From Candidatus Saccharimonadota bacterium (GTDB taxonomy: Bacteria; Patescibacteriota; Saccharimonadia; Saccharimonadales; Saccharimonadaceae), in contig JAGAEN010000005.1 of NCBI GenBank assembly GCA_017613135.1, forward strand, positions 1-49,782: DNA of 49,782 nt, in the 5' to 3' direction. The position numbers and the translations under genes were made by a program. The first letter of the stretch is position 1. Every line of letters begins with the position of its first letter. Below are positions 1-49,782 of the stretch, piece by piece. The notes under the pieces were generated by a model. That model was not told where the DNA came from. It was given only the letters and a program-made list of their open reading frames with translations, and did no database searches.

Positions 1-174
1 GAAAGAATGGGCGAAGACAAAACTAGGCCCGAAATAGTAGTTAATGAGATTAATGAAAGAACCATTATGTATAATATACGGTCTTTTTCTAATGTATTTG
101 ATGATTTTAATGATTTTGTCATTTGCACTACCCGCTCCAAAATTAAAGTTAAGCACTTTAATTGTAGCACATAA
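1..174 (+). CDS. C-terminal fragment of an unknown protein
   Basis: The frame starting at base 1 is open for 57 codons and stops with TAA at 172-174. The start lies outside the window. The residues are mixed charged and aromatic, with no motif I recognise. It would be convergent with the minus-strand gene ending at 194, which is a common arrangement here. It could be a chance open frame, because only the tail is visible. Confidence 0.45.
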   Translation, partial: ERMGEDKTRPEIVVNEINERTIMYNIRSFSNVFDDFNDFVICTTRSKIKVKHFNCST

Positions 175-193
175 TTTTTAAAATATCAAAATT

Positions 194-1651
194 TTAGCGA
201 TAATTGTCAGGTCGCCCACCTGGAGCTGACATCATATTTTGTTGATTAATGTTGCTATTTCCTATAGTAGTGGTGATATTTGAAATAGTAAATGATTGAT
301 ACTTGGTGCCGTTTAGATAAATTGTGTAGGTTTCGCCAAGTTCAAATTCTGCGGTGCCGGCAGCGAGATGGTTAAATGATTTTGTTGCGGTATGTTTCAT
401 AATAGTTTTGCCGGCAGAATTTTTGATGGTGATTTCGGTATCGGCTTTTTGTGAGCTTTCGAAATAAACACTTATATTATATATACTAGACGAGTCTCCG
501 AGAGTTTCGGCCATACCGCTCGAGCCGACAGCAATGACTGTACCGCCATTTTGATTAATGCTAATTCCGGCATCTAGTGCACCGTTGCCATTATTGGTCG
601 GGCCGTCGATGATTACGGTGCCACCATTAAAATGAATGTAACCATTACTATCCACGCCATCACCCGAAGCGTTAACGTAAATATTGCCGCCTTCAATAGT
701 CAAAATGCAATTTGCGTCAGAAGAGAAGGCACCGCCACTGCGCGGGTCATTATTAGTGGAATCGGAGCCACCGCCCGCATTGATACCATCATCAGAAGCA
801 TAAATTTTGATATCGCCACTATTTATTAAAATATTCTGTGCCTCTAAGCCTTCATAACTTTTGGAGATATTGATATTGCCATCATTAATAATGAGTGCTC
901 GCTCAGCGTGAATGGCGTCATCGCCCGCAGCGATTTTGATATTACCATTTTCAATCAAAACAAAACCCTTGCCGGCGGTAGTAGTGTTGGTGGATTTGAT
1001 GCCATCACCTCGTGAGGTGAGATTAAAATCACCACCCACAATATAAACCGAATCTTTACCGCGAATTGCATCATCGGCGGCTGTAATACTATATTCTCCG
1101 GAGTTAAATTTGAGATCGTCTTTTCCGACAATGCCATCTTGATAGTTGGCGGTAAGATTTAAAGTGCCTTCGCCTTGGAAAGTGAGGTCTGATTTGCTAT
1201 AAATTGCGCCTTTAACGTCTTCGTCATAACTTTTGTCGTAGGTTTTACTATCTTCCAAAATGTTTTCACCGATAAGTTCAATCACTAGGTCGTCTGCGGC
1301 GTAGCAGATAATGGCAGGGCCGGCAGAATTTTTAATGGTGACGTTATCGAGAATAAGTTTAACCTTGGCTTCACTATTAGTATTAATTACAATGGAACCA
1401 TTTGAAAGTTCACCGGTAAAATGATATACTCCGGAGCCAGTGATGGTGTAAGTTTCTGACAATTCGGCATCAAAGGTGTTGTAGCGGTCCCAATTAATTT
1501 TTAGATCGCCGTTGTCGGTAATGATGCCGCTTTCTAGTTGTTCTGAAGTGGTACCTTGGTGGGCTTCGTTAATGATAATAGCGACAACTAAAAGAACAAT
1601 TACTGCTAGCCAGGCTAGGCACCAGTTGATAGTATTCTTTCTATCGATCAT
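194..1651 (-). CDS. Membrane-anchored carbohydrate-binding beta-helix protein (Cthe_2159-like, PF14262)
   Basis: About 485 aa. A hydrophobic N-terminal segment (roughly residues 9-28) is a signal anchor, so the rest faces outside. The body is a run of short beta-strand repeats rich in G, D and N (for example GDDAIHAE, ASGDGVDSNG), typical of the right-handed beta-helix Cthe_2159 family, whose founding member binds acidic polysaccharide. The start is taken at 1651 rather than the longer frame at 1672, because GAGGAGG lies just upstream and the ATG overlaps the stop of the DUF4956 gene (TAATG). It is the last gene of the VTC-DUF4956 operon. A surface adhesin or matrix-binding role is inferred from the family, not shown. 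Confidence 0.8.
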   Translation of the reverse strand: MIDRKNTINWCLAWLAVIVLLVVAIIINEAHQGTTSEQLESGIITDNGDLKINWDRYNTFDAELSETYTITGSGVYHFTGELSNGSIVINTNSEAKVKLILDNVTIKNSAGPAIICYAADDLVIELIGENILEDSKTYDKSYDEDVKGAIYSKSDLTFQGEGTLNLTANYQDGIVGKDDLKFNSGEYSITAADDAIRGKDSVYIVGGDFNLTSRGDGIKSTNTTTAGKGFVLIENGNIKIAAGDDAIHAERALIINDGNINISKSYEGLEAQNILINSGDIKIYASDDGINAGGGSDSTNNDPRSGGAFSSDANCILTIEGGNIYVNASGDGVDSNGYIHFNGGTVIIDGPTNNGNGALDAGISINQNGGTVIAVGSSGMAETLGDSSSIYNISVYFESSQKADTEITIKNSAGKTIMKHTATKSFNHLAAGTAEFELGETYTIYLNGTKYQSFTISNITTTIGNSNINQQNMMSAPGGRPDNYR

Positions 1652-2322
1652 TAGACCTCCTCTTCGCAACAAGGCTCCGAAAGCAGGACTTTGAGATTAC
1701 AATTTTTGACGCGAATTTCGTCGAGGAACTCTTTTTCTTTGACGCCGCGCTTTATTTTAACGTCGTAGGTTAATTTATAAAGACTGCCCATATTCATAGT
1801 TTTCATTTTGACAAGGCGGTGGCGGGAGGTGTATTTTTTGAAAATATCAGTAAACACTTCGTCATAATCCAAATCTTCTGGAATCACAACTTTTAAAACT
1901 CTTTCGTGGCTGTCTGGTTCCAAAAAACGTGTATAAGTAAACAAAATGATTGCGATAATTGCAATAATAGTAATCACGGTACCAAATAGAATGTGTCCCA
2001 TTCCGCAAGCCAAGCCAATCATCATCGCAAAAAAAATGGCGAGCAAATCTTTGGCGCGACCCTGAAGCGAACGGAAACGAATAAGCGAAAAGGCACCAAG
2101 AATGGCGATTGAAGTGCCGAGATTACCATTAATCATAATCATCACCGCCATTACAAGCAGTGGTAAAGTAGCAAGAGTGACTAAGAACCCTTTAGTGGTT
2201 TGCGATGTTTTTTGATGGGTGATGGCAAGGGCGAGACCAAGAATTAGAGCTGCGCCGGCCGCGAGCAAAGCGGATTTGATGTCTAGTCCTGTGGCGCTAG
2301 TGTCGAATATAGTGTTAAACAT
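1651..2322 (-). CDS. DUF4956 family membrane protein
   Basis: 223 aa. Four hydrophobic segments lie in the first about 135 residues, followed by a soluble C-terminal domain of about 85 residues with charged strands. The conserved core SLIRFRSLQGRAKDLL between membrane segments is characteristic of DUF4956. Genes of this family are often found next to VTC-domain polyphosphate polymerase genes, as here. The start at 2322 has AAAGGAAC upstream and overlaps the VTC stop by 8 nt. The biochemical role is unknown; a part in export or anchoring of a polymer made by its partner is a guess from gene neighbourhood. Confidence 0.85.
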   Translation of the reverse strand: MFNTIFDTSATGLDIKSALLAAGAALILGLALAITHQKTSQTTKGFLVTLATLPLLVMAVMIMINGNLGTSIAILGAFSLIRFRSLQGRAKDLLAIFFAMMIGLACGMGHILFGTVITIIAIIAIILFTYTRFLEPDSHERVLKVVIPEDLDYDEVFTDIFKKYTSRHRLVKMKTMNMGSLYKLTYDVKIKRGVKEKEFLDEIRVKNCNLKVLLSEPCCEEEV

Positions 2323-3040
2323 TTTGTTCCTTTCTTATTAATGTATAAATTTTACCGATTTTGCTAAATTGTTGTGGATAAATGTGGAGTTCTGACATTT
2401 TTTTGACCAACCAAAGTGGCATTGCGCCGTCAGCTTTGATTTCCATAATAATGTTTGGCTCCGTCTTAAAATAAATTTTATCACGCTTTTTTCTAATAAA
2501 GCTTAAATCTTTGTTGCGAAATTTTAGATTTTCGTCAAAGGTGATGCGTAGATTTTCGTCGTTTTTGTAACTTTCGCGGTCGTAACTTATGAATATCTTG
2601 GGTTTTAAATTAAATTGGTTAATGAGATAGTCGGCTTCTTTTGCAATCTGAAGGTCATTTACGGTTTCGATTGACCTTTTGGCTAACTCCTCGAGTGTGG
2701 TGTGATGGTGAATGAGTTCCTGATAATCATCGTGGGTAATCATCACTCGGCGCTTGTAGCCAATATTATTCTCCGCACCTTTTATTTTGGTCTTGATTTC
2801 GATAAACACACGGTCGTAACCACCATAGGAGCGAGCGCGGAGTTTTTCTTTGAAAACTGGACGGTCGATCGACTGAACAATCAAATCATAATTATTATTG
2901 TCAAAATAAATATTCATCACGTCGGAATGAAAATAATTATCTTCCGTCATATTTTTTTGAATCAGAGCAAGCAGAGCTTCTTTTTGCGATTTGGTGATGA
3001 GATATTTTTTCTCGATGCGATCGAATACTTTTTCGTTCAT
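2315..3040 (-). CDS. VTC-domain (polyphosphate polymerase-like) protein
   Basis: 241 aa, soluble. It carries the signature of the VTC tunnel domain: an N-terminal DRIEKKYLIT strand, FKEKLRARSYGG, FIEIKTKIKG, KRRV, YDRESYKN, and a late glutamate in IMEIKADGAMP. In yeast Vtc4 this fold makes polyphosphate from ATP in a basic tunnel. The bacterial versions that sit with DUF4956 are not well characterised. First gene of a three-gene operon; its -10 (TATAAT, minus, 3055-3050) lies only 9 nt before the start, so the mRNA is probably leaderless. Confidence 0.85.
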   Translation of the reverse strand: MNEKVFDRIEKKYLITKSQKEALLALIQKNMTEDNYFHSDVMNIYFDNNNYDLIVQSIDRPVFKEKLRARSYGGYDRVFIEIKTKIKGAENNIGYKRRVMITHDDYQELIHHHTTLEELAKRSIETVNDLQIAKEADYLINQFNLKPKIFISYDRESYKNDENLRITFDENLKFRNKDLSFIRKKRDKIYFKTEPNIIMEIKADGAMPLWLVKKMSELHIYPQQFSKIGKIYTLIRKEQNV

Positions 3041-3108
3041 TTACTTTATATTATATATGAAAACTAGAATGAAACTGAAATTTTGTGTCGGCTTAAGCAT
3101 TTTCGTGA

Positions 3109-3114
3109 TATACT
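3109..3114 (+). promoter_or_regulatory. Extended -10 of the ABC transporter gene
   Basis: TGATATACT with the hexamer at 3109-3114, 8 nt before the ATG at 3123. No Shine-Dalgarno lies between, so the transcript is probably leaderless or nearly so. Confidence 0.6.
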
Positions 3115-3122
3115 AGAATAGT

Positions 3123-6100
3123 ATGTTGGAACTTTTGGGTGTGTCCAAGATTTATGAGACCGGTGGCCTCAAACATAAGGCGCTTGATAATGTGTCGATT
3201 AATTTTCGTGTTAATGAATTTGTGGCGGTACTCGGGCCTTCTGGTTCTGGTAAGACAACACTTTTAAATATTATCGGCGGGTTAGATCATTACTCGAAAG
3301 GCGAGCTCAAAATTAATGAAGTGAGTACGCGGAAGTTTCGGGATAAAGATTGGGATGCGTATCGTAATCACCGGATTGGGTTTGTATTTCAGAGTTATAA
3401 TTTAATTCCACACCAAACAGTTTTAAATAATGTGAAGTTGGCGCTGACGCTTTCAGGTATTTCGAAACGTGAAGCGACGCGGCGAGCGAGAAAAGCACTG
3501 GAAGAAGTGGGGCTGAAAGACCAGATAAATAAAAAACCTGGTCAGCTGTCTGGCGGGCAAATGCAAAGAGTAGCTATCGCGCGGGCGCTAGTGAATAATC
3601 CTGATATTTTGCTGGCAGATGAGCCGACAGGGGCACTAGATTCGGAAACTAGTGTACAAATAATGAATCTACTCAAGGAAATTGCACGCGATAAATTGGT
3701 GGTGATGGTCACTCACAACCCTGAGCTCGCGGAAAAATATGCTACGAGAATTGTGAAATTAAAAGATGGTAAGGTGACGGCTGATTCGAACCCATATGAT
3801 GGAAAAATTCGCACAGGTTTAGATAATGAAGAGGCTTTTAGAAAACAGAAGAAGACTCGGATGTCGTTTATTACGGCGCTTTCTTTGTCGCTTAATAATT
3901 TACTCACGAAAAAGGGTCGGACGATTTTGGTATCGATTGCTGGGTCGATTGGGATTATCGGAATCGCTTTGATTTTGGCTGTTTCGACTGGTTTTCAAAA
4001 CTATATCGATAAAATCGAAGAAGATACGCTTACTTCATATCCTTTGGCCCTCATGAAAGAATCGGCAGATATTACCGGTGTACTACTTAGCATCACCGGA
4101 AGTACTTCCGAGCAATCAGAAGAAGGCAAACTTCACGAAAACCAAGTTTTGACCTCGACTCTCGGTACGGTTTCGAATAATGATCTTCCTAGTTTTCGGG
4201 ATTATTTAAATAAACACCACGATGAAGTGAGAGATGATATTCGCTTAATAGAATATGAATATAATATTGATCCTTTAATCTATACAATTGATGCGACTGA
4301 TACTTTGGCAAAGATTAATCCAACCAATATGTTTAGTTCTTTGATTGGCGATACTTCGCTTCTTTCTTCGTATTCTTCAATGACTTCGATTTTTAAACAA
4401 ATGGAAAAAGAGAATTTGAAAGAAAACGCCAAGCTTTTAGCTGGGAGATACCCAGAAAACTATAATGAAATGATGGTGATTTTGGCCAATCCAGGTGAGA
4501 TTTCGGAACTTCTGACCTATTCCTTAGGTTTTCATGATACGGGCGAGCTTGATGAAATAATGGCAAAAATTTTGAGCGGGGAAAGAGTGGACACTAAAAG
4601 AGAGCCTTTAGTTCTTACTTATGATGATTTATTTAATGCCGATATTCGGTTGATGCCAGCCGCCGAAACTTATAAATATAACGCAAAGTATAGCGTTTAT
4701 GAGGATATGAGTAGTGATAAAAATTACATGATGAACTTATATGAAAAAGCCGACCGATTAAAAATTGTTGGTGTCGGGACGATGAATGACGGAATTATGT
4801 CTTCAAGAAGTGGAATTGTTTATTTGCCAAGTTTGATTAAACATATTATTGAAGAGTCTTCACAAACGGAAATTGTCAAGAAGCAACTGGCCAATCCGAC
4901 AGTTGACGTCTTTTCGAATGTGAAATTTGGTGAAGAAGGGAACGATTTTAACTTTCAATTTTCGGATCTCGTGTCGATTGACGAGAATAAACTCGCACAG
5001 GCTTTTGGCGTAAAACTAGATCAAAATGCAATTACTGCTGAAACGACGAAATACATGGGTGAGATTCTTAGTGATGTGACGGCGGATATTTCGCCAGTAG
5101 AACAAGAGCTAAAAGATAAACTTGATGCCATCAAGACTGGACTGATGCCATTTATTGCAAACAAAATGCACGAGCCGGATTTCGATATGAGTAAAATGGA
5201 AGAATACATTGATGAATATATGGCTTCGCAGGATTTTTCGGAATTAGAAGAAAAATACGAGATTCCGGAATCGGAAAATTTTAGTTTTCGCACCATTTTT
5301 ACTGGACTTCTTAAGGCTTCTCTCGTGGGAACGCCTGAAACTGAACTCGCTGTCGAGCAGACGATTAAAACCCTAGCCATCAATTTGACTGAGCTTAATA
5401 TGAAAAAGGAAATTGCTTCTGGCATTATGGGCCTTACTTCATATCTAACCAATAGTTTTTCTTCGGCTTTTAAGGTTGACAAGGACGCAATTATCGGTGC
5501 CTTTAAATTGAATTTTACAGAGGAAGAATTATCTCGTGTAGTGAGGGCAATGTTTACCAAGAAGAAATCATCACTGTCTAATAACTTGTCGATTCTTGGC
5601 TACCAGGATATAGATGATCCGATGGAACTGGCGATTTACTTCACTAGTTTTGACGGCAAAACACATTTTATGGAATTTCTAGATCATTATAATGATTTGA
5701 TGCGTTCATATAATCAAGAAGACAAAGTGATTGATTATACTGATACGACTGGTATTTTGATGTCATCGGTGAAGACGATCGTGGATGCGGTATCATATGT
5801 GTTGATTGCCTTTGTGTCGATTTCATTGATAGTGTCTTCAATTATGATTGGGATTATTACATATATTTCGGTGTATGAAAGAACAAAGGAAATTGGGATT
5901 TTGCGTGCAATTGGGGCGAGTAAGCATAATATCTCCAATATCTTTAATGCGGAGACGTTTATTGTGGGACTTCTAGCAGGGCTATTTGGAATTGGGATTT
6001 CGTATATCTTTATTCCGATTATTAATCTGGTATTGCATCATTTCACTGGAGATATACCACTTAATGCGACACTGGTGCCAGTGAGTGCGCTAATTTTGAT

Positions 6101-6194
6101 TATTCTTAGCGTGATTTTGACTTTGATTGGTGGAATTATACCGGCGCGCGCAGCAGCCAAGAAGGACCCTGTAGAAGCGCTCCGAAGCGAATAA
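3123..6194 (+). CDS. MacB/LolCDE-type ABC transporter, ATPase fused to FtsX-like permease
   Basis: 1023 aa. Residues 1-230 are an ABC ATPase: Walker A GPSGSGKTT, signature LSGGQMQRVAIARAL, Walker B ILLADEPTGALD, H-loop THNPE. A first membrane helix lies near residues 260-285, then about 580 residues of predicted extracytoplasmic domain, then three helices (about 890-1015) with the FtsX-type ERTKEIGILRAIGAS motif. This is the mechanotransmission architecture, with ATPase and permease in one chain; such pumps move lipoproteins, peptides or antibiotics across or out of the membrane rather than through a channel. The substrate is not evident. It stands alone and ends at a strong terminator. Confidence 0.9.
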   Translation: MLELLGVSKIYETGGLKHKALDNVSINFRVNEFVAVLGPSGSGKTTLLNIIGGLDHYSKGELKINEVSTRKFRDKDWDAYRNHRIGFVFQSYNLIPHQTVLNNVKLALTLSGISKREATRRARKALEEVGLKDQINKKPGQLSGGQMQRVAIARALVNNPDILLADEPTGALDSETSVQIMNLLKEIARDKLVVMVTHNPELAEKYATRIVKLKDGKVTADSNPYDGKIRTGLDNEEAFRKQKKTRMSFITALSLSLNNLLTKKGRTILVSIAGSIGIIGIALILAVSTGFQNYIDKIEEDTLTSYPLALMKESADITGVLLSITGSTSEQSEEGKLHENQVLTSTLGTVSNNDLPSFRDYLNKHHDEVRDDIRLIEYEYNIDPLIYTIDATDTLAKINPTNMFSSLIGDTSLLSSYSSMTSIFKQMEKENLKENAKLLAGRYPENYNEMMVILANPGEISELLTYSLGFHDTGELDEIMAKILSGERVDTKREPLVLTYDDLFNADIRLMPAAETYKYNAKYSVYEDMSSDKNYMMNLYEKADRLKIVGVGTMNDGIMSSRSGIVYLPSLIKHIIEESSQTEIVKKQLANPTVDVFSNVKFGEEGNDFNFQFSDLVSIDENKLAQAFGVKLDQNAITAETTKYMGEILSDVTADISPVEQELKDKLDAIKTGLMPFIANKMHEPDFDMSKMEEYIDEYMASQDFSELEEKYEIPESENFSFRTIFTGLLKASLVGTPETELAVEQTIKTLAINLTELNMKKEIASGIMGLTSYLTNSFSSAFKVDKDAIIGAFKLNFTEEELSRVVRAMFTKKKSSLSNNLSILGYQDIDDPMELAIYFTSFDGKTHFMEFLDHYNDLMRSYNQEDKVIDYTDTTGILMSSVKTIVDAVSYVLIAFVSISLIVSSIMIGIITYISVYERTKEIGILRAIGASKHNISNIFNAETFIVGLLAGLFGIGISYIFIPIINLVLHHFTGDIPLNATLVPVSALILIILSVILTLIGGIIPARAAAKKDPVEALRSE

Positions 6195-6205
6195 ACATAG
6201 ACATC

Positions 6206-6233
6206 AAAACCCCGGCAGGTTGCCAGGGTTTTT
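6206..6233. terminator. Intrinsic terminator between convergent genes
   Basis: AAACCC-c-GGCA-ggt-TGCC-a-GGGTTTTT. The U-run serves the plus-strand ABC gene; the A-run on the other side could serve the minus-strand regulator that ends at 6241. Confidence 0.8.
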
Positions 6234-6240
6234 GGGTCGT

Positions 6241-7062
6241 TTAAGAAAGGATGCTGAAGGTCTCGCAACCTTCTACCATGCGCACCTTACGCTCGATATC
6301 TTCCTTTTGCCATTCGCACAGGTTTCTGACCCTGGGCCATTGGTCTTTGGGAAAATTGATGATATCAGCAATAGTGTTAAAACCAGCTCTCTTCAGGCTG
6401 ACATAACACATATTGTTGAGTTTCAGAGTTTCGATTGTGCCAGGTGGTACCTGGACAGGCTCGAAAAACCCATAGAGCGAAGGAAGTGGATGGTAGCAAT
6501 CTGCGTAGTACCGTTTCGTGGCACTGCGGAGCTTCTTGATTGCACAGTTCAGCATATGAAGAACTTTCTCGTGCGGAAGATTGAATTGTTCGGAGATCTG
6601 ATCGTATCTCATCTTTCCCCCTTCGAGACCGAAGTGATAGATGACGATTGCCTTTTCTTTCGGAGTAAGCACGCCGCTAAGCACCTCAATAATGCTACTG
6701 ATTTGCTCATCGGTGACTGCTTCGAAGGTTTCGTAGTTTTCACTATCGAAAAGCAGATCTCTCGGTCGTTCGTCGGCTTTGGAATTGCTCCACCAGGGTC
6801 GTTCATCGACCCAGGTGTAGAGAGCCAGCACGCGATTCGTCATATCGATGTCATGGCGAATGAAGCCAGCTTCATCGAGTGCCGAAACGAGTTCGATTCT
6901 CCATTTGGGATAGGGCTTTAGGACGTCGGAAAAGATTGCCAGTTCCCGTCCGTATTTTATGAGCTCGCTGATAGAATCGCCACGCTTTTTGAGAATCGTA
7001 CGAGTTCTTGTAGGCAGGTTCAGTTCGTCGAGTGATTTCAGAGTTTCCGCTTTTCTTACCAT
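6241..7062 (-). CDS. Sigma region 4-like regulator flanked by two RNA polymerase alpha-CTD-like domains
   Basis: 273 aa from the chosen start (ATG 7062, AAGGAG 8 nt upstream); an in-frame ATG at 7104 would add 14 residues. Residues about 5-75 resemble the helix-hairpin-helix fold of the alpha C-terminal domain. The middle part contains LTPKEKAIVIYHFGLEGG...YDQISEQFNLPHEKVLHML..AIKKLR, the pattern of sigma-70 region 4. The last about 70 residues (PGTIETLKLNNMCYVSLKRAGFN...VRNL) again match alpha-CTD. Sigma regions 2 and 3 are absent, so it cannot act as a normal sigma factor. Binding near -35 or UP elements as an accessory factor is inferred. It has its own near-perfect promoter. Confidence 0.8.
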   Translation of the reverse strand: MVRKAETLKSLDELNLPTRTRTILKKRGDSISELIKYGRELAIFSDVLKPYPKWRIELVSALDEAGFIRHDIDMTNRVLALYTWVDERPWWSNSKADERPRDLLFDSENYETFEAVTDEQISSIIEVLSGVLTPKEKAIVIYHFGLEGGKMRYDQISEQFNLPHEKVLHMLNCAIKKLRSATKRYYADCYHPLPSLYGFFEPVQVPPGTIETLKLNNMCYVSLKRAGFNTIADIINFPKDQWPRVRNLCEWQKEDIERKVRMVEGCETFSILS

Positions 7063-7184
7063 TGTTCTATCTCCTTTGTTGTTGTTCAAAATGAATTCGT
7101 CCATATCTCAATGCTTCCTTTCTTAAATTCTAAATGTTCACACCTTTTGGCGCTAATTTCTGAGTTTTATACTCAATACTTACT

Positions 7185-7213
7185 ATTATAGCACAAGTGG
7201 TTTAATTTGTCAA
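7185..7213 (-). promoter_or_regulatory. Consensus sigma-70 promoter of the sigma4/alpha-CTD regulator
   Basis: Read on the minus strand: TTGACA, 17-nt spacer ending in TGC, TATAAT (hexamers at 7213-7208 and 7190-7185). Both hexamers are perfect and the extended -10 is present. This is the strongest promoter by eye in the window and gives a 5' UTR of about 75-115 nt. Confidence 0.85.
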
Positions 7214-7217
7214 GATT

Positions 7218-7242
7218 AAAGCCCCTATTTCAGGGGCTTTTT
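7218..7242. terminator. Terminator hairpin downstream of the carboxypeptidase pseudogene
   Basis: AAAGCCCCT-atttc-AGGGGCTTTTT. Perfect 9-bp stem. On the minus strand it follows the stop of the VanY-like gene at 7250; its tract lies beside the -35 of the next promoter. Confidence 0.75.
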
Positions 7243-7249
7243 AAAAATC

Positions 7250-7904
7250 TTATGTTTCGCCTAGATATTCTTCCAGTGTGAGTCCTTTTTCGGTGATTTC
7301 CTTGGCAATTTCTGGGCTATCGATATAGCGAAGATGCCATGGTTCGTAGGAATAGCCGGTAATATCTTCTTTTCCTTCGATATAGCGGAGGATAAAACCA
7401 TACTTCGGTAACAGTTCATGGATTTTAGCGAAGATTTCAACGCTCGCTATCATGTCGTCATTATCACGGATAATTTTACCCGAATCGATGACGAAAATGT
7501 CTACAGCGAGACCAGTGTGATGTTCGGAATACCCAGGAAACCAGATAGTTTCTGACATATTCTTCTCCATATTCGACCATCCATTCATCCCAGATTTCTT
7601 GCTGTTCGGCAACTGAGCGATAAACACTGTCTAGCTCGATCTGGATACCTTCGTTTAGCAACTCGTCCCTAAGATATAGGAACTGGTCATAAGTTTTGTG
7701 CTCGATCTTTAGCTCCTCTCCGAGTGAGTTAAACACAGTATTGATATCTACCATGCTTTCCCAATCGTCTGGAACTGGGTGCGTCTTGTTGACCAATGTC
7801 AAATAGACATCCGGAGCCTGGTTGCTGGCATTTGCTACGTTGCAGTCGAGCAGGACAAATACTACCAAAAATGCTATGGTAATATACAAGATTTTCTTTT
7901 TCAT
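7250..7904 (-). pseudogene. Frameshifted VanY/DacB-type D-Ala-D-Ala carboxypeptidase (peptidase M15B)
   Basis: Two overlapping frames together make one protein of about 217 aa. The first (from 7904) has a signal peptide (MKKKILYITIAFLVVFVLL, then ANA) and the motif SVYRSVAEQQEIW. The second has SEHHTGLAVDIFV (zinc ligands H and D) and YEPWHLRYI (ExWH catalytic end). Removing one A from AAA at 7538-7540 (T on the coding strand) joins them as NYLVPGYSEHHTG, exactly the family pattern. All catalytic residues survive, so the break is recent or an assembly error. The intact enzyme would trim peptidoglycan stem peptides outside the cell. The start has AGGGGGAG upstream. Confidence 0.85.
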
Positions 7905-7950
7905 TAAGGTACTCCCCCTTAAATTTATTCCGCTTTGGTGCGGTTTATTA

Positions 7951-7979
7951 ATTATAATAAATTATGATGTTTTTGTCAA
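7951..7979 (-). promoter_or_regulatory. Consensus promoter of the carboxypeptidase gene
   Basis: Minus strand: TTGACA, 17-nt spacer, TATAAT (7979-7974 and 7956-7951). Both hexamers are perfect; the start codon is at 7904. Confidence 0.8.
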
Positions 7980-8057
7980 GGAAGGGGGATGGGGGATATA
8001 TTATCCCTATATTCCCTGCGAGCCAGAAAATTATCTAATAATAAGACGAAAAACTTC

Positions 8058-8179
8058 GAGGGATTAGGCTTTTACTAAAGCAAAAGCCTTCCGTTCCTCC
8101 TTGCTCTAAATATCGTGAGCAAGCTCCCGATATTTCCTCGCTTCGTCGTCCGGTCGAACCCTACGGGTTCTCATCCCTC
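8058..8179. repeat. Palindromic element PE-4, multi-stem, intergenic
   Basis: A 122-bp unit closed by GAGGGAT at 8058-8064 and ATCCCTC at 8173-8179. Inside are three further stems: AGGCTTTT/AAAAGCCT, AAATATCG/CGATATTT enclosing GAGC/GCTC, and GAACCC-tac-GGGTTC. It has no credible ORF and sits between the carboxypeptidase promoter and tRNA-Gln. Its GACGA-AGCGAG style resembles the other palindromes in this window. A transcribed structured RNA is possible, but no promoter points into it. Confidence 0.65.
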
Positions 8180-8192
8180 TTATTTCACAATC

Positions 8193-8296
8193 ATTAGAGA
8201 TTAAAAGGCGCCAGATTGGTGTTTTCTTTGTGCGAAGCGCGTCTACTCGACGAGCGAGCACGAAAAAACGCCGAGATGGCGCCTTTTAACTCTAAT
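8193..8296. repeat. Palindromic element PE-5 abutting the tRNA-Gln 3' end
   Basis: A long hairpin. The outer arms (8193-8213 and 8277-8296) pair over 20 bp with one bulged A and include the perfect 13-mer TTAAAAGGCGCCA. A second stem (GGTGTTTTCTTTGTGC against GCACGAAAAAACGCC) continues inward. On the minus strand the right arm starts at the A of the tRNA's encoded CCA, so the element follows the tRNA directly and may end or trim its transcript. Confidence 0.7.
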
Positions 8297-8370
8297 GGCT
8301 GGGGATGAGGGATTCGAACCCCCGAATGGTGGGACCAGAACCCACTGCCTTACCACTTGGCGAATCCCCA
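8296..8370 (-). tRNA. tRNA-Gln (anticodon CUG), CCA encoded
   Basis: Minus-strand cloverleaf: acceptor TGGGGAT/ATCCCCA, D arm with GCCAAGTGGTAAGGC, anticodon stem GTGGG/CCCAC around loop TTCTGGT (anticodon CTG), T arm GGGGG-TTCGAAT-CCCTC, discriminator G, then CCA in the genome. The mature part is 72 nt plus CCA. An extended -10 (TGATATAAT) is 12 nt upstream. Confidence 0.95.
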
Positions 8371-8382
8371 ACGGTAGTAATC

Positions 8383-8391
8383 ATTATATCA
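8383..8391 (-). promoter_or_regulatory. Extended -10 of tRNA-Gln
   Basis: Minus strand TGATATAAT (hexamer 8388-8383), 12 nt before the tRNA 5' end at 8370. Confidence 0.6.
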
Positions 8392-8428
8392 CATTATTCG
8401 TTTTTTACATAGTTTATTTAGATTATGG

Positions 8429-8457
8429 TTGGGATTTTTGGTTAAATTTGATATAAT
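8429..8457 (+). promoter_or_regulatory. Promoter of the membrane pyrophosphatase gene
   Basis: TTGGGA (8429-8434), 17-nt spacer, TATAAT (8452-8457) with TGA just before it. It gives a leader of about 50 nt that ends in AGGAGGG before the ATG at 8516. Confidence 0.65.
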
Positions 8458-8515
8458 AGCCGAAGGCGTGACTGGTTTCCCCCTGTCATGTACTTTAACA
8501 AGGAGGGAAAAACGA

Positions 8516-10678
8516 ATGATTGTCTACTTAGCGTCTTTTGTGGTCATCGCTGTGGCTTTTTTCCTGGTAGCGAGAAACTTCAAAGATCTCAGAAACCATG
8601 ACGAAGGCACAGACGACATGAAAGAACTAGCGGGCATCATTAGGGCAGGAGCGAAAACATTCTTAGAGCGTGAATATCGTATCATTATTCCGACAGTTCT
8701 GGTTGTCGCTTTAATGTATTCGTTATTCCGTGAGGCGTGGTCTGGTTTGACCTTTATCTTCGGGTCCCTAATGAGCATCGCAGCCGTGGAAATCGGCATG
8801 AGGGGTGGCACGTATGCCAACGTACGTACCACTAATGCAGCACGGGTGACTGGAGCAATGAGTAGAACGATGCGAATTGCTCTGCTCGGAGGTTCCCTTA
8901 GCGGGTTCACAGTGCCAGCATTTGGACTTTGTGGATTCTTGATTGTTTGGCTTTTTTCCGGTGGCGCACATGCAAACGTAATCGGACAAGGCTTAATTCT
9001 TAAGAACCCCTGTAACGCAGTGACCGTACGGTTGATGACATATTCACTCGGTTGTTCCGTAGTGGCGATGTTTAACCGTGTGGCCGGAGGAAACTATACC
9101 AAGGCGGCTGACATTTCGGCGGACATCGTGGGCAAGAATATTTATAATATGCCCGAGGATGATTCGCGAATGCCAAACTCAATCGCAGATTTCATTGGTG
9201 ATTGCGTCAACGACATCGCTGGTAATATTTCCGACCTGCTAGAGAGTTTTGTGGCGACCCCGACGGCCTGTATCCTGATTGCGATGCAGCTTTATTCATC
9301 GAGTGTCGAAACGCTTAGCGCGGCAACGCTATTTCCGTTTCTTTTGGCTGGTGGCGGACTGCTCAGTAGCTTACTGGGCGTAAGCTTCGTCATCTTCAAG
9401 AATCGGAAACGCAAGATACTGATGATTAATAAGGATACTGGGGAATTCGAGATGGTGGAGTTTTCCCGTGAAGCGAAAAATCCTGGCGAAGAGTTAGATA
9501 TTGCGACCTACGTATCAGCTGGTCTGATGATGGTCGTGGCACTAATCGGCTCTTATTTCATTTTTAATGGAAAAGCTGGGTTTTCTGACTTCAAGGCGGG
9601 ATGGATTTCACCCTGGGTTGCTGCGCTACTTGGCATCGTCAGTTCAGTTGCAGTAGGTAAAATCACGGAATACTACACAAGCACCAAATTTAAACCGGTG
9701 CGCGAGCTTGCTACCATGGCTACCGAGGGCGAGGCCTTCGTCGTGACTATGGGGGATGCAATTGGCTCCCGTTCGGTTTTATTGCCGGCTCTCGTGATTG
9801 GTATTTCCATGATTGTGGCAGGTAATCTCTGCGGAACCTACGGCATCGCAATTGCTGCACTCGGAATGCTAAGCTTTGTAGGTACCACGGTCTCCATCGA
9901 TGCGTTTGGTCCGATTGCTGACAACGCTGGTGGCATCGCTGAGAGTTGTCATCTGGACCATGAAGTCCGTGAAATCACGGATGAGCTGGACGCAGTCGGC
10001 AACACGACTGCGGCCATCGGTAAAGGTAATGCCATCGGTTCGGCAGCCTTTGCCACAGTGGCACTAATCATGTCGTATATTGGCAGTTATCCTCAACCGG
10101 ATTACTCCAACCCGATGGTGATTGTTGCCATTATCGTAGGTGGTATTATTGGTGGCGCGTTGATTGAATACTTCACATCGCTCCTGACCAAAAATACCAT
10201 TAAATCGGCCAAACTAATGGCCGATGAGGGCATCCGGCAGCTTCAGATTCCTGGCGTACTTGAGGGCACCACGAAGCCTGATTACAATCGAGTAATTGGG
10301 ATGGCGGCAGACCAAGCATTGAAATACATGCTCGTACCTTCGGTACTAGCACTTGTTTCTCCGATTCTTTTCGGCATCCCATTCGGACCCGAAATGGTTT
10401 TGGGACTGCTTGGCGGCAGCACCATTATGGCTATTTCGCGTGCTATTTTCAATGGTAATTCTGGCGGTGCGTTTGACAACGCCAAGAAATTCATTGAATG
10501 CGGAATGCTAGAAGGTCACGGCAAGGGTTCACCTGCTCACAAAGCCGCCGTAGTTGGTGATACTGTGGGCGACACACGCAAAGACGTGGTCGGTGTAGCG
10601 CTGGACATTTTCATCAAGACGATGTCGACAGTGGCAAATACCCTAGCGCCAATTTTCTATAACTACCGGTTGTTCTAA
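8516..10678 (+). CDS. hppA: Membrane-bound ion-translocating pyrophosphatase, K+-dependent type
   Basis: 720 aa with about 16 hydrophobic segments. It hydrolyses cytoplasmic PPi and pumps H+ or Na+ outward. Seen: YTKAADISADIVGK, the acidic PEDDSRMPNSIADFIGD loop, DNAGGIAES, GNTTAAIGKG (about residue 495) and the C-terminal GDTVGDTRKDVVG. Ala and Gly in GNTTAAIG mark the K+-dependent subfamily (K+-independent enzymes have Lys and Thr there). The motif I loop is divergent (GDCVND instead of GDNVGD) but keeps its aspartates. The start is ATG 8516 behind AAGGAGGG; the longer frame from 8429 would overlap the promoter. H+ against Na+ specificity cannot be read safely. Confidence 0.95.
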   Translation: MIVYLASFVVIAVAFFLVARNFKDLRNHDEGTDDMKELAGIIRAGAKTFLEREYRIIIPTVLVVALMYSLFREAWSGLTFIFGSLMSIAAVEIGMRGGTYANVRTTNAARVTGAMSRTMRIALLGGSLSGFTVPAFGLCGFLIVWLFSGGAHANVIGQGLILKNPCNAVTVRLMTYSLGCSVVAMFNRVAGGNYTKAADISADIVGKNIYNMPEDDSRMPNSIADFIGDCVNDIAGNISDLLESFVATPTACILIAMQLYSSSVETLSAATLFPFLLAGGGLLSSLLGVSFVIFKNRKRKILMINKDTGEFEMVEFSREAKNPGEELDIATYVSAGLMMVVALIGSYFIFNGKAGFSDFKAGWISPWVAALLGIVSSVAVGKITEYYTSTKFKPVRELATMATEGEAFVVTMGDAIGSRSVLLPALVIGISMIVAGNLCGTYGIAIAALGMLSFVGTTVSIDAFGPIADNAGGIAESCHLDHEVREITDELDAVGNTTAAIGKGNAIGSAAFATVALIMSYIGSYPQPDYSNPMVIVAIIVGGIIGGALIEYFTSLLTKNTIKSAKLMADEGIRQLQIPGVLEGTTKPDYNRVIGMAADQALKYMLVPSVLALVSPILFGIPFGPEMVLGLLGGSTIMAISRAIFNGNSGGAFDNAKKFIECGMLEGHGKGSPAHKAAVVGDTVGDTRKDVVGVALDIFIKTMSTVANTLAPIFYNYRLF

Positions 10679-10688
10679 CCCCCTCCTT

Positions 10689-10717
10689 ATCCTCGGCCTT
10701 TTAGGTCGGGGATTTTT
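10689..10717 (+). terminator. Terminator of the pyrophosphatase gene
   Basis: ATCCTCGGCC-tttta-GGTCGGGGAT-TTTTC: 10-bp stem with G-U pairs, then a T-run, 11 nt after the stop. Confidence 0.8.
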
Positions 10718-10748
10718 CATGGTTTTTGTTTTGGTGTATAATAATAAT

Positions 10749-11705
10749 ATGAGCAAGAAATTTTTTAGTGATAAACAACTCAAAACTTTAACAGCTGAAG
10801 AGGTAATTGACAAACTTCAGCACGAAAACTATTCGCTACTTAAAACTCTCGGCGCGGAAAAACTGCGTAAAGAAATGGTGCCGGTGGGGAAGATTTGTAA
10901 TGCAGCGATTGATTACGTACTAGGCACGACTGGGCCGAAAAAGGATGCGGCTTCTCATTCGCATAATGCACGTAAAAAACTGGTCAAGAAGCTAAGTAAG
11001 TTGACGCCGGGTAGTTACGATGGTTTTCCGCACGACTCGAAAAATGGTTTGGTGATTGGATTTAATCATCCTTCGCTTGGTGAAATCGCGCGAATTCTAA
11101 TGATGAAAATGGACGTGATGGGCGATAAGCCGATGCTTTTTCCGGTGAATTTGCCGTGGTATGAGGCATTGGCGCCGGACTATGACCGGATTTTGAAACT
11201 GGGTATTATTATTACGCCTACCATTACACCAGCGACTTGGCACAAGATGAATCTTGAGAAAGGGACTTTATTATATGATGAAGGGAGCCGACTAAAGCGG
11301 GATTTTCGTGATTTATACACCAAATTATCACACGACACAATAAAAGATGGCGGAGTAATCTTTGTGGCGCCTTCGGCCACAAGGCAGGCGACAGTGTTTA
11401 AGACCAAGGATGTTTATGATAAGAAGGAGCCAATCATCCCGACGATGTCTGTCTTGGCTCTAGAGCTTTATAAAGATCCGGAAATGAACTGCGATTTCTT
11501 GCCGATGGCAGTTTTGCCACCTGAAGGATATAAGCGAGGTCTTAATTTTCGTAAACACTACAAATTAATTCCAGGCGAATTGATGACGGCGAAAGAAATT
11601 CGCAAAAAATATTTCAAAACTAAAAACCCAGAGAGGCTCGAAGGGTTTGATTATGATTTCCACATGAAAATTGCCGAAAAATTGCCAAAGAAATTTTGGT
11701 ATTAA
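10749..11705 (+). CDS. Acyltransferase-like protein of unknown specificity
   Basis: 318 aa, no signal peptide or membrane segment. NHPSLGEIAR (about residue 111) looks like the HX4D/E motif of PlsC-type glycerolipid acyltransferases, and GGVIFVAPSATRQ may stand for the FPEGTRS block. PMAVLPPEGY resembles the later block. The match is to spacing and a few residues only, so the activity is inferred. The start is ATG 10749, 6 nt after TATAAT (10737-10742), giving a leaderless mRNA; the longer frame from 10719 would begin before the promoter. Confidence 0.6.
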   Translation: MSKKFFSDKQLKTLTAEEVIDKLQHENYSLLKTLGAEKLRKEMVPVGKICNAAIDYVLGTTGPKKDAASHSHNARKKLVKKLSKLTPGSYDGFPHDSKNGLVIGFNHPSLGEIARILMMKMDVMGDKPMLFPVNLPWYEALAPDYDRILKLGIIITPTITPATWHKMNLEKGTLLYDEGSRLKRDFRDLYTKLSHDTIKDGGVIFVAPSATRQATVFKTKDVYDKKEPIIPTMSVLALELYKDPEMNCDFLPMAVLPPEGYKRGLNFRKHYKLIPGELMTAKEIRKKYFKTKNPERLEGFDYDFHMKIAEKLPKKFWY

Positions 11706-11726
11706 TGTGCTATAATCATAAGCAGA

Positions 11727-13469
11727 ATGAATGACGAACCATATTTTTATCATCCTTTGGAGAACATCGAGGATATCGATGAATTTGAAGCGGCGGTAGA
11801 AAGGACGCAGTTCAATAAGGCGCTCTCACCAGAACGGCCTTATACCTATTGGACGCTTGAATTATACGACCAGGAGAATGGTATTCGCGGTGGTGGTGGT
11901 TTGGGGGTTCTCGCGGCCGACACTCGGCGAGTGGCAGAGCAGATGGGCGTGCCGTTTGTTTTGATTACGCCATTTTATCCGAGTGAAAGCAAACAGGTAA
12001 TGCAGAATGGCCATGTGTCTGACGAGCACTTGCCGGTAGATTACCACGATTTTGGCTTTCGGCTAGTAGATAATGTCTATGTGAAATGCTGCGGAAATCT
12101 GTGTAAACTTGATGTAGTTGAAAAGAGATTTAGAAACACGCGGATTGTCTGTGTGACAGAGCCGAATTTTGGCGAATTATATTCTGGGATGAGCGGGTCG
12201 GACCACCGGCTTTATCAGGAAGTGTCACTTGGGTTTGGCGGATATGCGGCTTTGAAACTACTGGGGTTGAAGCCCGCAATTATGCAGCTAAATGAGGTTG
12301 CAACTTTCTTTGCGGCTTTAGCGCGACTAGATGAATTAGCAAGCAACGGGATGGATTTTTATGAGGCGGTAGTTTATACGAGGAAGCATACTTTGTATAC
12401 TAATCATACTTTGGTGCAGGCGGCGGAAGCGGAGTTTTCGGAAGAACAATTTGAGAGATTTGTTTACCCTAATTTGAAGTCGCCAGCAGTAAAAAAATGG
12501 ATGCGGGATAAATTTGAAAATGGACGACTTAAGCTATCTTCGGTAACGATTGAGATTGCGGAGCTTCGAAGCGGAGTATCAAAACTTCACGCAAGAGTAG
12601 CGAATTACCGGGATATTTCAGGCAATAAGGTGAAGTTTCGGGCAGTGACTAATGGGGTTGATTTAGAGAAGTGGGTGCTCCCTGAAATCTTGACTTTTTA
12701 CCGTAAGTATGATATAATAGATAATATAGGGTTACCAACCCCCGGCTTTCGAGATGCTCTGGAAAACCTTTCTTCTGAAAAGATTCGAGAATTTAAACGC
12801 GCGGGGCGGGAAATTCTGAATTCGGTACTTGCCGACCGTCCAGATCAAAATGGGCAAATTTTGCATTTTAGTGACGAGGATTTTATTTTCGATTTTAAAC
12901 GACGGTTTGTGGATTATAAACGGCCGGATTTGGCATTTCGTGATCTTAATAGGCTTAAGAAAATCTTGAAAGAACGCGACGCACATTACATCATCGCTGG
13001 GCGGATTCATACTGGTGATAGTGTGATGGGGGCGAAGCTCGATAAGTTGCTTGCTGATGTTGAGAGCGATGAATTTTTGAATACCCACGTGCATTATTTA
13101 GCAAATTATGACGAGGAATTGGCCTTTGGGCTGTCATGTGGGTCAAATGTGGCGATTAATGTGCCGATTGTCGGACTTGAGGCTTGTGGGACTTCGTGGA
13201 TGAAGGATGTGGCGAATTTAAATCTTTTGATTTCGACACACGATGGCGGGGTGGCGGATGTGTCGGCAGAAAATTATCTCAATGTGCACGGTGTAAATGA
13301 GGATGAGGAGCTTGAGGAACTTTATCGCCGGATGGAAGAAGCGATTTCGGCGTGGGAAAATGATTTTGATTTGGAATTCTTGCTTCAAAAACAACTTGCT
13401 GCTTTCTTGCCCGTAATTTCCGGCGCAAGAATGATGAAAGATTATCTTGACTATTTGTTTCCGGCGTGA
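11727..13469 (+). CDS. Short alpha-glucan phosphorylase-like enzyme (GT35)
   Basis: 580 aa. It keeps the phosphorylase landmarks: GGGGLGVLAADTRRVAEQMG near the N-terminus (usual GGLGVLAGD), TNHTLVQAAEAEF, FKRRFVDYKRPDL (usual RxxxYKR, phosphate site) and EACGTSWMKDVAN (usual EASGTSxMK, where Lys carries PLP). Family members usually have 650-850 residues, so this is a compact form. It would release glucose-1-phosphate from alpha-glucan using phosphate. An insertion-like, less conserved stretch lies near residues 325-375. A TATAAT with TGC sits 10 nt upstream of the start. Confidence 0.85.
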   Translation: MNDEPYFYHPLENIEDIDEFEAAVERTQFNKALSPERPYTYWTLELYDQENGIRGGGGLGVLAADTRRVAEQMGVPFVLITPFYPSESKQVMQNGHVSDEHLPVDYHDFGFRLVDNVYVKCCGNLCKLDVVEKRFRNTRIVCVTEPNFGELYSGMSGSDHRLYQEVSLGFGGYAALKLLGLKPAIMQLNEVATFFAALARLDELASNGMDFYEAVVYTRKHTLYTNHTLVQAAEAEFSEEQFERFVYPNLKSPAVKKWMRDKFENGRLKLSSVTIEIAELRSGVSKLHARVANYRDISGNKVKFRAVTNGVDLEKWVLPEILTFYRKYDIIDNIGLPTPGFRDALENLSSEKIREFKRAGREILNSVLADRPDQNGQILHFSDEDFIFDFKRRFVDYKRPDLAFRDLNRLKKILKERDAHYIIAGRIHTGDSVMGAKLDKLLADVESDEFLNTHVHYLANYDEELAFGLSCGSNVAINVPIVGLEACGTSWMKDVANLNLLISTHDGGVADVSAENYLNVHGVNEDEELEELYRRMEEAISAWENDFDLEFLLQKQLAAFLPVISGARMMKDYLDYLFPA

Positions 13470-13481
13470 TAAAATCTTGAC

Positions 13482-13504
13482 AAGTCTGGTATCAGACTTT
13501 TTTG
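13482..13504 (+). terminator. Hairpin with T-run between the GT35 gene and secE
   Basis: AAGTCTG-gtat-CAGACTTTTTTT. It can terminate the phosphorylase transcript. A -10-like TGATAAAAT (hexamer 13470-13475) would also place a transcription start at its first bases, making it the 5' end hairpin of the secE mRNA. Confidence 0.75.
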
Positions 13505-13519
13505 ATGTAAAGGAGTGAA

Positions 13520-13909
13520 ATGGCAAAACCGAAAATCACCAGAATTAAAGCCGGTGAATCCTCAAAAAAAGAAGAGGAGCAGGCGCCGATTACTCGTAAA
13601 AAAGTGGTCGTGAAAGACAAAAAGCAAGATAAAATTAAAGCCAAAGAGGCAAGAAAAGCCGAAAGACAGGCGAAAAAAGCGGAAAAAGCCGCTGAGAATA
13701 AAAAAATATTTATTCTATTTCGGCCGTTTGTGGCGTTATTTAGATATTTGCGCGACTCGTGGCACGAAATTCGCCAAGTACGGTGGCCAAATCGCAAGGC
13801 AACCTGGAAAATGGTGCTAGCGGTGCTGGCATACACGGCATTATTTGTAATATTAATTTCGCTACTTGATTTATTCTTCAGGTGGCTGTTTGGTTTAATT
13901 TTAGGATAA
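13520..13909 (+). CDS. secE: Preprotein translocase subunit SecE with long basic N-terminal tail
   Basis: 129 aa. The C-terminal 60 residues are classic single-helix SecE: FRYLRDSWHEIRQVRWPNRKATW followed by one membrane helix. About 70 residues before that are almost all K, E, A and R and probably form a charged helix in the cytoplasm; most single-helix SecE proteins have about 60-70 residues in total. SecE clamps SecY in the Sec channel. The start has AAAGGAGTG upstream. The secE-nusG-rplK order is the usual bacterial one. Confidence 0.92.
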   Translation: MAKPKITRIKAGESSKKEEEQAPITRKKVVVKDKKQDKIKAKEARKAERQAKKAEKAAENKKIFILFRPFVALFRYLRDSWHEIRQVRWPNRKATWKMVLAVLAYTALFVILISLLDLFFRWLFGLILG

Positions 13910-13922
13910 AGAAAGGAAAGAT

Positions 13923-14468
13923 ATGGCAGTAAACCGTTATGACGCAACTCGCTCGTGGTACGCGATTTCAACTTACAGCGGCTATGAGGATAAGGTGGCG
14001 GATTCCATCAACCAGAGGGTAAATACCGTGGAGATGGCGGACAAAATTTTTGAAGCGATTGTGCCAAAAGAAAAGCAAATCGAAATCAAAAACGGCAAGC
14101 GCAAAGTAGTAGATCGCAAGATTTTGCAAGGCTATGTGCTAGTCGATATGAAACTCTCGGATGAAACTTGGTATATTATTAGAAACACACCGGGTGTGAC
14201 TGGATTTATCGGCACTGGTACGCAACCGACGCCGGTTTCAGAAAAGGAAATTGCGAAAATCAAGAAGCGGATGGGCGTAGAAGACCCGAAGTTCTCGGTG
14301 AAATATGAAATTGGCGAAGTGGTGTCAATCACCGATGGGCCATTCAAGGGCTTTGATGGCACAGTGTCGGAAATTGACGCGGCGAAAGGCAAACTCAAAG
14401 TGATGGTTTCGATGTTTGGCCGCGAAACGCCTGTCGAGCTCGACGCTTTACAAGTAAAACAATTGTGA
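13923..14468 (+). CDS. nusG: Transcription termination/antitermination factor NusG
   Basis: 181 aa. The NGN domain (SWYAISTYSGYEDKVADSI ... LQGYVLVDM ... NTPGVTGFIG) is followed by a KOW domain (VSITDGPFKGFDGTV). It binds RNA polymerase at the clamp and couples it to Rho or the ribosome. It is 13 nt after secE with GAAAGGAAAG before the start. Its TGA stop is part of the extended -10 of rplK. Confidence 0.97.
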   Translation: MAVNRYDATRSWYAISTYSGYEDKVADSINQRVNTVEMADKIFEAIVPKEKQIEIKNGKRKVVDRKILQGYVLVDMKLSDETWYIIRNTPGVTGFIGTGTQPTPVSEKEIAKIKKRMGVEDPKFSVKYEIGEVVSITDGPFKGFDGTVSEIDAAKGKLKVMVSMFGRETPVELDALQVKQL

Positions 14469-14474
14469 TATAAT
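14466..14474 (+). promoter_or_regulatory. Extended -10 of rplK overlapping the nusG stop codon
   Basis: TGATATAAT: the TGA is the nusG stop and the hexamer is at 14469-14474. rplK begins at 14506 after a short leader with GAAAGG. Confidence 0.6.
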
Positions 14475-14505
14475 AATATACGTTACGCACTAGAAAGGTA
14501 ATTTT

Positions 14506-14934
14506 ATGGCAGAAAAGAAAGTGATTGGAAATTTGAAGCTACGGATTCCGGGCGGCAAAGCCACTGCGGGACCTCCGGTAGGTTCAACCCTTGGTCAATG
14601 GGGTCTTAATATGATGGATTTCATTAATCCATTTAACGAGAAGACCAAAGAGTTTATGGGTAAAAACGTGATTGTGCATATTCGCGTGTTTGAAGATCGA
14701 ACTTTTGACTGGACTTGCCTTGGGCAACCAGTAGATGATTTGATTCGCGAAGCGATTAAAATCGAAAAGGGTTCGGGCAAGCCAAACGTGGATAAGGTTG
14801 GCAAAATCACCCGTGCACAGCTCGAAGAAATCGCCAAAAAGAAGATGGACCAACTCAATGCTAATGATCTCGATGCTGCAGTGAAGGTTGTCGCTGGCAC
14901 CGCTCGGTCAATGGGCGTGGAAGTAGTTGACTAA
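14506..14934 (+). CDS. rplK: 50S ribosomal protein L11
   Basis: 142 aa, full length. The N-terminal domain has KLRIPGGKATAGPPVGSTLGQWGLNMMDF, including the proline switch that contacts the GTPase centre; the C-terminal domain has IARxLEEIAKKKM and GTARSMGVEV. It is followed by a terminator, so L11 and L1 are not in one transcript here, unlike in many bacteria. Confidence 0.97.
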   Translation: MAEKKVIGNLKLRIPGGKATAGPPVGSTLGQWGLNMMDFINPFNEKTKEFMGKNVIVHIRVFEDRTFDWTCLGQPVDDLIREAIKIEKGSGKPNVDKVGKITRAQLEEIAKKKMDQLNANDLDAAVKVVAGTARSMGVEVVD

Positions 14935-14945
14935 GTCGCTGTTTT

Positions 14946-14974
14946 AAAACAGGCCGCGGGGAGCCTGTTTTTTG
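14946..14974 (+). terminator. Terminator of rplK
   Basis: AAACAGGC-cgcgggga-GCCTGTTTTTTG: 8-bp stem and T-run, 12 nt after the stop. Confidence 0.88.
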
Positions 14975-15009
14975 TATCTGATAATACTTGATTTTTGTAA
15001 AAAGTATGC

Positions 15010-15015
15010 TATAAT
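15010..15015 (+). promoter_or_regulatory. Promoter of the small hypothetical gene at 15063
   Basis: TGCTATAAT with TTGATT about 16 nt upstream. A 40-nt leader follows that ends in AGGGGGA before the ATG. Confidence 0.6.
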
Positions 15016-15062
15016 TAGTAATGGTTAGTCCTGAAAAAATATAGTTAGGGGGAAAAGTAACT

Positions 15063-15512
15063 ATGGCAACTTATAGTAGGACACGACGGGAAATGATAGA
15101 GAGAGCCATACGACTATGGCAAGTTCATGCCGAATCATACCGGACTTTACCACTCCAATACCAATTTCTTTTGGCGGAGAAGAGGCGTCTTCACATCACA
15201 CCACTTAATAAAATTAAGTTGAGTATGCTCGAAGACTATCCGGTGGTTCCATTTCTTACTATCCTTGACGAGCAATCGGCAAGAGTGAGACTTGAGGGCA
15301 TGAGCGATCTGGGTCTTATTTTTCTCATTCAATGGATTGAAAACATGGTGAGTTGTAACCAATCGTATCGCACGTTGCGTAATCGCATCATCGATTATAA
15401 TTACGCGATCGAGCACCACAATTCGCCAGAATGCATTTTCGGTTTCGATCCTGAGTATGCAACTTGCTCGAGAAAAGTATCGACCGCCAAACGATACCCG
15501 TCACTAGACTAA
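15063..15512 (+). CDS. Hypothetical protein, monocistronic
   Basis: 149 aa, soluble, predicted largely helical and basic. I recognise no motif; there are four cysteines, but not in a zinc-binding spacing. It has its own promoter, a strong ribosome-binding site (AGGGGG) and its own terminator, so it is very likely a real, separately controlled gene placed between rplK and rplA, where most bacteria have no gene. Confidence 0.75.
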   Translation: MATYSRTRREMIERAIRLWQVHAESYRTLPLQYQFLLAEKRRLHITPLNKIKLSMLEDYPVVPFLTILDEQSARVRLEGMSDLGLIFLIQWIENMVSCNQSYRTLRNRIIDYNYAIEHHNSPECIFGFDPEYATCSRKVSTAKRYPSLD

Positions 15513-15517
15513 CCTTT

Positions 15518-15541
15518 TGGGGCCAGATGGCCCCATTTTTC
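15518..15541 (+). terminator. Terminator of the hypothetical gene
   Basis: GGGGCC-agat-GGCCCC-ATTTTTC: perfect 6-bp GC stem with a T-run, just after the stop. Confidence 0.9.
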
Positions 15542-15570
15542 TTGCATTTTTGGACCGTTTTTGGTATAAT
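15542..15570 (+). promoter_or_regulatory. Promoter of rplA
   Basis: TTGCAT (15542-15547), 17-nt spacer, TATAAT (15565-15570) with TGG before it. Confidence 0.7.
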
Positions 15571-15588
15571 ATACGAAACTATTTAATC

Positions 15589-15616
15589 GTGGGAGGGTTT
15601 GACCCGCTAGCACCAC
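15589..15616 (+). promoter_or_regulatory. Ribosomal protein L1 mRNA-binding leader
   Basis: GTGG-GAGGGTTTGACCC-gctagca-CCAC: an outer GTGG/CCAC stem around GAGGG/GACCC with the asymmetric internal loop typical of L1 autoregulatory sites, which mimic the 23S rRNA L1 stalk. It is 13 nt before the rplA start, so free L1 could block its own translation. Confidence 0.7.
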
Positions 15617-15628
15617 AGAAAGGTAAAT

Positions 15629-16615
15629 ATGGCAAAAGAAGCCAAAAAACTTGAAGAAATCAAGACCGAAGTAGCTGAAAAGGTTACTGAGGCAAAAGAA
15701 AATATTGAAGAAAAAGCTGCTGAGATTCGGGAGCAGCTCGAAGAAAAAGTTGCTGAAGTAAAAGAAGAAGTTGCAACTTTTGCAAAATCTGGTAAAAAAT
15801 CCAAGAAGCATATCGAAGAGGTGAAAGCCGAGGAAGCTCGTCAAGCTCGTAAAGAAGAACGCAAGGCCGAAGAGGCTGCAGCTGCTGAGAAGCCAAAGGG
15901 TGCCAAACCAGTTACTCGCCCTAAGTTAGAGCGCCGTGGCAAGAAGTACCAGGAAGCTTATAAATTGATTGAAAAAGGGAAGAATTACTCGCTTAAAGAA
16001 GCAGTGGAGCTCGCTATTAAAACTAGCCCGGTGAAGTTTGATGCCGCGCTTGAAGCGCACGTACGTCTTGGTGTAGACCCACGCCAGGCCGATCAAAACA
16101 TTCGTACTACAATTGTGCTTCCTAATGGTAGTGGTAAGACAGTGCGCGTAGCTGTGTTTGCACCACTTGATGTTTGTAAGGCCGCGAAGGCTGCTGGTGC
16201 CGATATCGCCGAAGATGAAGAATTCTTGAAACAACTTGATAAAGGCGTGATTGATTTTGATGTTCTTATTTCTACTCCGACTTATATGCCAAAGCTTGGT
16301 AAATATGCTCGTCTCCTTGGCCCGAAAGGTTTGATGCCAAATCCAAAGGCTGGCACCGTGACGATGGATGTTGAAAAAGCGGTAAAGGAATCTAAGGCTG
16401 GTAAGGTAGAATATCGTGTAGATAAGCAATCGATTGTGCATATTGGTCTTGGTAAAGTTTCGTTTGGCGCCGATAAATTGCTCGAAAACGCCAATACTTT
16501 CTTTGAATCATTGAGGGCACAGAAGCCAGCTTCTCTCAAAGGTACCTACGTAAAGTCGGTCTTCATCACCACTACGATGGGCCCGTCGATCTCGGTAGAG
16601 AATCTGTATAATTAG
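15629..16615 (+). CDS. rplA: 50S ribosomal protein L1 with a 100-residue charged N-terminal extension
   Basis: 328 aa; L1 usually has about 230. The L1 fold starts near residue 101 ([20 protein letters not shown]) and is complete to the end, with [10 protein letters not shown] and the C-terminal [10 protein letters not shown]. Residues 1-100 are a K/E/A-rich helix with heptad-like spacing, then a K/R/A stretch. The start at 15629 has AGAAAGG upstream, and no later start is preceded by a ribosome-binding site. Several CPR ribosomal proteins carry such tails; the function is unknown. Confidence 0.93.
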
Positions 16616-16638
16616 CATTTTTGTGTTATAATATCCTT

Positions 16639-17214
16639 ATGGATATAAATATAGATTTATCAAGATTACAAATTCCAGAAATCGTAGTCATGGCGATTGC
16701 TGGGTTACTATTACTTTTTATGGGTTACCGGATTAAGAAGGTTGGGTTCTTTATCATCTGGTTTTTGATTGGGTTTAATTTGATGGGGATATTGATGCCA
16801 GCAATTAATAGCGTGGCGCCAGAAGCAGTGAGAACGAGTGATTTGTGGCAAAATTTATTGCCAATCGCTGGTGGGCTACTTCTTGCGATGCTTGGGTTTA
16901 CTATTGAAAAAATTTGCGTCGGTGGCATAGTGTTTGGGTTGACATTAATGATTACTTCACAATATTTTGGTACTGATATTCAGACTTTGGTAATTGGCGC
17001 AATTATCGGTGTGGTGCTGGCTGGTGTAGCAGTGATGTTAATGAAGCCGGCTATCATTGTGGCTTCCTCTTTGATGGGTGGATATGTGTTGACGCTTACA
17101 ATTTTAACTTTATTTAAAGATATTAATGCAGCGACCTATTATTTTCCTTTGCTGATTGGGATTTCAGCGGTAGGTATTATTACGCAATTTATGACAACAA
17201 AGCGGATATCTTGA
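16639..17214 (+). CDS. Polytopic membrane protein, DUF4203/TMEM198-like
   Basis: 191 aa with seven hydrophobic segments and glycine-rich helices (IAGLLLLFMGYRIKK, IIGVVLAGVAVMLMKP). The repeated helix-glycine pattern resembles the DUF4203/TM7SF3 domain, of unknown function. The start is ATG 16639, exactly 6 nt after TGTTATAAT (16627-16632); the frame from 16621 would start inside the promoter. Leaderless single gene lying between rplA and the rplJ leader. Confidence 0.7.
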   Translation: MDINIDLSRLQIPEIVVMAIAGLLLLFMGYRIKKVGFFIIWFLIGFNLMGILMPAINSVAPEAVRTSDLWQNLLPIAGGLLLAMLGFTIEKICVGGIVFGLTLMITSQYFGTDIQTLVIGAIIGVVLAGVAVMLMKPAIIVASSLMGGYVLTLTILTLFKDINAATYYFPLLIGISAVGIITQFMTTKRIS

Positions 17215-17234
17215 TTTTTAATTTAAGCTGTGAT

Positions 17235-17240
17235 ATAATA
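17235..17240 (+). promoter_or_regulatory. Promoter -10 of rplJ-rplL
   Basis: TGATATAAT, hexamer 17235-17240, just upstream of the L10 leader. Confidence 0.65.
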
Positions 17241-17247
17241 GAGAAAG

Positions 17248-17345
17248 TTACCAAAGACAGTGGCGAGGGCGACCTTTAATAATGCCACCGAGGAATTTTC
17301 TTAAAATTTATTTGGTGACGCTATTTAACAATTGGCTAACTAAAT
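17248..17345 (+). promoter_or_regulatory. Ribosomal protein L10 leader (autoregulatory mRNA element)
   Basis: ACCAAAGACAGTGGCG ... CTTTAAT ... GCCACCGAGGAA matches the conserved L10 leader: the AAAGAC kink-turn side, the GTGGC/GCCAC stem and the CGAGGAA strand. In bacteria the L10-(L7/L12) complex binds it and represses rplJL. It sits between the promoter and rplJ. Confidence 0.85.
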
Positions 17346-17369
17346 ATTAACTAACCAAAGGAACTTTTT

Positions 17370-17870
17370 ATGGCAATTTCAAAGGATAAAAAGAAAACAT
17401 TGGTTGCTATTCTCACCGAACTTCTAGCTGATTCTAAGATGGTGGTCTATGCGAAATATCAAGGCCTCACCGTCGCGGAACTTCAAGAACTTCGTAAACT
17501 AGCGAGAGAGTCTGGCGTGAAGATTAAGGTAGTGAAGAACCGTCTAGTCAAGGTAGCGATGAAAGAAATCGCAGCTTACAAAGACACCGACACTACAAAT
17601 CTGACCGGGCAACTTCTCTACGCGCTTGGGACTGATGAAGATTTCGATGCGGCGAAGGTTTTGACTAAATTTGCTAAAACCCACGACCAAATGGAACTCA
17701 TCGGTGGCTTTAATGGCGAAGGTACTTCACTTTCGACCGAAGAAGTCAAGACGCTCGGAAGTCTCCCAACCAAGAACGAACTTATCGCTCAGGTGGTGGA
17801 TACTTTATTATCTGGTATCAACGGAATCGTTTCTGGTCTTGAAAACCGTGAAGAAAAAGCAACCAACTAA
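17370..17870 (+). CDS. rplJ: 50S ribosomal protein L10
   Basis: 166 aa. The N-terminal rRNA-binding domain has [39 protein letters not shown]; the C-terminal helix that docks L7/L12 dimers follows. It forms the base of the ribosomal stalk. The ribosome-binding site is AAAGGAAC. It is co-transcribed with rplL 20 nt downstream. Confidence 0.97.
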
Positions 17871-17890
17871 TATTATTCGAAAGGATTATT

Positions 17891-18265
17891 ATGGCAACAG
17901 ATATCAAAAAGTTGGCTGAAGAGCTCGTTAATTTGACCGTGCTCGAAGTCAATGAACTTAAAACTGTCCTCAAGGACGAATATGGCATTGAGCCAGTGGC
18001 AGCCGTGGCTGTCGCAGCAGCTGGCGCTGATGGCGCAGCCGCTGATGAAGGCAAATCTGAATACGACGTGGTCTTAAAAGACGCGGGCGCACAAAAGATT
18101 GCTGTGATTAAGGCCGTGAAGGAAGCTACTGGACTTGGTCTTGGCGAAGCGAAGGCTATTGTCGATGGCGCTCCTGCAACCGTGAAAGAAAAAGTCGCTA
18201 AGGCTGATGCTGAAGCGATGAAGAAAGCCCTCGAAGAGGCTGGCGCGACTGTCGAGCTCGCCTAA
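17891..18265 (+). CDS. rplL: 50S ribosomal protein L7/L12
   Basis: 124 aa, full length: N-terminal dimerisation helix, Ala/Gly-rich hinge (about residues 36-55) and the C-terminal factor-binding domain [36 protein letters not shown]. It recruits translation GTPases. The gene is followed by a terminator. Confidence 0.98.
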
Positions 18266-18288
18266 ATCTTCAAAAGTTAGCCAATTAC

Positions 18289-18317
18289 AAAAATCACCTG
18301 TTTTAGGTGATTTTTTG
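18289..18317 (+). terminator. Terminator of rplJL
   Basis: AAATCACCT-gtttt-AGGTGATTTTTTG: 9-bp stem with a T-run. It ends 4 nt before the -10 of the next gene. Confidence 0.88.
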
Positions 18318-18333
18318 TTATATAATTAATACT

Positions 18334-19497
18334 ATGAATGGTTTTAATTATTTAGGTGAGGGGGAAGTATATCTTGACGGAGCGTGTCAATGTCTAAGAC
18401 CGCGGCCGGTGATTAACGCAATCAATCAATACTATACGGAGCATAATTCTTGCGGTGAACGAGTGAAGTATAAGTGGGGTCGCGAGACGGACGAAAAGGT
18501 GGAAGATACGCGGGAAAAGGTACTGAAATATTTGAGGCTCAAAGACAAAAAATACACCGTGTCATTTACGCTTAATACGACTTATGGGATTAATTTGATT
18601 TTGAGTCAGATTGACGCGAGTAAATTTAAAAAAGTGATGACGAGCGACATTGAGCATAATTCACCATTTCTCGGAACGATGGCATTTGCTGAAAGGACGG
18701 GTTTGCCGCGTGAGGTGATGAAGCGAAACGAAGATGGCTCAATTCCGCTTTCGGATTATGATTTTGACCGCGCGATTGTGGTGGTGAACTGTGCGTCAAA
18801 TTTTGACGGAAGGAAACTACTTAATATCGAGGCTTTAAATAAGGCCGTTCATAAGGCGGGTGGGATTCTGATTATTGATGCGGCGCAAGCGATGGCACAT
18901 TCGGTGGAGATTTTGCGTGGAGTGGAAGTGGATGCGATTTGCTTTTCGGCACATAAACTGTACGCACCGTCGCTCGGGGTGATTGTCTGGCGAGATGAGT
19001 TGAATAAAGCGCTTCTACCTTACTGGCTAGGCGGGGGAATGGTTGATGACGTAAAATCTGATAGCTATGTTTTGTCATCTGATAATAAAGAACATCGATT
19101 TACGAGATTCGAGTCGGGGTTGCAAGCTTGGGGTGAGATTGTGGGGTTAGGTGCGGCGCTCGATTGGCTAGAAAGTTTGTCGAAAAAGGATTGGGGCGTA
19201 CTGGAGCAGAATACGGAAGAATTGTATGAATTTTTGAATAGATCGCCGAAGGTACATTTAGTAAACCATGAAGCGAACCCGACAATGTCGTTTTATATCG
19301 AAGGACTAGATTCTCATTTACTCGGTGAGGCACTCTCTCGCGAAAATATTATGGCGCGGACTGGATACTTTTGCGTACATTATTATCTCGACCATGTGCT
19401 ACACATGCCGCCTCTCATGAGATTTTCTCTCGGGCTACACAATCGTCCAGAAGATATTGATAAAATTAAAAGAATTTTAGGAAAAATTATAAACTAA
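18334..19497 (+). CDS. Class V aminotransferase, cysteine desulfurase (SufS/CsdA)-like
   Basis: 387 aa. PLP enzyme of fold type I: YLDGACQ near the N-terminus, FTLNTTYGIN phosphate loop, IIDAAQAMAH (Asp for PLP nitrogen), FSAHKLYAPSLGVI (Schiff-base Lys) and ARTGYFCVHYY, where the Cys matches the catalytic persulfide cysteine of SufS. It would mobilise sulfur from cysteine. No suf or isc scaffold genes are nearby, so the sulfur acceptor is unclear; tRNA thiolation is one option. The start is ATG 18334, 7 nt after TATAAT; the longer frame from 18307 runs through terminator and promoter. Confidence 0.8.
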   Translation: MNGFNYLGEGEVYLDGACQCLRPRPVINAINQYYTEHNSCGERVKYKWGRETDEKVEDTREKVLKYLRLKDKKYTVSFTLNTTYGINLILSQIDASKFKKVMTSDIEHNSPFLGTMAFAERTGLPREVMKRNEDGSIPLSDYDFDRAIVVVNCASNFDGRKLLNIEALNKAVHKAGGILIIDAAQAMAHSVEILRGVEVDAICFSAHKLYAPSLGVIVWRDELNKALLPYWLGGGMVDDVKSDSYVLSSDNKEHRFTRFESGLQAWGEIVGLGAALDWLESLSKKDWGVLEQNTEELYEFLNRSPKVHLVNHEANPTMSFYIEGLDSHLLGEALSRENIMARTGYFCVHYYLDHVLHMPPLMRFSLGLHNRPEDIDKIKRILGKIIN

Positions 19498-19525
19498 AGA
19501 ATTTTGGTGCTATAATAGATATATT

Positions 19526-20581
19526 ATGGTGTGTATAGCTGCTTTTATTATTTTGGCCTTAATTGGGGTGTTTGTGGCCGCAATATCAATTTTTAAGCCG
19601 AAGGTGGGGAAGGCATATCTTAAGATGTTTAAAAAGGCGTGGGGATGCCTATGGAAGAAAGTACGACTCCAAAAATGCGAGACCGGATTTAAGGAAGACG
19701 TAAAAAACACGATTTTGTCACGGGTGATTGTCAAGCACCCGAAGTGGGTAAAACCGCTCTCGGTAGTGATTGAGGTGGTGTCAGTTCTTATTGTGATTAT
19801 TGCGGTATGGGCGATACTTACAGCGATTAAATCTTTGCTAGCACTGTGGGCGCTGGGCTCTTGCAACGTGACGATACCGTCGGCGTGTTCGCTAGGTGCA
19901 GAAGTTTGCTCGATTGATGAATCTGAACCATCGAATATATTTGAGGCGACTGGGCGGTGGTTTACAGAATGGGGCGAGATTTTCGAAGCCATTCCAGACA
20001 AGTTCAGGAGTTATAACCCAGAAGATTATGATTTCAATTATGTGACAGTGATGACGGGACAGAGTGCAGATAAGCCTATAGCAGTGGATATTTTTGATCC
20101 AGGATGCTCGGTTTGTATGATTTCTTATCGTAATCAAAAGGCAGCAGGGTTCTTTGATAATTATGATGTACATATGGTGCCATTTGCAATTCAGGATGCG
20201 GACGATAGTTACAAGTTTAAGAATTCTGAGATGGTGGTACGATACATGTTTGCGGCAGAGCAGCTGCAGTCTGGGCTAGCAATTAAAATTCTCGACCATC
20301 TATTCACAGAAAAGGACGAGGATGGAGTGTCATATCAGACGTTGTTAAACGAATATTATTCTGAGACGGATACGAAATATTTAATTGAGTGGTGGCTGAA
20401 AGAAGAAGGCTTTGATAAAAAAGGTCTCGAAGAAATTCGTAAAATTGCTTATTATCCGGAGACTACAACTAAAATGTCTGAAAACCGTGAAATTATTGAG
20501 AACCAATTGAAGATCAAAGGGATTCCGACGACTTTGTATGACGGCAAGAAGCATACAGGTCTATGGAAAGTCGCAGATTAA
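19526..20581 (+). CDS. Membrane-anchored thioredoxin-fold protein (CxxC)
   Basis: 351 aa. There are two hydrophobic segments (residues 1-22 and about 82-108), then an extracytoplasmic region. IAVDIFDPGCSVCMISYRNQ carries a CxxC active site at the start of a helix, and KGIPTTLYDGK near the C-terminus supplies the cis-proline of the thioredoxin fold. It is probably a thiol-disulfide oxidoreductase for secreted proteins; a DsbA-like insertion of about 100 residues separates the two motifs. Extra cysteines lie in the linker after the second helix. TGCTATAAT lies 9 nt before the start. Confidence 0.7.
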   Translation: MVCIAAFIILALIGVFVAAISIFKPKVGKAYLKMFKKAWGCLWKKVRLQKCETGFKEDVKNTILSRVIVKHPKWVKPLSVVIEVVSVLIVIIAVWAILTAIKSLLALWALGSCNVTIPSACSLGAEVCSIDESEPSNIFEATGRWFTEWGEIFEAIPDKFRSYNPEDYDFNYVTVMTGQSADKPIAVDIFDPGCSVCMISYRNQKAAGFFDNYDVHMVPFAIQDADDSYKFKNSEMVVRYMFAAEQLQSGLAIKILDHLFTEKDEDGVSYQTLLNEYYSETDTKYLIEWWLKEEGFDKKGLEEIRKIAYYPETTTKMSENREIIENQLKIKGIPTTLYDGKKHTGLWKVAD

Positions 20582-20659
20582 GCTTATTCTTATTGTAATT
20601 TTTACAACATTTTGTGGGTGACCGATGTTTTAGTGGTGGAAAACTTTTTGAAAAAAGCC

Positions 20660-20686
20660 TTGACTTTGCAGCGGGGAAGGTATAAT
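20660..20686 (+). promoter_or_regulatory. Promoter upstream of the dnaX gene cluster
   Basis: TTGACT (20660-20665) and TATAAT (20681-20686), spacer 15 nt. A second overlapping TATAAT is at 20686-20691. Confidence 0.6.
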
Positions 20687-20700
20687 ATAATATTAATACT

Positions 20701-20724
20701 ATGTTTAGACAGGATGCGAGGTGA
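20701..20724 (+). CDS. Possible 7-codon leader peptide (MFRQDAR)
   Basis: ATG at 20701, 14 nt after the -10, is read for seven codons to a TGA whose last A is the first base of the next ATG (20724). The arrangement would allow translation re-initiation into the following gene. The length is too short to judge by composition. Confidence 0.25.
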   Translation: MFRQDAR

Positions 20725-21242
20725 TGTCTGAAATATCAGAAAAACAAATAAAAAGGTTAAGGAGTCTACTTAGCGAGGCAGAGACTAATTTGTCGGCTGC
20801 AAAGGAGCTATTGATTTCTATTATTGGTGATGGCGACGTAATTACGGCGCCACGTGAGACGATTGTAACTAGCCCCGAAGGCAAAGTTATCGAAGGAATT
20901 TTTGACGGTCAAATTATGATTGGGCCAGATGGTAAGAATTACCCGGTACCAGCAAATTATGCTTCAAAGTCGAAGCTAGTTGAAGGTGACATTATGAAAC
21001 TCACGATTACAGAAGATGGCAAGTTCCTATACAAGCAGATTGGTCCGGTGGAAAGAAAGACTGTGATTGGTACACTTCTCCATCACGATGACAAGTATTA
21101 TGTGGAAGTGGCTGGGAAGGAATACCAGATTCTCTATGCTTCAGTGACTTATTTCCATTTACATGATGGGGCGCAAGTTTCCGTGACTATTCCAGCTAAT
21201 AATGATGACGCGACCTGGGCAGCCGTAGAAGCTGCACTCTAA
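20724..21242 (+). CDS. Conserved-looking hypothetical protein upstream of dnaX
   Basis: 172 aa. Residues 1-35 are a likely coiled coil (SEKQIKRLRSLLSEAETNLSAAKELL); the rest is beta-rich with GIFDGQIMIGPDGKNYPVPANYASKSKLVEGD, which suggests a small barrel. I do not recognise the family. A GTG at 20721 is an alternative start; AGGA lies 6-9 nt upstream. The stop overlaps the dnaX start (TAATG), so it is translationally coupled with dnaX and may act in replication or repair. Confidence 0.8.
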   Translation: MSEISEKQIKRLRSLLSEAETNLSAAKELLISIIGDGDVITAPRETIVTSPEGKVIEGIFDGQIMIGPDGKNYPVPANYASKSKLVEGDIMKLTITEDGKFLYKQIGPVERKTVIGTLLHHDDKYYVEVAGKEYQILYASVTYFHLHDGAQVSVTIPANNDDATWAAVEAAL

Positions 21243-22663
21243 TGAAGTCTTTATACCGCCGGTATCGCCCGATGAATCTTGGCGGTGTGGTTGGGCAGCC
21301 GCAAGTAACGGAGCCTTTATCTAAGTCTTTGAAGCAAGGCAAGATTTCTCACGCCTATCTTTTTGTGGGGCCACGTGGGACGGGCAAGACTTCGGTGGCA
21401 AGGATTTTTGCACACGAAATAAACGGGTTTTCGTATCAACTTGAAGATGATTATGTAGACATTATCGAAATTGATGGCGCGAGCAACCGTGGGATCGACA
21501 ATATTAGGGAACTGCGCGAAAAGGCGGCAATTGCTCCGACGTCTGGAAAATACAAGATATATATTATTGATGAAGTGCATATGCTAACTAAGGAAGCATT
21601 TAATGCATTATTAAAAACTCTCGAAGAGCCGCCACGACACGTGGTATTTATTATGGCAACTACCGACGCTTATAAAGTGCCGGTGACGATTACTTCTCGA
21701 GCACAGACTTATACTTTTAAGTTGGCCGATAGTAAAGTGATGTTTGACTATCTAAAATCAGTCTGCGAAAAAGAAAAGATTAAGATTGATGATGAAGCGC
21801 TTGAAATAATTGTGAAGCGGGGTGGTGGGTCTTTTCGTGATTCATTATCTTTGCTCGACCAAATTTCGACCTTATCAGATAAAAATATCACAAAGGAGAT
21901 GGTGATATCGGCGATGGGGCTACCGGAAGACGAAAAAATCGTGCAACTACTTCAAAATTATGCGTCGGGTGATATAAATCAGATTACGGAAAATCTGAAG
22001 GAGTTGTTGCGCTCAGGAGTGAAGGCGGAAACTTTAGTGGAGGAGCTGATTTCGTTTATTGTTGACCATCCAAAGGCCGAGTACATTCCGCTGCTTTCAA
22101 ATCTCTCCGACATCAAAGCGCCCTTTGCCGAGGCAAAACTCTTGGTGGCGTTAATGTCGGAACGGGTCCTGTCCGAATGCTATTTTTCGAGGCCGGCAAG
22201 GCCGTCCGAAATGTCATACGCTGGGCGTCCGGCAGAACCGCCCGCTTCGCGGGCGAACCTGTCGGCGCCGTCAGGAATATACATTTCGGAGCGGCCTAAC
22301 CGTAAATTGCCCCGAGAAAATAGCATTTCGGACACCCGTTCCACAAAAACACCGTCGACATTTGATTGGGCGAAGTTCGTGGAGACGGTGAGGGGGATGA
22401 ATGATGCGGTAGCGGCGCAGCTGAAGTCGGTCGAATATAAAGCCAGTTCCGAGGCGCTAGATATTTATCCAACTAAACGCGTAGTAAAAACGATTTTAGG
22501 TAGAGATAATAACAAAAAGATTTTGATTGAGGCGGCGGGGGGAATGAAAGTAATTATCCACAATGTGGAAGAAAAACCTGAGAAAAGCGACGCTCTCATT
22601 TCAAAAATTTCTGATATAATGGGAGGAGAGGTACAAAATGACGGAGGAGGTAACCCATTCTAA
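21242..22663 (+). CDS. dnaX: DNA polymerase III subunit gamma/tau, lacking the zinc module and carrying a palindromic insertion
   Basis: 473 aa. Clamp-loader AAA+ ATPase: Walker A GPRGTGKTSVARIFA, DIIEIDGASNRGIDNIRELRE, Walker B KIYIIDEVHML, sensor MATTDAYKVPVTITSRAQTY (SRC-type finger changed), GGGSFRDSLSLLDQ. The four-cysteine zinc module that normally follows ARIFAKAxNC is missing: HEINGFSYQLEDDYVDIIEID joins directly. Residues about 306-367 are encoded by a 184-bp palindrome (PE-2) placed in the linker after domain III. The short C-terminal domain follows. Only one product is expected; no convincing slippery site was found. Confidence 0.93.
   Translation: MKSLYRRYRPMNLGGVVGQPQVTEPLSKSLKQGKISHAYLFVGPRGTGKTSVARIFAHEINGFSYQLEDDYVDIIEIDGASNRGIDNIRELREKAAIAPTSGKYKIYIIDEVHMLTKEAFNALLKTLEEPPRHVVFIMATTDAYKVPVTITSRAQTYTFKLADSKVMFDYLKSVCEKEKIKIDDEALEIIVKRGGGSFRDSLSLLDQISTLSDKNITKEMVISAMGLPEDEKIVQLLQNYASGDINQITENLKELLRSGVKAETLVEELISFIVDHPKAEYIPLLSNLSDIKAPFAEAKLLVALMSERVLSECYFSRPARPSEMSYAGRPAEPPASRANLSAPSGIYISERPNRKLPRENSISDTRSTKTPSTFDWAKFVETVRGMNDAVAAQLKSVEYKASSEALDIYPTKRVVKTILGRDNNKKILIEAAGGMKVIIHNVEEKPEKSDALISKISDIMGGEVQNDGGGNPF
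22159..22342. repeat. Palindromic element PE-2 inside dnaX
   Basis: A 184-bp nested hairpin. Outer arms GGAACGGGT / ACCCGTTCC, then GTCCGA / TCGGAC and ATGCTATTTT / AAAATAGCAT; next AGGCCG / CGGCCT, then TCCGAAATGT / ACATTTCGGA (22205-22214 with 22281-22290), and a centre CGCCCGC-ttc-GCGGGCG. It is read through in frame without stops. Confidence 0.8.
22615..22620 (+). promoter_or_regulatory. Extended -10 of dnaB inside the dnaX 3' end
   Basis: TGATATAAT (hexamer 22615-22620), followed by GGGAGGAGAGG and the dnaB ATG at 22638. Confidence 0.55.
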
Positions 22664-24002
22664 AACCAGTGGTCGCGTGCCACCACAGGACATCGTAGCC
22701 GAAAAATCATTGCTCGGTGCGATTATGTTGTCAGATGGTGTATTGCCGGAAATTTTGACAATTTTAAAGCCACAAGATTTTTATGATGAAAGGCATCAGA
22801 CGATTTTTGCGGCAATGATAAATTTGTATGATCAGCATCGACCGGTAGATTTACTAACTCTTACTTCTGAACTAAAGTCATTGAAAAAATTGAAGGATAT
22901 TGGTGGAGCGCCATATCTTACGGAATTATCAAATTTTGTACCAGCCGCTTCACACGCTAAGGCTTATGCTGAGATTATCGAAAAGGCGTCTATCAGACGT
23001 CGCTTAATTAATGCTGGTACTAAAATCGCTGATAAGGCTTTTGAGGAAGATGCCAATGTGAATGAGTTAATTGGTTCGGCAGAAAAAGAATTATTCGAGG
23101 TTTCTGATAAAATCGTACGTAGTGACTATGTGCCGATGGACCAACTTTTAGCCGATGCATTTGATAGGATTGAGGAATTACATAAAAACAAGGGCGCACT
23201 TCGAGGACTTAAAACTGGTTTTCGTGACCTAGACAAAAAGACTGCAGGATTCCAGAAAGGCGATTTGATTATTGTGGGAGCGCGACCGGCGATGGGTAAA
23301 ACGACTTTTGCTCAAAATTTGGCTTACAATATTGCAAGCATAAATAAAAAGGGTGTTCTTTTCTTCTCAATGGAGATGGCAGCTAATGAAATAATTGATA
23401 GGATTATATCTGACGTATCTGGCGTAGACAACTGGAAAATGCGGACCGGCAACTTATCTGATGAAGAGTTTTCGAAAATTGGCGATGCGCTTGCCGAAAT
23501 GGACGAACTACCAATTTATATTGATGACACTAGCTCAATGAATATTATGGAGCTTCGCAATAAAGCTAGGCGCGCAGTGCATGATCATGATATAGGTATT
23601 ATACTGGTTGATTATCTCCAGTTAATTGCTGGATCAGGGAATTACAAAGATAGCCGCGTAATGCAAGTCACGGAAATTTCGCGAGGTCTCAAAATCTTGG
23701 CACGTGAACTCGAAATCCCAGTCGTGGCACTAGCACAACTATCCCGTAACGTAACCGGGCGGGACGATCCGCGACCAGTACTATCAGACTTGAGAGAGTC
23801 AGGTTCAATCGAGCAAGATGCTGACCTTGTAATATTTTTGCATCGTCCAGATTATTACAAAATGAATGATGATAATTATGAAGAAACCCACATTACTGAG
23901 CTTTTGATTGCCAAACATCGTCATGGCGCAGTAGGCAAAGTCGAGCTTTACTTCCACCCAGAGCTTCTCCGTTTTATGTCACTTGATAAAACGCGCGAAT
24001 AA
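22638..24002 (+). CDS. dnaB: Replicative DNA helicase DnaB
   Basis: 454 aa. The N-terminal domain (PPQDIVAEKSLLGAIMLS ... FYDERHQTIFAAM) is followed by the RecA-like motor: Walker A GARPAMGKTTFAQNLA, GVLFFSMEMAANEI, IGIILVDYLQLI, arginine finger region SDLRESGSIEQDADLVIFLHRPDYY. Hexameric helicase that unwinds the fork. It overlaps the dnaX end by 26 nt; AGGAGAGG is the ribosome-binding site. No intein was seen. Confidence 0.97.
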   Translation: MTEEVTHSKTSGRVPPQDIVAEKSLLGAIMLSDGVLPEILTILKPQDFYDERHQTIFAAMINLYDQHRPVDLLTLTSELKSLKKLKDIGGAPYLTELSNFVPAASHAKAYAEIIEKASIRRRLINAGTKIADKAFEEDANVNELIGSAEKELFEVSDKIVRSDYVPMDQLLADAFDRIEELHKNKGALRGLKTGFRDLDKKTAGFQKGDLIIVGARPAMGKTTFAQNLAYNIASINKKGVLFFSMEMAANEIIDRIISDVSGVDNWKMRTGNLSDEEFSKIGDALAEMDELPIYIDDTSSMNIMELRNKARRAVHDHDIGIILVDYLQLIAGSGNYKDSRVMQVTEISRGLKILARELEIPVVALAQLSRNVTGRDDPRPVLSDLRESGSIEQDADLVIFLHRPDYYKMNDDNYEETHITELLIAKHRHGAVGKVELYFHPELLRFMSLDKTRE

Positions 24003-24018
24003 GTGCTATAATGATTAT

Positions 24019-25458
24019 GTGAAGAAACTAGTTATTTCCAAACTTTTTTTATACCGATACCGGTTCGTAATTGGTTATGTGGTGCTCGGTGCGGCATTTA
24101 TTGTTCTGCTATTTCTTTTACCCTTAATTTCGCAGTCTGGCTTGTCGGAAGCCGAAATGAAGTCGGCGACTAGTTCATATTATTTAAGAGTCGATGCGCC
24201 GCTAAGTGGCGATGTGGTGGACTTGCCATATAGGGTAGTGCAAAAAGTATCTATTCTGCTGTTTGGACTGACGCCTTATGCCATTAAACTACCTAGCATT
24301 ATTGTCGGGCTACTTTTGGGTTTACTTCTAGTACTTCTTTTAAACCGGTGGTTTAAGAGCAATGTATCTTTGCTTGCTTCGATTTTGATGATTTTATCCA
24401 CGCCATTCCTATTTTTGGCAGGTTCAGGGACGCCGCTAATCATGATTGTTTTTTGGCCGACGCTGCTACTTTGGCTGGGCTCTAAAATTCAGGGTGAGAA
24501 CCGGCCAAAGCCGATGTATTCACTGCTATTTGCTGTGGCATTACTTCTCGCGATTTTCACACCGTATATGGTGTACTTTGCAGTTTTCTGTGTTTTCTTT
24601 GTCTTTTTACAACCACATTTACGTTTTATAGTTAAAAGCTTGCCGAAATTGCCGCTTGCGATTGTGAGCGTGATAATCTTGGCTGGGGTTACTGCACTGA
24701 TTATGAATATTATTAATCATCCGACTACGATTATGGAGTTATTATTTGCGGATGGGTTTGAAATATCGAAATTCTTTTCTAATATTAGTAGCGGGCTCGC
24801 ACCAGTGTTTTTGTGGAACGGGTCGTTGCAAAATGTATTCTTGACGCCTCTGATTAGTTTACCGATTTTTGCGTTGGCTCTCATTGGGCTTTTCTCTACG
24901 ACGAAAGGATTTTTTGCCTCACGTAACTCTATTGCCTCGCTTCTTTTGATTTTTACACTAATAATTACTGGGTTTAACCCGCAAGCGGTGATTTTCTTGA
25001 TTCTGCCAGTTTCGATTTTGATTGCACATGGGCTAAAATATCTGCTAGAAAAATGGTATGATTTGTTCCCGGAAAATCCTTACGCAAGGATTGCGGCACT
25101 AGTGCCGTTGTCTATCCTGTTTGGCGTGATGCTGGTGCCGAGTTTACTACAATACGTGTATGGGTATCGTTATAACCCGACTGTGGCAAATGAATTTAAT
25201 TACGATTTGAATATAATTAGGGAAAATTTAAAAACAGAAACTTTGCTGGTCAATGAACATTATGACTTTTATAGAATTTTGGGGGATTTTACTGAAATAA
25301 ATGTGGTGGATGACCTTGGCGATAAGACTTATGAGAGTTTGGCGGTTTTGCGCGGACAGTCTGATGAAGAGAAATATACATTAGAGAGAATTATTACATC
25401 GCCAATGCGCGAAAATTCTGATATAATATATTTATACATAGTGAAAGGAGATGAATAA
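24019..25458 (+). CDS. Polytopic membrane protein, PMT/ArnT-like glycosyltransferase (probable)
   Basis: 479 aa from GTG 24019. About 11-12 hydrophobic segments. The N-terminal part (YLRVDAPLSGDVVDLPYRVVQ, LLFGLTPYAIKLPSIIVGLL) follows the PMT_2 pattern of a first outer loop with acidic residue, then FG...A.RLPSAL. Such enzymes move a sugar from a polyprenyl-phosphate carrier to protein or lipid outside the membrane. The acceptor is unknown. GTG is chosen because TGCTATAAT lies 6 nt upstream and the earlier in-frame ATG (23983) is inside dnaB. Confidence 0.7.
   Translation: MKKLVISKLFLYRYRFVIGYVVLGAAFIVLLFLLPLISQSGLSEAEMKSATSSYYLRVDAPLSGDVVDLPYRVVQKVSILLFGLTPYAIKLPSIIVGLLLGLLLVLLLNRWFKSNVSLLASILMILSTPFLFLAGSGTPLIMIVFWPTLLLWLGSKIQGENRPKPMYSLLFAVALLLAIFTPYMVYFAVFCVFFVFLQPHLRFIVKSLPKLPLAIVSVIILAGVTALIMNIINHPTTIMELLFADGFEISKFFSNISSGLAPVFLWNGSLQNVFLTPLISLPIFALALIGLFSTTKGFFASRNSIASLLLIFTLIITGFNPQAVIFLILPVSILIAHGLKYLLEKWYDLFPENPYARIAALVPLSILFGVMLVPSLLQYVYGYRYNPTVANEFNYDLNIIRENLKTETLLVNEHYDFYRILGDFTEINVVDDLGDKTYESLAVLRGQSDEEKYTLERIITSPMRENSDIIYLYIVKGDE
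25422..25427 (+). promoter_or_regulatory. Extended -10 of ybaB inside the preceding gene
   Basis: TGATATAAT at the 3' end of the membrane-protein gene, 33 nt before the ybaB start; a leader with AAAGGAG follows. Confidence 0.5.
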
Positions 25459-25459
25459 A

Positions 25460-25756
25460 ATGGGTCAAACGATGGACCAAATGAAACTTTTGAACCAACT
25501 ACGTAAGGCGCAGAAGGAACTCAAAAACGAAATTGTAGAAGTAGAAGCAGGTGATGGTGCTGTAGTAATTCAAATTAATGGTGAATTAAAAGTCAAAAAG
25601 GTGAAAATCGATCCGGAAAAAGTTGATTTAGACGATATTCATGAACTCGAGCGCTGGATTGAAAACTGTATGCGTGATGGATTTGCCAAGGCACAAGAAA
25701 TTGCGACTGATAAGATGAAGCCTCTGATGGGTGGCCTATCCAGCCTTGGAATGTAA
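25460..25756 (+). CDS. YbaB/EbfC family nucleoid-associated protein
   Basis: 98 aa. YbaB signature: QLRKAQKELKNEIVEVEAGDGAVVIQINGELKVKKVKIDP, with a methionine- and glycine-rich C-terminal end (KMKPLMGGLSSLGM). The dimer binds DNA; a conserved neighbour of dnaX and recR in most bacteria, as here. The start is ATG 25460 (AAGGAG 9 nt upstream) rather than 25451, which directly touches the ribosome-binding site. Confidence 0.93.
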   Translation: MGQTMDQMKLLNQLRKAQKELKNEIVEVEAGDGAVVIQINGELKVKKVKIDPEKVDLDDIHELERWIENCMRDGFAKAQEIATDKMKPLMGGLSSLGM

Positions 25757-25772
25757 CTAGATTAGGTGCGGT

Positions 25773-26378
25773 ATGCTTCCCAAGGCTCTTCAAAGTGTCA
25801 CGACGGCGCTAGGTTTACTACCTGGTGTAGGTCCAAAAACAGCAGAAAGGTATGCTTACTTCCTTTTTCGTTCCGATAAAAGAATTGCCGAAGAAATTGC
25901 CGAGGCAGTGGCGGGACTTCACGATAAGGTAAAATCTTGCCCGGTAACTTTCGCTTTGATTGATGCGGAGGAAGAAGTTTCGCCTTTTTATGCCGATGAT
26001 GCGCGTGACAAGAAGACGGTCCTGGTGGTGGAAGAGCCTCTCGATATTTATGCCATCGAGGCGACGCACGGATATAAGGGGACTTATCACGTGTTGGGCG
26101 GAGCGATTTCGCCAATTGATGGAATTACGCCAGACCAGCTACATATTAAGGAGTTGGTCGAGCGAATTAAAATAGATGAAGTTGCTGAGGTGATTATTGC
26201 GACGAACCCTTCGGTAGAAGGGGAATCGACGGCGCTACTTCTAGAAAAAGTCTTGCGCGAGGCAAAACCTGAACTTAAACTCACGCGCCTAGCGCGTGGA
26301 TTACCACTGGGGGTAGATTTATCTTATGCCGACCAAATCACTTTGACCGCGGCACTTGAAAACAGAACAGATTTATAG
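25773..26378 (+). CDS. recR: Recombination protein RecR with degenerate zinc finger
   Basis: 201 aa. Helix-hairpin-helix LLPGVGPKTAERYAYFLF, TOPRIM domain with VVEEPLDIYAIEATHGYKGTYHVLGGAISPIDG and the C-terminal Walker-like ARGLPLGVDLSYADQITL. The CxxC...CxxC zinc finger is reduced to SCPVTFALIDAEEEVSPFYADDARD, with one cysteine of four. RecR loads RecA at gaps with RecO or RecF. The zinc finger is structural in studied RecR proteins, so this is an unusual form. Confidence 0.93.
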   Translation: MLPKALQSVTTALGLLPGVGPKTAERYAYFLFRSDKRIAEEIAEAVAGLHDKVKSCPVTFALIDAEEEVSPFYADDARDKKTVLVVEEPLDIYAIEATHGYKGTYHVLGGAISPIDGITPDQLHIKELVERIKIDEVAEVIIATNPSVEGESTALLLEKVLREAKPELKLTRLARGLPLGVDLSYADQITLTAALENRTDL

Positions 26379-26382
26379 GCAA

Positions 26383-26498
26383 AGCATCAGAATTGCCTCT
26401 TTCAAGGAGCATGTTTGGCGACGGGCCAAACACGGAGCGACCGAGCCCCGTGACGACGGGAGCGAGGGAGCGTTCCGGGAAAGAGGTGTTCTGATGCT
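26383..26498. repeat. Palindromic element PE-1, copy 1 (intergenic, between convergent genes)
   Basis: Core of 75 bp (26404-26478) starting GGAGCATGTTTGGCGACGGG. Arms: AGCATCAGAA-ttg-CCTCTTTC on the left (26383-26403), GAAAGAGG-tg-TTCTGATGCT on the right (26479-26498), 18 bp paired. It fills almost the whole gap between the recR stop and the stop of the minus-strand synthetase gene, and may serve as a two-way terminator. The core is open in the same frame that is translated in copies 2 and 3. Confidence 0.9.
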
Positions 26499-26501
26499 CT
26501 A

Positions 26502-28232
26502 TTAATAATCTTCCAACGCTTTGAAGTCGACTTTAGCGAGTTTGGTCTTGGGGAGCTCTGGGATGAAGCGGATTTCGCGAGGAATTTCATATTTGGCGAG
26601 ATATTTTTTGTAAATATTCATTAGCTCTTTTTTGGTGGCGCGCTCAGAGGCTTCGGGCTTCAAGACAGCAAAGACGACGACTTTTTCGCCACGAAGTTTG
26701 TCTTCGCGGCCAACTACAGCACAGCTTACTACGTTTTTAGATTTTAGGGTAACGTCTTCGATATTGGCCGGGTAAATATTGTAACCGTTTGAAATAATCA
26801 TTCGTTTTAGGCGCGAACGGAAGTGAATTACGCCACGCTCATCGGCGTAACCAATGTCGCCAGTACGGAGATATTTTTTGCCACCGACTGTAATAAAGGC
26901 TTCTTCGGTTTCTTTAGGCTTATTGAGATAGCCCTTCATCACGGAAAGACCACGGACGATGATTTCGCCATCTTCACCGAGTTTGGCAGGTTTGTTGGTC
27001 TTCAAGTCCAATATCACTACTTCGTTATCTGGGATAGGATAACCAATAGAATCTGGTTCTTCAGCAACACTTCTAGGCGAGAAAATAAAGCCGCCAGAGG
27101 CCTCGGTAAGGCCGTAGCCATTTTCAATTAGGGCTTTGGATCCGTGAGCTTTCAGAAAATCATTGATTTTCTCTTTGCTTGACATACTAATCATATCACC
27201 ACCGGAAACTACGAATTTGACGTGCTTCAAACCATCTTTTTTGAATTTAATTTTGGTGAGATAATCAAAGACCGTCGGGACACCAACTAAAATATCAACT
27301 TTGTATTTAGTGATGTATTGTTTGAACTTCTTAGGATTAAACTGGGGAATTAAGAAGGTGCGTGCGCCGAAGTAAAGTGGCATATGAATACAACAGCCAA
27401 GACCAAAAGCGTGGAAGTTTGGGAGAAACGCCATAAAGGAAAACTCCGGCTTAAATAACTCGGGAACAAGGTATTTGGCACCGAGTGCTTGAGCATTGAA
27501 GTTGAGATTTGAGAGAATAATACCTTTGGGCTTGCCGGTGGTACCACCAGAATACATAATTACGGCGTCATCCTTAGCATTTACTCTGGCGTGCGGATTA
27601 CCGATAAATTTATTGGCTTTGTTTAAGAATTTATCCCAGGTAATCACGTGCTGAGATTTTTTGACGTGATTTTTGCGACCTTTGGTGAGTTTATAAATCA
27701 CGCGGACGATGAAATCCATCGAACGGGTAGGTGAAACTACTACCACGTGTTCAACGTTGGTATTCTTAATAATGGCCTCAACCTTAGGGTAGCTAACATC
27801 CACGCATAGCAAAATTTTGGAATTGGTCTGGATGAGATAATCTTCGATTTCTTTTTCGGAAGACAAGGGGTGGACCATATTGGCTACTGCACCAATTTCG
27901 TTTACGGCGTAAAAGGCGTAGATAGCCTCTGGGGTATTTGGCATACAAATTGTGATGATTTCGCCTTTTTCAGCGCCGAGACTTTTTAATGCGGCGGCAA
28001 CACGATTGATTTTTTTAATTAAATCTTTATAAATCACTTGGGTATCAAAGAATTCCAAAGCGACATTGTGTGGCCACTTACAGGAAGCCTCATAAACTGC
28101 ATCGTACAGACCGCCGTCAAAGTATTGAATATCTTTTGGCAAGTGATCAATGTAGCCATATTTGGCGCGTTCCAGGCGCATATCAATTTTACGTAAAGTA
28201 TTTTTGATTTTGTTATACATAAATTCGAGCAT
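26502..28232 (-). CDS. AMP-dependent (long-chain) acyl-CoA synthetase/ligase
   Basis: 576 aa. ANL superfamily: P-loop YSGGTTGKPKG (A3), VVSGGDMIS, NGYGLTEASGG (A5), EIIVRGLSVMKGYLNKPKET, RTGDIGYADERGVIHFRSRLKRMIISNGYNIYP (A7-A8) and catalytic Lys in KTKLAKVDFK at the end. It activates a carboxylic acid, probably a fatty acid, to acyl-AMP and then CoA ester. With cdsA and pgsA next to it, use of scavenged host fatty acids for phospholipids is likely (inference). TGGTAAAAT is 6 nt before the start on the minus strand, so it is leaderless and divergent from cdsA. Confidence 0.9.
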   Translation of the reverse strand: MLEFMYNKIKNTLRKIDMRLERAKYGYIDHLPKDIQYFDGGLYDAVYEASCKWPHNVALEFFDTQVIYKDLIKKINRVAAALKSLGAEKGEIITICMPNTPEAIYAFYAVNEIGAVANMVHPLSSEKEIEDYLIQTNSKILLCVDVSYPKVEAIIKNTNVEHVVVVSPTRSMDFIVRVIYKLTKGRKNHVKKSQHVITWDKFLNKANKFIGNPHARVNAKDDAVIMYSGGTTGKPKGIILSNLNFNAQALGAKYLVPELFKPEFSFMAFLPNFHAFGLGCCIHMPLYFGARTFLIPQFNPKKFKQYITKYKVDILVGVPTVFDYLTKIKFKKDGLKHVKFVVSGGDMISMSSKEKINDFLKAHGSKALIENGYGLTEASGGFIFSPRSVAEEPDSIGYPIPDNEVVILDLKTNKPAKLGEDGEIIVRGLSVMKGYLNKPKETEEAFITVGGKKYLRTGDIGYADERGVIHFRSRLKRMIISNGYNIYPANIEDVTLKSKNVVSCAVVGREDKLRGEKVVVFAVLKPEASERATKKELMNIYKKYLAKYEIPREIRFIPELPKTKLAKVDFKALEDY

Positions 28233-28276
28233 AGTACTATTTTACCATTTTTTGCGGAGAGTGGTATAATAATAGT

Positions 28277-28966
28277 ATGGATAAGAATTTTAAGGTGCGA
28301 GTCATCGTGGGGCTGTCGATGTTTATCGTGGCAGTGGTGGCGCTCTATACATTTGAGAGTATCCCGTTTAAGGTATTATACACGCTGTTTTCCGTGGTAG
28401 CGGCGGTGGAACTCATGAGTTTCTTTAAGCGGAAACACGGTAAACTAAATATCTTTTTGGCGCTAGTGGAGCTTGTCTTTCTTGCAGGTGGCATGTGGTT
28501 TGTGATTCAAACTGACCTAGTACATTTCTGGTATATTATTCTTGGGGTGTGTGGGTACGATATTTTTGCATATTTATTTGGCAAATTGTTTGGCGGAAAA
28601 GTATTTGGTAAGGCTAGACCATTCCCATATATTTCAAAAAATAAGACCTGGGAAGGCACAATTCTCGGACTCCTTATGTCGGTAGCAATGTGTTTTACTA
28701 TGATGTCGATAATGGGGACTTATGGTAGCGATTGGATGTATCTTTTATGTGGTCCTCTAGCGCTTACGGGAGATTTGTTTGAAAGCTATATGAAGCGGAA
28801 ATTTAAGGTGAAAGATTCTAATGAGATTTTGATTAAAAATAAGTTTTTCCGGGGGCTTGAAATGTGTGTGGGGGGCTCAGAGGGGCACGGAGGATTTCTT
28901 GACCGGATAGATTCTACGGCTTTTTCGGCGACGATTCTAGTAATAATTATAACGTTGGTGCATTAA
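28277..28966 (+). CDS. cdsA: Phosphatidate cytidylyltransferase (CdsA)-like
   Basis: 229 aa with about seven hydrophobic segments. The C-terminal signature DLFESYMKRKFKVKDSNEI ... GSEGHGGFLDRIDS matches S-x-x-KR-x4-KD ... PGHGG-x2-DR-x-D of CdsA. It makes CDP-diacylglycerol from CTP and phosphatidate in the inner membrane. The loop before GHGG is longer than usual (FFRGLEMCVGGSE). TGGTATAAT is exactly 6 nt before the ATG, so it is leaderless. Confidence 0.9.
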   Translation: MDKNFKVRVIVGLSMFIVAVVALYTFESIPFKVLYTLFSVVAAVELMSFFKRKHGKLNIFLALVELVFLAGGMWFVIQTDLVHFWYIILGVCGYDIFAYLFGKLFGGKVFGKARPFPYISKNKTWEGTILGLLMSVAMCFTMMSIMGTYGSDWMYLLCGPLALTGDLFESYMKRKFKVKDSNEILIKNKFFRGLEMCVGGSEGHGGFLDRIDSTAFSATILVIIITLVH

Positions 28967-28970
28967 TAAA

Positions 28971-29402
28971 ATGTGTAAACTTCACGCAGATAAGAAATTT
29001 GAACGGTTTGAGGATGTAACGCCAGAGCTTCTAAAAAAAGAGGGCGTAAAGTTACTATTGTGTGACCTGGATAATACCTTGAGGCTTCATTCCGAGAAAG
29101 AACCGGCCGACGAACTAGCGGATTGGATTGACGATTGTCGCAAAGCCGGAGTGCAGATTATTATTATTAGCAATAATGGACGTAAAAAAATGATGCAGAA
29201 ATTTTGCGAGCCAATTGGTGTGCCGTGTGTATGGTGGGCGAAGAAGCCTTTATCAGTAAAACTGACCGCGGCAATGGAAGAATACAATATGAAACCAGAT
29301 GAGACTGTGATGCTCGGGGATAAATGGTCCACCGATGTACTCGCAGCGAAATTTGCTAAAATTAGGGCCTACAAAGTGGAGCACCGTCGTGACATCGTCT
29401 AG
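28971..29402 (+). CDS. YqeG-type HAD-IIIA phosphatase
   Basis: 143 aa. HAD motifs: LLCDLDNTLRLH (nucleophile Asp), IIIISNNGR (Thr/Ser motif), WWAKKPLSVK (Lys), MLGDKWSTDVLAAK (acidic motif). Same size and order as B. subtilis YqeG, a relative of mitochondrial PGP phosphatase GEP4. Placed between cdsA and pgsA, it very probably removes phosphate from phosphatidylglycerophosphate (inference from context and family). It starts 4 nt after the cdsA stop. Confidence 0.85.
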   Translation: MCKLHADKKFERFEDVTPELLKKEGVKLLLCDLDNTLRLHSEKEPADELADWIDDCRKAGVQIIIISNNGRKKMMQKFCEPIGVPCVWWAKKPLSVKLTAAMEEYNMKPDETVMLGDKWSTDVLAAKFAKIRAYKVEHRRDIV

Positions 29403-29952
29403 AACCAAAAAATTCCCAATTAATGGGCCAACAATTTTAACAATTCTCCGAATCATTTTGGTGGGGCCAGTGATAGCGGGAATTTTTATGGAGGGGCTAC
29501 CAGCAAAAATCATAGCGTTAGTTTGCTTTATTATCGGTTCGATTACAGATAATATTGATGGGCGTTGGGCAAGGCGTGATAAACTAGTAACTGATTTTGG
29601 GGCGTTCCTCGACCCACTGGCTGATAAAATGCTAACTAATCTCACATTCTTAGCTTTTGTGATACTCGGACAAATGCCGCTTTGGATGTTTATGGTGATT
29701 TTGGTGAGAGATTACGCGGTAGATGGGCTTCGGATGATTGCAGCGCGTAAAAACGTGACAATTTCGGCATCGATTTTTGGGAAAGTTAAAACCACTGTGC
29801 AGATGATTACTTTGATTTCGATGCTTTTAAATCTGATTGTAATGTGGGAGCCACTAGCAGTAATTAATATTATATTATTATATGTCGTGATGTTCCTGAC
29901 GCTTTATTCAGGGATCGACTACCTGATTAAGGGTCGTAAACTTATGGTATAA
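29389..29952 (+). CDS. pgsA: CDP-diacylglycerol-glycerol-3-phosphate 3-phosphatidyltransferase
   Basis: 187 aa from GTG 29389 (GGAG 7 nt upstream). The CDP-alcohol phosphotransferase motif is complete: D-x2-DG-x2-AR-x8-G-x3-D-x3-D, here DNIDGRWARRDKL with GAFLDPLAD. Five to six membrane helices. Forms phosphatidylglycerophosphate, the step after cdsA and before the yqeG-type phosphatase. It overlaps yqeG by 14 nt, so the three are translationally linked. Confidence 0.92.
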   Translation: MTSSRTKKFPINGPTILTILRIILVGPVIAGIFMEGLPAKIIALVCFIIGSITDNIDGRWARRDKLVTDFGAFLDPLADKMLTNLTFLAFVILGQMPLWMFMVILVRDYAVDGLRMIAARKNVTISASIFGKVKTTVQMITLISMLLNLIVMWEPLAVINIILLYVVMFLTLYSGIDYLIKGRKLMV

Positions 29953-29959
29953 TAAGTTT

Positions 29960-30949
29960 ATGTATCAGAAATTCAGCGAATTTGTTAAAGAAAAAACTAA
30001 AATATGTATTATTCAGGCCGAGAACCCTGATGGGGATTCGCTCGGCAGTGCTTTGGCGCTAGATTATATTTTGAAAGGAAAAGAGATTTCTTTATATTGT
30101 CCGGTGGATATTCCGAAATATCTACATTATTTTGGTGATTGGTCGAGAGTGACAAACGAATTTGATTTTAAAGCGGATGGATACATTATTGTGGACACGG
30201 CGGCGGAGGTACTGCTTTCTAAATTGCTCGATGACACGGCGATTCGCAATCGTTTATACTCAGTGCCGGTGCTCGTGATAGACCATCACGAATCAGAAGA
30301 TGACATCAATTTTCCGCACGAAAGCATTATTGAAGTAAGACCGGCTTGCGCAGAACTAATTTATGAGATTACTATTTCGGAAAGCTATGAGGTAAATAAA
30401 CCAGCAGCGGAAGCGATTTTACAAGGCATTTCGTCGGATACGCTTGGCTTTACCAGTTCATCAGTTTCGGCGCGGACTTTTGAAATCGCCGCAGAGCTTA
30501 CAAGGCTTGGTGCAAATATTTCAGAACTTGAAGAAAAACGTCGTGAATACATGAAAAAATCACCGCGAATTCTAGATTACAAGGCAGATTTAATTAAACG
30601 AATTGATTATTCTCTTGACGGGGCGCTCGCGACGGTACATATTCCGTGGGACGATATCCGGGAGTATTCTGACGAATATAATCCAAATGTTTTAATTTTA
30701 GAAGAGTTACGCTTGGTTGAAGGCGTGAAGGTAGCGGTAGCAATAAAAACCTATCCAGATGGTAAGGTAACTGGTAAAATTCGTTGTGCATATGGCTATG
30801 GCGTTGCCGAGCAGGTGGCCGGATATTTTGGTGGTGGTGGACACGAATATGCGGCGGGATTTCGGACTTATGATACGTCATATGAAGAAGTTTTGGCAGA
30901 TTTGGTGAAGATAGTACCAGAACTACTCGCGGGAGCGGAAAATGCTTGA
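29960..30949 (+). CDS. DHH/DHHA1 phosphoesterase (NrnA/RecJ-like)
   Basis: 329 aa. The DHH domain has ENPDGDSLGSALAL, GYIIVDTAA and VLVIDHHES; the C-terminal DHHA1 domain has VRCAYGYGVAEQVA and FGGGGHEYAAGF. NrnA enzymes degrade 2-5 nt RNA and pAp. In motif I the usual HxxPD histidine is alanine here (AENPD), which removes one metal ligand, so activity may be altered. A leaderless start: TGGTATAAT lies 6 nt upstream of the ATG and overlaps the pgsA stop. Confidence 0.85.
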   Translation: MYQKFSEFVKEKTKICIIQAENPDGDSLGSALALDYILKGKEISLYCPVDIPKYLHYFGDWSRVTNEFDFKADGYIIVDTAAEVLLSKLLDDTAIRNRLYSVPVLVIDHHESEDDINFPHESIIEVRPACAELIYEITISESYEVNKPAAEAILQGISSDTLGFTSSSVSARTFEIAAELTRLGANISELEEKRREYMKKSPRILDYKADLIKRIDYSLDGALATVHIPWDDIREYSDEYNPNVLILEELRLVEGVKVAVAIKTYPDGKVTGKIRCAYGYGVAEQVAGYFGGGGHEYAAGFRTYDTSYEEVLADLVKIVPELLAGAENA

Positions 30950-31670
30950 ACTTGCTAAGACTTACGATGTTTGTGATTCTAAAACACCGGAAATGACGGT
31001 GGTATTTTTGCACGGCATCGCGGCAGATTCTTCGGATTTTAAAGGGCTTTTAGACTATCTAGCAGGTGATGAGTCGATGAAAAGAGTGCGGCTGGCGACC
31101 TTTGATTTGCTCGGCGCTGGAAAATCTTATACTTCGGACGAGCTAGAATACACTTTCGATGAACAGCTCGAAGCACTTAAAAATTCGGTAGACAAATTGA
31201 ATGTAACCGGTCCGCTAGTTATTGTCGCGCATTCAATGGGGACAATGATTGCAACTAGATTTGCTGAAGCTCACAAAAGGCTGGTGCGAGGCCTTGTTTT
31301 GATTTCGGCGCCGGTTTTCAAAAAGGAAGATATTGAAAACCCGATGTTTGAAGTGGCGATGAACGGTTTTCGTGAAGTAGTGGGACGCAAAATGAGCGGG
31401 TTACTTACGGCCAAATCATTTAATAACGAAATCAAAAATATCGTGTCGAACAAACATAATTATGATTTTTTGGTGCGGGTGTCAAAACCAACTATTATAA
31501 TATATGGTGAGCTTGATAAAATTATTGCACCATTTAATATTCCGGGGCTTTTAAAAGGCAATCCTAATATCACGGCAATAAAGACAGCCGGCTCACACGG
31601 AATCACACGCGAAAAATATCATAAAGTATTAGTGGCGTTACAAGAATTTTTAAGTAAGGAGGAAGGATGA
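30942..31670 (+). CDS. Alpha/beta hydrolase
   Basis: 242 aa. Oxyanion region VFLHGIAADSSDF, nucleophile elbow VAHSMGTMIA, acid YGELDKII and histidine AGSHGITREKY give a full Ser-Asp-His triad. Cytoplasmic, no signal peptide. The substrate is unknown; it overlaps the DHH gene by 8 nt and cysS by 4 nt (ATGA), so it is part of one operon. Confidence 0.85.
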   Translation: MLELAKTYDVCDSKTPEMTVVFLHGIAADSSDFKGLLDYLAGDESMKRVRLATFDLLGAGKSYTSDELEYTFDEQLEALKNSVDKLNVTGPLVIVAHSMGTMIATRFAEAHKRLVRGLVLISAPVFKKEDIENPMFEVAMNGFREVVGRKMSGLLTAKSFNNEIKNIVSNKHNYDFLVRVSKPTIIIYGELDKIIAPFNIPGLLKGNPNITAIKTAGSHGITREKYHKVLVALQEFLSKEEG

Positions 31671-33010
31671 AACTATTTAACACCGCGAGTAAAAAACTAG
31701 AAACTTTTAAGCCGATTTCTGACGTGGTAAAAATTTATACTTGTGGACCGACTGTTTATAATTATCAGCACATCGGAAATTATGCGGCGTATGTGTATTG
31801 GGATTTGTTAGTGAGAGCGCTTAAAGCAAATGGCTACAAGGTAAAAAGAGTTTTAAATTTGACTGACGTGGGGCATTTAGTGTCAGACGGGGACGAGGGC
31901 GAAGACAAATTAGAAAAAGGCGCAGCACGCGAAGGCAAGAGTGTATGGGAAATTGCGGATTTTTACATTGACGATTTTATGAAAAACTTCCGAGCGCTGA
32001 ATCTGGTGAAGCCAGATGTAGTGGCTAGAGCCACCGACTATATTGAAGCAGACCAAAAGGCCGTGGATTTGATGCGCGAGCACGGGTTTGTTTATGATAC
32101 GGAAGACGGAGTATATTATGATACTTCGCGTTTTGAAAAATATGCGGAGTTTGCACGACTAGATTTATCTGGTTTACAAGCGGGGGCGAGAGTGGGTTTT
32201 TCGGATGAGAAAAGAAACGCTTCGGATTTTGCGGTATGGAAGTTTATCAAGCCAGGCGAGAAACACGCGATGCGATGGGAATATCTAGGTCGGCCAGGTT
32301 ATCCAGGTTGGCACCTAGAATGCTCAACAATTATTCACGAAGAACTTGGTGAACCAATTGATGTCCACTGTGGCGGCATTGATCACATCCCAGTGCATCA
32401 CACCAACGAAATCGCACAGACTTTTGCGGCGTATGGGCACGAACTTTCGCGCGTGTGGCTACATTGTGATTTTATTACGATTGATGGGCAAAAGATTTCT
32501 AAGTCTCTAGGAAACGCATATCTATTGTCAGATTTAGAGGAACGTGGTTTTTCGCCAATGGATTATAAAATGTGGCTTCTCTCGGGACACTATCAAGGTA
32601 CGCGGAATTTTACTTTTGAATCTCTTAGTGGGGCCAAGGCAAGGCGATTAAATTGGCGAAATAGAATTGCTCTATGTTATCAACGTGAAATAGTTGGTGA
32701 TGCTGACGTATATGAAAAAGTTTTGGAGGCGATGTCGAATAATTTGAATTCGGCGGAGGCGTTTGCTATTATTGATAATTCTGTGATTTCGCTTGGGGAT
32801 TGGAAAAAAATCGATAAACTATTTGGGCTGAATTTGATTTCTGATACTCCAGACGTATCGGAGGAAATTGTTAATAAGATTATTGAACGTGAAAAAGCGC
32901 GGACGGAGAAAAACTACGCTCGTTCGGATGAAATTAGAAATGAATTATCTTTAAGTGGTATTTCACTACGTGACACGCCAGACGGTGCGGTGTGGGAATA
33001 CTTAAAATAA
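31667..33010 (+). CDS. cysS: Cysteinyl-tRNA synthetase
   Basis: 447 aa, full length. IYTCGPTVYNYQHIGNYAAYVYWDLL contains the zinc Cys and the HIGH-type HIGN; zinc ligands recur in HLECSTI and GGIDHIPVHHTNE; KISKSLGN is the KMSKS loop. Charges tRNA-Cys. The ribosome-binding site is AAGGAGG within the end of the hydrolase gene. Confidence 0.97.
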   Translation: MKLFNTASKKLETFKPISDVVKIYTCGPTVYNYQHIGNYAAYVYWDLLVRALKANGYKVKRVLNLTDVGHLVSDGDEGEDKLEKGAAREGKSVWEIADFYIDDFMKNFRALNLVKPDVVARATDYIEADQKAVDLMREHGFVYDTEDGVYYDTSRFEKYAEFARLDLSGLQAGARVGFSDEKRNASDFAVWKFIKPGEKHAMRWEYLGRPGYPGWHLECSTIIHEELGEPIDVHCGGIDHIPVHHTNEIAQTFAAYGHELSRVWLHCDFITIDGQKISKSLGNAYLLSDLEERGFSPMDYKMWLLSGHYQGTRNFTFESLSGAKARRLNWRNRIALCYQREIVGDADVYEKVLEAMSNNLNSAEAFAIIDNSVISLGDWKKIDKLFGLNLISDTPDVSEEIVNKIIEREKARTEKNYARSDEIRNELSLSGISLRDTPDGAVWEYLK

Positions 33011-33235
33011 ATTTTCTTTTAACCAATACCGGAAAGTAAATTTTTCTTGAGGTCAAAACTGATACGCTTAAGATTTGGTGGGTAGGAGGTTGCAATCTGT
33101 TTTATTATGTGTATGATATAGCGCAGGTTGGCTTCGGAGTTTAGTGGGCCTTTCCATAAATAGTAATATTTGTGGTGTGTGAGGTGGCCATTAACGACTG
33201 TCCTGGGGTAGTCAGGCCGCCAGAAAGGAGATGAA

Positions 33236-33313
33236 ATGACTTTAACAATTAGCTTGTTAAACATCACCGTTTCGAAGCGGAAAAGAACCGAACCGAAGAA
33301 AAAATCTGACTAA
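33236..33313 (+). CDS. Possible 25-residue ORF with strong ribosome-binding site
   Basis: AAAGGAGATGAAATG starts an ORF whose product ends in a basic tail (KRKRTEPKKKSD). The ribosome-binding site is excellent, but its end overlaps a minus-strand terminator and no clear plus-strand promoter is seen beyond a TGTATGAT near 33110. It may be a chance ORF. Confidence 0.3.
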   Translation: MTLTISLLNITVSKRKRTEPKKKSD

Positions 33314-33330
33314 GTCACAAACCTAGTCAG
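33298..33330 (-). terminator. Terminator of the candidate small RNA
   Basis: Minus strand: 7-bp stem CTGACTA/TAGTCAG, 11-nt loop, then A and six Ts. Confidence 0.75.
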
Positions 33331-33371
33331 ACCCAACCATTTGAATGGTGTGCCCTAGGGCGCCATTCTTC
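33298..33371 (-). ncRNA. Candidate small RNA or attenuated leader, minus strand
   Basis: A minus-strand promoter (TTGCAC, 18 nt, TGC-TATAAT at 33383-33378) starts transcription near 33371. About 40 nt later comes a perfect terminator CTGACTA-loop-TAGTCAG-ATTTTTTC (33330-33298). Between them lies a compact hairpin GAATGG...GCCC-ta-GGGC...CCATTC and a short ACCATT-caa-ATGGT. No family is recognised. It could be a free RNA of about 75 nt or a switch upstream of a weak minus-strand ORF (33267-33019, 82 codons, no ribosome-binding site). Confidence 0.55.
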
Positions 33372-33428
33372 AATGTTATTATAGCATAGAATATGTTTAT
33401 GGTGCAAGCATATATTCAAAAAATATGT

Positions 33429-33434
33429 TATAAT
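33429..33434 (+). promoter_or_regulatory. Extended -10 of the queuosine operon
   Basis: TGTTATAAT, exactly 6 nt before the queH ATG at 33441; divergent from the candidate small RNA promoter. Confidence 0.7.
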
Positions 33435-33440
33435 AATTAA

Positions 33441-33990
33441 ATGAAATTATTGATGCATACTTGCTGCGCGCCGTGCAGTGTTTATTGTATTGATTCTTTG
33501 AGAGCCGAGGATATCGAACCGACGCTTTTTTGGTATAATCCCAACATTCATCCATACATTGAATATAAAACCCGAAGGGACTGTCTGAAAGAATATGCCG
33601 CCAAGGTTGGGGTGGAATTAATTGTTGATGAAGAATATGGCCTAGATGAGTTTTGCAAAAATGTGGTTTCGGACATTAGTAATCGGTGCGTTAATTATTG
33701 TTATAAGAAGCGTCTAACTGAAACCGTGCGTTATGCCGCAAAACACGGTTTTGATACTTTTACCACTACGCTTTTAATTTCACCATACCAAAAGCACGAC
33801 GAGTTAAAAAAGGTTTGCGAAGAACTCGCGGCACTTTCTGGTGTGAAATTTTTATATCGCGATTTTCGTGTGGGTTTTCGTGAAGGGCAGGAAAAAGCTC
33901 GTGCGGAAGGCCTTTATATGCAAAAATACTGTGGTTGTATTTTCTCGGAAGAAGAACGATACCGAAAACAAATTGAAAAGGATTTAAAAA

Positions 33991-34004
<14 letters not shown>
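33441..34004 (+). CDS. queH: Epoxyqueuosine reductase QueH
   Basis: 187 aa. QueH (DUF208) hallmark cysteines: MHTCCAPCS near the start and YCGCIF near the end, with WYNPNIHPYIEY, RCxxCYKKRL-type RCVNYCYKKRL and TTLLISPYQKHD. It reduces epoxyqueuosine to queuosine in tRNA, the last step. Leaderless start. Overlaps queA by 14 nt. Confidence 0.95.
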
Positions 34005-36251
<2,247 letters not shown>

Positions 36252-36276
36252 CAAGCATAAACAGAAAAAAGTATGG

Positions 36277-36282
36277 TATAAT
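36277..36282 (+). promoter_or_regulatory. Extended -10 of the permease-flippase-ABC operon
   Basis: TGGTATAAT followed by a short leader with AAAGGAGG immediately before the ATG at 36302. Confidence 0.65.
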
Positions 36283-36301
36283 GAAGACATAAAGGAGGTT
36301 T

Positions 36302-37411
36302 ATGTCTAAAACAATTGAGACGGATACGAAAACTTTTCTGAAGTTTTGGTTAATCCCAGTGGCGATTTATGCGGTTTGGTTATTTATTCAAAGTGCGGTG
36401 ACCGGTTTAATTATTGTCGGGATTTCGATTTTCTTAGCGCTGGCTTTAAAGCCACTAGTGAGAATGGTGAATGAGTTTTTCAACCGGCGCTTTGGCACCC
36501 AGAAAAAACATCAGACAGCTTCCGCGGTTCTGGCTTATCTTATTGTAGTTTTAGTAATTGGTGGGGTGATTGCAATTGTTGGCCCGGTAGTGGTAAATGA
36601 AACGGCGAAGTTCATTCAGCAAGCTCCAGAAATGCTAGACAAGAACCTTGGTGGCTGGGAAGGTATTAATGATTTTGGCAAAAACTTTGGTATAAATAAC
36701 TTGCAAGGTGAAATCACTAATGCTCTTTCTTCACTTTCAAAAACTTTACTGGGGACTTTTGGCGCAGATGTAGTGGCGAGTGTGAGTGGTATAGCGAGTG
36801 TAATAATGGAAATCGTACTAGTTCTAGTGTTAACTTTATTATTCCTACTAGAAGGCCCTGGCATTATGGAGCGAATTTGGAAGAGTCTAAGTGATGGGGA
36901 AGAGAATAAAAAGCCGGTCAGAGTGGCGAAAAATGTACTTTCTAAAATGGCAAACGTGGTATCAACTTATGTTTCACGCCAAGTGATTGTAGCGGTAATA
37001 GACGGCTGTGCCTCTGGCTTTATTGTGTTTATTATTTCACTATTTACTAATGTGCCAACTAGTTTGGCTATTCCGATGGGGATGATTACGATGCTGTTTT
37101 ATCTCATTCCAATGTTTGGGCAGTTTATCGGTGGGACGCTGGTGACTTTAATTCTGTTATTTAATAGCCCCGTGGCGGCAATTATATTCGCCGTAGTATA
37201 TATAATATATGCACAGATTGAAAATAATATTATCGCGCCGAAGATTCAAGGAAGCGCACTTAATCTTCCGGCAGTGGCGATACTCGTAGCCATCGTAATT
37301 GGAATGTATATGTTTGGGCTCTTAGGTGCGATTATTGCGGTACCAATTGCGGGTTGTATTCGCGTGTTAATTGATGAATATCCAAATATTCGCGCGGCCG
37401 GGAAGGACTAA
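36302..37411 (+). CDS. AI-2E family transporter (PerM-like permease)
   Basis: 369 aa with about seven to eight hydrophobic segments in the AI-2E/PerM pattern: a helix pair at the N-terminus, a soluble stretch around residues 100-150, and the conserved C-terminal block IYAQIENNIIAPKIQGSALNLPAVAILVAIVIG followed by LLGAIIAVPIAG. Members export small molecules or act as ion antiporters; the substrate is not predictable. First gene of a four-gene operon. Confidence 0.9.
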   Translation: MSKTIETDTKTFLKFWLIPVAIYAVWLFIQSAVTGLIIVGISIFLALALKPLVRMVNEFFNRRFGTQKKHQTASAVLAYLIVVLVIGGVIAIVGPVVVNETAKFIQQAPEMLDKNLGGWEGINDFGKNFGINNLQGEITNALSSLSKTLLGTFGADVVASVSGIASVIMEIVLVLVLTLLFLLEGPGIMERIWKSLSDGEENKKPVRVAKNVLSKMANVVSTYVSRQVIVAVIDGCASGFIVFIISLFTNVPTSLAIPMGMITMLFYLIPMFGQFIGGTLVTLILLFNSPVAAIIFAVVYIIYAQIENNIIAPKIQGSALNLPAVAILVAIVIGMYMFGLLGAIIAVPIAGCIRVLIDEYPNIRAAGKD

Positions 37412-38481
37412 TGAAAAACTGGAAGAAAACCGTTGGTATTGTTTTGTTCGTGCTGCTAAACGTAGCTGTGATTTCAGTGACGGCATTTTCGGAGTTTGGT
37501 AATTCGGAAAATGCGGCAGGGCTTTCGGAAGTAAAATTAAATGGTTGGCTTCTAATTCCAGCGGCGATATGCTTTGTTGTGGCGATTAGCTTTGAAATCT
37601 TGAAATACATTTTGATGATTCGAAGGCTGGCAGTGAGCGAAGAATTATCAACTAAAGAAACTAAACTTGCGCGGAAAAACGCCCCAAAAGTTGCACGTCG
37701 CACAGTGCTACTCGGCAAGTATTATGATAGTGTGACGCCGGCTGCGATTGGAGGTCAACCATTTCAAATATATTATATGCGCCACCACAGCGGACTTCCA
37801 AGTGGGGCGTCGACTTCGATTCCAATTGTGGGGATGATTGCGAACCAAATCGGGTTTTTGCTGGTGGCGATTCCGTGCTTTGTTTTTAGCGGAATTGCTT
37901 ATTCGAAGCCGGCCCTTATTGTGACGGCTTGGATTGGACTTTTGTTTTATGCGTTTTGGCCGGTGATGGTGGCTGGGGTAGGCTTTTTCCCGAAAGCAAC
38001 CACGAAATTTCTCAAATTCATTGTCAAAATCTTTGCTAAAATTAGAATTATTAAAAATCGCGACAAAGTTTTGAATGGGATTGAGCGCGAAGTGGGGGAA
38101 TATGCAAAGTCAGTAAAACTAATTATGAAAACTCGTGGCCTATTCTTTCAAGTGATTGGCTTATCGGTATTATTCAATGTTTTAGTTGCGGCGATTCCGT
38201 TCTTTGTACTAACGGCATTTGGAGGGAATATCGGATTTATCGAGTGTCTTGTGTTGACGGTGGCAGTGATGAGTGCAGTTTATTTCATCCCGACACCAGG
38301 CAATGCCGGCGCAGCAGAAGGGACTTTCTTTATGGTGTTTTCGTCTTTGTCTTCTGGATATGTTTTCTGGGCGATGCTACTTTGGCGCTTCTTCTCATAT
38401 TATATATATATTATAATGGGGCCATTTATTTATTTTATGATGCACCTAGAAAAGAAACGAGGGGAGAAGAAGGATGTTTAA
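37411..38481 (+). CDS. Flippase-like membrane protein (LPG synthase transmembrane domain, UPF0104)
   Basis: 356 aa with about eight hydrophobic segments. The family motif TPAAIGGQPFQIYYMRHHSGLPSGAS and the late FIPTPGNAGAAEGTFF match the flippase half of MprF-type proteins; no aminoacyl transferase domain is attached. It may flip a lipid across the membrane. Starts at the stop of the previous gene (TAATG). Confidence 0.88.
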   Translation: MKNWKKTVGIVLFVLLNVAVISVTAFSEFGNSENAAGLSEVKLNGWLLIPAAICFVVAISFEILKYILMIRRLAVSEELSTKETKLARKNAPKVARRTVLLGKYYDSVTPAAIGGQPFQIYYMRHHSGLPSGASTSIPIVGMIANQIGFLLVAIPCFVFSGIAYSKPALIVTAWIGLLFYAFWPVMVAGVGFFPKATTKFLKFIVKIFAKIRIIKNRDKVLNGIEREVGEYAKSVKLIMKTRGLFFQVIGLSVLFNVLVAAIPFFVLTAFGGNIGFIECLVLTVAVMSAVYFIPTPGNAGAAEGTFFMVFSSLSSGYVFWAMLLWRFFSYYIYIIMGPFIYFMMHLEKKRGEKKDV

Positions 38482-40270
38482 ACTATTTAGATTTTTAAAA
38501 CCGTATTGGTGGCAGGTGATACTTCTTACTATTGCGACGGTGGTGCAAGTCTACACCACTCTGATGCTACCGGCTTTGATGGCAGATATTATTAATAAAG
38601 GTATAGTGCCGGGTGATATTAATTATATTTGGATGACGGGACTCTTGATGGTGGGGCTGGCGCTACTTTCGGCGGTGGCATCACTGGTGTCTAGTTATTT
38701 TTCTGCGAGAGTGGGGACGAGTTTTGCCAAAGACCTACGCACGGCGGTATTTACCAAAGTGATTAATTTTAACATTTTGGACGCAAAAGATTTTAGCACG
38801 GCTTCACTCATTACCCGTACAACTAACGACGTGAGCCAGGTACAAAATGTGGTGATTATGATTCTAGCTTTGATGCTAAGGGCGCCACTATTTTGTATTA
38901 TTTCTATCGTAATGGCAATTCAGACGGCGCCGGATATGAGCTGGATTATTTTGGTGGGCGCGGTGGCAATTTTAGGATCGGTAGTTCTGATTATGTCTCT
39001 CGTGATGCCGAAGTTCAAAATTTTCCAAAACTATATTGATAAAATCACATTACTGACACGTGAAAATCTGACGGGGCTTCGGGTAATTCGGGCGTTTAAT
39101 AATGAAGGGCTCGAGAAGAAAAAGTTCGTGAGAACAAACGATGTATTAACAAAGCTATTAATCTTTATCGATAAAATTATGGAACTTCAAAATCCGTTGA
39201 TTAATATAATTTTTAACGGGACGACGCTACTTTGTTCGTGGGTAGGGATTTCGCTTTTGTCAAAAGATTTTTCCTATCTTGGAAATATGACGGCATTTGC
39301 GCAGTACGTGACACACGTGATGATGTCATTCTTAATGATGTCACTTCTGTTCGTGATGTTGCCGCGGGCAAATGTGTCAGCGCACCGTATTAATGACATA
39401 TTGAAAAAAATGCCGAAAATTACTTGGCGCAATAAAACGCATGGTGTGCCGAATAAGACGCCGTCGGTAGAGTTTAAAAATGTTGATTTTGTCTATCCAC
39501 AAGCAGAAGAGAAGGTGCTAGACAAAGTGTCATTTCGGGCAGTCGCGGGGGAAACTACAGCATTTATCGGCTCGACTGGTTCGGGAAAATCTACTTTGAT
39601 TAATTTGGTGCCAAGATTTTATGAAGCCACGAGTGGTGAGATTTTGATTAACGGTCTCTCGGTCAAGGATTATGAGAAAAAGGATTTGATGGAACGAATT
39701 GGGTTCGTACCACAACGTGGGGTACTGTTTTCAGGCACGATAAAGTCAAACATTAAATTCGGTGCACCAAATGCGACGGACGAGCAGGTGAGAAAAGCGG
39801 CACGAATTGCACAGGCAGAGAGCTTTATCGAGAAGTTGCCAGAAAAATATAATTCACATATCGCGCAGGGCGGGACGAACGTGTCGGGTGGACAAAAACA
39901 GAGACTCTCTATCGCTCGGGCGATTTGCAAAAACCCGGACATTTTTATCTTCGATGATGCATTTTCGGCGTTAGATATGAAGACTGACCGAAAACTGCGC
40001 GAGGCTTTAAAAGATATTACGGGCGATGCGGTGGTTTTGATTGTGGCACAAAGAGTAAGTACGATCAAGGAAGCTGACCAGATTGTGGTATTAAATAACG
40101 GCAAGGTGGTGGGGAAGGGCAAACATCTTGAACTTCTGAACACTTGCCCGGTGTATCAAGAAATCGTGAAATCGCAACTGTCCGATCAAGAATATGAGGG
40201 CGAATTAAAGCTTGCCTTAAAGTTAGCGAAAAAAGATTTAAATCTTGCGGGAAAGGTGGCAAATGCGTAG
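38474..40270 (+). CDS. ABC exporter half-transporter with degenerate ATP site
   Basis: 598 aa. Six-helix exporter domain (residues 1-310), then ATPase: Walker A GSTGSGKSTL, signature VSGGQKQRLSIARA. The catalytic Glu after Walker B is Asp (IFIFDDAFSALD) and the H-loop histidine is Gln (VAQRVSTI). These changes are typical of the inactive-site partner in heterodimeric exporters such as TM287/288 or BmrCD. It overlaps the next half-transporter, its likely partner. Confidence 0.92.
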   Translation: MFKLFRFLKPYWWQVILLTIATVVQVYTTLMLPALMADIINKGIVPGDINYIWMTGLLMVGLALLSAVASLVSSYFSARVGTSFAKDLRTAVFTKVINFNILDAKDFSTASLITRTTNDVSQVQNVVIMILALMLRAPLFCIISIVMAIQTAPDMSWIILVGAVAILGSVVLIMSLVMPKFKIFQNYIDKITLLTRENLTGLRVIRAFNNEGLEKKKFVRTNDVLTKLLIFIDKIMELQNPLINIIFNGTTLLCSWVGISLLSKDFSYLGNMTAFAQYVTHVMMSFLMMSLLFVMLPRANVSAHRINDILKKMPKITWRNKTHGVPNKTPSVEFKNVDFVYPQAEEKVLDKVSFRAVAGETTAFIGSTGSGKSTLINLVPRFYEATSGEILINGLSVKDYEKKDLMERIGFVPQRGVLFSGTIKSNIKFGAPNATDEQVRKAARIAQAESFIEKLPEKYNSHIAQGGTNVSGGQKQRLSIARAICKNPDIFIFDDAFSALDMKTDRKLREALKDITGDAVVLIVAQRVSTIKEADQIVVLNNGKVVGKGKHLELLNTCPVYQEIVKSQLSDQEYEGELKLALKLAKKDLNLAGKVANA

Positions 40271-42035
40271 GAAAGAACAGGTGCAAAAACCTAAAAGCAT
40301 GTGGAATTCGTTTAAGGTTTTTGTGAAATCTATTGGGCACCACAAAATTCCAATTTTGATTTCGATTATTCTTACGGTTGGGTCGGCACTGCTCGGTCTA
40401 TTTATTCCAAAAATACTTGGCGATATGACGACGGTGGCAGTGAATAGTTATCCGGACCTCGACTGGACGACTTTGGGGCAGAAAGCGATTACGGTGATTA
40501 TTTTGTTCTGCGCTTCGGCGGCACTAAATTACGGTCAGGCATATATTCTCGCGATTGTGTCGGCACGCTATACAAAAGAAATCCGTGAAAAAGTGCTCGA
40601 TAAGATTTCTCGGCTACCGATTGCCTATTTTGATAAGCACCAATATGGCGACACATTGTCTAGGATGTCAAACGATGTGGATGTGCTTACCACTTCAATG
40701 TCGCAAGAAATCGCGGACGTTTCTTTGTCGGTGACGACTTTAGTTGGCGTAATGATTTTGATGTTGACAATCAGTGTGCCGCTATCGCTTATTTCATTTG
40801 TGGTGGTGCCGTTATCGGTGCTAGTGGTGGGGCGAATTATGCGTTACGCACAAAAATATTTCCGCGAACAGCAAAATACTTTGGGCGTATTAAATAGTGA
40901 AATCGAAGAAGATTATTCGGGGCAAGTGGTAATTAAATCAAACTCGTACGAAGATGATGCCTTGGAAGAGTTTGGTCGGATTAACGAAAAACTAACCGTA
41001 GCTTCGAGGCGCGCACAAATTTTCTCGTCCTTGTCGTTCCCAGTGACACACATTTTTACTAACCTTGGTTATGTGGCGGTGTGTGCGCTGGGTGGCGTGT
41101 TTGTAGTGCAAGGACGTATTAATATTGGTGATATTCAGGCGTTCGTGCAATATGTTTCGCGGTTCAACCGACCGATTACCGAAATCGCTTCAACGACTTC
41201 GACTTTGCAAGCTCTGCTGGCGGCGTCGGAAAGAATTTTTGAGTTTTTGGATGAGCCAGAAGAAGAGCCGGACCCGACACCTAGTAGAGTGGTAGAACGC
41301 GTGAAAGGCGAAGTGGAGTTTCATAATGTGAGTTTTAGCTATCTCAAAGATCGGCCGACGATTCGTGATTTCTCGGTGAAAGTGACGCCGGGGATGAAAG
41401 TGGCGATCGTGGGACCGACCGGTGCGGGCAAGACGACAATTATTAATCTGCTGATGCGGTTTTATGATCCGGATTCGGGATATATCACAGTAGATGGGGT
41501 GCCGACGCGTGAGATGAAGCGCTCGGACGTCCGTAAAATGTTTGGGATGGTGCTCCAAGACACTTGGCTATTTTCGGGTACGGTGGAGGAAAATCTGAGA
41601 TACGGCAATCAAGCGGCTACACTTGAAGATATTAAGCGGGCGGCAAGGGCATCCAATGTTAATCACATTATTGAAGCTTTGCCGAAGGCTTATCAATCGG
41701 AAATATCGGAAGATTCGGATAATATTTCGGCGGGTGAAAAACAATTAATTACGATTGCTCGGGCTATGGTGGCAAATCCACCGATGATGATTTTAGATGA
41801 AGCAACTTCAAATGTGGATACGCGCACGGAACAACTGATTCAGGATTCGTTTGAAAAACTAACCAATGGACGTACGTCATTCGTCATCGCACACCGTTTG
41901 TCTACCATTCGTAATTCAGATTTAATTTTGGTGATGCGAGACGGAGCAATCGTAGAACAAGGGAACCACGAAACGTTACTGAAAGCCGGTGGGTTCTACG
42001 CTGAATTATACAACTCGCAGTTCGCCGACAACTGA
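40263..42035 (+). CDS. ABC exporter half-transporter with catalytic ATP site
   Basis: 590 aa from ATG 40263 (AAAGGTGG upstream; an in-frame TTG at 40245 is less likely). Exporter membrane domain, then ATPase: Walker A GPTGAGKTTI, Walker B MMILDEATSNVD with catalytic Glu, H-loop IAHRLSTI. Its signature is altered (ISAGEKQLITIARA instead of LSGGQ). Together with the previous chain this gives one good and one degenerate site, as expected of a heterodimer. Substrate unknown; lipid or drug export is usual. Ends 30 nt inside the convergent tmk. Confidence 0.92.
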   Translation: MRRKEQVQKPKSMWNSFKVFVKSIGHHKIPILISIILTVGSALLGLFIPKILGDMTTVAVNSYPDLDWTTLGQKAITVIILFCASAALNYGQAYILAIVSARYTKEIREKVLDKISRLPIAYFDKHQYGDTLSRMSNDVDVLTTSMSQEIADVSLSVTTLVGVMILMLTISVPLSLISFVVVPLSVLVVGRIMRYAQKYFREQQNTLGVLNSEIEEDYSGQVVIKSNSYEDDALEEFGRINEKLTVASRRAQIFSSLSFPVTHIFTNLGYVAVCALGGVFVVQGRINIGDIQAFVQYVSRFNRPITEIASTTSTLQALLAASERIFEFLDEPEEEPDPTPSRVVERVKGEVEFHNVSFSYLKDRPTIRDFSVKVTPGMKVAIVGPTGAGKTTIINLLMRFYDPDSGYITVDGVPTREMKRSDVRKMFGMVLQDTWLFSGTVEENLRYGNQAATLEDIKRAARASNVNHIIEALPKAYQSEISEDSDNISAGEKQLITIARAMVANPPMMILDEATSNVDTRTEQLIQDSFEKLTNGRTSFVIAHRLSTIRNSDLILVMRDGAIVEQGNHETLLKAGGFYAELYNSQFADN

Positions 42036-42686
42036 GTCATCGTCTGACGCAGCGTCTTTCAAAATCACGGTGCTTAAATCCTGGATTCCGAGATGTTGAC
42101 GAATTTCTGCTTGGATTTCTTCAATGGTGCCGGAGGCATCAATTAACGTTAGATTGAAATCTTTAGCGATTTTGGGATAGGCGCCATTAACTCGTTGTTG
42201 AAAATCATCAGCTTTGGCTTCAAAAGTTTCGGTGGCCTTGCCACGATTCTTCTGGCGAGCGAGGCGAACTTCGTCTGGCACCGTGAGGATAAAACCATAA
42301 TCTGGGTGGCAATACTTTTCTGGCATAATGTCTTTAGTGATTTTAATGATGCGAGATCTCGACACGCCTTCACCATAACCTTGGTAGGCGATGCTGGACC
42401 AATAGTTGCGAGCGGAAATCACCACGCCACCACGTTTTAAAAGTGGTTCAGCTATTTTTCGCCAAAGCTCCAAACGGGAAGCGGTAAATAATAGGAAATT
42501 AGTCAGTGGTTCGAGTTTATAACCACGGGTCAAAATCATGTCGTGAAGATCATGGGCCTGTGGCAAATCGCCATCGGGCTCTTCGATCACAACAACTTCT
42601 TTGCCTTGATCTTCATAATACTTTTTGAGCAGTTCGGCTTGCGTAGATTTGCCAGTGCCGTCCTGACCTTCAATTACTATGTACAT
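42006..42686 (-). CDS. tmk: Thymidylate kinase
   Basis: 226 aa. P-loop EGQDGTGKSTQAELL, NYWSSIAYQGYGEG with an altered DRY region (ARNYWSS in place of DRYxxSS), LTVPDEVRLARQKNRG. Converts dTMP to dTDP. Start overlaps the tdk stop, and the 3' end overlaps the convergent ABC gene by 30 nt. Confidence 0.93.
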   Translation of the reverse strand: MYIVIEGQDGTGKSTQAELLKKYYEDQGKEVVVIEEPDGDLPQAHDLHDMILTRGYKLEPLTNFLLFTASRLELWRKIAEPLLKRGGVVISARNYWSSIAYQGYGEGVSRSRIIKITKDIMPEKYCHPDYGFILTVPDEVRLARQKNRGKATETFEAKADDFQQRVNGAYPKIAKDFNLTLIDASGTIEEIQAEIRQHLGIQDLSTVILKDAASDDDSVVGELRVV

Positions 42687-43273
42687 TATTGTTCCTCCAA
42701 ATACCGCTCGTAGCAGGCGGGACAGATGGCGCGGTACTCGATATCAATCGTGCCGTCGTCGATTAAGACGTCGGGGCCGTCGGCGACTAATTTGCCATTT
42801 AGAAACCTTGCGTTGTAGGTCGCTTTTTTGCCACATTCACAAATGGTTTTAATTTCTTCGATGTCGTGAGCGATTTGGAGAAGCCTGGTCGCACCGTCAA
42901 AGCCGCCGTCTTCGCGGCGGAAATTAAGTCGCAGCCCGTAAGCCATCACCGGAATATTTAGTTTAATTGTCACCATCATCAGCTGGTCGACTTGCTTTTT
43001 GGTCAAAAACTGCGCTTCGTCGACTAGAACGCATTGGACGTCGCTGTAGCTTTCGGAAATCTTTTTGAATAAATCGGTCTTTTTATCAAAACAAAAATTG
43101 GTTTCACGCTCTGGGCCGATGCGAGTGTATAATTTAGTGCCGTGTTTGGTGTCAGTGCTAGGTTTAATCACGCAGACTTTGTGGCCGCGTTCTTCATAGT
43201 TAAAGGCAACTTGGAGTAGTTGCATAGTCTTACCACACCCCATCGCACCGTACCTAAAATATAGCTTTGCCAT
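42686..43273 (-). CDS. tdk: Thymidine kinase (type II)
   Basis: 195 aa. Walker A RYGAMGCGKTMQLL, VLVDEAQFL with catalytic Glu, lasso region and a complete zinc ribbon (CECGKKATYNARF and CPACYERYL). Salvages thymidine to dTMP, which fits an organism that depends on external nucleosides. Leaderless: TGCTATAAT is 6 nt before the start and overlaps the ung promoter. Confidence 0.96.
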   Translation of the reverse strand: MAKLYFRYGAMGCGKTMQLLQVAFNYEERGHKVCVIKPSTDTKHGTKLYTRIGPERETNFCFDKKTDLFKKISESYSDVQCVLVDEAQFLTKKQVDQLMMVTIKLNIPVMAYGLRLNFRREDGGFDGATRLLQIAHDIEEIKTICECGKKATYNARFLNGKLVADGPDVLIDDGTIDIEYRAICPACYERYLEEQ

Positions 43274-43287
43274 GTTATAATTATAGC
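43274..43287. promoter_or_regulatory. Overlapping divergent -10 elements of tdk and ung
   Basis: The 14 bp between the two start codons contain TATAAT on plus (43276-43281, TGT before it) and TATAAT on minus (43285-43280, TGC before it). Each hexamer is 6 nt from its own start codon, and the two share bases 43280-43281. The TG of each extended -10 lies in the start codon region of the opposite gene. Confidence 0.75.
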
Positions 43288-43935
43288 ATGCACGAGAGCT
43301 GGAAGGAGTTTTTAAATGCGGAGTTTAATAAACCTTATTTCAAGGAACTTTCTGCTTTCTTACACGATGAATATGAACATAAAACAATCTACCCACCAAA
43401 GGGCTTAGTTTTTTCGGCCTTTACTACAGATTTAAACGACGTGAAAGTTGTCATTTTAGGACAAGACCCTTATCACACACCGGGCGCTGCAGAGGGTTTG
43501 GCTTTTTCGGTACCGAATTCACAACCAATCCCACCATCTTTAATAAATATATATAAAGAAATTGACGATGATATTGGGCACCACAACAATCCCCGCGGTA
43601 GTCTACGTAATTGGCAAAAACAAGGTGTACTATTATTGAACACCGTTCTTACTGTAGAAGCACACAAGGCCGGTTCGCACCGCGGCAAAGGCTGGGAAAC
43701 ATTTACTACCGCCACCATTTCATACTTAAATGAAACGCGTCCACATTTAGTTTTTATTTTGTGGGGTAGAGACGCACGCAACAAAAAATCTTTAATTGAT
43801 AGTTCAAAACATTTAATTTTGGAATCGGCACACCCATCGCCGCTCTCGGCTTATGCGGGATTTTTTGGCAATCATCATTTTAGCAAGTGTAATGAATTTC
43901 TAAAATCACACGGGATGACAGAAATTGAGTGGTAG
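43288..43935 (+). CDS. ung: Uracil-DNA glycosylase (family 1)
   Basis: 215 aa from ATG 43288. Motif 1 ILGQDPYHTPGAAEGLAFSVP with catalytic Asp, LLLNTVLTVEAHKAGSH, and motif HPSPLSAYAGFFGNHHF. Removes uracil from DNA. The in-frame ATG at 43267 lies upstream of the promoter and is rejected as start. Confidence 0.96.
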   Translation: MHESWKEFLNAEFNKPYFKELSAFLHDEYEHKTIYPPKGLVFSAFTTDLNDVKVVILGQDPYHTPGAAEGLAFSVPNSQPIPPSLINIYKEIDDDIGHHNNPRGSLRNWQKQGVLLLNTVLTVEAHKAGSHRGKGWETFTTATISYLNETRPHLVFILWGRDARNKKSLIDSSKHLILESAHPSPLSAYAGFFGNHHFSKCNEFLKSHGMTEIEW

Positions 43936-43936
43936 G

Positions 43937-44485
43937 TTAGACCCACTGCGACAATCTTTGATACTCGGCGGAATCTTTAGGGTAAGAATCTAAAATATCA
44001 TCAATGTAGGTTTTGCCATTGCTTATGTTTAAGGTTTTAACTTCTGGCATAGAAGAAAGCAAGCGAATGATAGCTTCGTCGGTTTCAACATTGGTCATTG
44101 AGTGCTTAGGGTCGGTCGAATGCGAATGTACACGTAGCTCTTCGTAGACAAAGCGTTTGATGCCAGCCTGCAAACAATATTTCAGACAGTTTTCGCAAGT
44201 GGCAACTCGGTTGTAGAGGGTGCAGCCAGTCAAATCACGCCGAGCGAAAATCACGGCGTTCATTTCAGAGTGGATGGCAAAATAATATTTCATCGGGCGA
44301 TCTTTAAGCGTCATTTTGGACTCGTCAGCGCCTTGAATCATACCGTTGTATCCGAGTGAAACGACGCGTTTGTTCTCATCGACAATCACACAGCCCATTT
44401 TGGAAGACGGGTCTTTGCTTTTTGCGGCTACCGCATTGGCAATACCCATAAAATATTTGTCCCAACCTAATTGTTTCTCGTTCAT
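43937..44485 (-). CDS. dCMP deaminase family protein
   Basis: 182 aa. Zinc deaminase motifs: HSEMNAVIFARR (His and catalytic Glu) and CENCLKYCLQAGIKRFV (two Cys ligands); DPSSKMGCVIVDENKR near the N-terminus fits deoxycytidylate deaminase. It would feed dUMP to thymidylate synthesis, though no thymidylate synthase is in view. Start ATG 44485 follows TGCTATAAT by 7 nt; the longer frame to 44638 has no support. Its stop is next to the ung stop. Confidence 0.88.
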   Translation of the reverse strand: MNEKQLGWDKYFMGIANAVAAKSKDPSSKMGCVIVDENKRVVSLGYNGMIQGADESKMTLKDRPMKYYFAIHSEMNAVIFARRDLTGCTLYNRVATCENCLKYCLQAGIKRFVYEELRVHSHSTDPKHSMTNVETDEAIIRLLSSMPEVKTLNISNGKTYIDDILDSYPKDSAEYQRLSQWV

Positions 44486-44541
44486 AAGAATAATTATAGC
44501 ATAAACGCAGGGTGGGGGGTTGTAATTTTTGAACGAATATG

Positions 44542-44547
44542 TATGAT
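44542..44547 (+). promoter_or_regulatory. Promoter of the cutinase-VWA gene
   Basis: TG-TATGAT with TTGTAA 16 nt upstream. A 30-nt leader with GGAGG precedes the ATG at 44577. Confidence 0.5.
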
Positions 44548-44576
44548 GGGACGCAAAACTAATTAACGGAGGTAAA

Positions 44577-46274
44577 ATGCAACCAAAAAAGCAAAACAAA
44601 TTAATATGTGTGGGTAGGTGGGTGGTGGTGGGAGTCATGATGCTAGCCGGTGTGAGTATCGTCCAGCCGAAAATAGTAAAGGCCGAAAGTTGCCCGAATT
44701 TACGCGTAGTATTTGCCCGTGGGTCGGGTGGGGAAAGGTGGGAAGATAGAAACTATTTAGAGTTCAAATCCACAATCGAAGAGAAACTAAAAACTGTGAA
44801 TCTTAAGTATGAGTTTATTGATTTAGACTACCCGGCGGTGGGGGTAGGGCTAGACAATCTCGATGTGGCATTAGGGGCATTATTCGGTGCGGGGGAAGCG
44901 TATGAATTTGGCGAGAGCGTAAATACCGGCGTGAATAATCTATCTACGATGATCAATGGCGGAGCTTGTCCTGAAACAAAATATGTGATTGGTGGGTATT
45001 CGCAGGGTGCGATGGTGGTTTCGAAAGCATTAAACAGGCTTAATCCTAACCGAGTGATTTATGCGGCGACATTTGGTGATCCGAAAATATATTTGCCGGA
45101 AGGTGCCGGAATTATTCCGGCGGCCTGTAAGGGCGAGAACCTTTCGGATTATCGAATGTATGTGCCAGATTGCCAGGCTTATAAGGGGCTACTCGGTGCC
45201 TACATTCCGTACGAGCCGGAAAATTATACCAGCAAGCTTGGCACTTGGTGTAATAAGATGGACATCTTTTGTAGTTCGCATTTTAATATTTCTAACCACG
45301 TAAGTTACGTGGCAGATGGACTATACGAAGATGCTTCGCGAGTGATTTTCAATAAAGTGACCGCGGCTTTTGGGCTGGAAAACCATCTCACTTCGCCACA
45401 CGACACAGCATTTTTAATCGATTCGACTGGCTCAATGAGCGGGCTGATTGATGGTTATAAAGCCGAGGCAATGCGTCTTGCCGCAGAAACTTTAAATGCG
45501 GGTGGGCGAGTGGCGCTTTATGACTATCGCGACCTTGCTGATCCATACGAGCCGGTACCGCATTGTGATTTTGAAAACTGTACACTTGAAATTTTCCAAA
45601 ATGAACTTAATAAAATCGTAGCGGATGGTGGGGGTGACGAGCCGGAGTCTTTGCTCTCGTCGTCTTTAAAAATGATGAAAACTTTGAATTGGAAATACGG
45701 CTCGACGAAATCTTTGGTGGTGTTGACTGATGCTGGATTTTTAGCGCCGGACCGAGATGGGGTGACTTTAAATGATGTAGTGGCGCTTAGTAAGAAAATC
45801 GACCCGGTGAATTTTTATATTATTACGGGTAGCGATGTGGCGCCAGAATACTCGGATTTAGCAAAAATGACTGGCGGAATGGTGGTAACAAATTTTGACG
45901 AACTCAACTTACTGACGGATTATATTATGGAGAGATACGACTCTCTGCCGCGGGTGGAAGAAATGGAAGATGTCCTGGAGCGGCCCACCTTGGAAATTTT
46001 ATCGAGCGAACCAAAATCAGAAACGGAAGTAAAGATTAATTTCAAAACTAATGGAGAAAAAACTTTGGTGATTTTAAATGATGTAATTCTCGGGGTAACG
46101 GAAGAAACGGAAATTACAATTAACGGAATGGCGGGTGGTGAAAATATCATAAATTTGGTGCCGGTGGCAGGAGATTTAAAAGGCGATAACGTGAGTTTAA
46201 TGCTTGGTGGGTACGGCAGTGGTGAAATTTCGGATTTTTCGGTACCAAAAGCACCAAATACTGGGCGACAATAA
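44577..46274 (+). CDS. Secreted cutinase-like serine esterase fused to a von Willebrand factor A domain
   Basis: 565 aa. Signal peptide residues 1-about 37 (hydrophobic core, then VKA-ES). Residues 38-270 are cutinase-like: VVFARGSGG, YVIGGYSQGAMV (nucleophile Ser), CNKMDIFC (Asp) and HVSYV (His), the pattern of mycobacterial cutinases. Residues about 280-460 are a VWA domain with MIDAS DSTGSMSG. A beta-rich domain follows, and the end is PKAPNTGRQ, an LPxTG-like motif without the membrane helix and basic tail. I know no such fusion; a role in attacking or gripping the host envelope is inferred. Confidence 0.85.
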   Translation: MQPKKQNKLICVGRWVVVGVMMLAGVSIVQPKIVKAESCPNLRVVFARGSGGERWEDRNYLEFKSTIEEKLKTVNLKYEFIDLDYPAVGVGLDNLDVALGALFGAGEAYEFGESVNTGVNNLSTMINGGACPETKYVIGGYSQGAMVVSKALNRLNPNRVIYAATFGDPKIYLPEGAGIIPAACKGENLSDYRMYVPDCQAYKGLLGAYIPYEPENYTSKLGTWCNKMDIFCSSHFNISNHVSYVADGLYEDASRVIFNKVTAAFGLENHLTSPHDTAFLIDSTGSMSGLIDGYKAEAMRLAAETLNAGGRVALYDYRDLADPYEPVPHCDFENCTLEIFQNELNKIVADGGGDEPESLLSSSLKMMKTLNWKYGSTKSLVVLTDAGFLAPDRDGVTLNDVVALSKKIDPVNFYIITGSDVAPEYSDLAKMTGGMVVTNFDELNLLTDYIMERYDSLPRVEEMEDVLERPTLEILSSEPKSETEVKINFKTNGEKTLVILNDVILGVTEETEITINGMAGGENIINLVPVAGDLKGDNVSLMLGGYGSGEISDFSVPKAPNTGRQ

Positions 46275-46309
46275 ATACATAAGTACTAGCGTAAAATGCG
46301 AAAATGTGA

Positions 46310-46315
46310 TATAAT
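46310..46315 (+). promoter_or_regulatory. Extended -10 of typA
   Basis: TGATATAAT, 6 nt before the ATG at 46322. Confidence 0.7.
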
Positions 46316-46321
46316 ACTCGA

Positions 46322-48139
46322 ATGACTTTAACTACGGACAAAATTCGGAACGTGGCGATTATCGCGCACGTCGATCATGGCAAAACTACGCTTGTAGACG
46401 GGCTTTTGAAGCAGTCGCATACTTTTCGTGATAACCAAGCGGAAATGTCACAGACTCTTATTATGGATTCGATGGACCAGGAGCACGAGCGCGGAATTAC
46501 GATTACGGCGAAGCAAACTTGTGTTTACTATAATGGTTATAAAATTAACATTATTGACACGCCTGGGCACGCGGATTTTTCGGGAGAAGTGGAACGGACA
46601 CTGAATATGGCGGATGGGGTTTTATTAATTGTTGACGCACAAGAAGGACCGATGCCACAAACGAAGTTTGTGCTTCAGAAGGCTCTCGATCTTAAATTAA
46701 AGCCAGTAGTGGTGATTAATAAAATTGATAAACCTGCGGCGCGGATTGAAGAAGTTTTAAGTGAAGTAGAAAGTTTATTCCTAGAACTTGCTACGGACGA
46801 ATCACAACTTAACTATCCGGTTTATTATGCGATTGCCCGGGAAGGTAAAGCCGGTAAGACTACCGAGCTCGATGATGATTTACACGTTATTTTTGAAGCA
46901 ATTATTAATGATATTCCAGCGCCGTCGGTGGATGCAGATTCAGAAAGCGCGCAACTTCTGGTTGCAGCACTCGCTTCGGACAATTATCTTGGCAAGTATT
47001 GTATCGGCAAAATCTTCCGTGGGAAATTGAAGAAAAACCAGAGTGTAAAAGTATTACATAACAATACAGTCAAAAACTGTAAGATTGATAATTTATTTAT
47101 TTATAAAGGGCTCGGTAAGGAAGAAGTGACTGAAGCGATTGCGGGGGATATCGTGGCAATGACGGGAGTGTCGGAAGCAAATATCGGCGATACGATTGCG
47201 ACAGGTGATAACCCGGAGGCTTTGCCAACGATTGAACTTGAAGCGCCGACTTTGTCGATTTATATTGGGCCAAATACTTCACCGCTCAAAGGGCGTGAAG
47301 GGGAGTTTACCACTTCTCGGCAAATTGCGGAAAGACTTGAAAAAGAACTTGAGACTAACATTGCGCTTAAAATTCAGCCGGATGGGCTGGGTTATAAAGT
47401 ATCGGGGCGCGGGGAATTACACTTGTCGGTACTAATTGAAACGATGCGACGTGAAGGCTACGAGCTAGAGGCTGGGCGGCCGGAAGTAGTGTATCGTGAA
47501 ATTGATGGCGTGAAATCTGAGCCGATTGAATCTTTGACTGTGGAAGTGGCACCAGAATTCGTGGGTGCAGTGTCGCAAGAGTTGGGGGTTCGAAAAGCGG
47601 AGCTTAAATCGCAAGAAATGACTACAACCGGCACCACTAGATTTGTATATGAAATCTCGACGGCGGCTCTTATTGGGCTTCGCAATAATCTACTTACCGC
47701 GACTAAGGGTACCGTAATTATGTCGTCGATTCCGTCTGGATATCGCCCAGCAGAAGGTCGCTACAAACCAGAGCGAAACGGAGCTCTCGTAGCGTTTGAA
47801 GATGGCGTGTCGACGGCATATGCGCTCGACGCGGCACAAGCGCGAGGAATTTTGTTTATTCCGCCACAAGTCCCAGTGTACCAAGGGATGATTGTGGGGT
47901 TATCAAACAAGAAAGATGACCTTGATATTAATATTTGTCGTGAAAAACAACTTACCAATATGCGGACGCACGCTTCGGATGGCGCAATACAACTCACGCC
48001 GTATACACAACTCTCCTTGGAACAATGTTTGGACTTTCTACTTGATGACGAGCTACTTGAAGTGACGCCAAAATCTTTGCGACTTCGCAAGCGCCAACTT
48101 GACCCGATTAAAAGGAAGCGAGAGAATCGTGTTAATTGA
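46322..48139 (+). CDS. typA: Ribosome-associated GTPase TypA/BipA
   Basis: 605 aa, full length. G1 [16 protein letters not shown]2 [10 protein letters not shown]3 [17 protein letters not shown]4 NKIDKP; EF-G-like domains III and V and the BipA-specific C-terminal domain ([45 protein letters not shown]). Assists 50S assembly and stress adaptation. Leaderless start. Confidence 0.97.
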
Positions 48140-48953
48140 TACGCATTGTCATCTACACGACCGGCAGTTCTTTACCGAAGAACAGGCTGAAGAGATGTTA
48201 AAGCGAGCGCGAGATAAGGGCGTAGAGCGAATAATATGTATCGGCACGGATCCGAAAGATTCACTAGTGGCACGCGATTTTGCTGAGAAACATGAGAATG
48301 TGTACTGGACTTATGGCATTCACCCAGAGGAGACGACGGGGCGAGAAGAATGCCCTTTCTCGGAGCATGTTTGGCGACAGGCCAAACGCGGAGCGACCGA
48401 GCCCCGTAACGACGGGCGCGAGCTTGCGTTCCGAGAAGGGGTTTCTTCTTGCCCTATTGCCATTGGTGAGATTGGGTTGGATTACCACTCTGAAGGTTAT
48501 GACCGTGAAGCTCAGATTCGGCTGTTTGAAGAAATGCTTCAACTCGCGGTGGATAATGATTTGCCGGTTTCGTTCCATGTCAGGGATGCGTTTCCGGATT
48601 TCTTTGCTGTGGTGAGCAATTTCCCGGCAGTGCGAGGATGCGTGCATAGTTTTACTGATAGCAAAAAAACCTTACGGAAAATTCTTGAAACCACAGATTT
48701 TTATGTGGGAGTTAACGGCCTCGCGACTTATTCAACTTTACCGACGCCACCACTTGAAAGAGTTTTACTGGAAACAGATGCGCCATTCTTGACACCAGCG
48801 CCTTTTCGTGGTATAATTAATGAACCAGGGTATATCTATGAGATTGCCCAGTGGCTAAGCACAAAATTAGGTGTTGAATTTGAAATTATAGAGAAGGAAA
48901 CGACCAAAAATGCAGAAAGATTGTTCAATTTTCCCGATTCCAAGCTTCGCTAA
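48129..48953 (+). CDS. tatD: TatD family metal-dependent deoxyribonuclease with palindromic insertion
   Basis: 274 aa from GTG 48129, which overlaps the typA end. Metal ligands: [36 protein letters not shown] and LLETDAPFLTP. Acts as a 3'-5' DNase or in quality control. Residues about 71-109, between YGIHPEE and IAIGEIG, are encoded by element PE-1 copy 3 and replace the usual short helix. The catalytic barrel is otherwise complete. Confidence 0.92.
   Translation: MLIDTHCHLHDRQFFTEEQAEEMLKRARDKGVERIICIGTDPKDSLVARDFAEKHENVYWTYGIHPEETTGREECPFSEHVWRQAKRGATEPRNDGRELAFREGVSSCPIAIGEIGLDYHSEGYDREAQIRLFEEMLQLAVDNDLPVSFHVRDAFPDFFAVVSNFPAVRGCVHSFTDSKKTLRKILETTDFYVGVNGLATYSTLPTPPLERVLLETDAPFLTPAPFRGIINEPGYIYEIAQWLSTKLGVEFEIIEKETTKNAERLFNFPDSKLR
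48339..48454. repeat. Palindromic element PE-1, copy 3 (inside tatD)
   Basis: Core 48360-48434 (75 bp). Arms: GGGCGAGAAGAA-tg-CCCTTTC on the left, GAAGGG-gt-TTCTTCTTGCCC on the right, with one G-T pair and one bulge. Same frame as copy 2 (GAG-CAT-GTT-TGG), giving EHVWRQAKRGATEPRNDG. The core differs from copy 1 at few positions, mainly near its 3' end. Confidence 0.9.
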
Positions 48954-49062
48954 GCGCGAGGTGGATGATTTTGATGCTCCGAGTCAAGAATCTCTAGAGA
49001 TTTACCAAGAACTTAATGCTATCGCTGAGGAGATTGAGAAATGTCGCTTGCGGAACTCTTAA
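48910..49062 (+). CDS. Small overlapping ORF, possible GatC-like or hypothetical 50-aa protein
   Basis: 50 codons from ATG 48910 with AAGGAAA upstream, starting inside tatD in another frame and ending inside the next gene. The product is acidic and helical in its second half (ESLEIYQELNAIAEEIEKCR). The chain of overlaps (44 nt, then 22 nt) is the style of translationally coupled genes here. No family is recognised, and GatC is only a loose thought from size and charge. Confidence 0.5.
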   Translation: MQKDCSIFPIPSFAKREVDDFDAPSQESLEIYQELNAIAEEIEKCRLRNS

Positions 49063-49475
49063 ATGTTGAAACTTTTAAGAACACGATGAGGGGGCTTTTT
49101 GATTTTGAATTTGTTAATACCGCGAGTAAGTATCGGGCGTCTGATTTGAACCTAGAAGACTCTAGTGATATGGCTTATGCTAATTTGATTAATGCAGAGT
49201 CGGAACTAGGGCGAACGCTGTTTGGGCCGATTCCGGAAGGGCATCAACGAGAATTTTTTGAGCATAAGAAAAATGTGTGGATTTGGCATGATGGGTGGTT
49301 TGATGAAATTGGCAAAATGCACGGTACTACGATACGTTACGAGGTGAAGCCAGAGGGTGTCTTCAAGAAAGTGGCAGGGGAACCATATATTCGTATCAAG
49401 GGCGAAGAGCTAGACAATTTTCGCAATGCGGCGAAAATGTATCTTAACCTAATTAAGGACAATCTTTATCATTAA
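49041..49475 (+). CDS. Hypothetical protein
   Basis: 144 aa, soluble. Distinctive central block FGPIPEGHQREFFEHKKNVWIWHDGW and a following beta-hairpin region (TIRYEVKPEGVFKK). I do not recognise a named family. It follows tatD through the small overlapping ORF and probably shares its transcript. Confidence 0.75.
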   Translation: MSLAELLNVETFKNTMRGLFDFEFVNTASKYRASDLNLEDSSDMAYANLINAESELGRTLFGPIPEGHQREFFEHKKNVWIWHDGWFDEIGKMHGTTIRYEVKPEGVFKKVAGEPYIRIKGEELDNFRNAAKMYLNLIKDNLYH

Positions 49476-49504
49476 AAAATATTAATTATTCATAATTATT
49501 ATGC

Positions 49505-49510
49505 TATAAT
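49505..49510 (+). promoter_or_regulatory. Extended -10 of the surface-protein gene
   Basis: TGCTATAAT, exactly 6 nt before ATG 49517. Confidence 0.7.
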
Positions 49511-49516
49511 GTAATT

Positions 49517-49782
49517 ATGGATAAGGTTATTCTTTATATTAGCAAAATTAGACTTCACTATTTAGCGGTGGAAGCTAAGAACATGTTATTAATTCTTATG
49601 ATTGCGCTTTTTGGTTCGGTCATGATTACTGGCGCCGAGGCTTCCGCTCTCGGCTACCAAAACAACGTCGGCGTATCATTCACCTTTGAACCGGTTCTTG
49701 CCATTAATTTATCCTCTAATGCCCTGATTATTCCTAATCTCACACCAGGTAGTTCTGCGTATAGTAATACTATTACTATTAA
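49517..49782 (+). CDS. N-terminal part of a secreted surface protein (runs off the window)
   Basis: 88 codons visible, no stop. A long positively charged N-terminus and a hydrophobic helix (MLLILMIALFGSVMITGAEASA) form a signal peptide. The mature start (VGVSFTFEPVLAINLSSNALIIPNLTPGSS) is a beta-rich, Ser/Asn-rich pattern that I associate with large repetitive Saccharibacteria surface proteins. The function cannot be judged from the fragment. Leaderless. Confidence 0.8.
   Translation, partial: MDKVILYISKIRLHYLAVEAKNMLLILMIALFGSVMITGAEASALGYQNNVGVSFTFEPVLAINLSSNALIIPNLTPGSSAYSNTITI

Follow-up and report, generated by a model that had tools for sequence, protein, structure and literature searches.

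Palindromic elements with a shared core and site-specific complementary arms in conserved genes of one Saccharibacteria genus

How can three hairpins in one stretch of DNA have a common core and, at the same time, outer arms that differ from copy to copy and pair with their own partner? The window, by which we mean the whole stretch of 49,782 nt that was analysed (contig C4 of the 729-kb source genome, G000), contains three such units of 87 nt, designated PE-1, at 26398-26484, 34324-34410 and 48354-48440. An earlier sequence-only reading had suggested that an inverted copy of one flank may be made during insertion, giving an inverted target duplication. The features on which the argument depends are as follows.

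26383..26498, forward strand: PE-1 copy 1, whole hairpin with arms, intergenic between recR and an AMP-binding enzyme gene
26383..26392, forward strand: outer left arm of copy 1, AGCATCAGAA, 100% complementary to 26489-26498
26489..26498, forward strand: outer right arm of copy 1, TTCTGATGCT, partner of 26383..26392
26404..26478, forward strand: conserved 75-nt core of copy 1, three-way junction
34309..34425, forward strand: PE-1 copy 2 with arms, in frame in queA
33991..35064, forward strand: queA, host of copy 2 (PF02547, E 6e-110)
48339..48454, forward strand: PE-1 copy 3 with arms, in frame in tatD
48099..48953, forward strand: tatD, host of copy 3 (PF01026, E 9e-58)
25773..26378, forward strand: recR, upstream neighbour of copy 1
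26502..28232, reverse strand: AMP-binding enzyme gene, convergent neighbour of copy 1

The basic description given by the sequence-only reading is borne out. The distance between CTTTC and GAAAG or GAAGG is exactly 75 bp in all three copies, and each outer arm is complementary solely to its own partner: all 10 positions pair in copy 1, all 11 in copy 2 (GTGATTAATAA/TTATTAATCAC), and 11 of 12, plus one G·T, in copy 3 (GGGCGAGAAGAA/TTCTTCTTGCCC). Folded as single-stranded DNA and compared with dinucleotide shuffles, copies 1, 2 and 3 scored z = -7.2, -5.8 and -6.3, with 0 of 200 shuffles folding as well as the window hairpin. Copy 1 fills the 123-nt gap (26379-26501) between recR and the convergent gene. 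No Rfam family matched at PE-1 at the gathering threshold, and a terminator role was rejected, there being no terminator-like site at the hairpin and just one intergenic copy. Two other stretches of the window have a related appearance: a 25-nt inverted repeat (8201-8289, 84% complementary, 39-nt loop) near a tRNA gene, and an in-frame, GC-rich, partly palindromic segment (35599-35680) within tgt (35058-36251), which resembles an element of a different family. The ends GGTCCTGCC...TCACCCG found in obgE of L249 and L250 are similar to this tgt segment.

The source genome has about 14 PE-1 matches by BLAST and up to 18 copies by a structural model. Among the 100 genomes searched, BLAST detected PE-1 in 37 of 59 genomes of the same genus and in none of 40 relatives from other genera. 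Of 174 genomes of the genus, 153 contain a looser structural family recovered by a covariance model built from 45 copies; in a class-wide sample (n = 295), the only matches beyond the genus were weakly scoring ones in ten genomes, all from other genera of its family. Records of the genus in which the element occurs are labelled Candidatus Saccharibacteria, and most of them come from the gut of goats and sheep. PE-1 elements measure about 116-123 nt with their arms and form a family found mostly in frame, in conserved genes, in one Saccharibacteria genus. Other insertions occur in the same genes. A second palindromic family, with a core containing GAGCGCGGCAGCGCGAG or its complement (L082, L087, L111, L123, L140, L142, L143 and L145), occupies the same argS, queA and tatD loops as PE-1 in other species, and its arms are likewise site-specific and complementary. 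In queA of L191, KALSRERSENDAFLPPK lies at a second site in the gene and is apparently a PE-1 with its middle deleted, and valS of the source genome (L060, contig C7) has a second insert, PSENREVESSRVPESTGRRPDSTTRFLPGAQQSASERSLSI, of unassigned family.

The consensus fold of PE-1 is a three-way junction closed by the long site-specific stem. Inside this stem comes a tandem G·A, followed by a GGAGC/GUUCC helix with a G·U pair that is kept in 63 of 66 copies; one of the two hairpins of the junction has a variable, covarying sequence, and the other is broken by two additional tandem G·A motifs. Since the first 6 nt at both ends of the 87-nt unit covary too, the part conserved in sequence amounts to about 75 nt. 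The conserved G12·U76 pair and the tandem G·A motifs speak for some function of the folded core that depends on the strand, a point against the reading preferred below.

We consider it reasonably probable that PE-1 copies are small palindromic mobile elements, similar to those of Rickettsia, which are translated as a loop of the host protein and in which the arms are kept by copying and the core by spread or conversion. According to this explanation, the arms would either come with the element or overlap sequence of the host, and replication of the hairpin would copy one arm onto the other through template switching, as in quasi-palindrome correction. Recent spread or gene conversion would keep the core uniform, and conversion would not be able to reach the non-homologous arms. 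The insert would probably be read as a loop of about 29 extra residues.

Let us consider the arms first. Stems are at least 17 bp long in all 68 close copies (range 17-40 pairs, median 21), and arm identity is 0.73 at orthologous sites across species versus 0.46 between sites. The assertion that outer arms differ completely is true of the window copies, but it does not extend to the larger sample, in which about 20 of the 68 copies, in many genes, have in common an arm close to CGCGAGGAATACCC. The remaining arms show a weak consensus from position -1 to about -16, gone beyond -17. Arms conserved between copies, named in advance as evidence against an inverted target duplication, were therefore found in part. 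Most simply, the element would have brought about 16 nt of each arm with it, and these would then have diverged separately at each site. A sequence in obgE of L257, VYRLKGEEYPRSLIADL, resembles a left-arm remnant with no core.

Compensatory changes in the arms were counted, as had been suggested. Between same-site copies of different species, there are 278 two-sided differences that keep Watson-Crick pairing versus 67 one-sided ones (G·T 30, A·C 23, other 14), as counted in an alignment that favours Watson-Crick pairs and with related sequences taken separately. When each site is counted once, two or more Watson-Crick types are present in 97 of 311 stem columns, and the one-sided states are G·T 12, A·C 11 and other 8. 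G·T and A·C are near equal on either strand. The share of transversions is alike in two-sided (63 of 278) and one-sided (14 of 67) changes, from which it appears that no intermediate was filtered out.

One alternative is that selection keeps the stem, in other words, that the folded element is functional, as mRNA or as single-stranded DNA needed for mobility, and that mutations in one arm are compensated singly. The strong covariation of the stems, the conservation of the unpaired tandem G·A motifs and of the G·U pair, and the + orientation of 80% of gene-borne copies could all be accommodated in this way. However, selection on folded RNA would strongly favour G·U intermediates. G·T and A·C occur as intermediates about equally often, which makes selection on an RNA stem an improbable main cause, and we rejected RNA-level selection on the stem as unsupported by these counts. 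The transversion-type double changes, as common as the one-sided ones, also speak against it. In addition, mRNA cannot be the sole functional form because copies in both orientations keep the motifs of the element strand. We therefore regard selection as an unlikely explanation of the paired arms; with G·T and A·C nearly equal, a process that does not see the RNA is indicated.

Copying of arm from arm during replication, with occasional inversion of the loop, predicts the two-sided changes and two further observations. At core positions 7-8, the tandem GA is present either as GA (62 copies) or as the exact fix TC (4 copies), with no single-base intermediates. In tatD, the left arm of L041 and the right arm of L196 are reverse complements of each other at 20 of 20 positions, corresponding to an inversion of the whole hairpin. 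Template switching, which creates and maintains stems and inverts loops in RNA genes (PMC8794818), is the likeliest mechanism of arm upkeep. Snap-back or template-switch copying, originally put forward as the way of insertion, is better placed at a later stage: it fits upkeep after insertion, when arms change together with no G·U bias, and is not supported for the insertion itself. Counting against it, double changes are not clustered along the stem above chance (63 adjacent versus a null of 59.6 +/- 5.7), and we discarded clustering as a proof of multi-base template switches.

The uniformity of the core could be the result of recent transposition or gene conversion. In core identity, an effect of the genome and an effect of the locus are both seen, and they are similar in size. 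In genome JAFRCN, the identical 75-nt inner core is found in a P-type ATPase gene, argS and queA (L178, L179 and L181) with three different arms. The window tatD copy has a chimeric helix, with GCGACC on the left and GCTTGC on the right, whereas its sister copies in the source genome have GCAAGC/GCTTGC, which suggests conversion between copies. It is tempting to speculate further that the three-way-junction core with its tandem G·A is the single-stranded substrate of a hypothetical recombinase, so that cores would be docked in the tips of resident hairpins and exchanged between sites. We find this quite unlikely; if true, arms would stay with the locus and cores would move as cassettes, all inside essential genes. 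No agent of mobility was found, and two candidate partners were rejected. The Y1 transposase (PF01797, TnpA-REP) was found in 2 of 60 genus genomes, being absent from the other 58, the source genome and the copy-rich ones among them. Reverse transcriptase proteins (RVT_1) are present in 40 of 60, but they do not track PE-1 copies and are missing in the copy-rich G000, G003 and G036.

Comparison of filled and empty sites bears directly on how the arms arrived, the empty sites being those of other species with about 75-90% protein identity, known from metagenome assemblies. In at least 11 relatives, recR and its neighbour abut or overlap and both arms are missing, so that the insert of about 123 nt includes both arms. 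At site 1 of obgE, the anchors are separated by 22 residues in strict empties and by 60 in filled sites; the gain of 38 codons (114 nt) is approximately the core plus both arms. In queA the distance is 32 residues in empties and 60-61 when filled, a gain of 28-29 codons, or the core alone, and the arm residues match host residues in the empties. Similarly, the gain at argS site A is 29 codons, again the core alone, with the arms at host positions. No direct target duplications are evident by eye at queA, argS, obgE or recR, where the empties come from other species. The recR junction of L207, L209, L214 and L218 contains other hairpins, the one in L214 having 25-bp perfect arms that run from the recR stop codon to the stop of the convergent gene.

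The core-only gains at queA and argS might mean that the gene already has a hairpin and that the core is placed at its tip. The queA empties are in fact quasi-palindromic, all four lying at or above percentile 0.84 of their own locus, and convergent stop codons yield short palindromes at the recR junction. In contrast, empties of argS, tatD and obgE are not unusually palindromic (medians 0.30, 0.75 and 0.24), and arms are part of the gains at recR and obgE. Since queA alone fits, pre-existing target hairpins were rejected as a general rule, and we judge this explanation to be decidedly improbable. The sequence-only reading had stated that empty sites containing both arms would tell against its inverted duplication, and this was found partly, in queA.

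An inverted target duplication, in which the insertion makes an inverted copy of one flank, was proposed because the arms are both site-specific and complementary. It could also accommodate argS, where the host flanks adjacent to the core are complementary in the filled site but not in the empties. The comparison suggested for it, in which one arm should be ancestral and the other new, produced a different picture: a core plus one new arm (about 34 codons) was seen at none of the recR, obgE, queA and argS sites. Instead, the empties of recR and obgE lack both arms, and queA and argS gain the core alone. As about 20 copies in unrelated genes have arms in common and the others a weak consensus, we now consider this origin of the arms very improbable.

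As for the location, 88 of the 89 extracted copies are inside ORFs of at least 230 aa and in frame, the sole exception being the flagged intergenic copy. Host genes, named from protein sequences and confirmed by Pfam for five of them, include queA, tatD, argS (three sites), obgE (two sites), tsaD, valS, ileS, miaA, mnmA, a cysteine desulfurase gene, trmD and polA; Pfam domains are recognised across the inserts. The cores use frames 0 and 1 on both strands. Frame 2 of the + strand has a stop in 65 of 66 cores and is used by none of the 66, which are not independent, as same-site copies share descent, although the pattern spans more than 20 sites. This avoidance of the closed frame is strong, if indirect, evidence that the insert is probably translated in the host protein. 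The AlphaFold model of QueA is poor (mean pLDDT 63.6); its residues 111-136, between two strands, have pLDDT below 50, so that it is consistent with a loop insert while being weak evidence for one. That the core is instead removed after transcription or skipped by the ribosome would suit precise 29-codon inserts in essential genes and has a parallel in the bypassed palindromic elements of Magnusiomyces mitochondria (mentioned in PMC6649704), but a removed insert needs no open frame and the sole closed one is never used, leaving this idea with almost no credence.

The preferred reading of PE-1, that of translated mobile palindromes, places it next to several known systems. Rickettsia palindromic elements form several families per genome, and no transposase is known for them. 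These elements and their Wolbachia equivalents are described as 105-146 bp long, with a long stem-loop and terminal inverted repeats, lying in frame in conserved protein genes and also in intergenic regions (PMC2229807). PE-1 is alike in being a hairpin with terminal inverted repeats and a stem of 17-40 bp, inserted in frame in conserved protein-coding genes, and different in its phylum and in its three-way-junction core with tandem G·A. PE-1 works like the Rickettsia elements and matches them in architecture, a likeness of kind. One difference concerns the arms, which in PE-1 change together and stay complementary, whereas the repeats of Rickettsia elements are reported to lose identity over time (PMC6649704). 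Coding palindromes in Nematomorpha mitochondria are similar in having inverted repeats within coding genes, both arms coding, and their identity is actively maintained, with template switching or repeat conversion proposed as the cause (PMC6649704). Their arms, however, encode conserved protein, are longer and perfect, and have no shared core, whereas PE-1 has a shared mobile core at its tip. Stems maintained by template switching likewise show two-sided changes, loop inversion and restoration in one step (PMC8794818). They belong to RNA genes, whereas PE-1 copies are in-frame mobile elements in which clustered multi-base events do not exceed chance. YPAL/RU-2 of Yersinia, with YPAL targets at or beside dyad symmetry, and other bacterial MITEs are, like PE-1, small non-autonomous repeats, some of them in frame (PMC2229807). 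Shared terminal repeats and direct target duplications, which characterise most bacterial MITEs, are not evident for PE-1. REP/RAYT elements are short structured palindromes as well; unlike them, PE-1 lives in genomes that mostly have no Y1 transposase. A search of a limited body of literature on Saccharibacteria with palindromic in-frame inserts returned nothing relevant, and an earlier description may exist.

The best-known cases of in-frame palindromic elements in proteins are those of Rickettsia and Wolbachia. The presence of PE-1 in many essential genes of a Candidate Phyla Radiation genus suggests that elements of this kind colonise reduced genomes, or are tolerated there, time and again. 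With so many copies at orthologous sites, there is also a natural test of what keeps stems paired, selection or the copying of DNA from arm to arm, and coding hairpins that lack a G·U bias provide direct evidence on this question. Covariation by itself is consequently no proof of a functional RNA.
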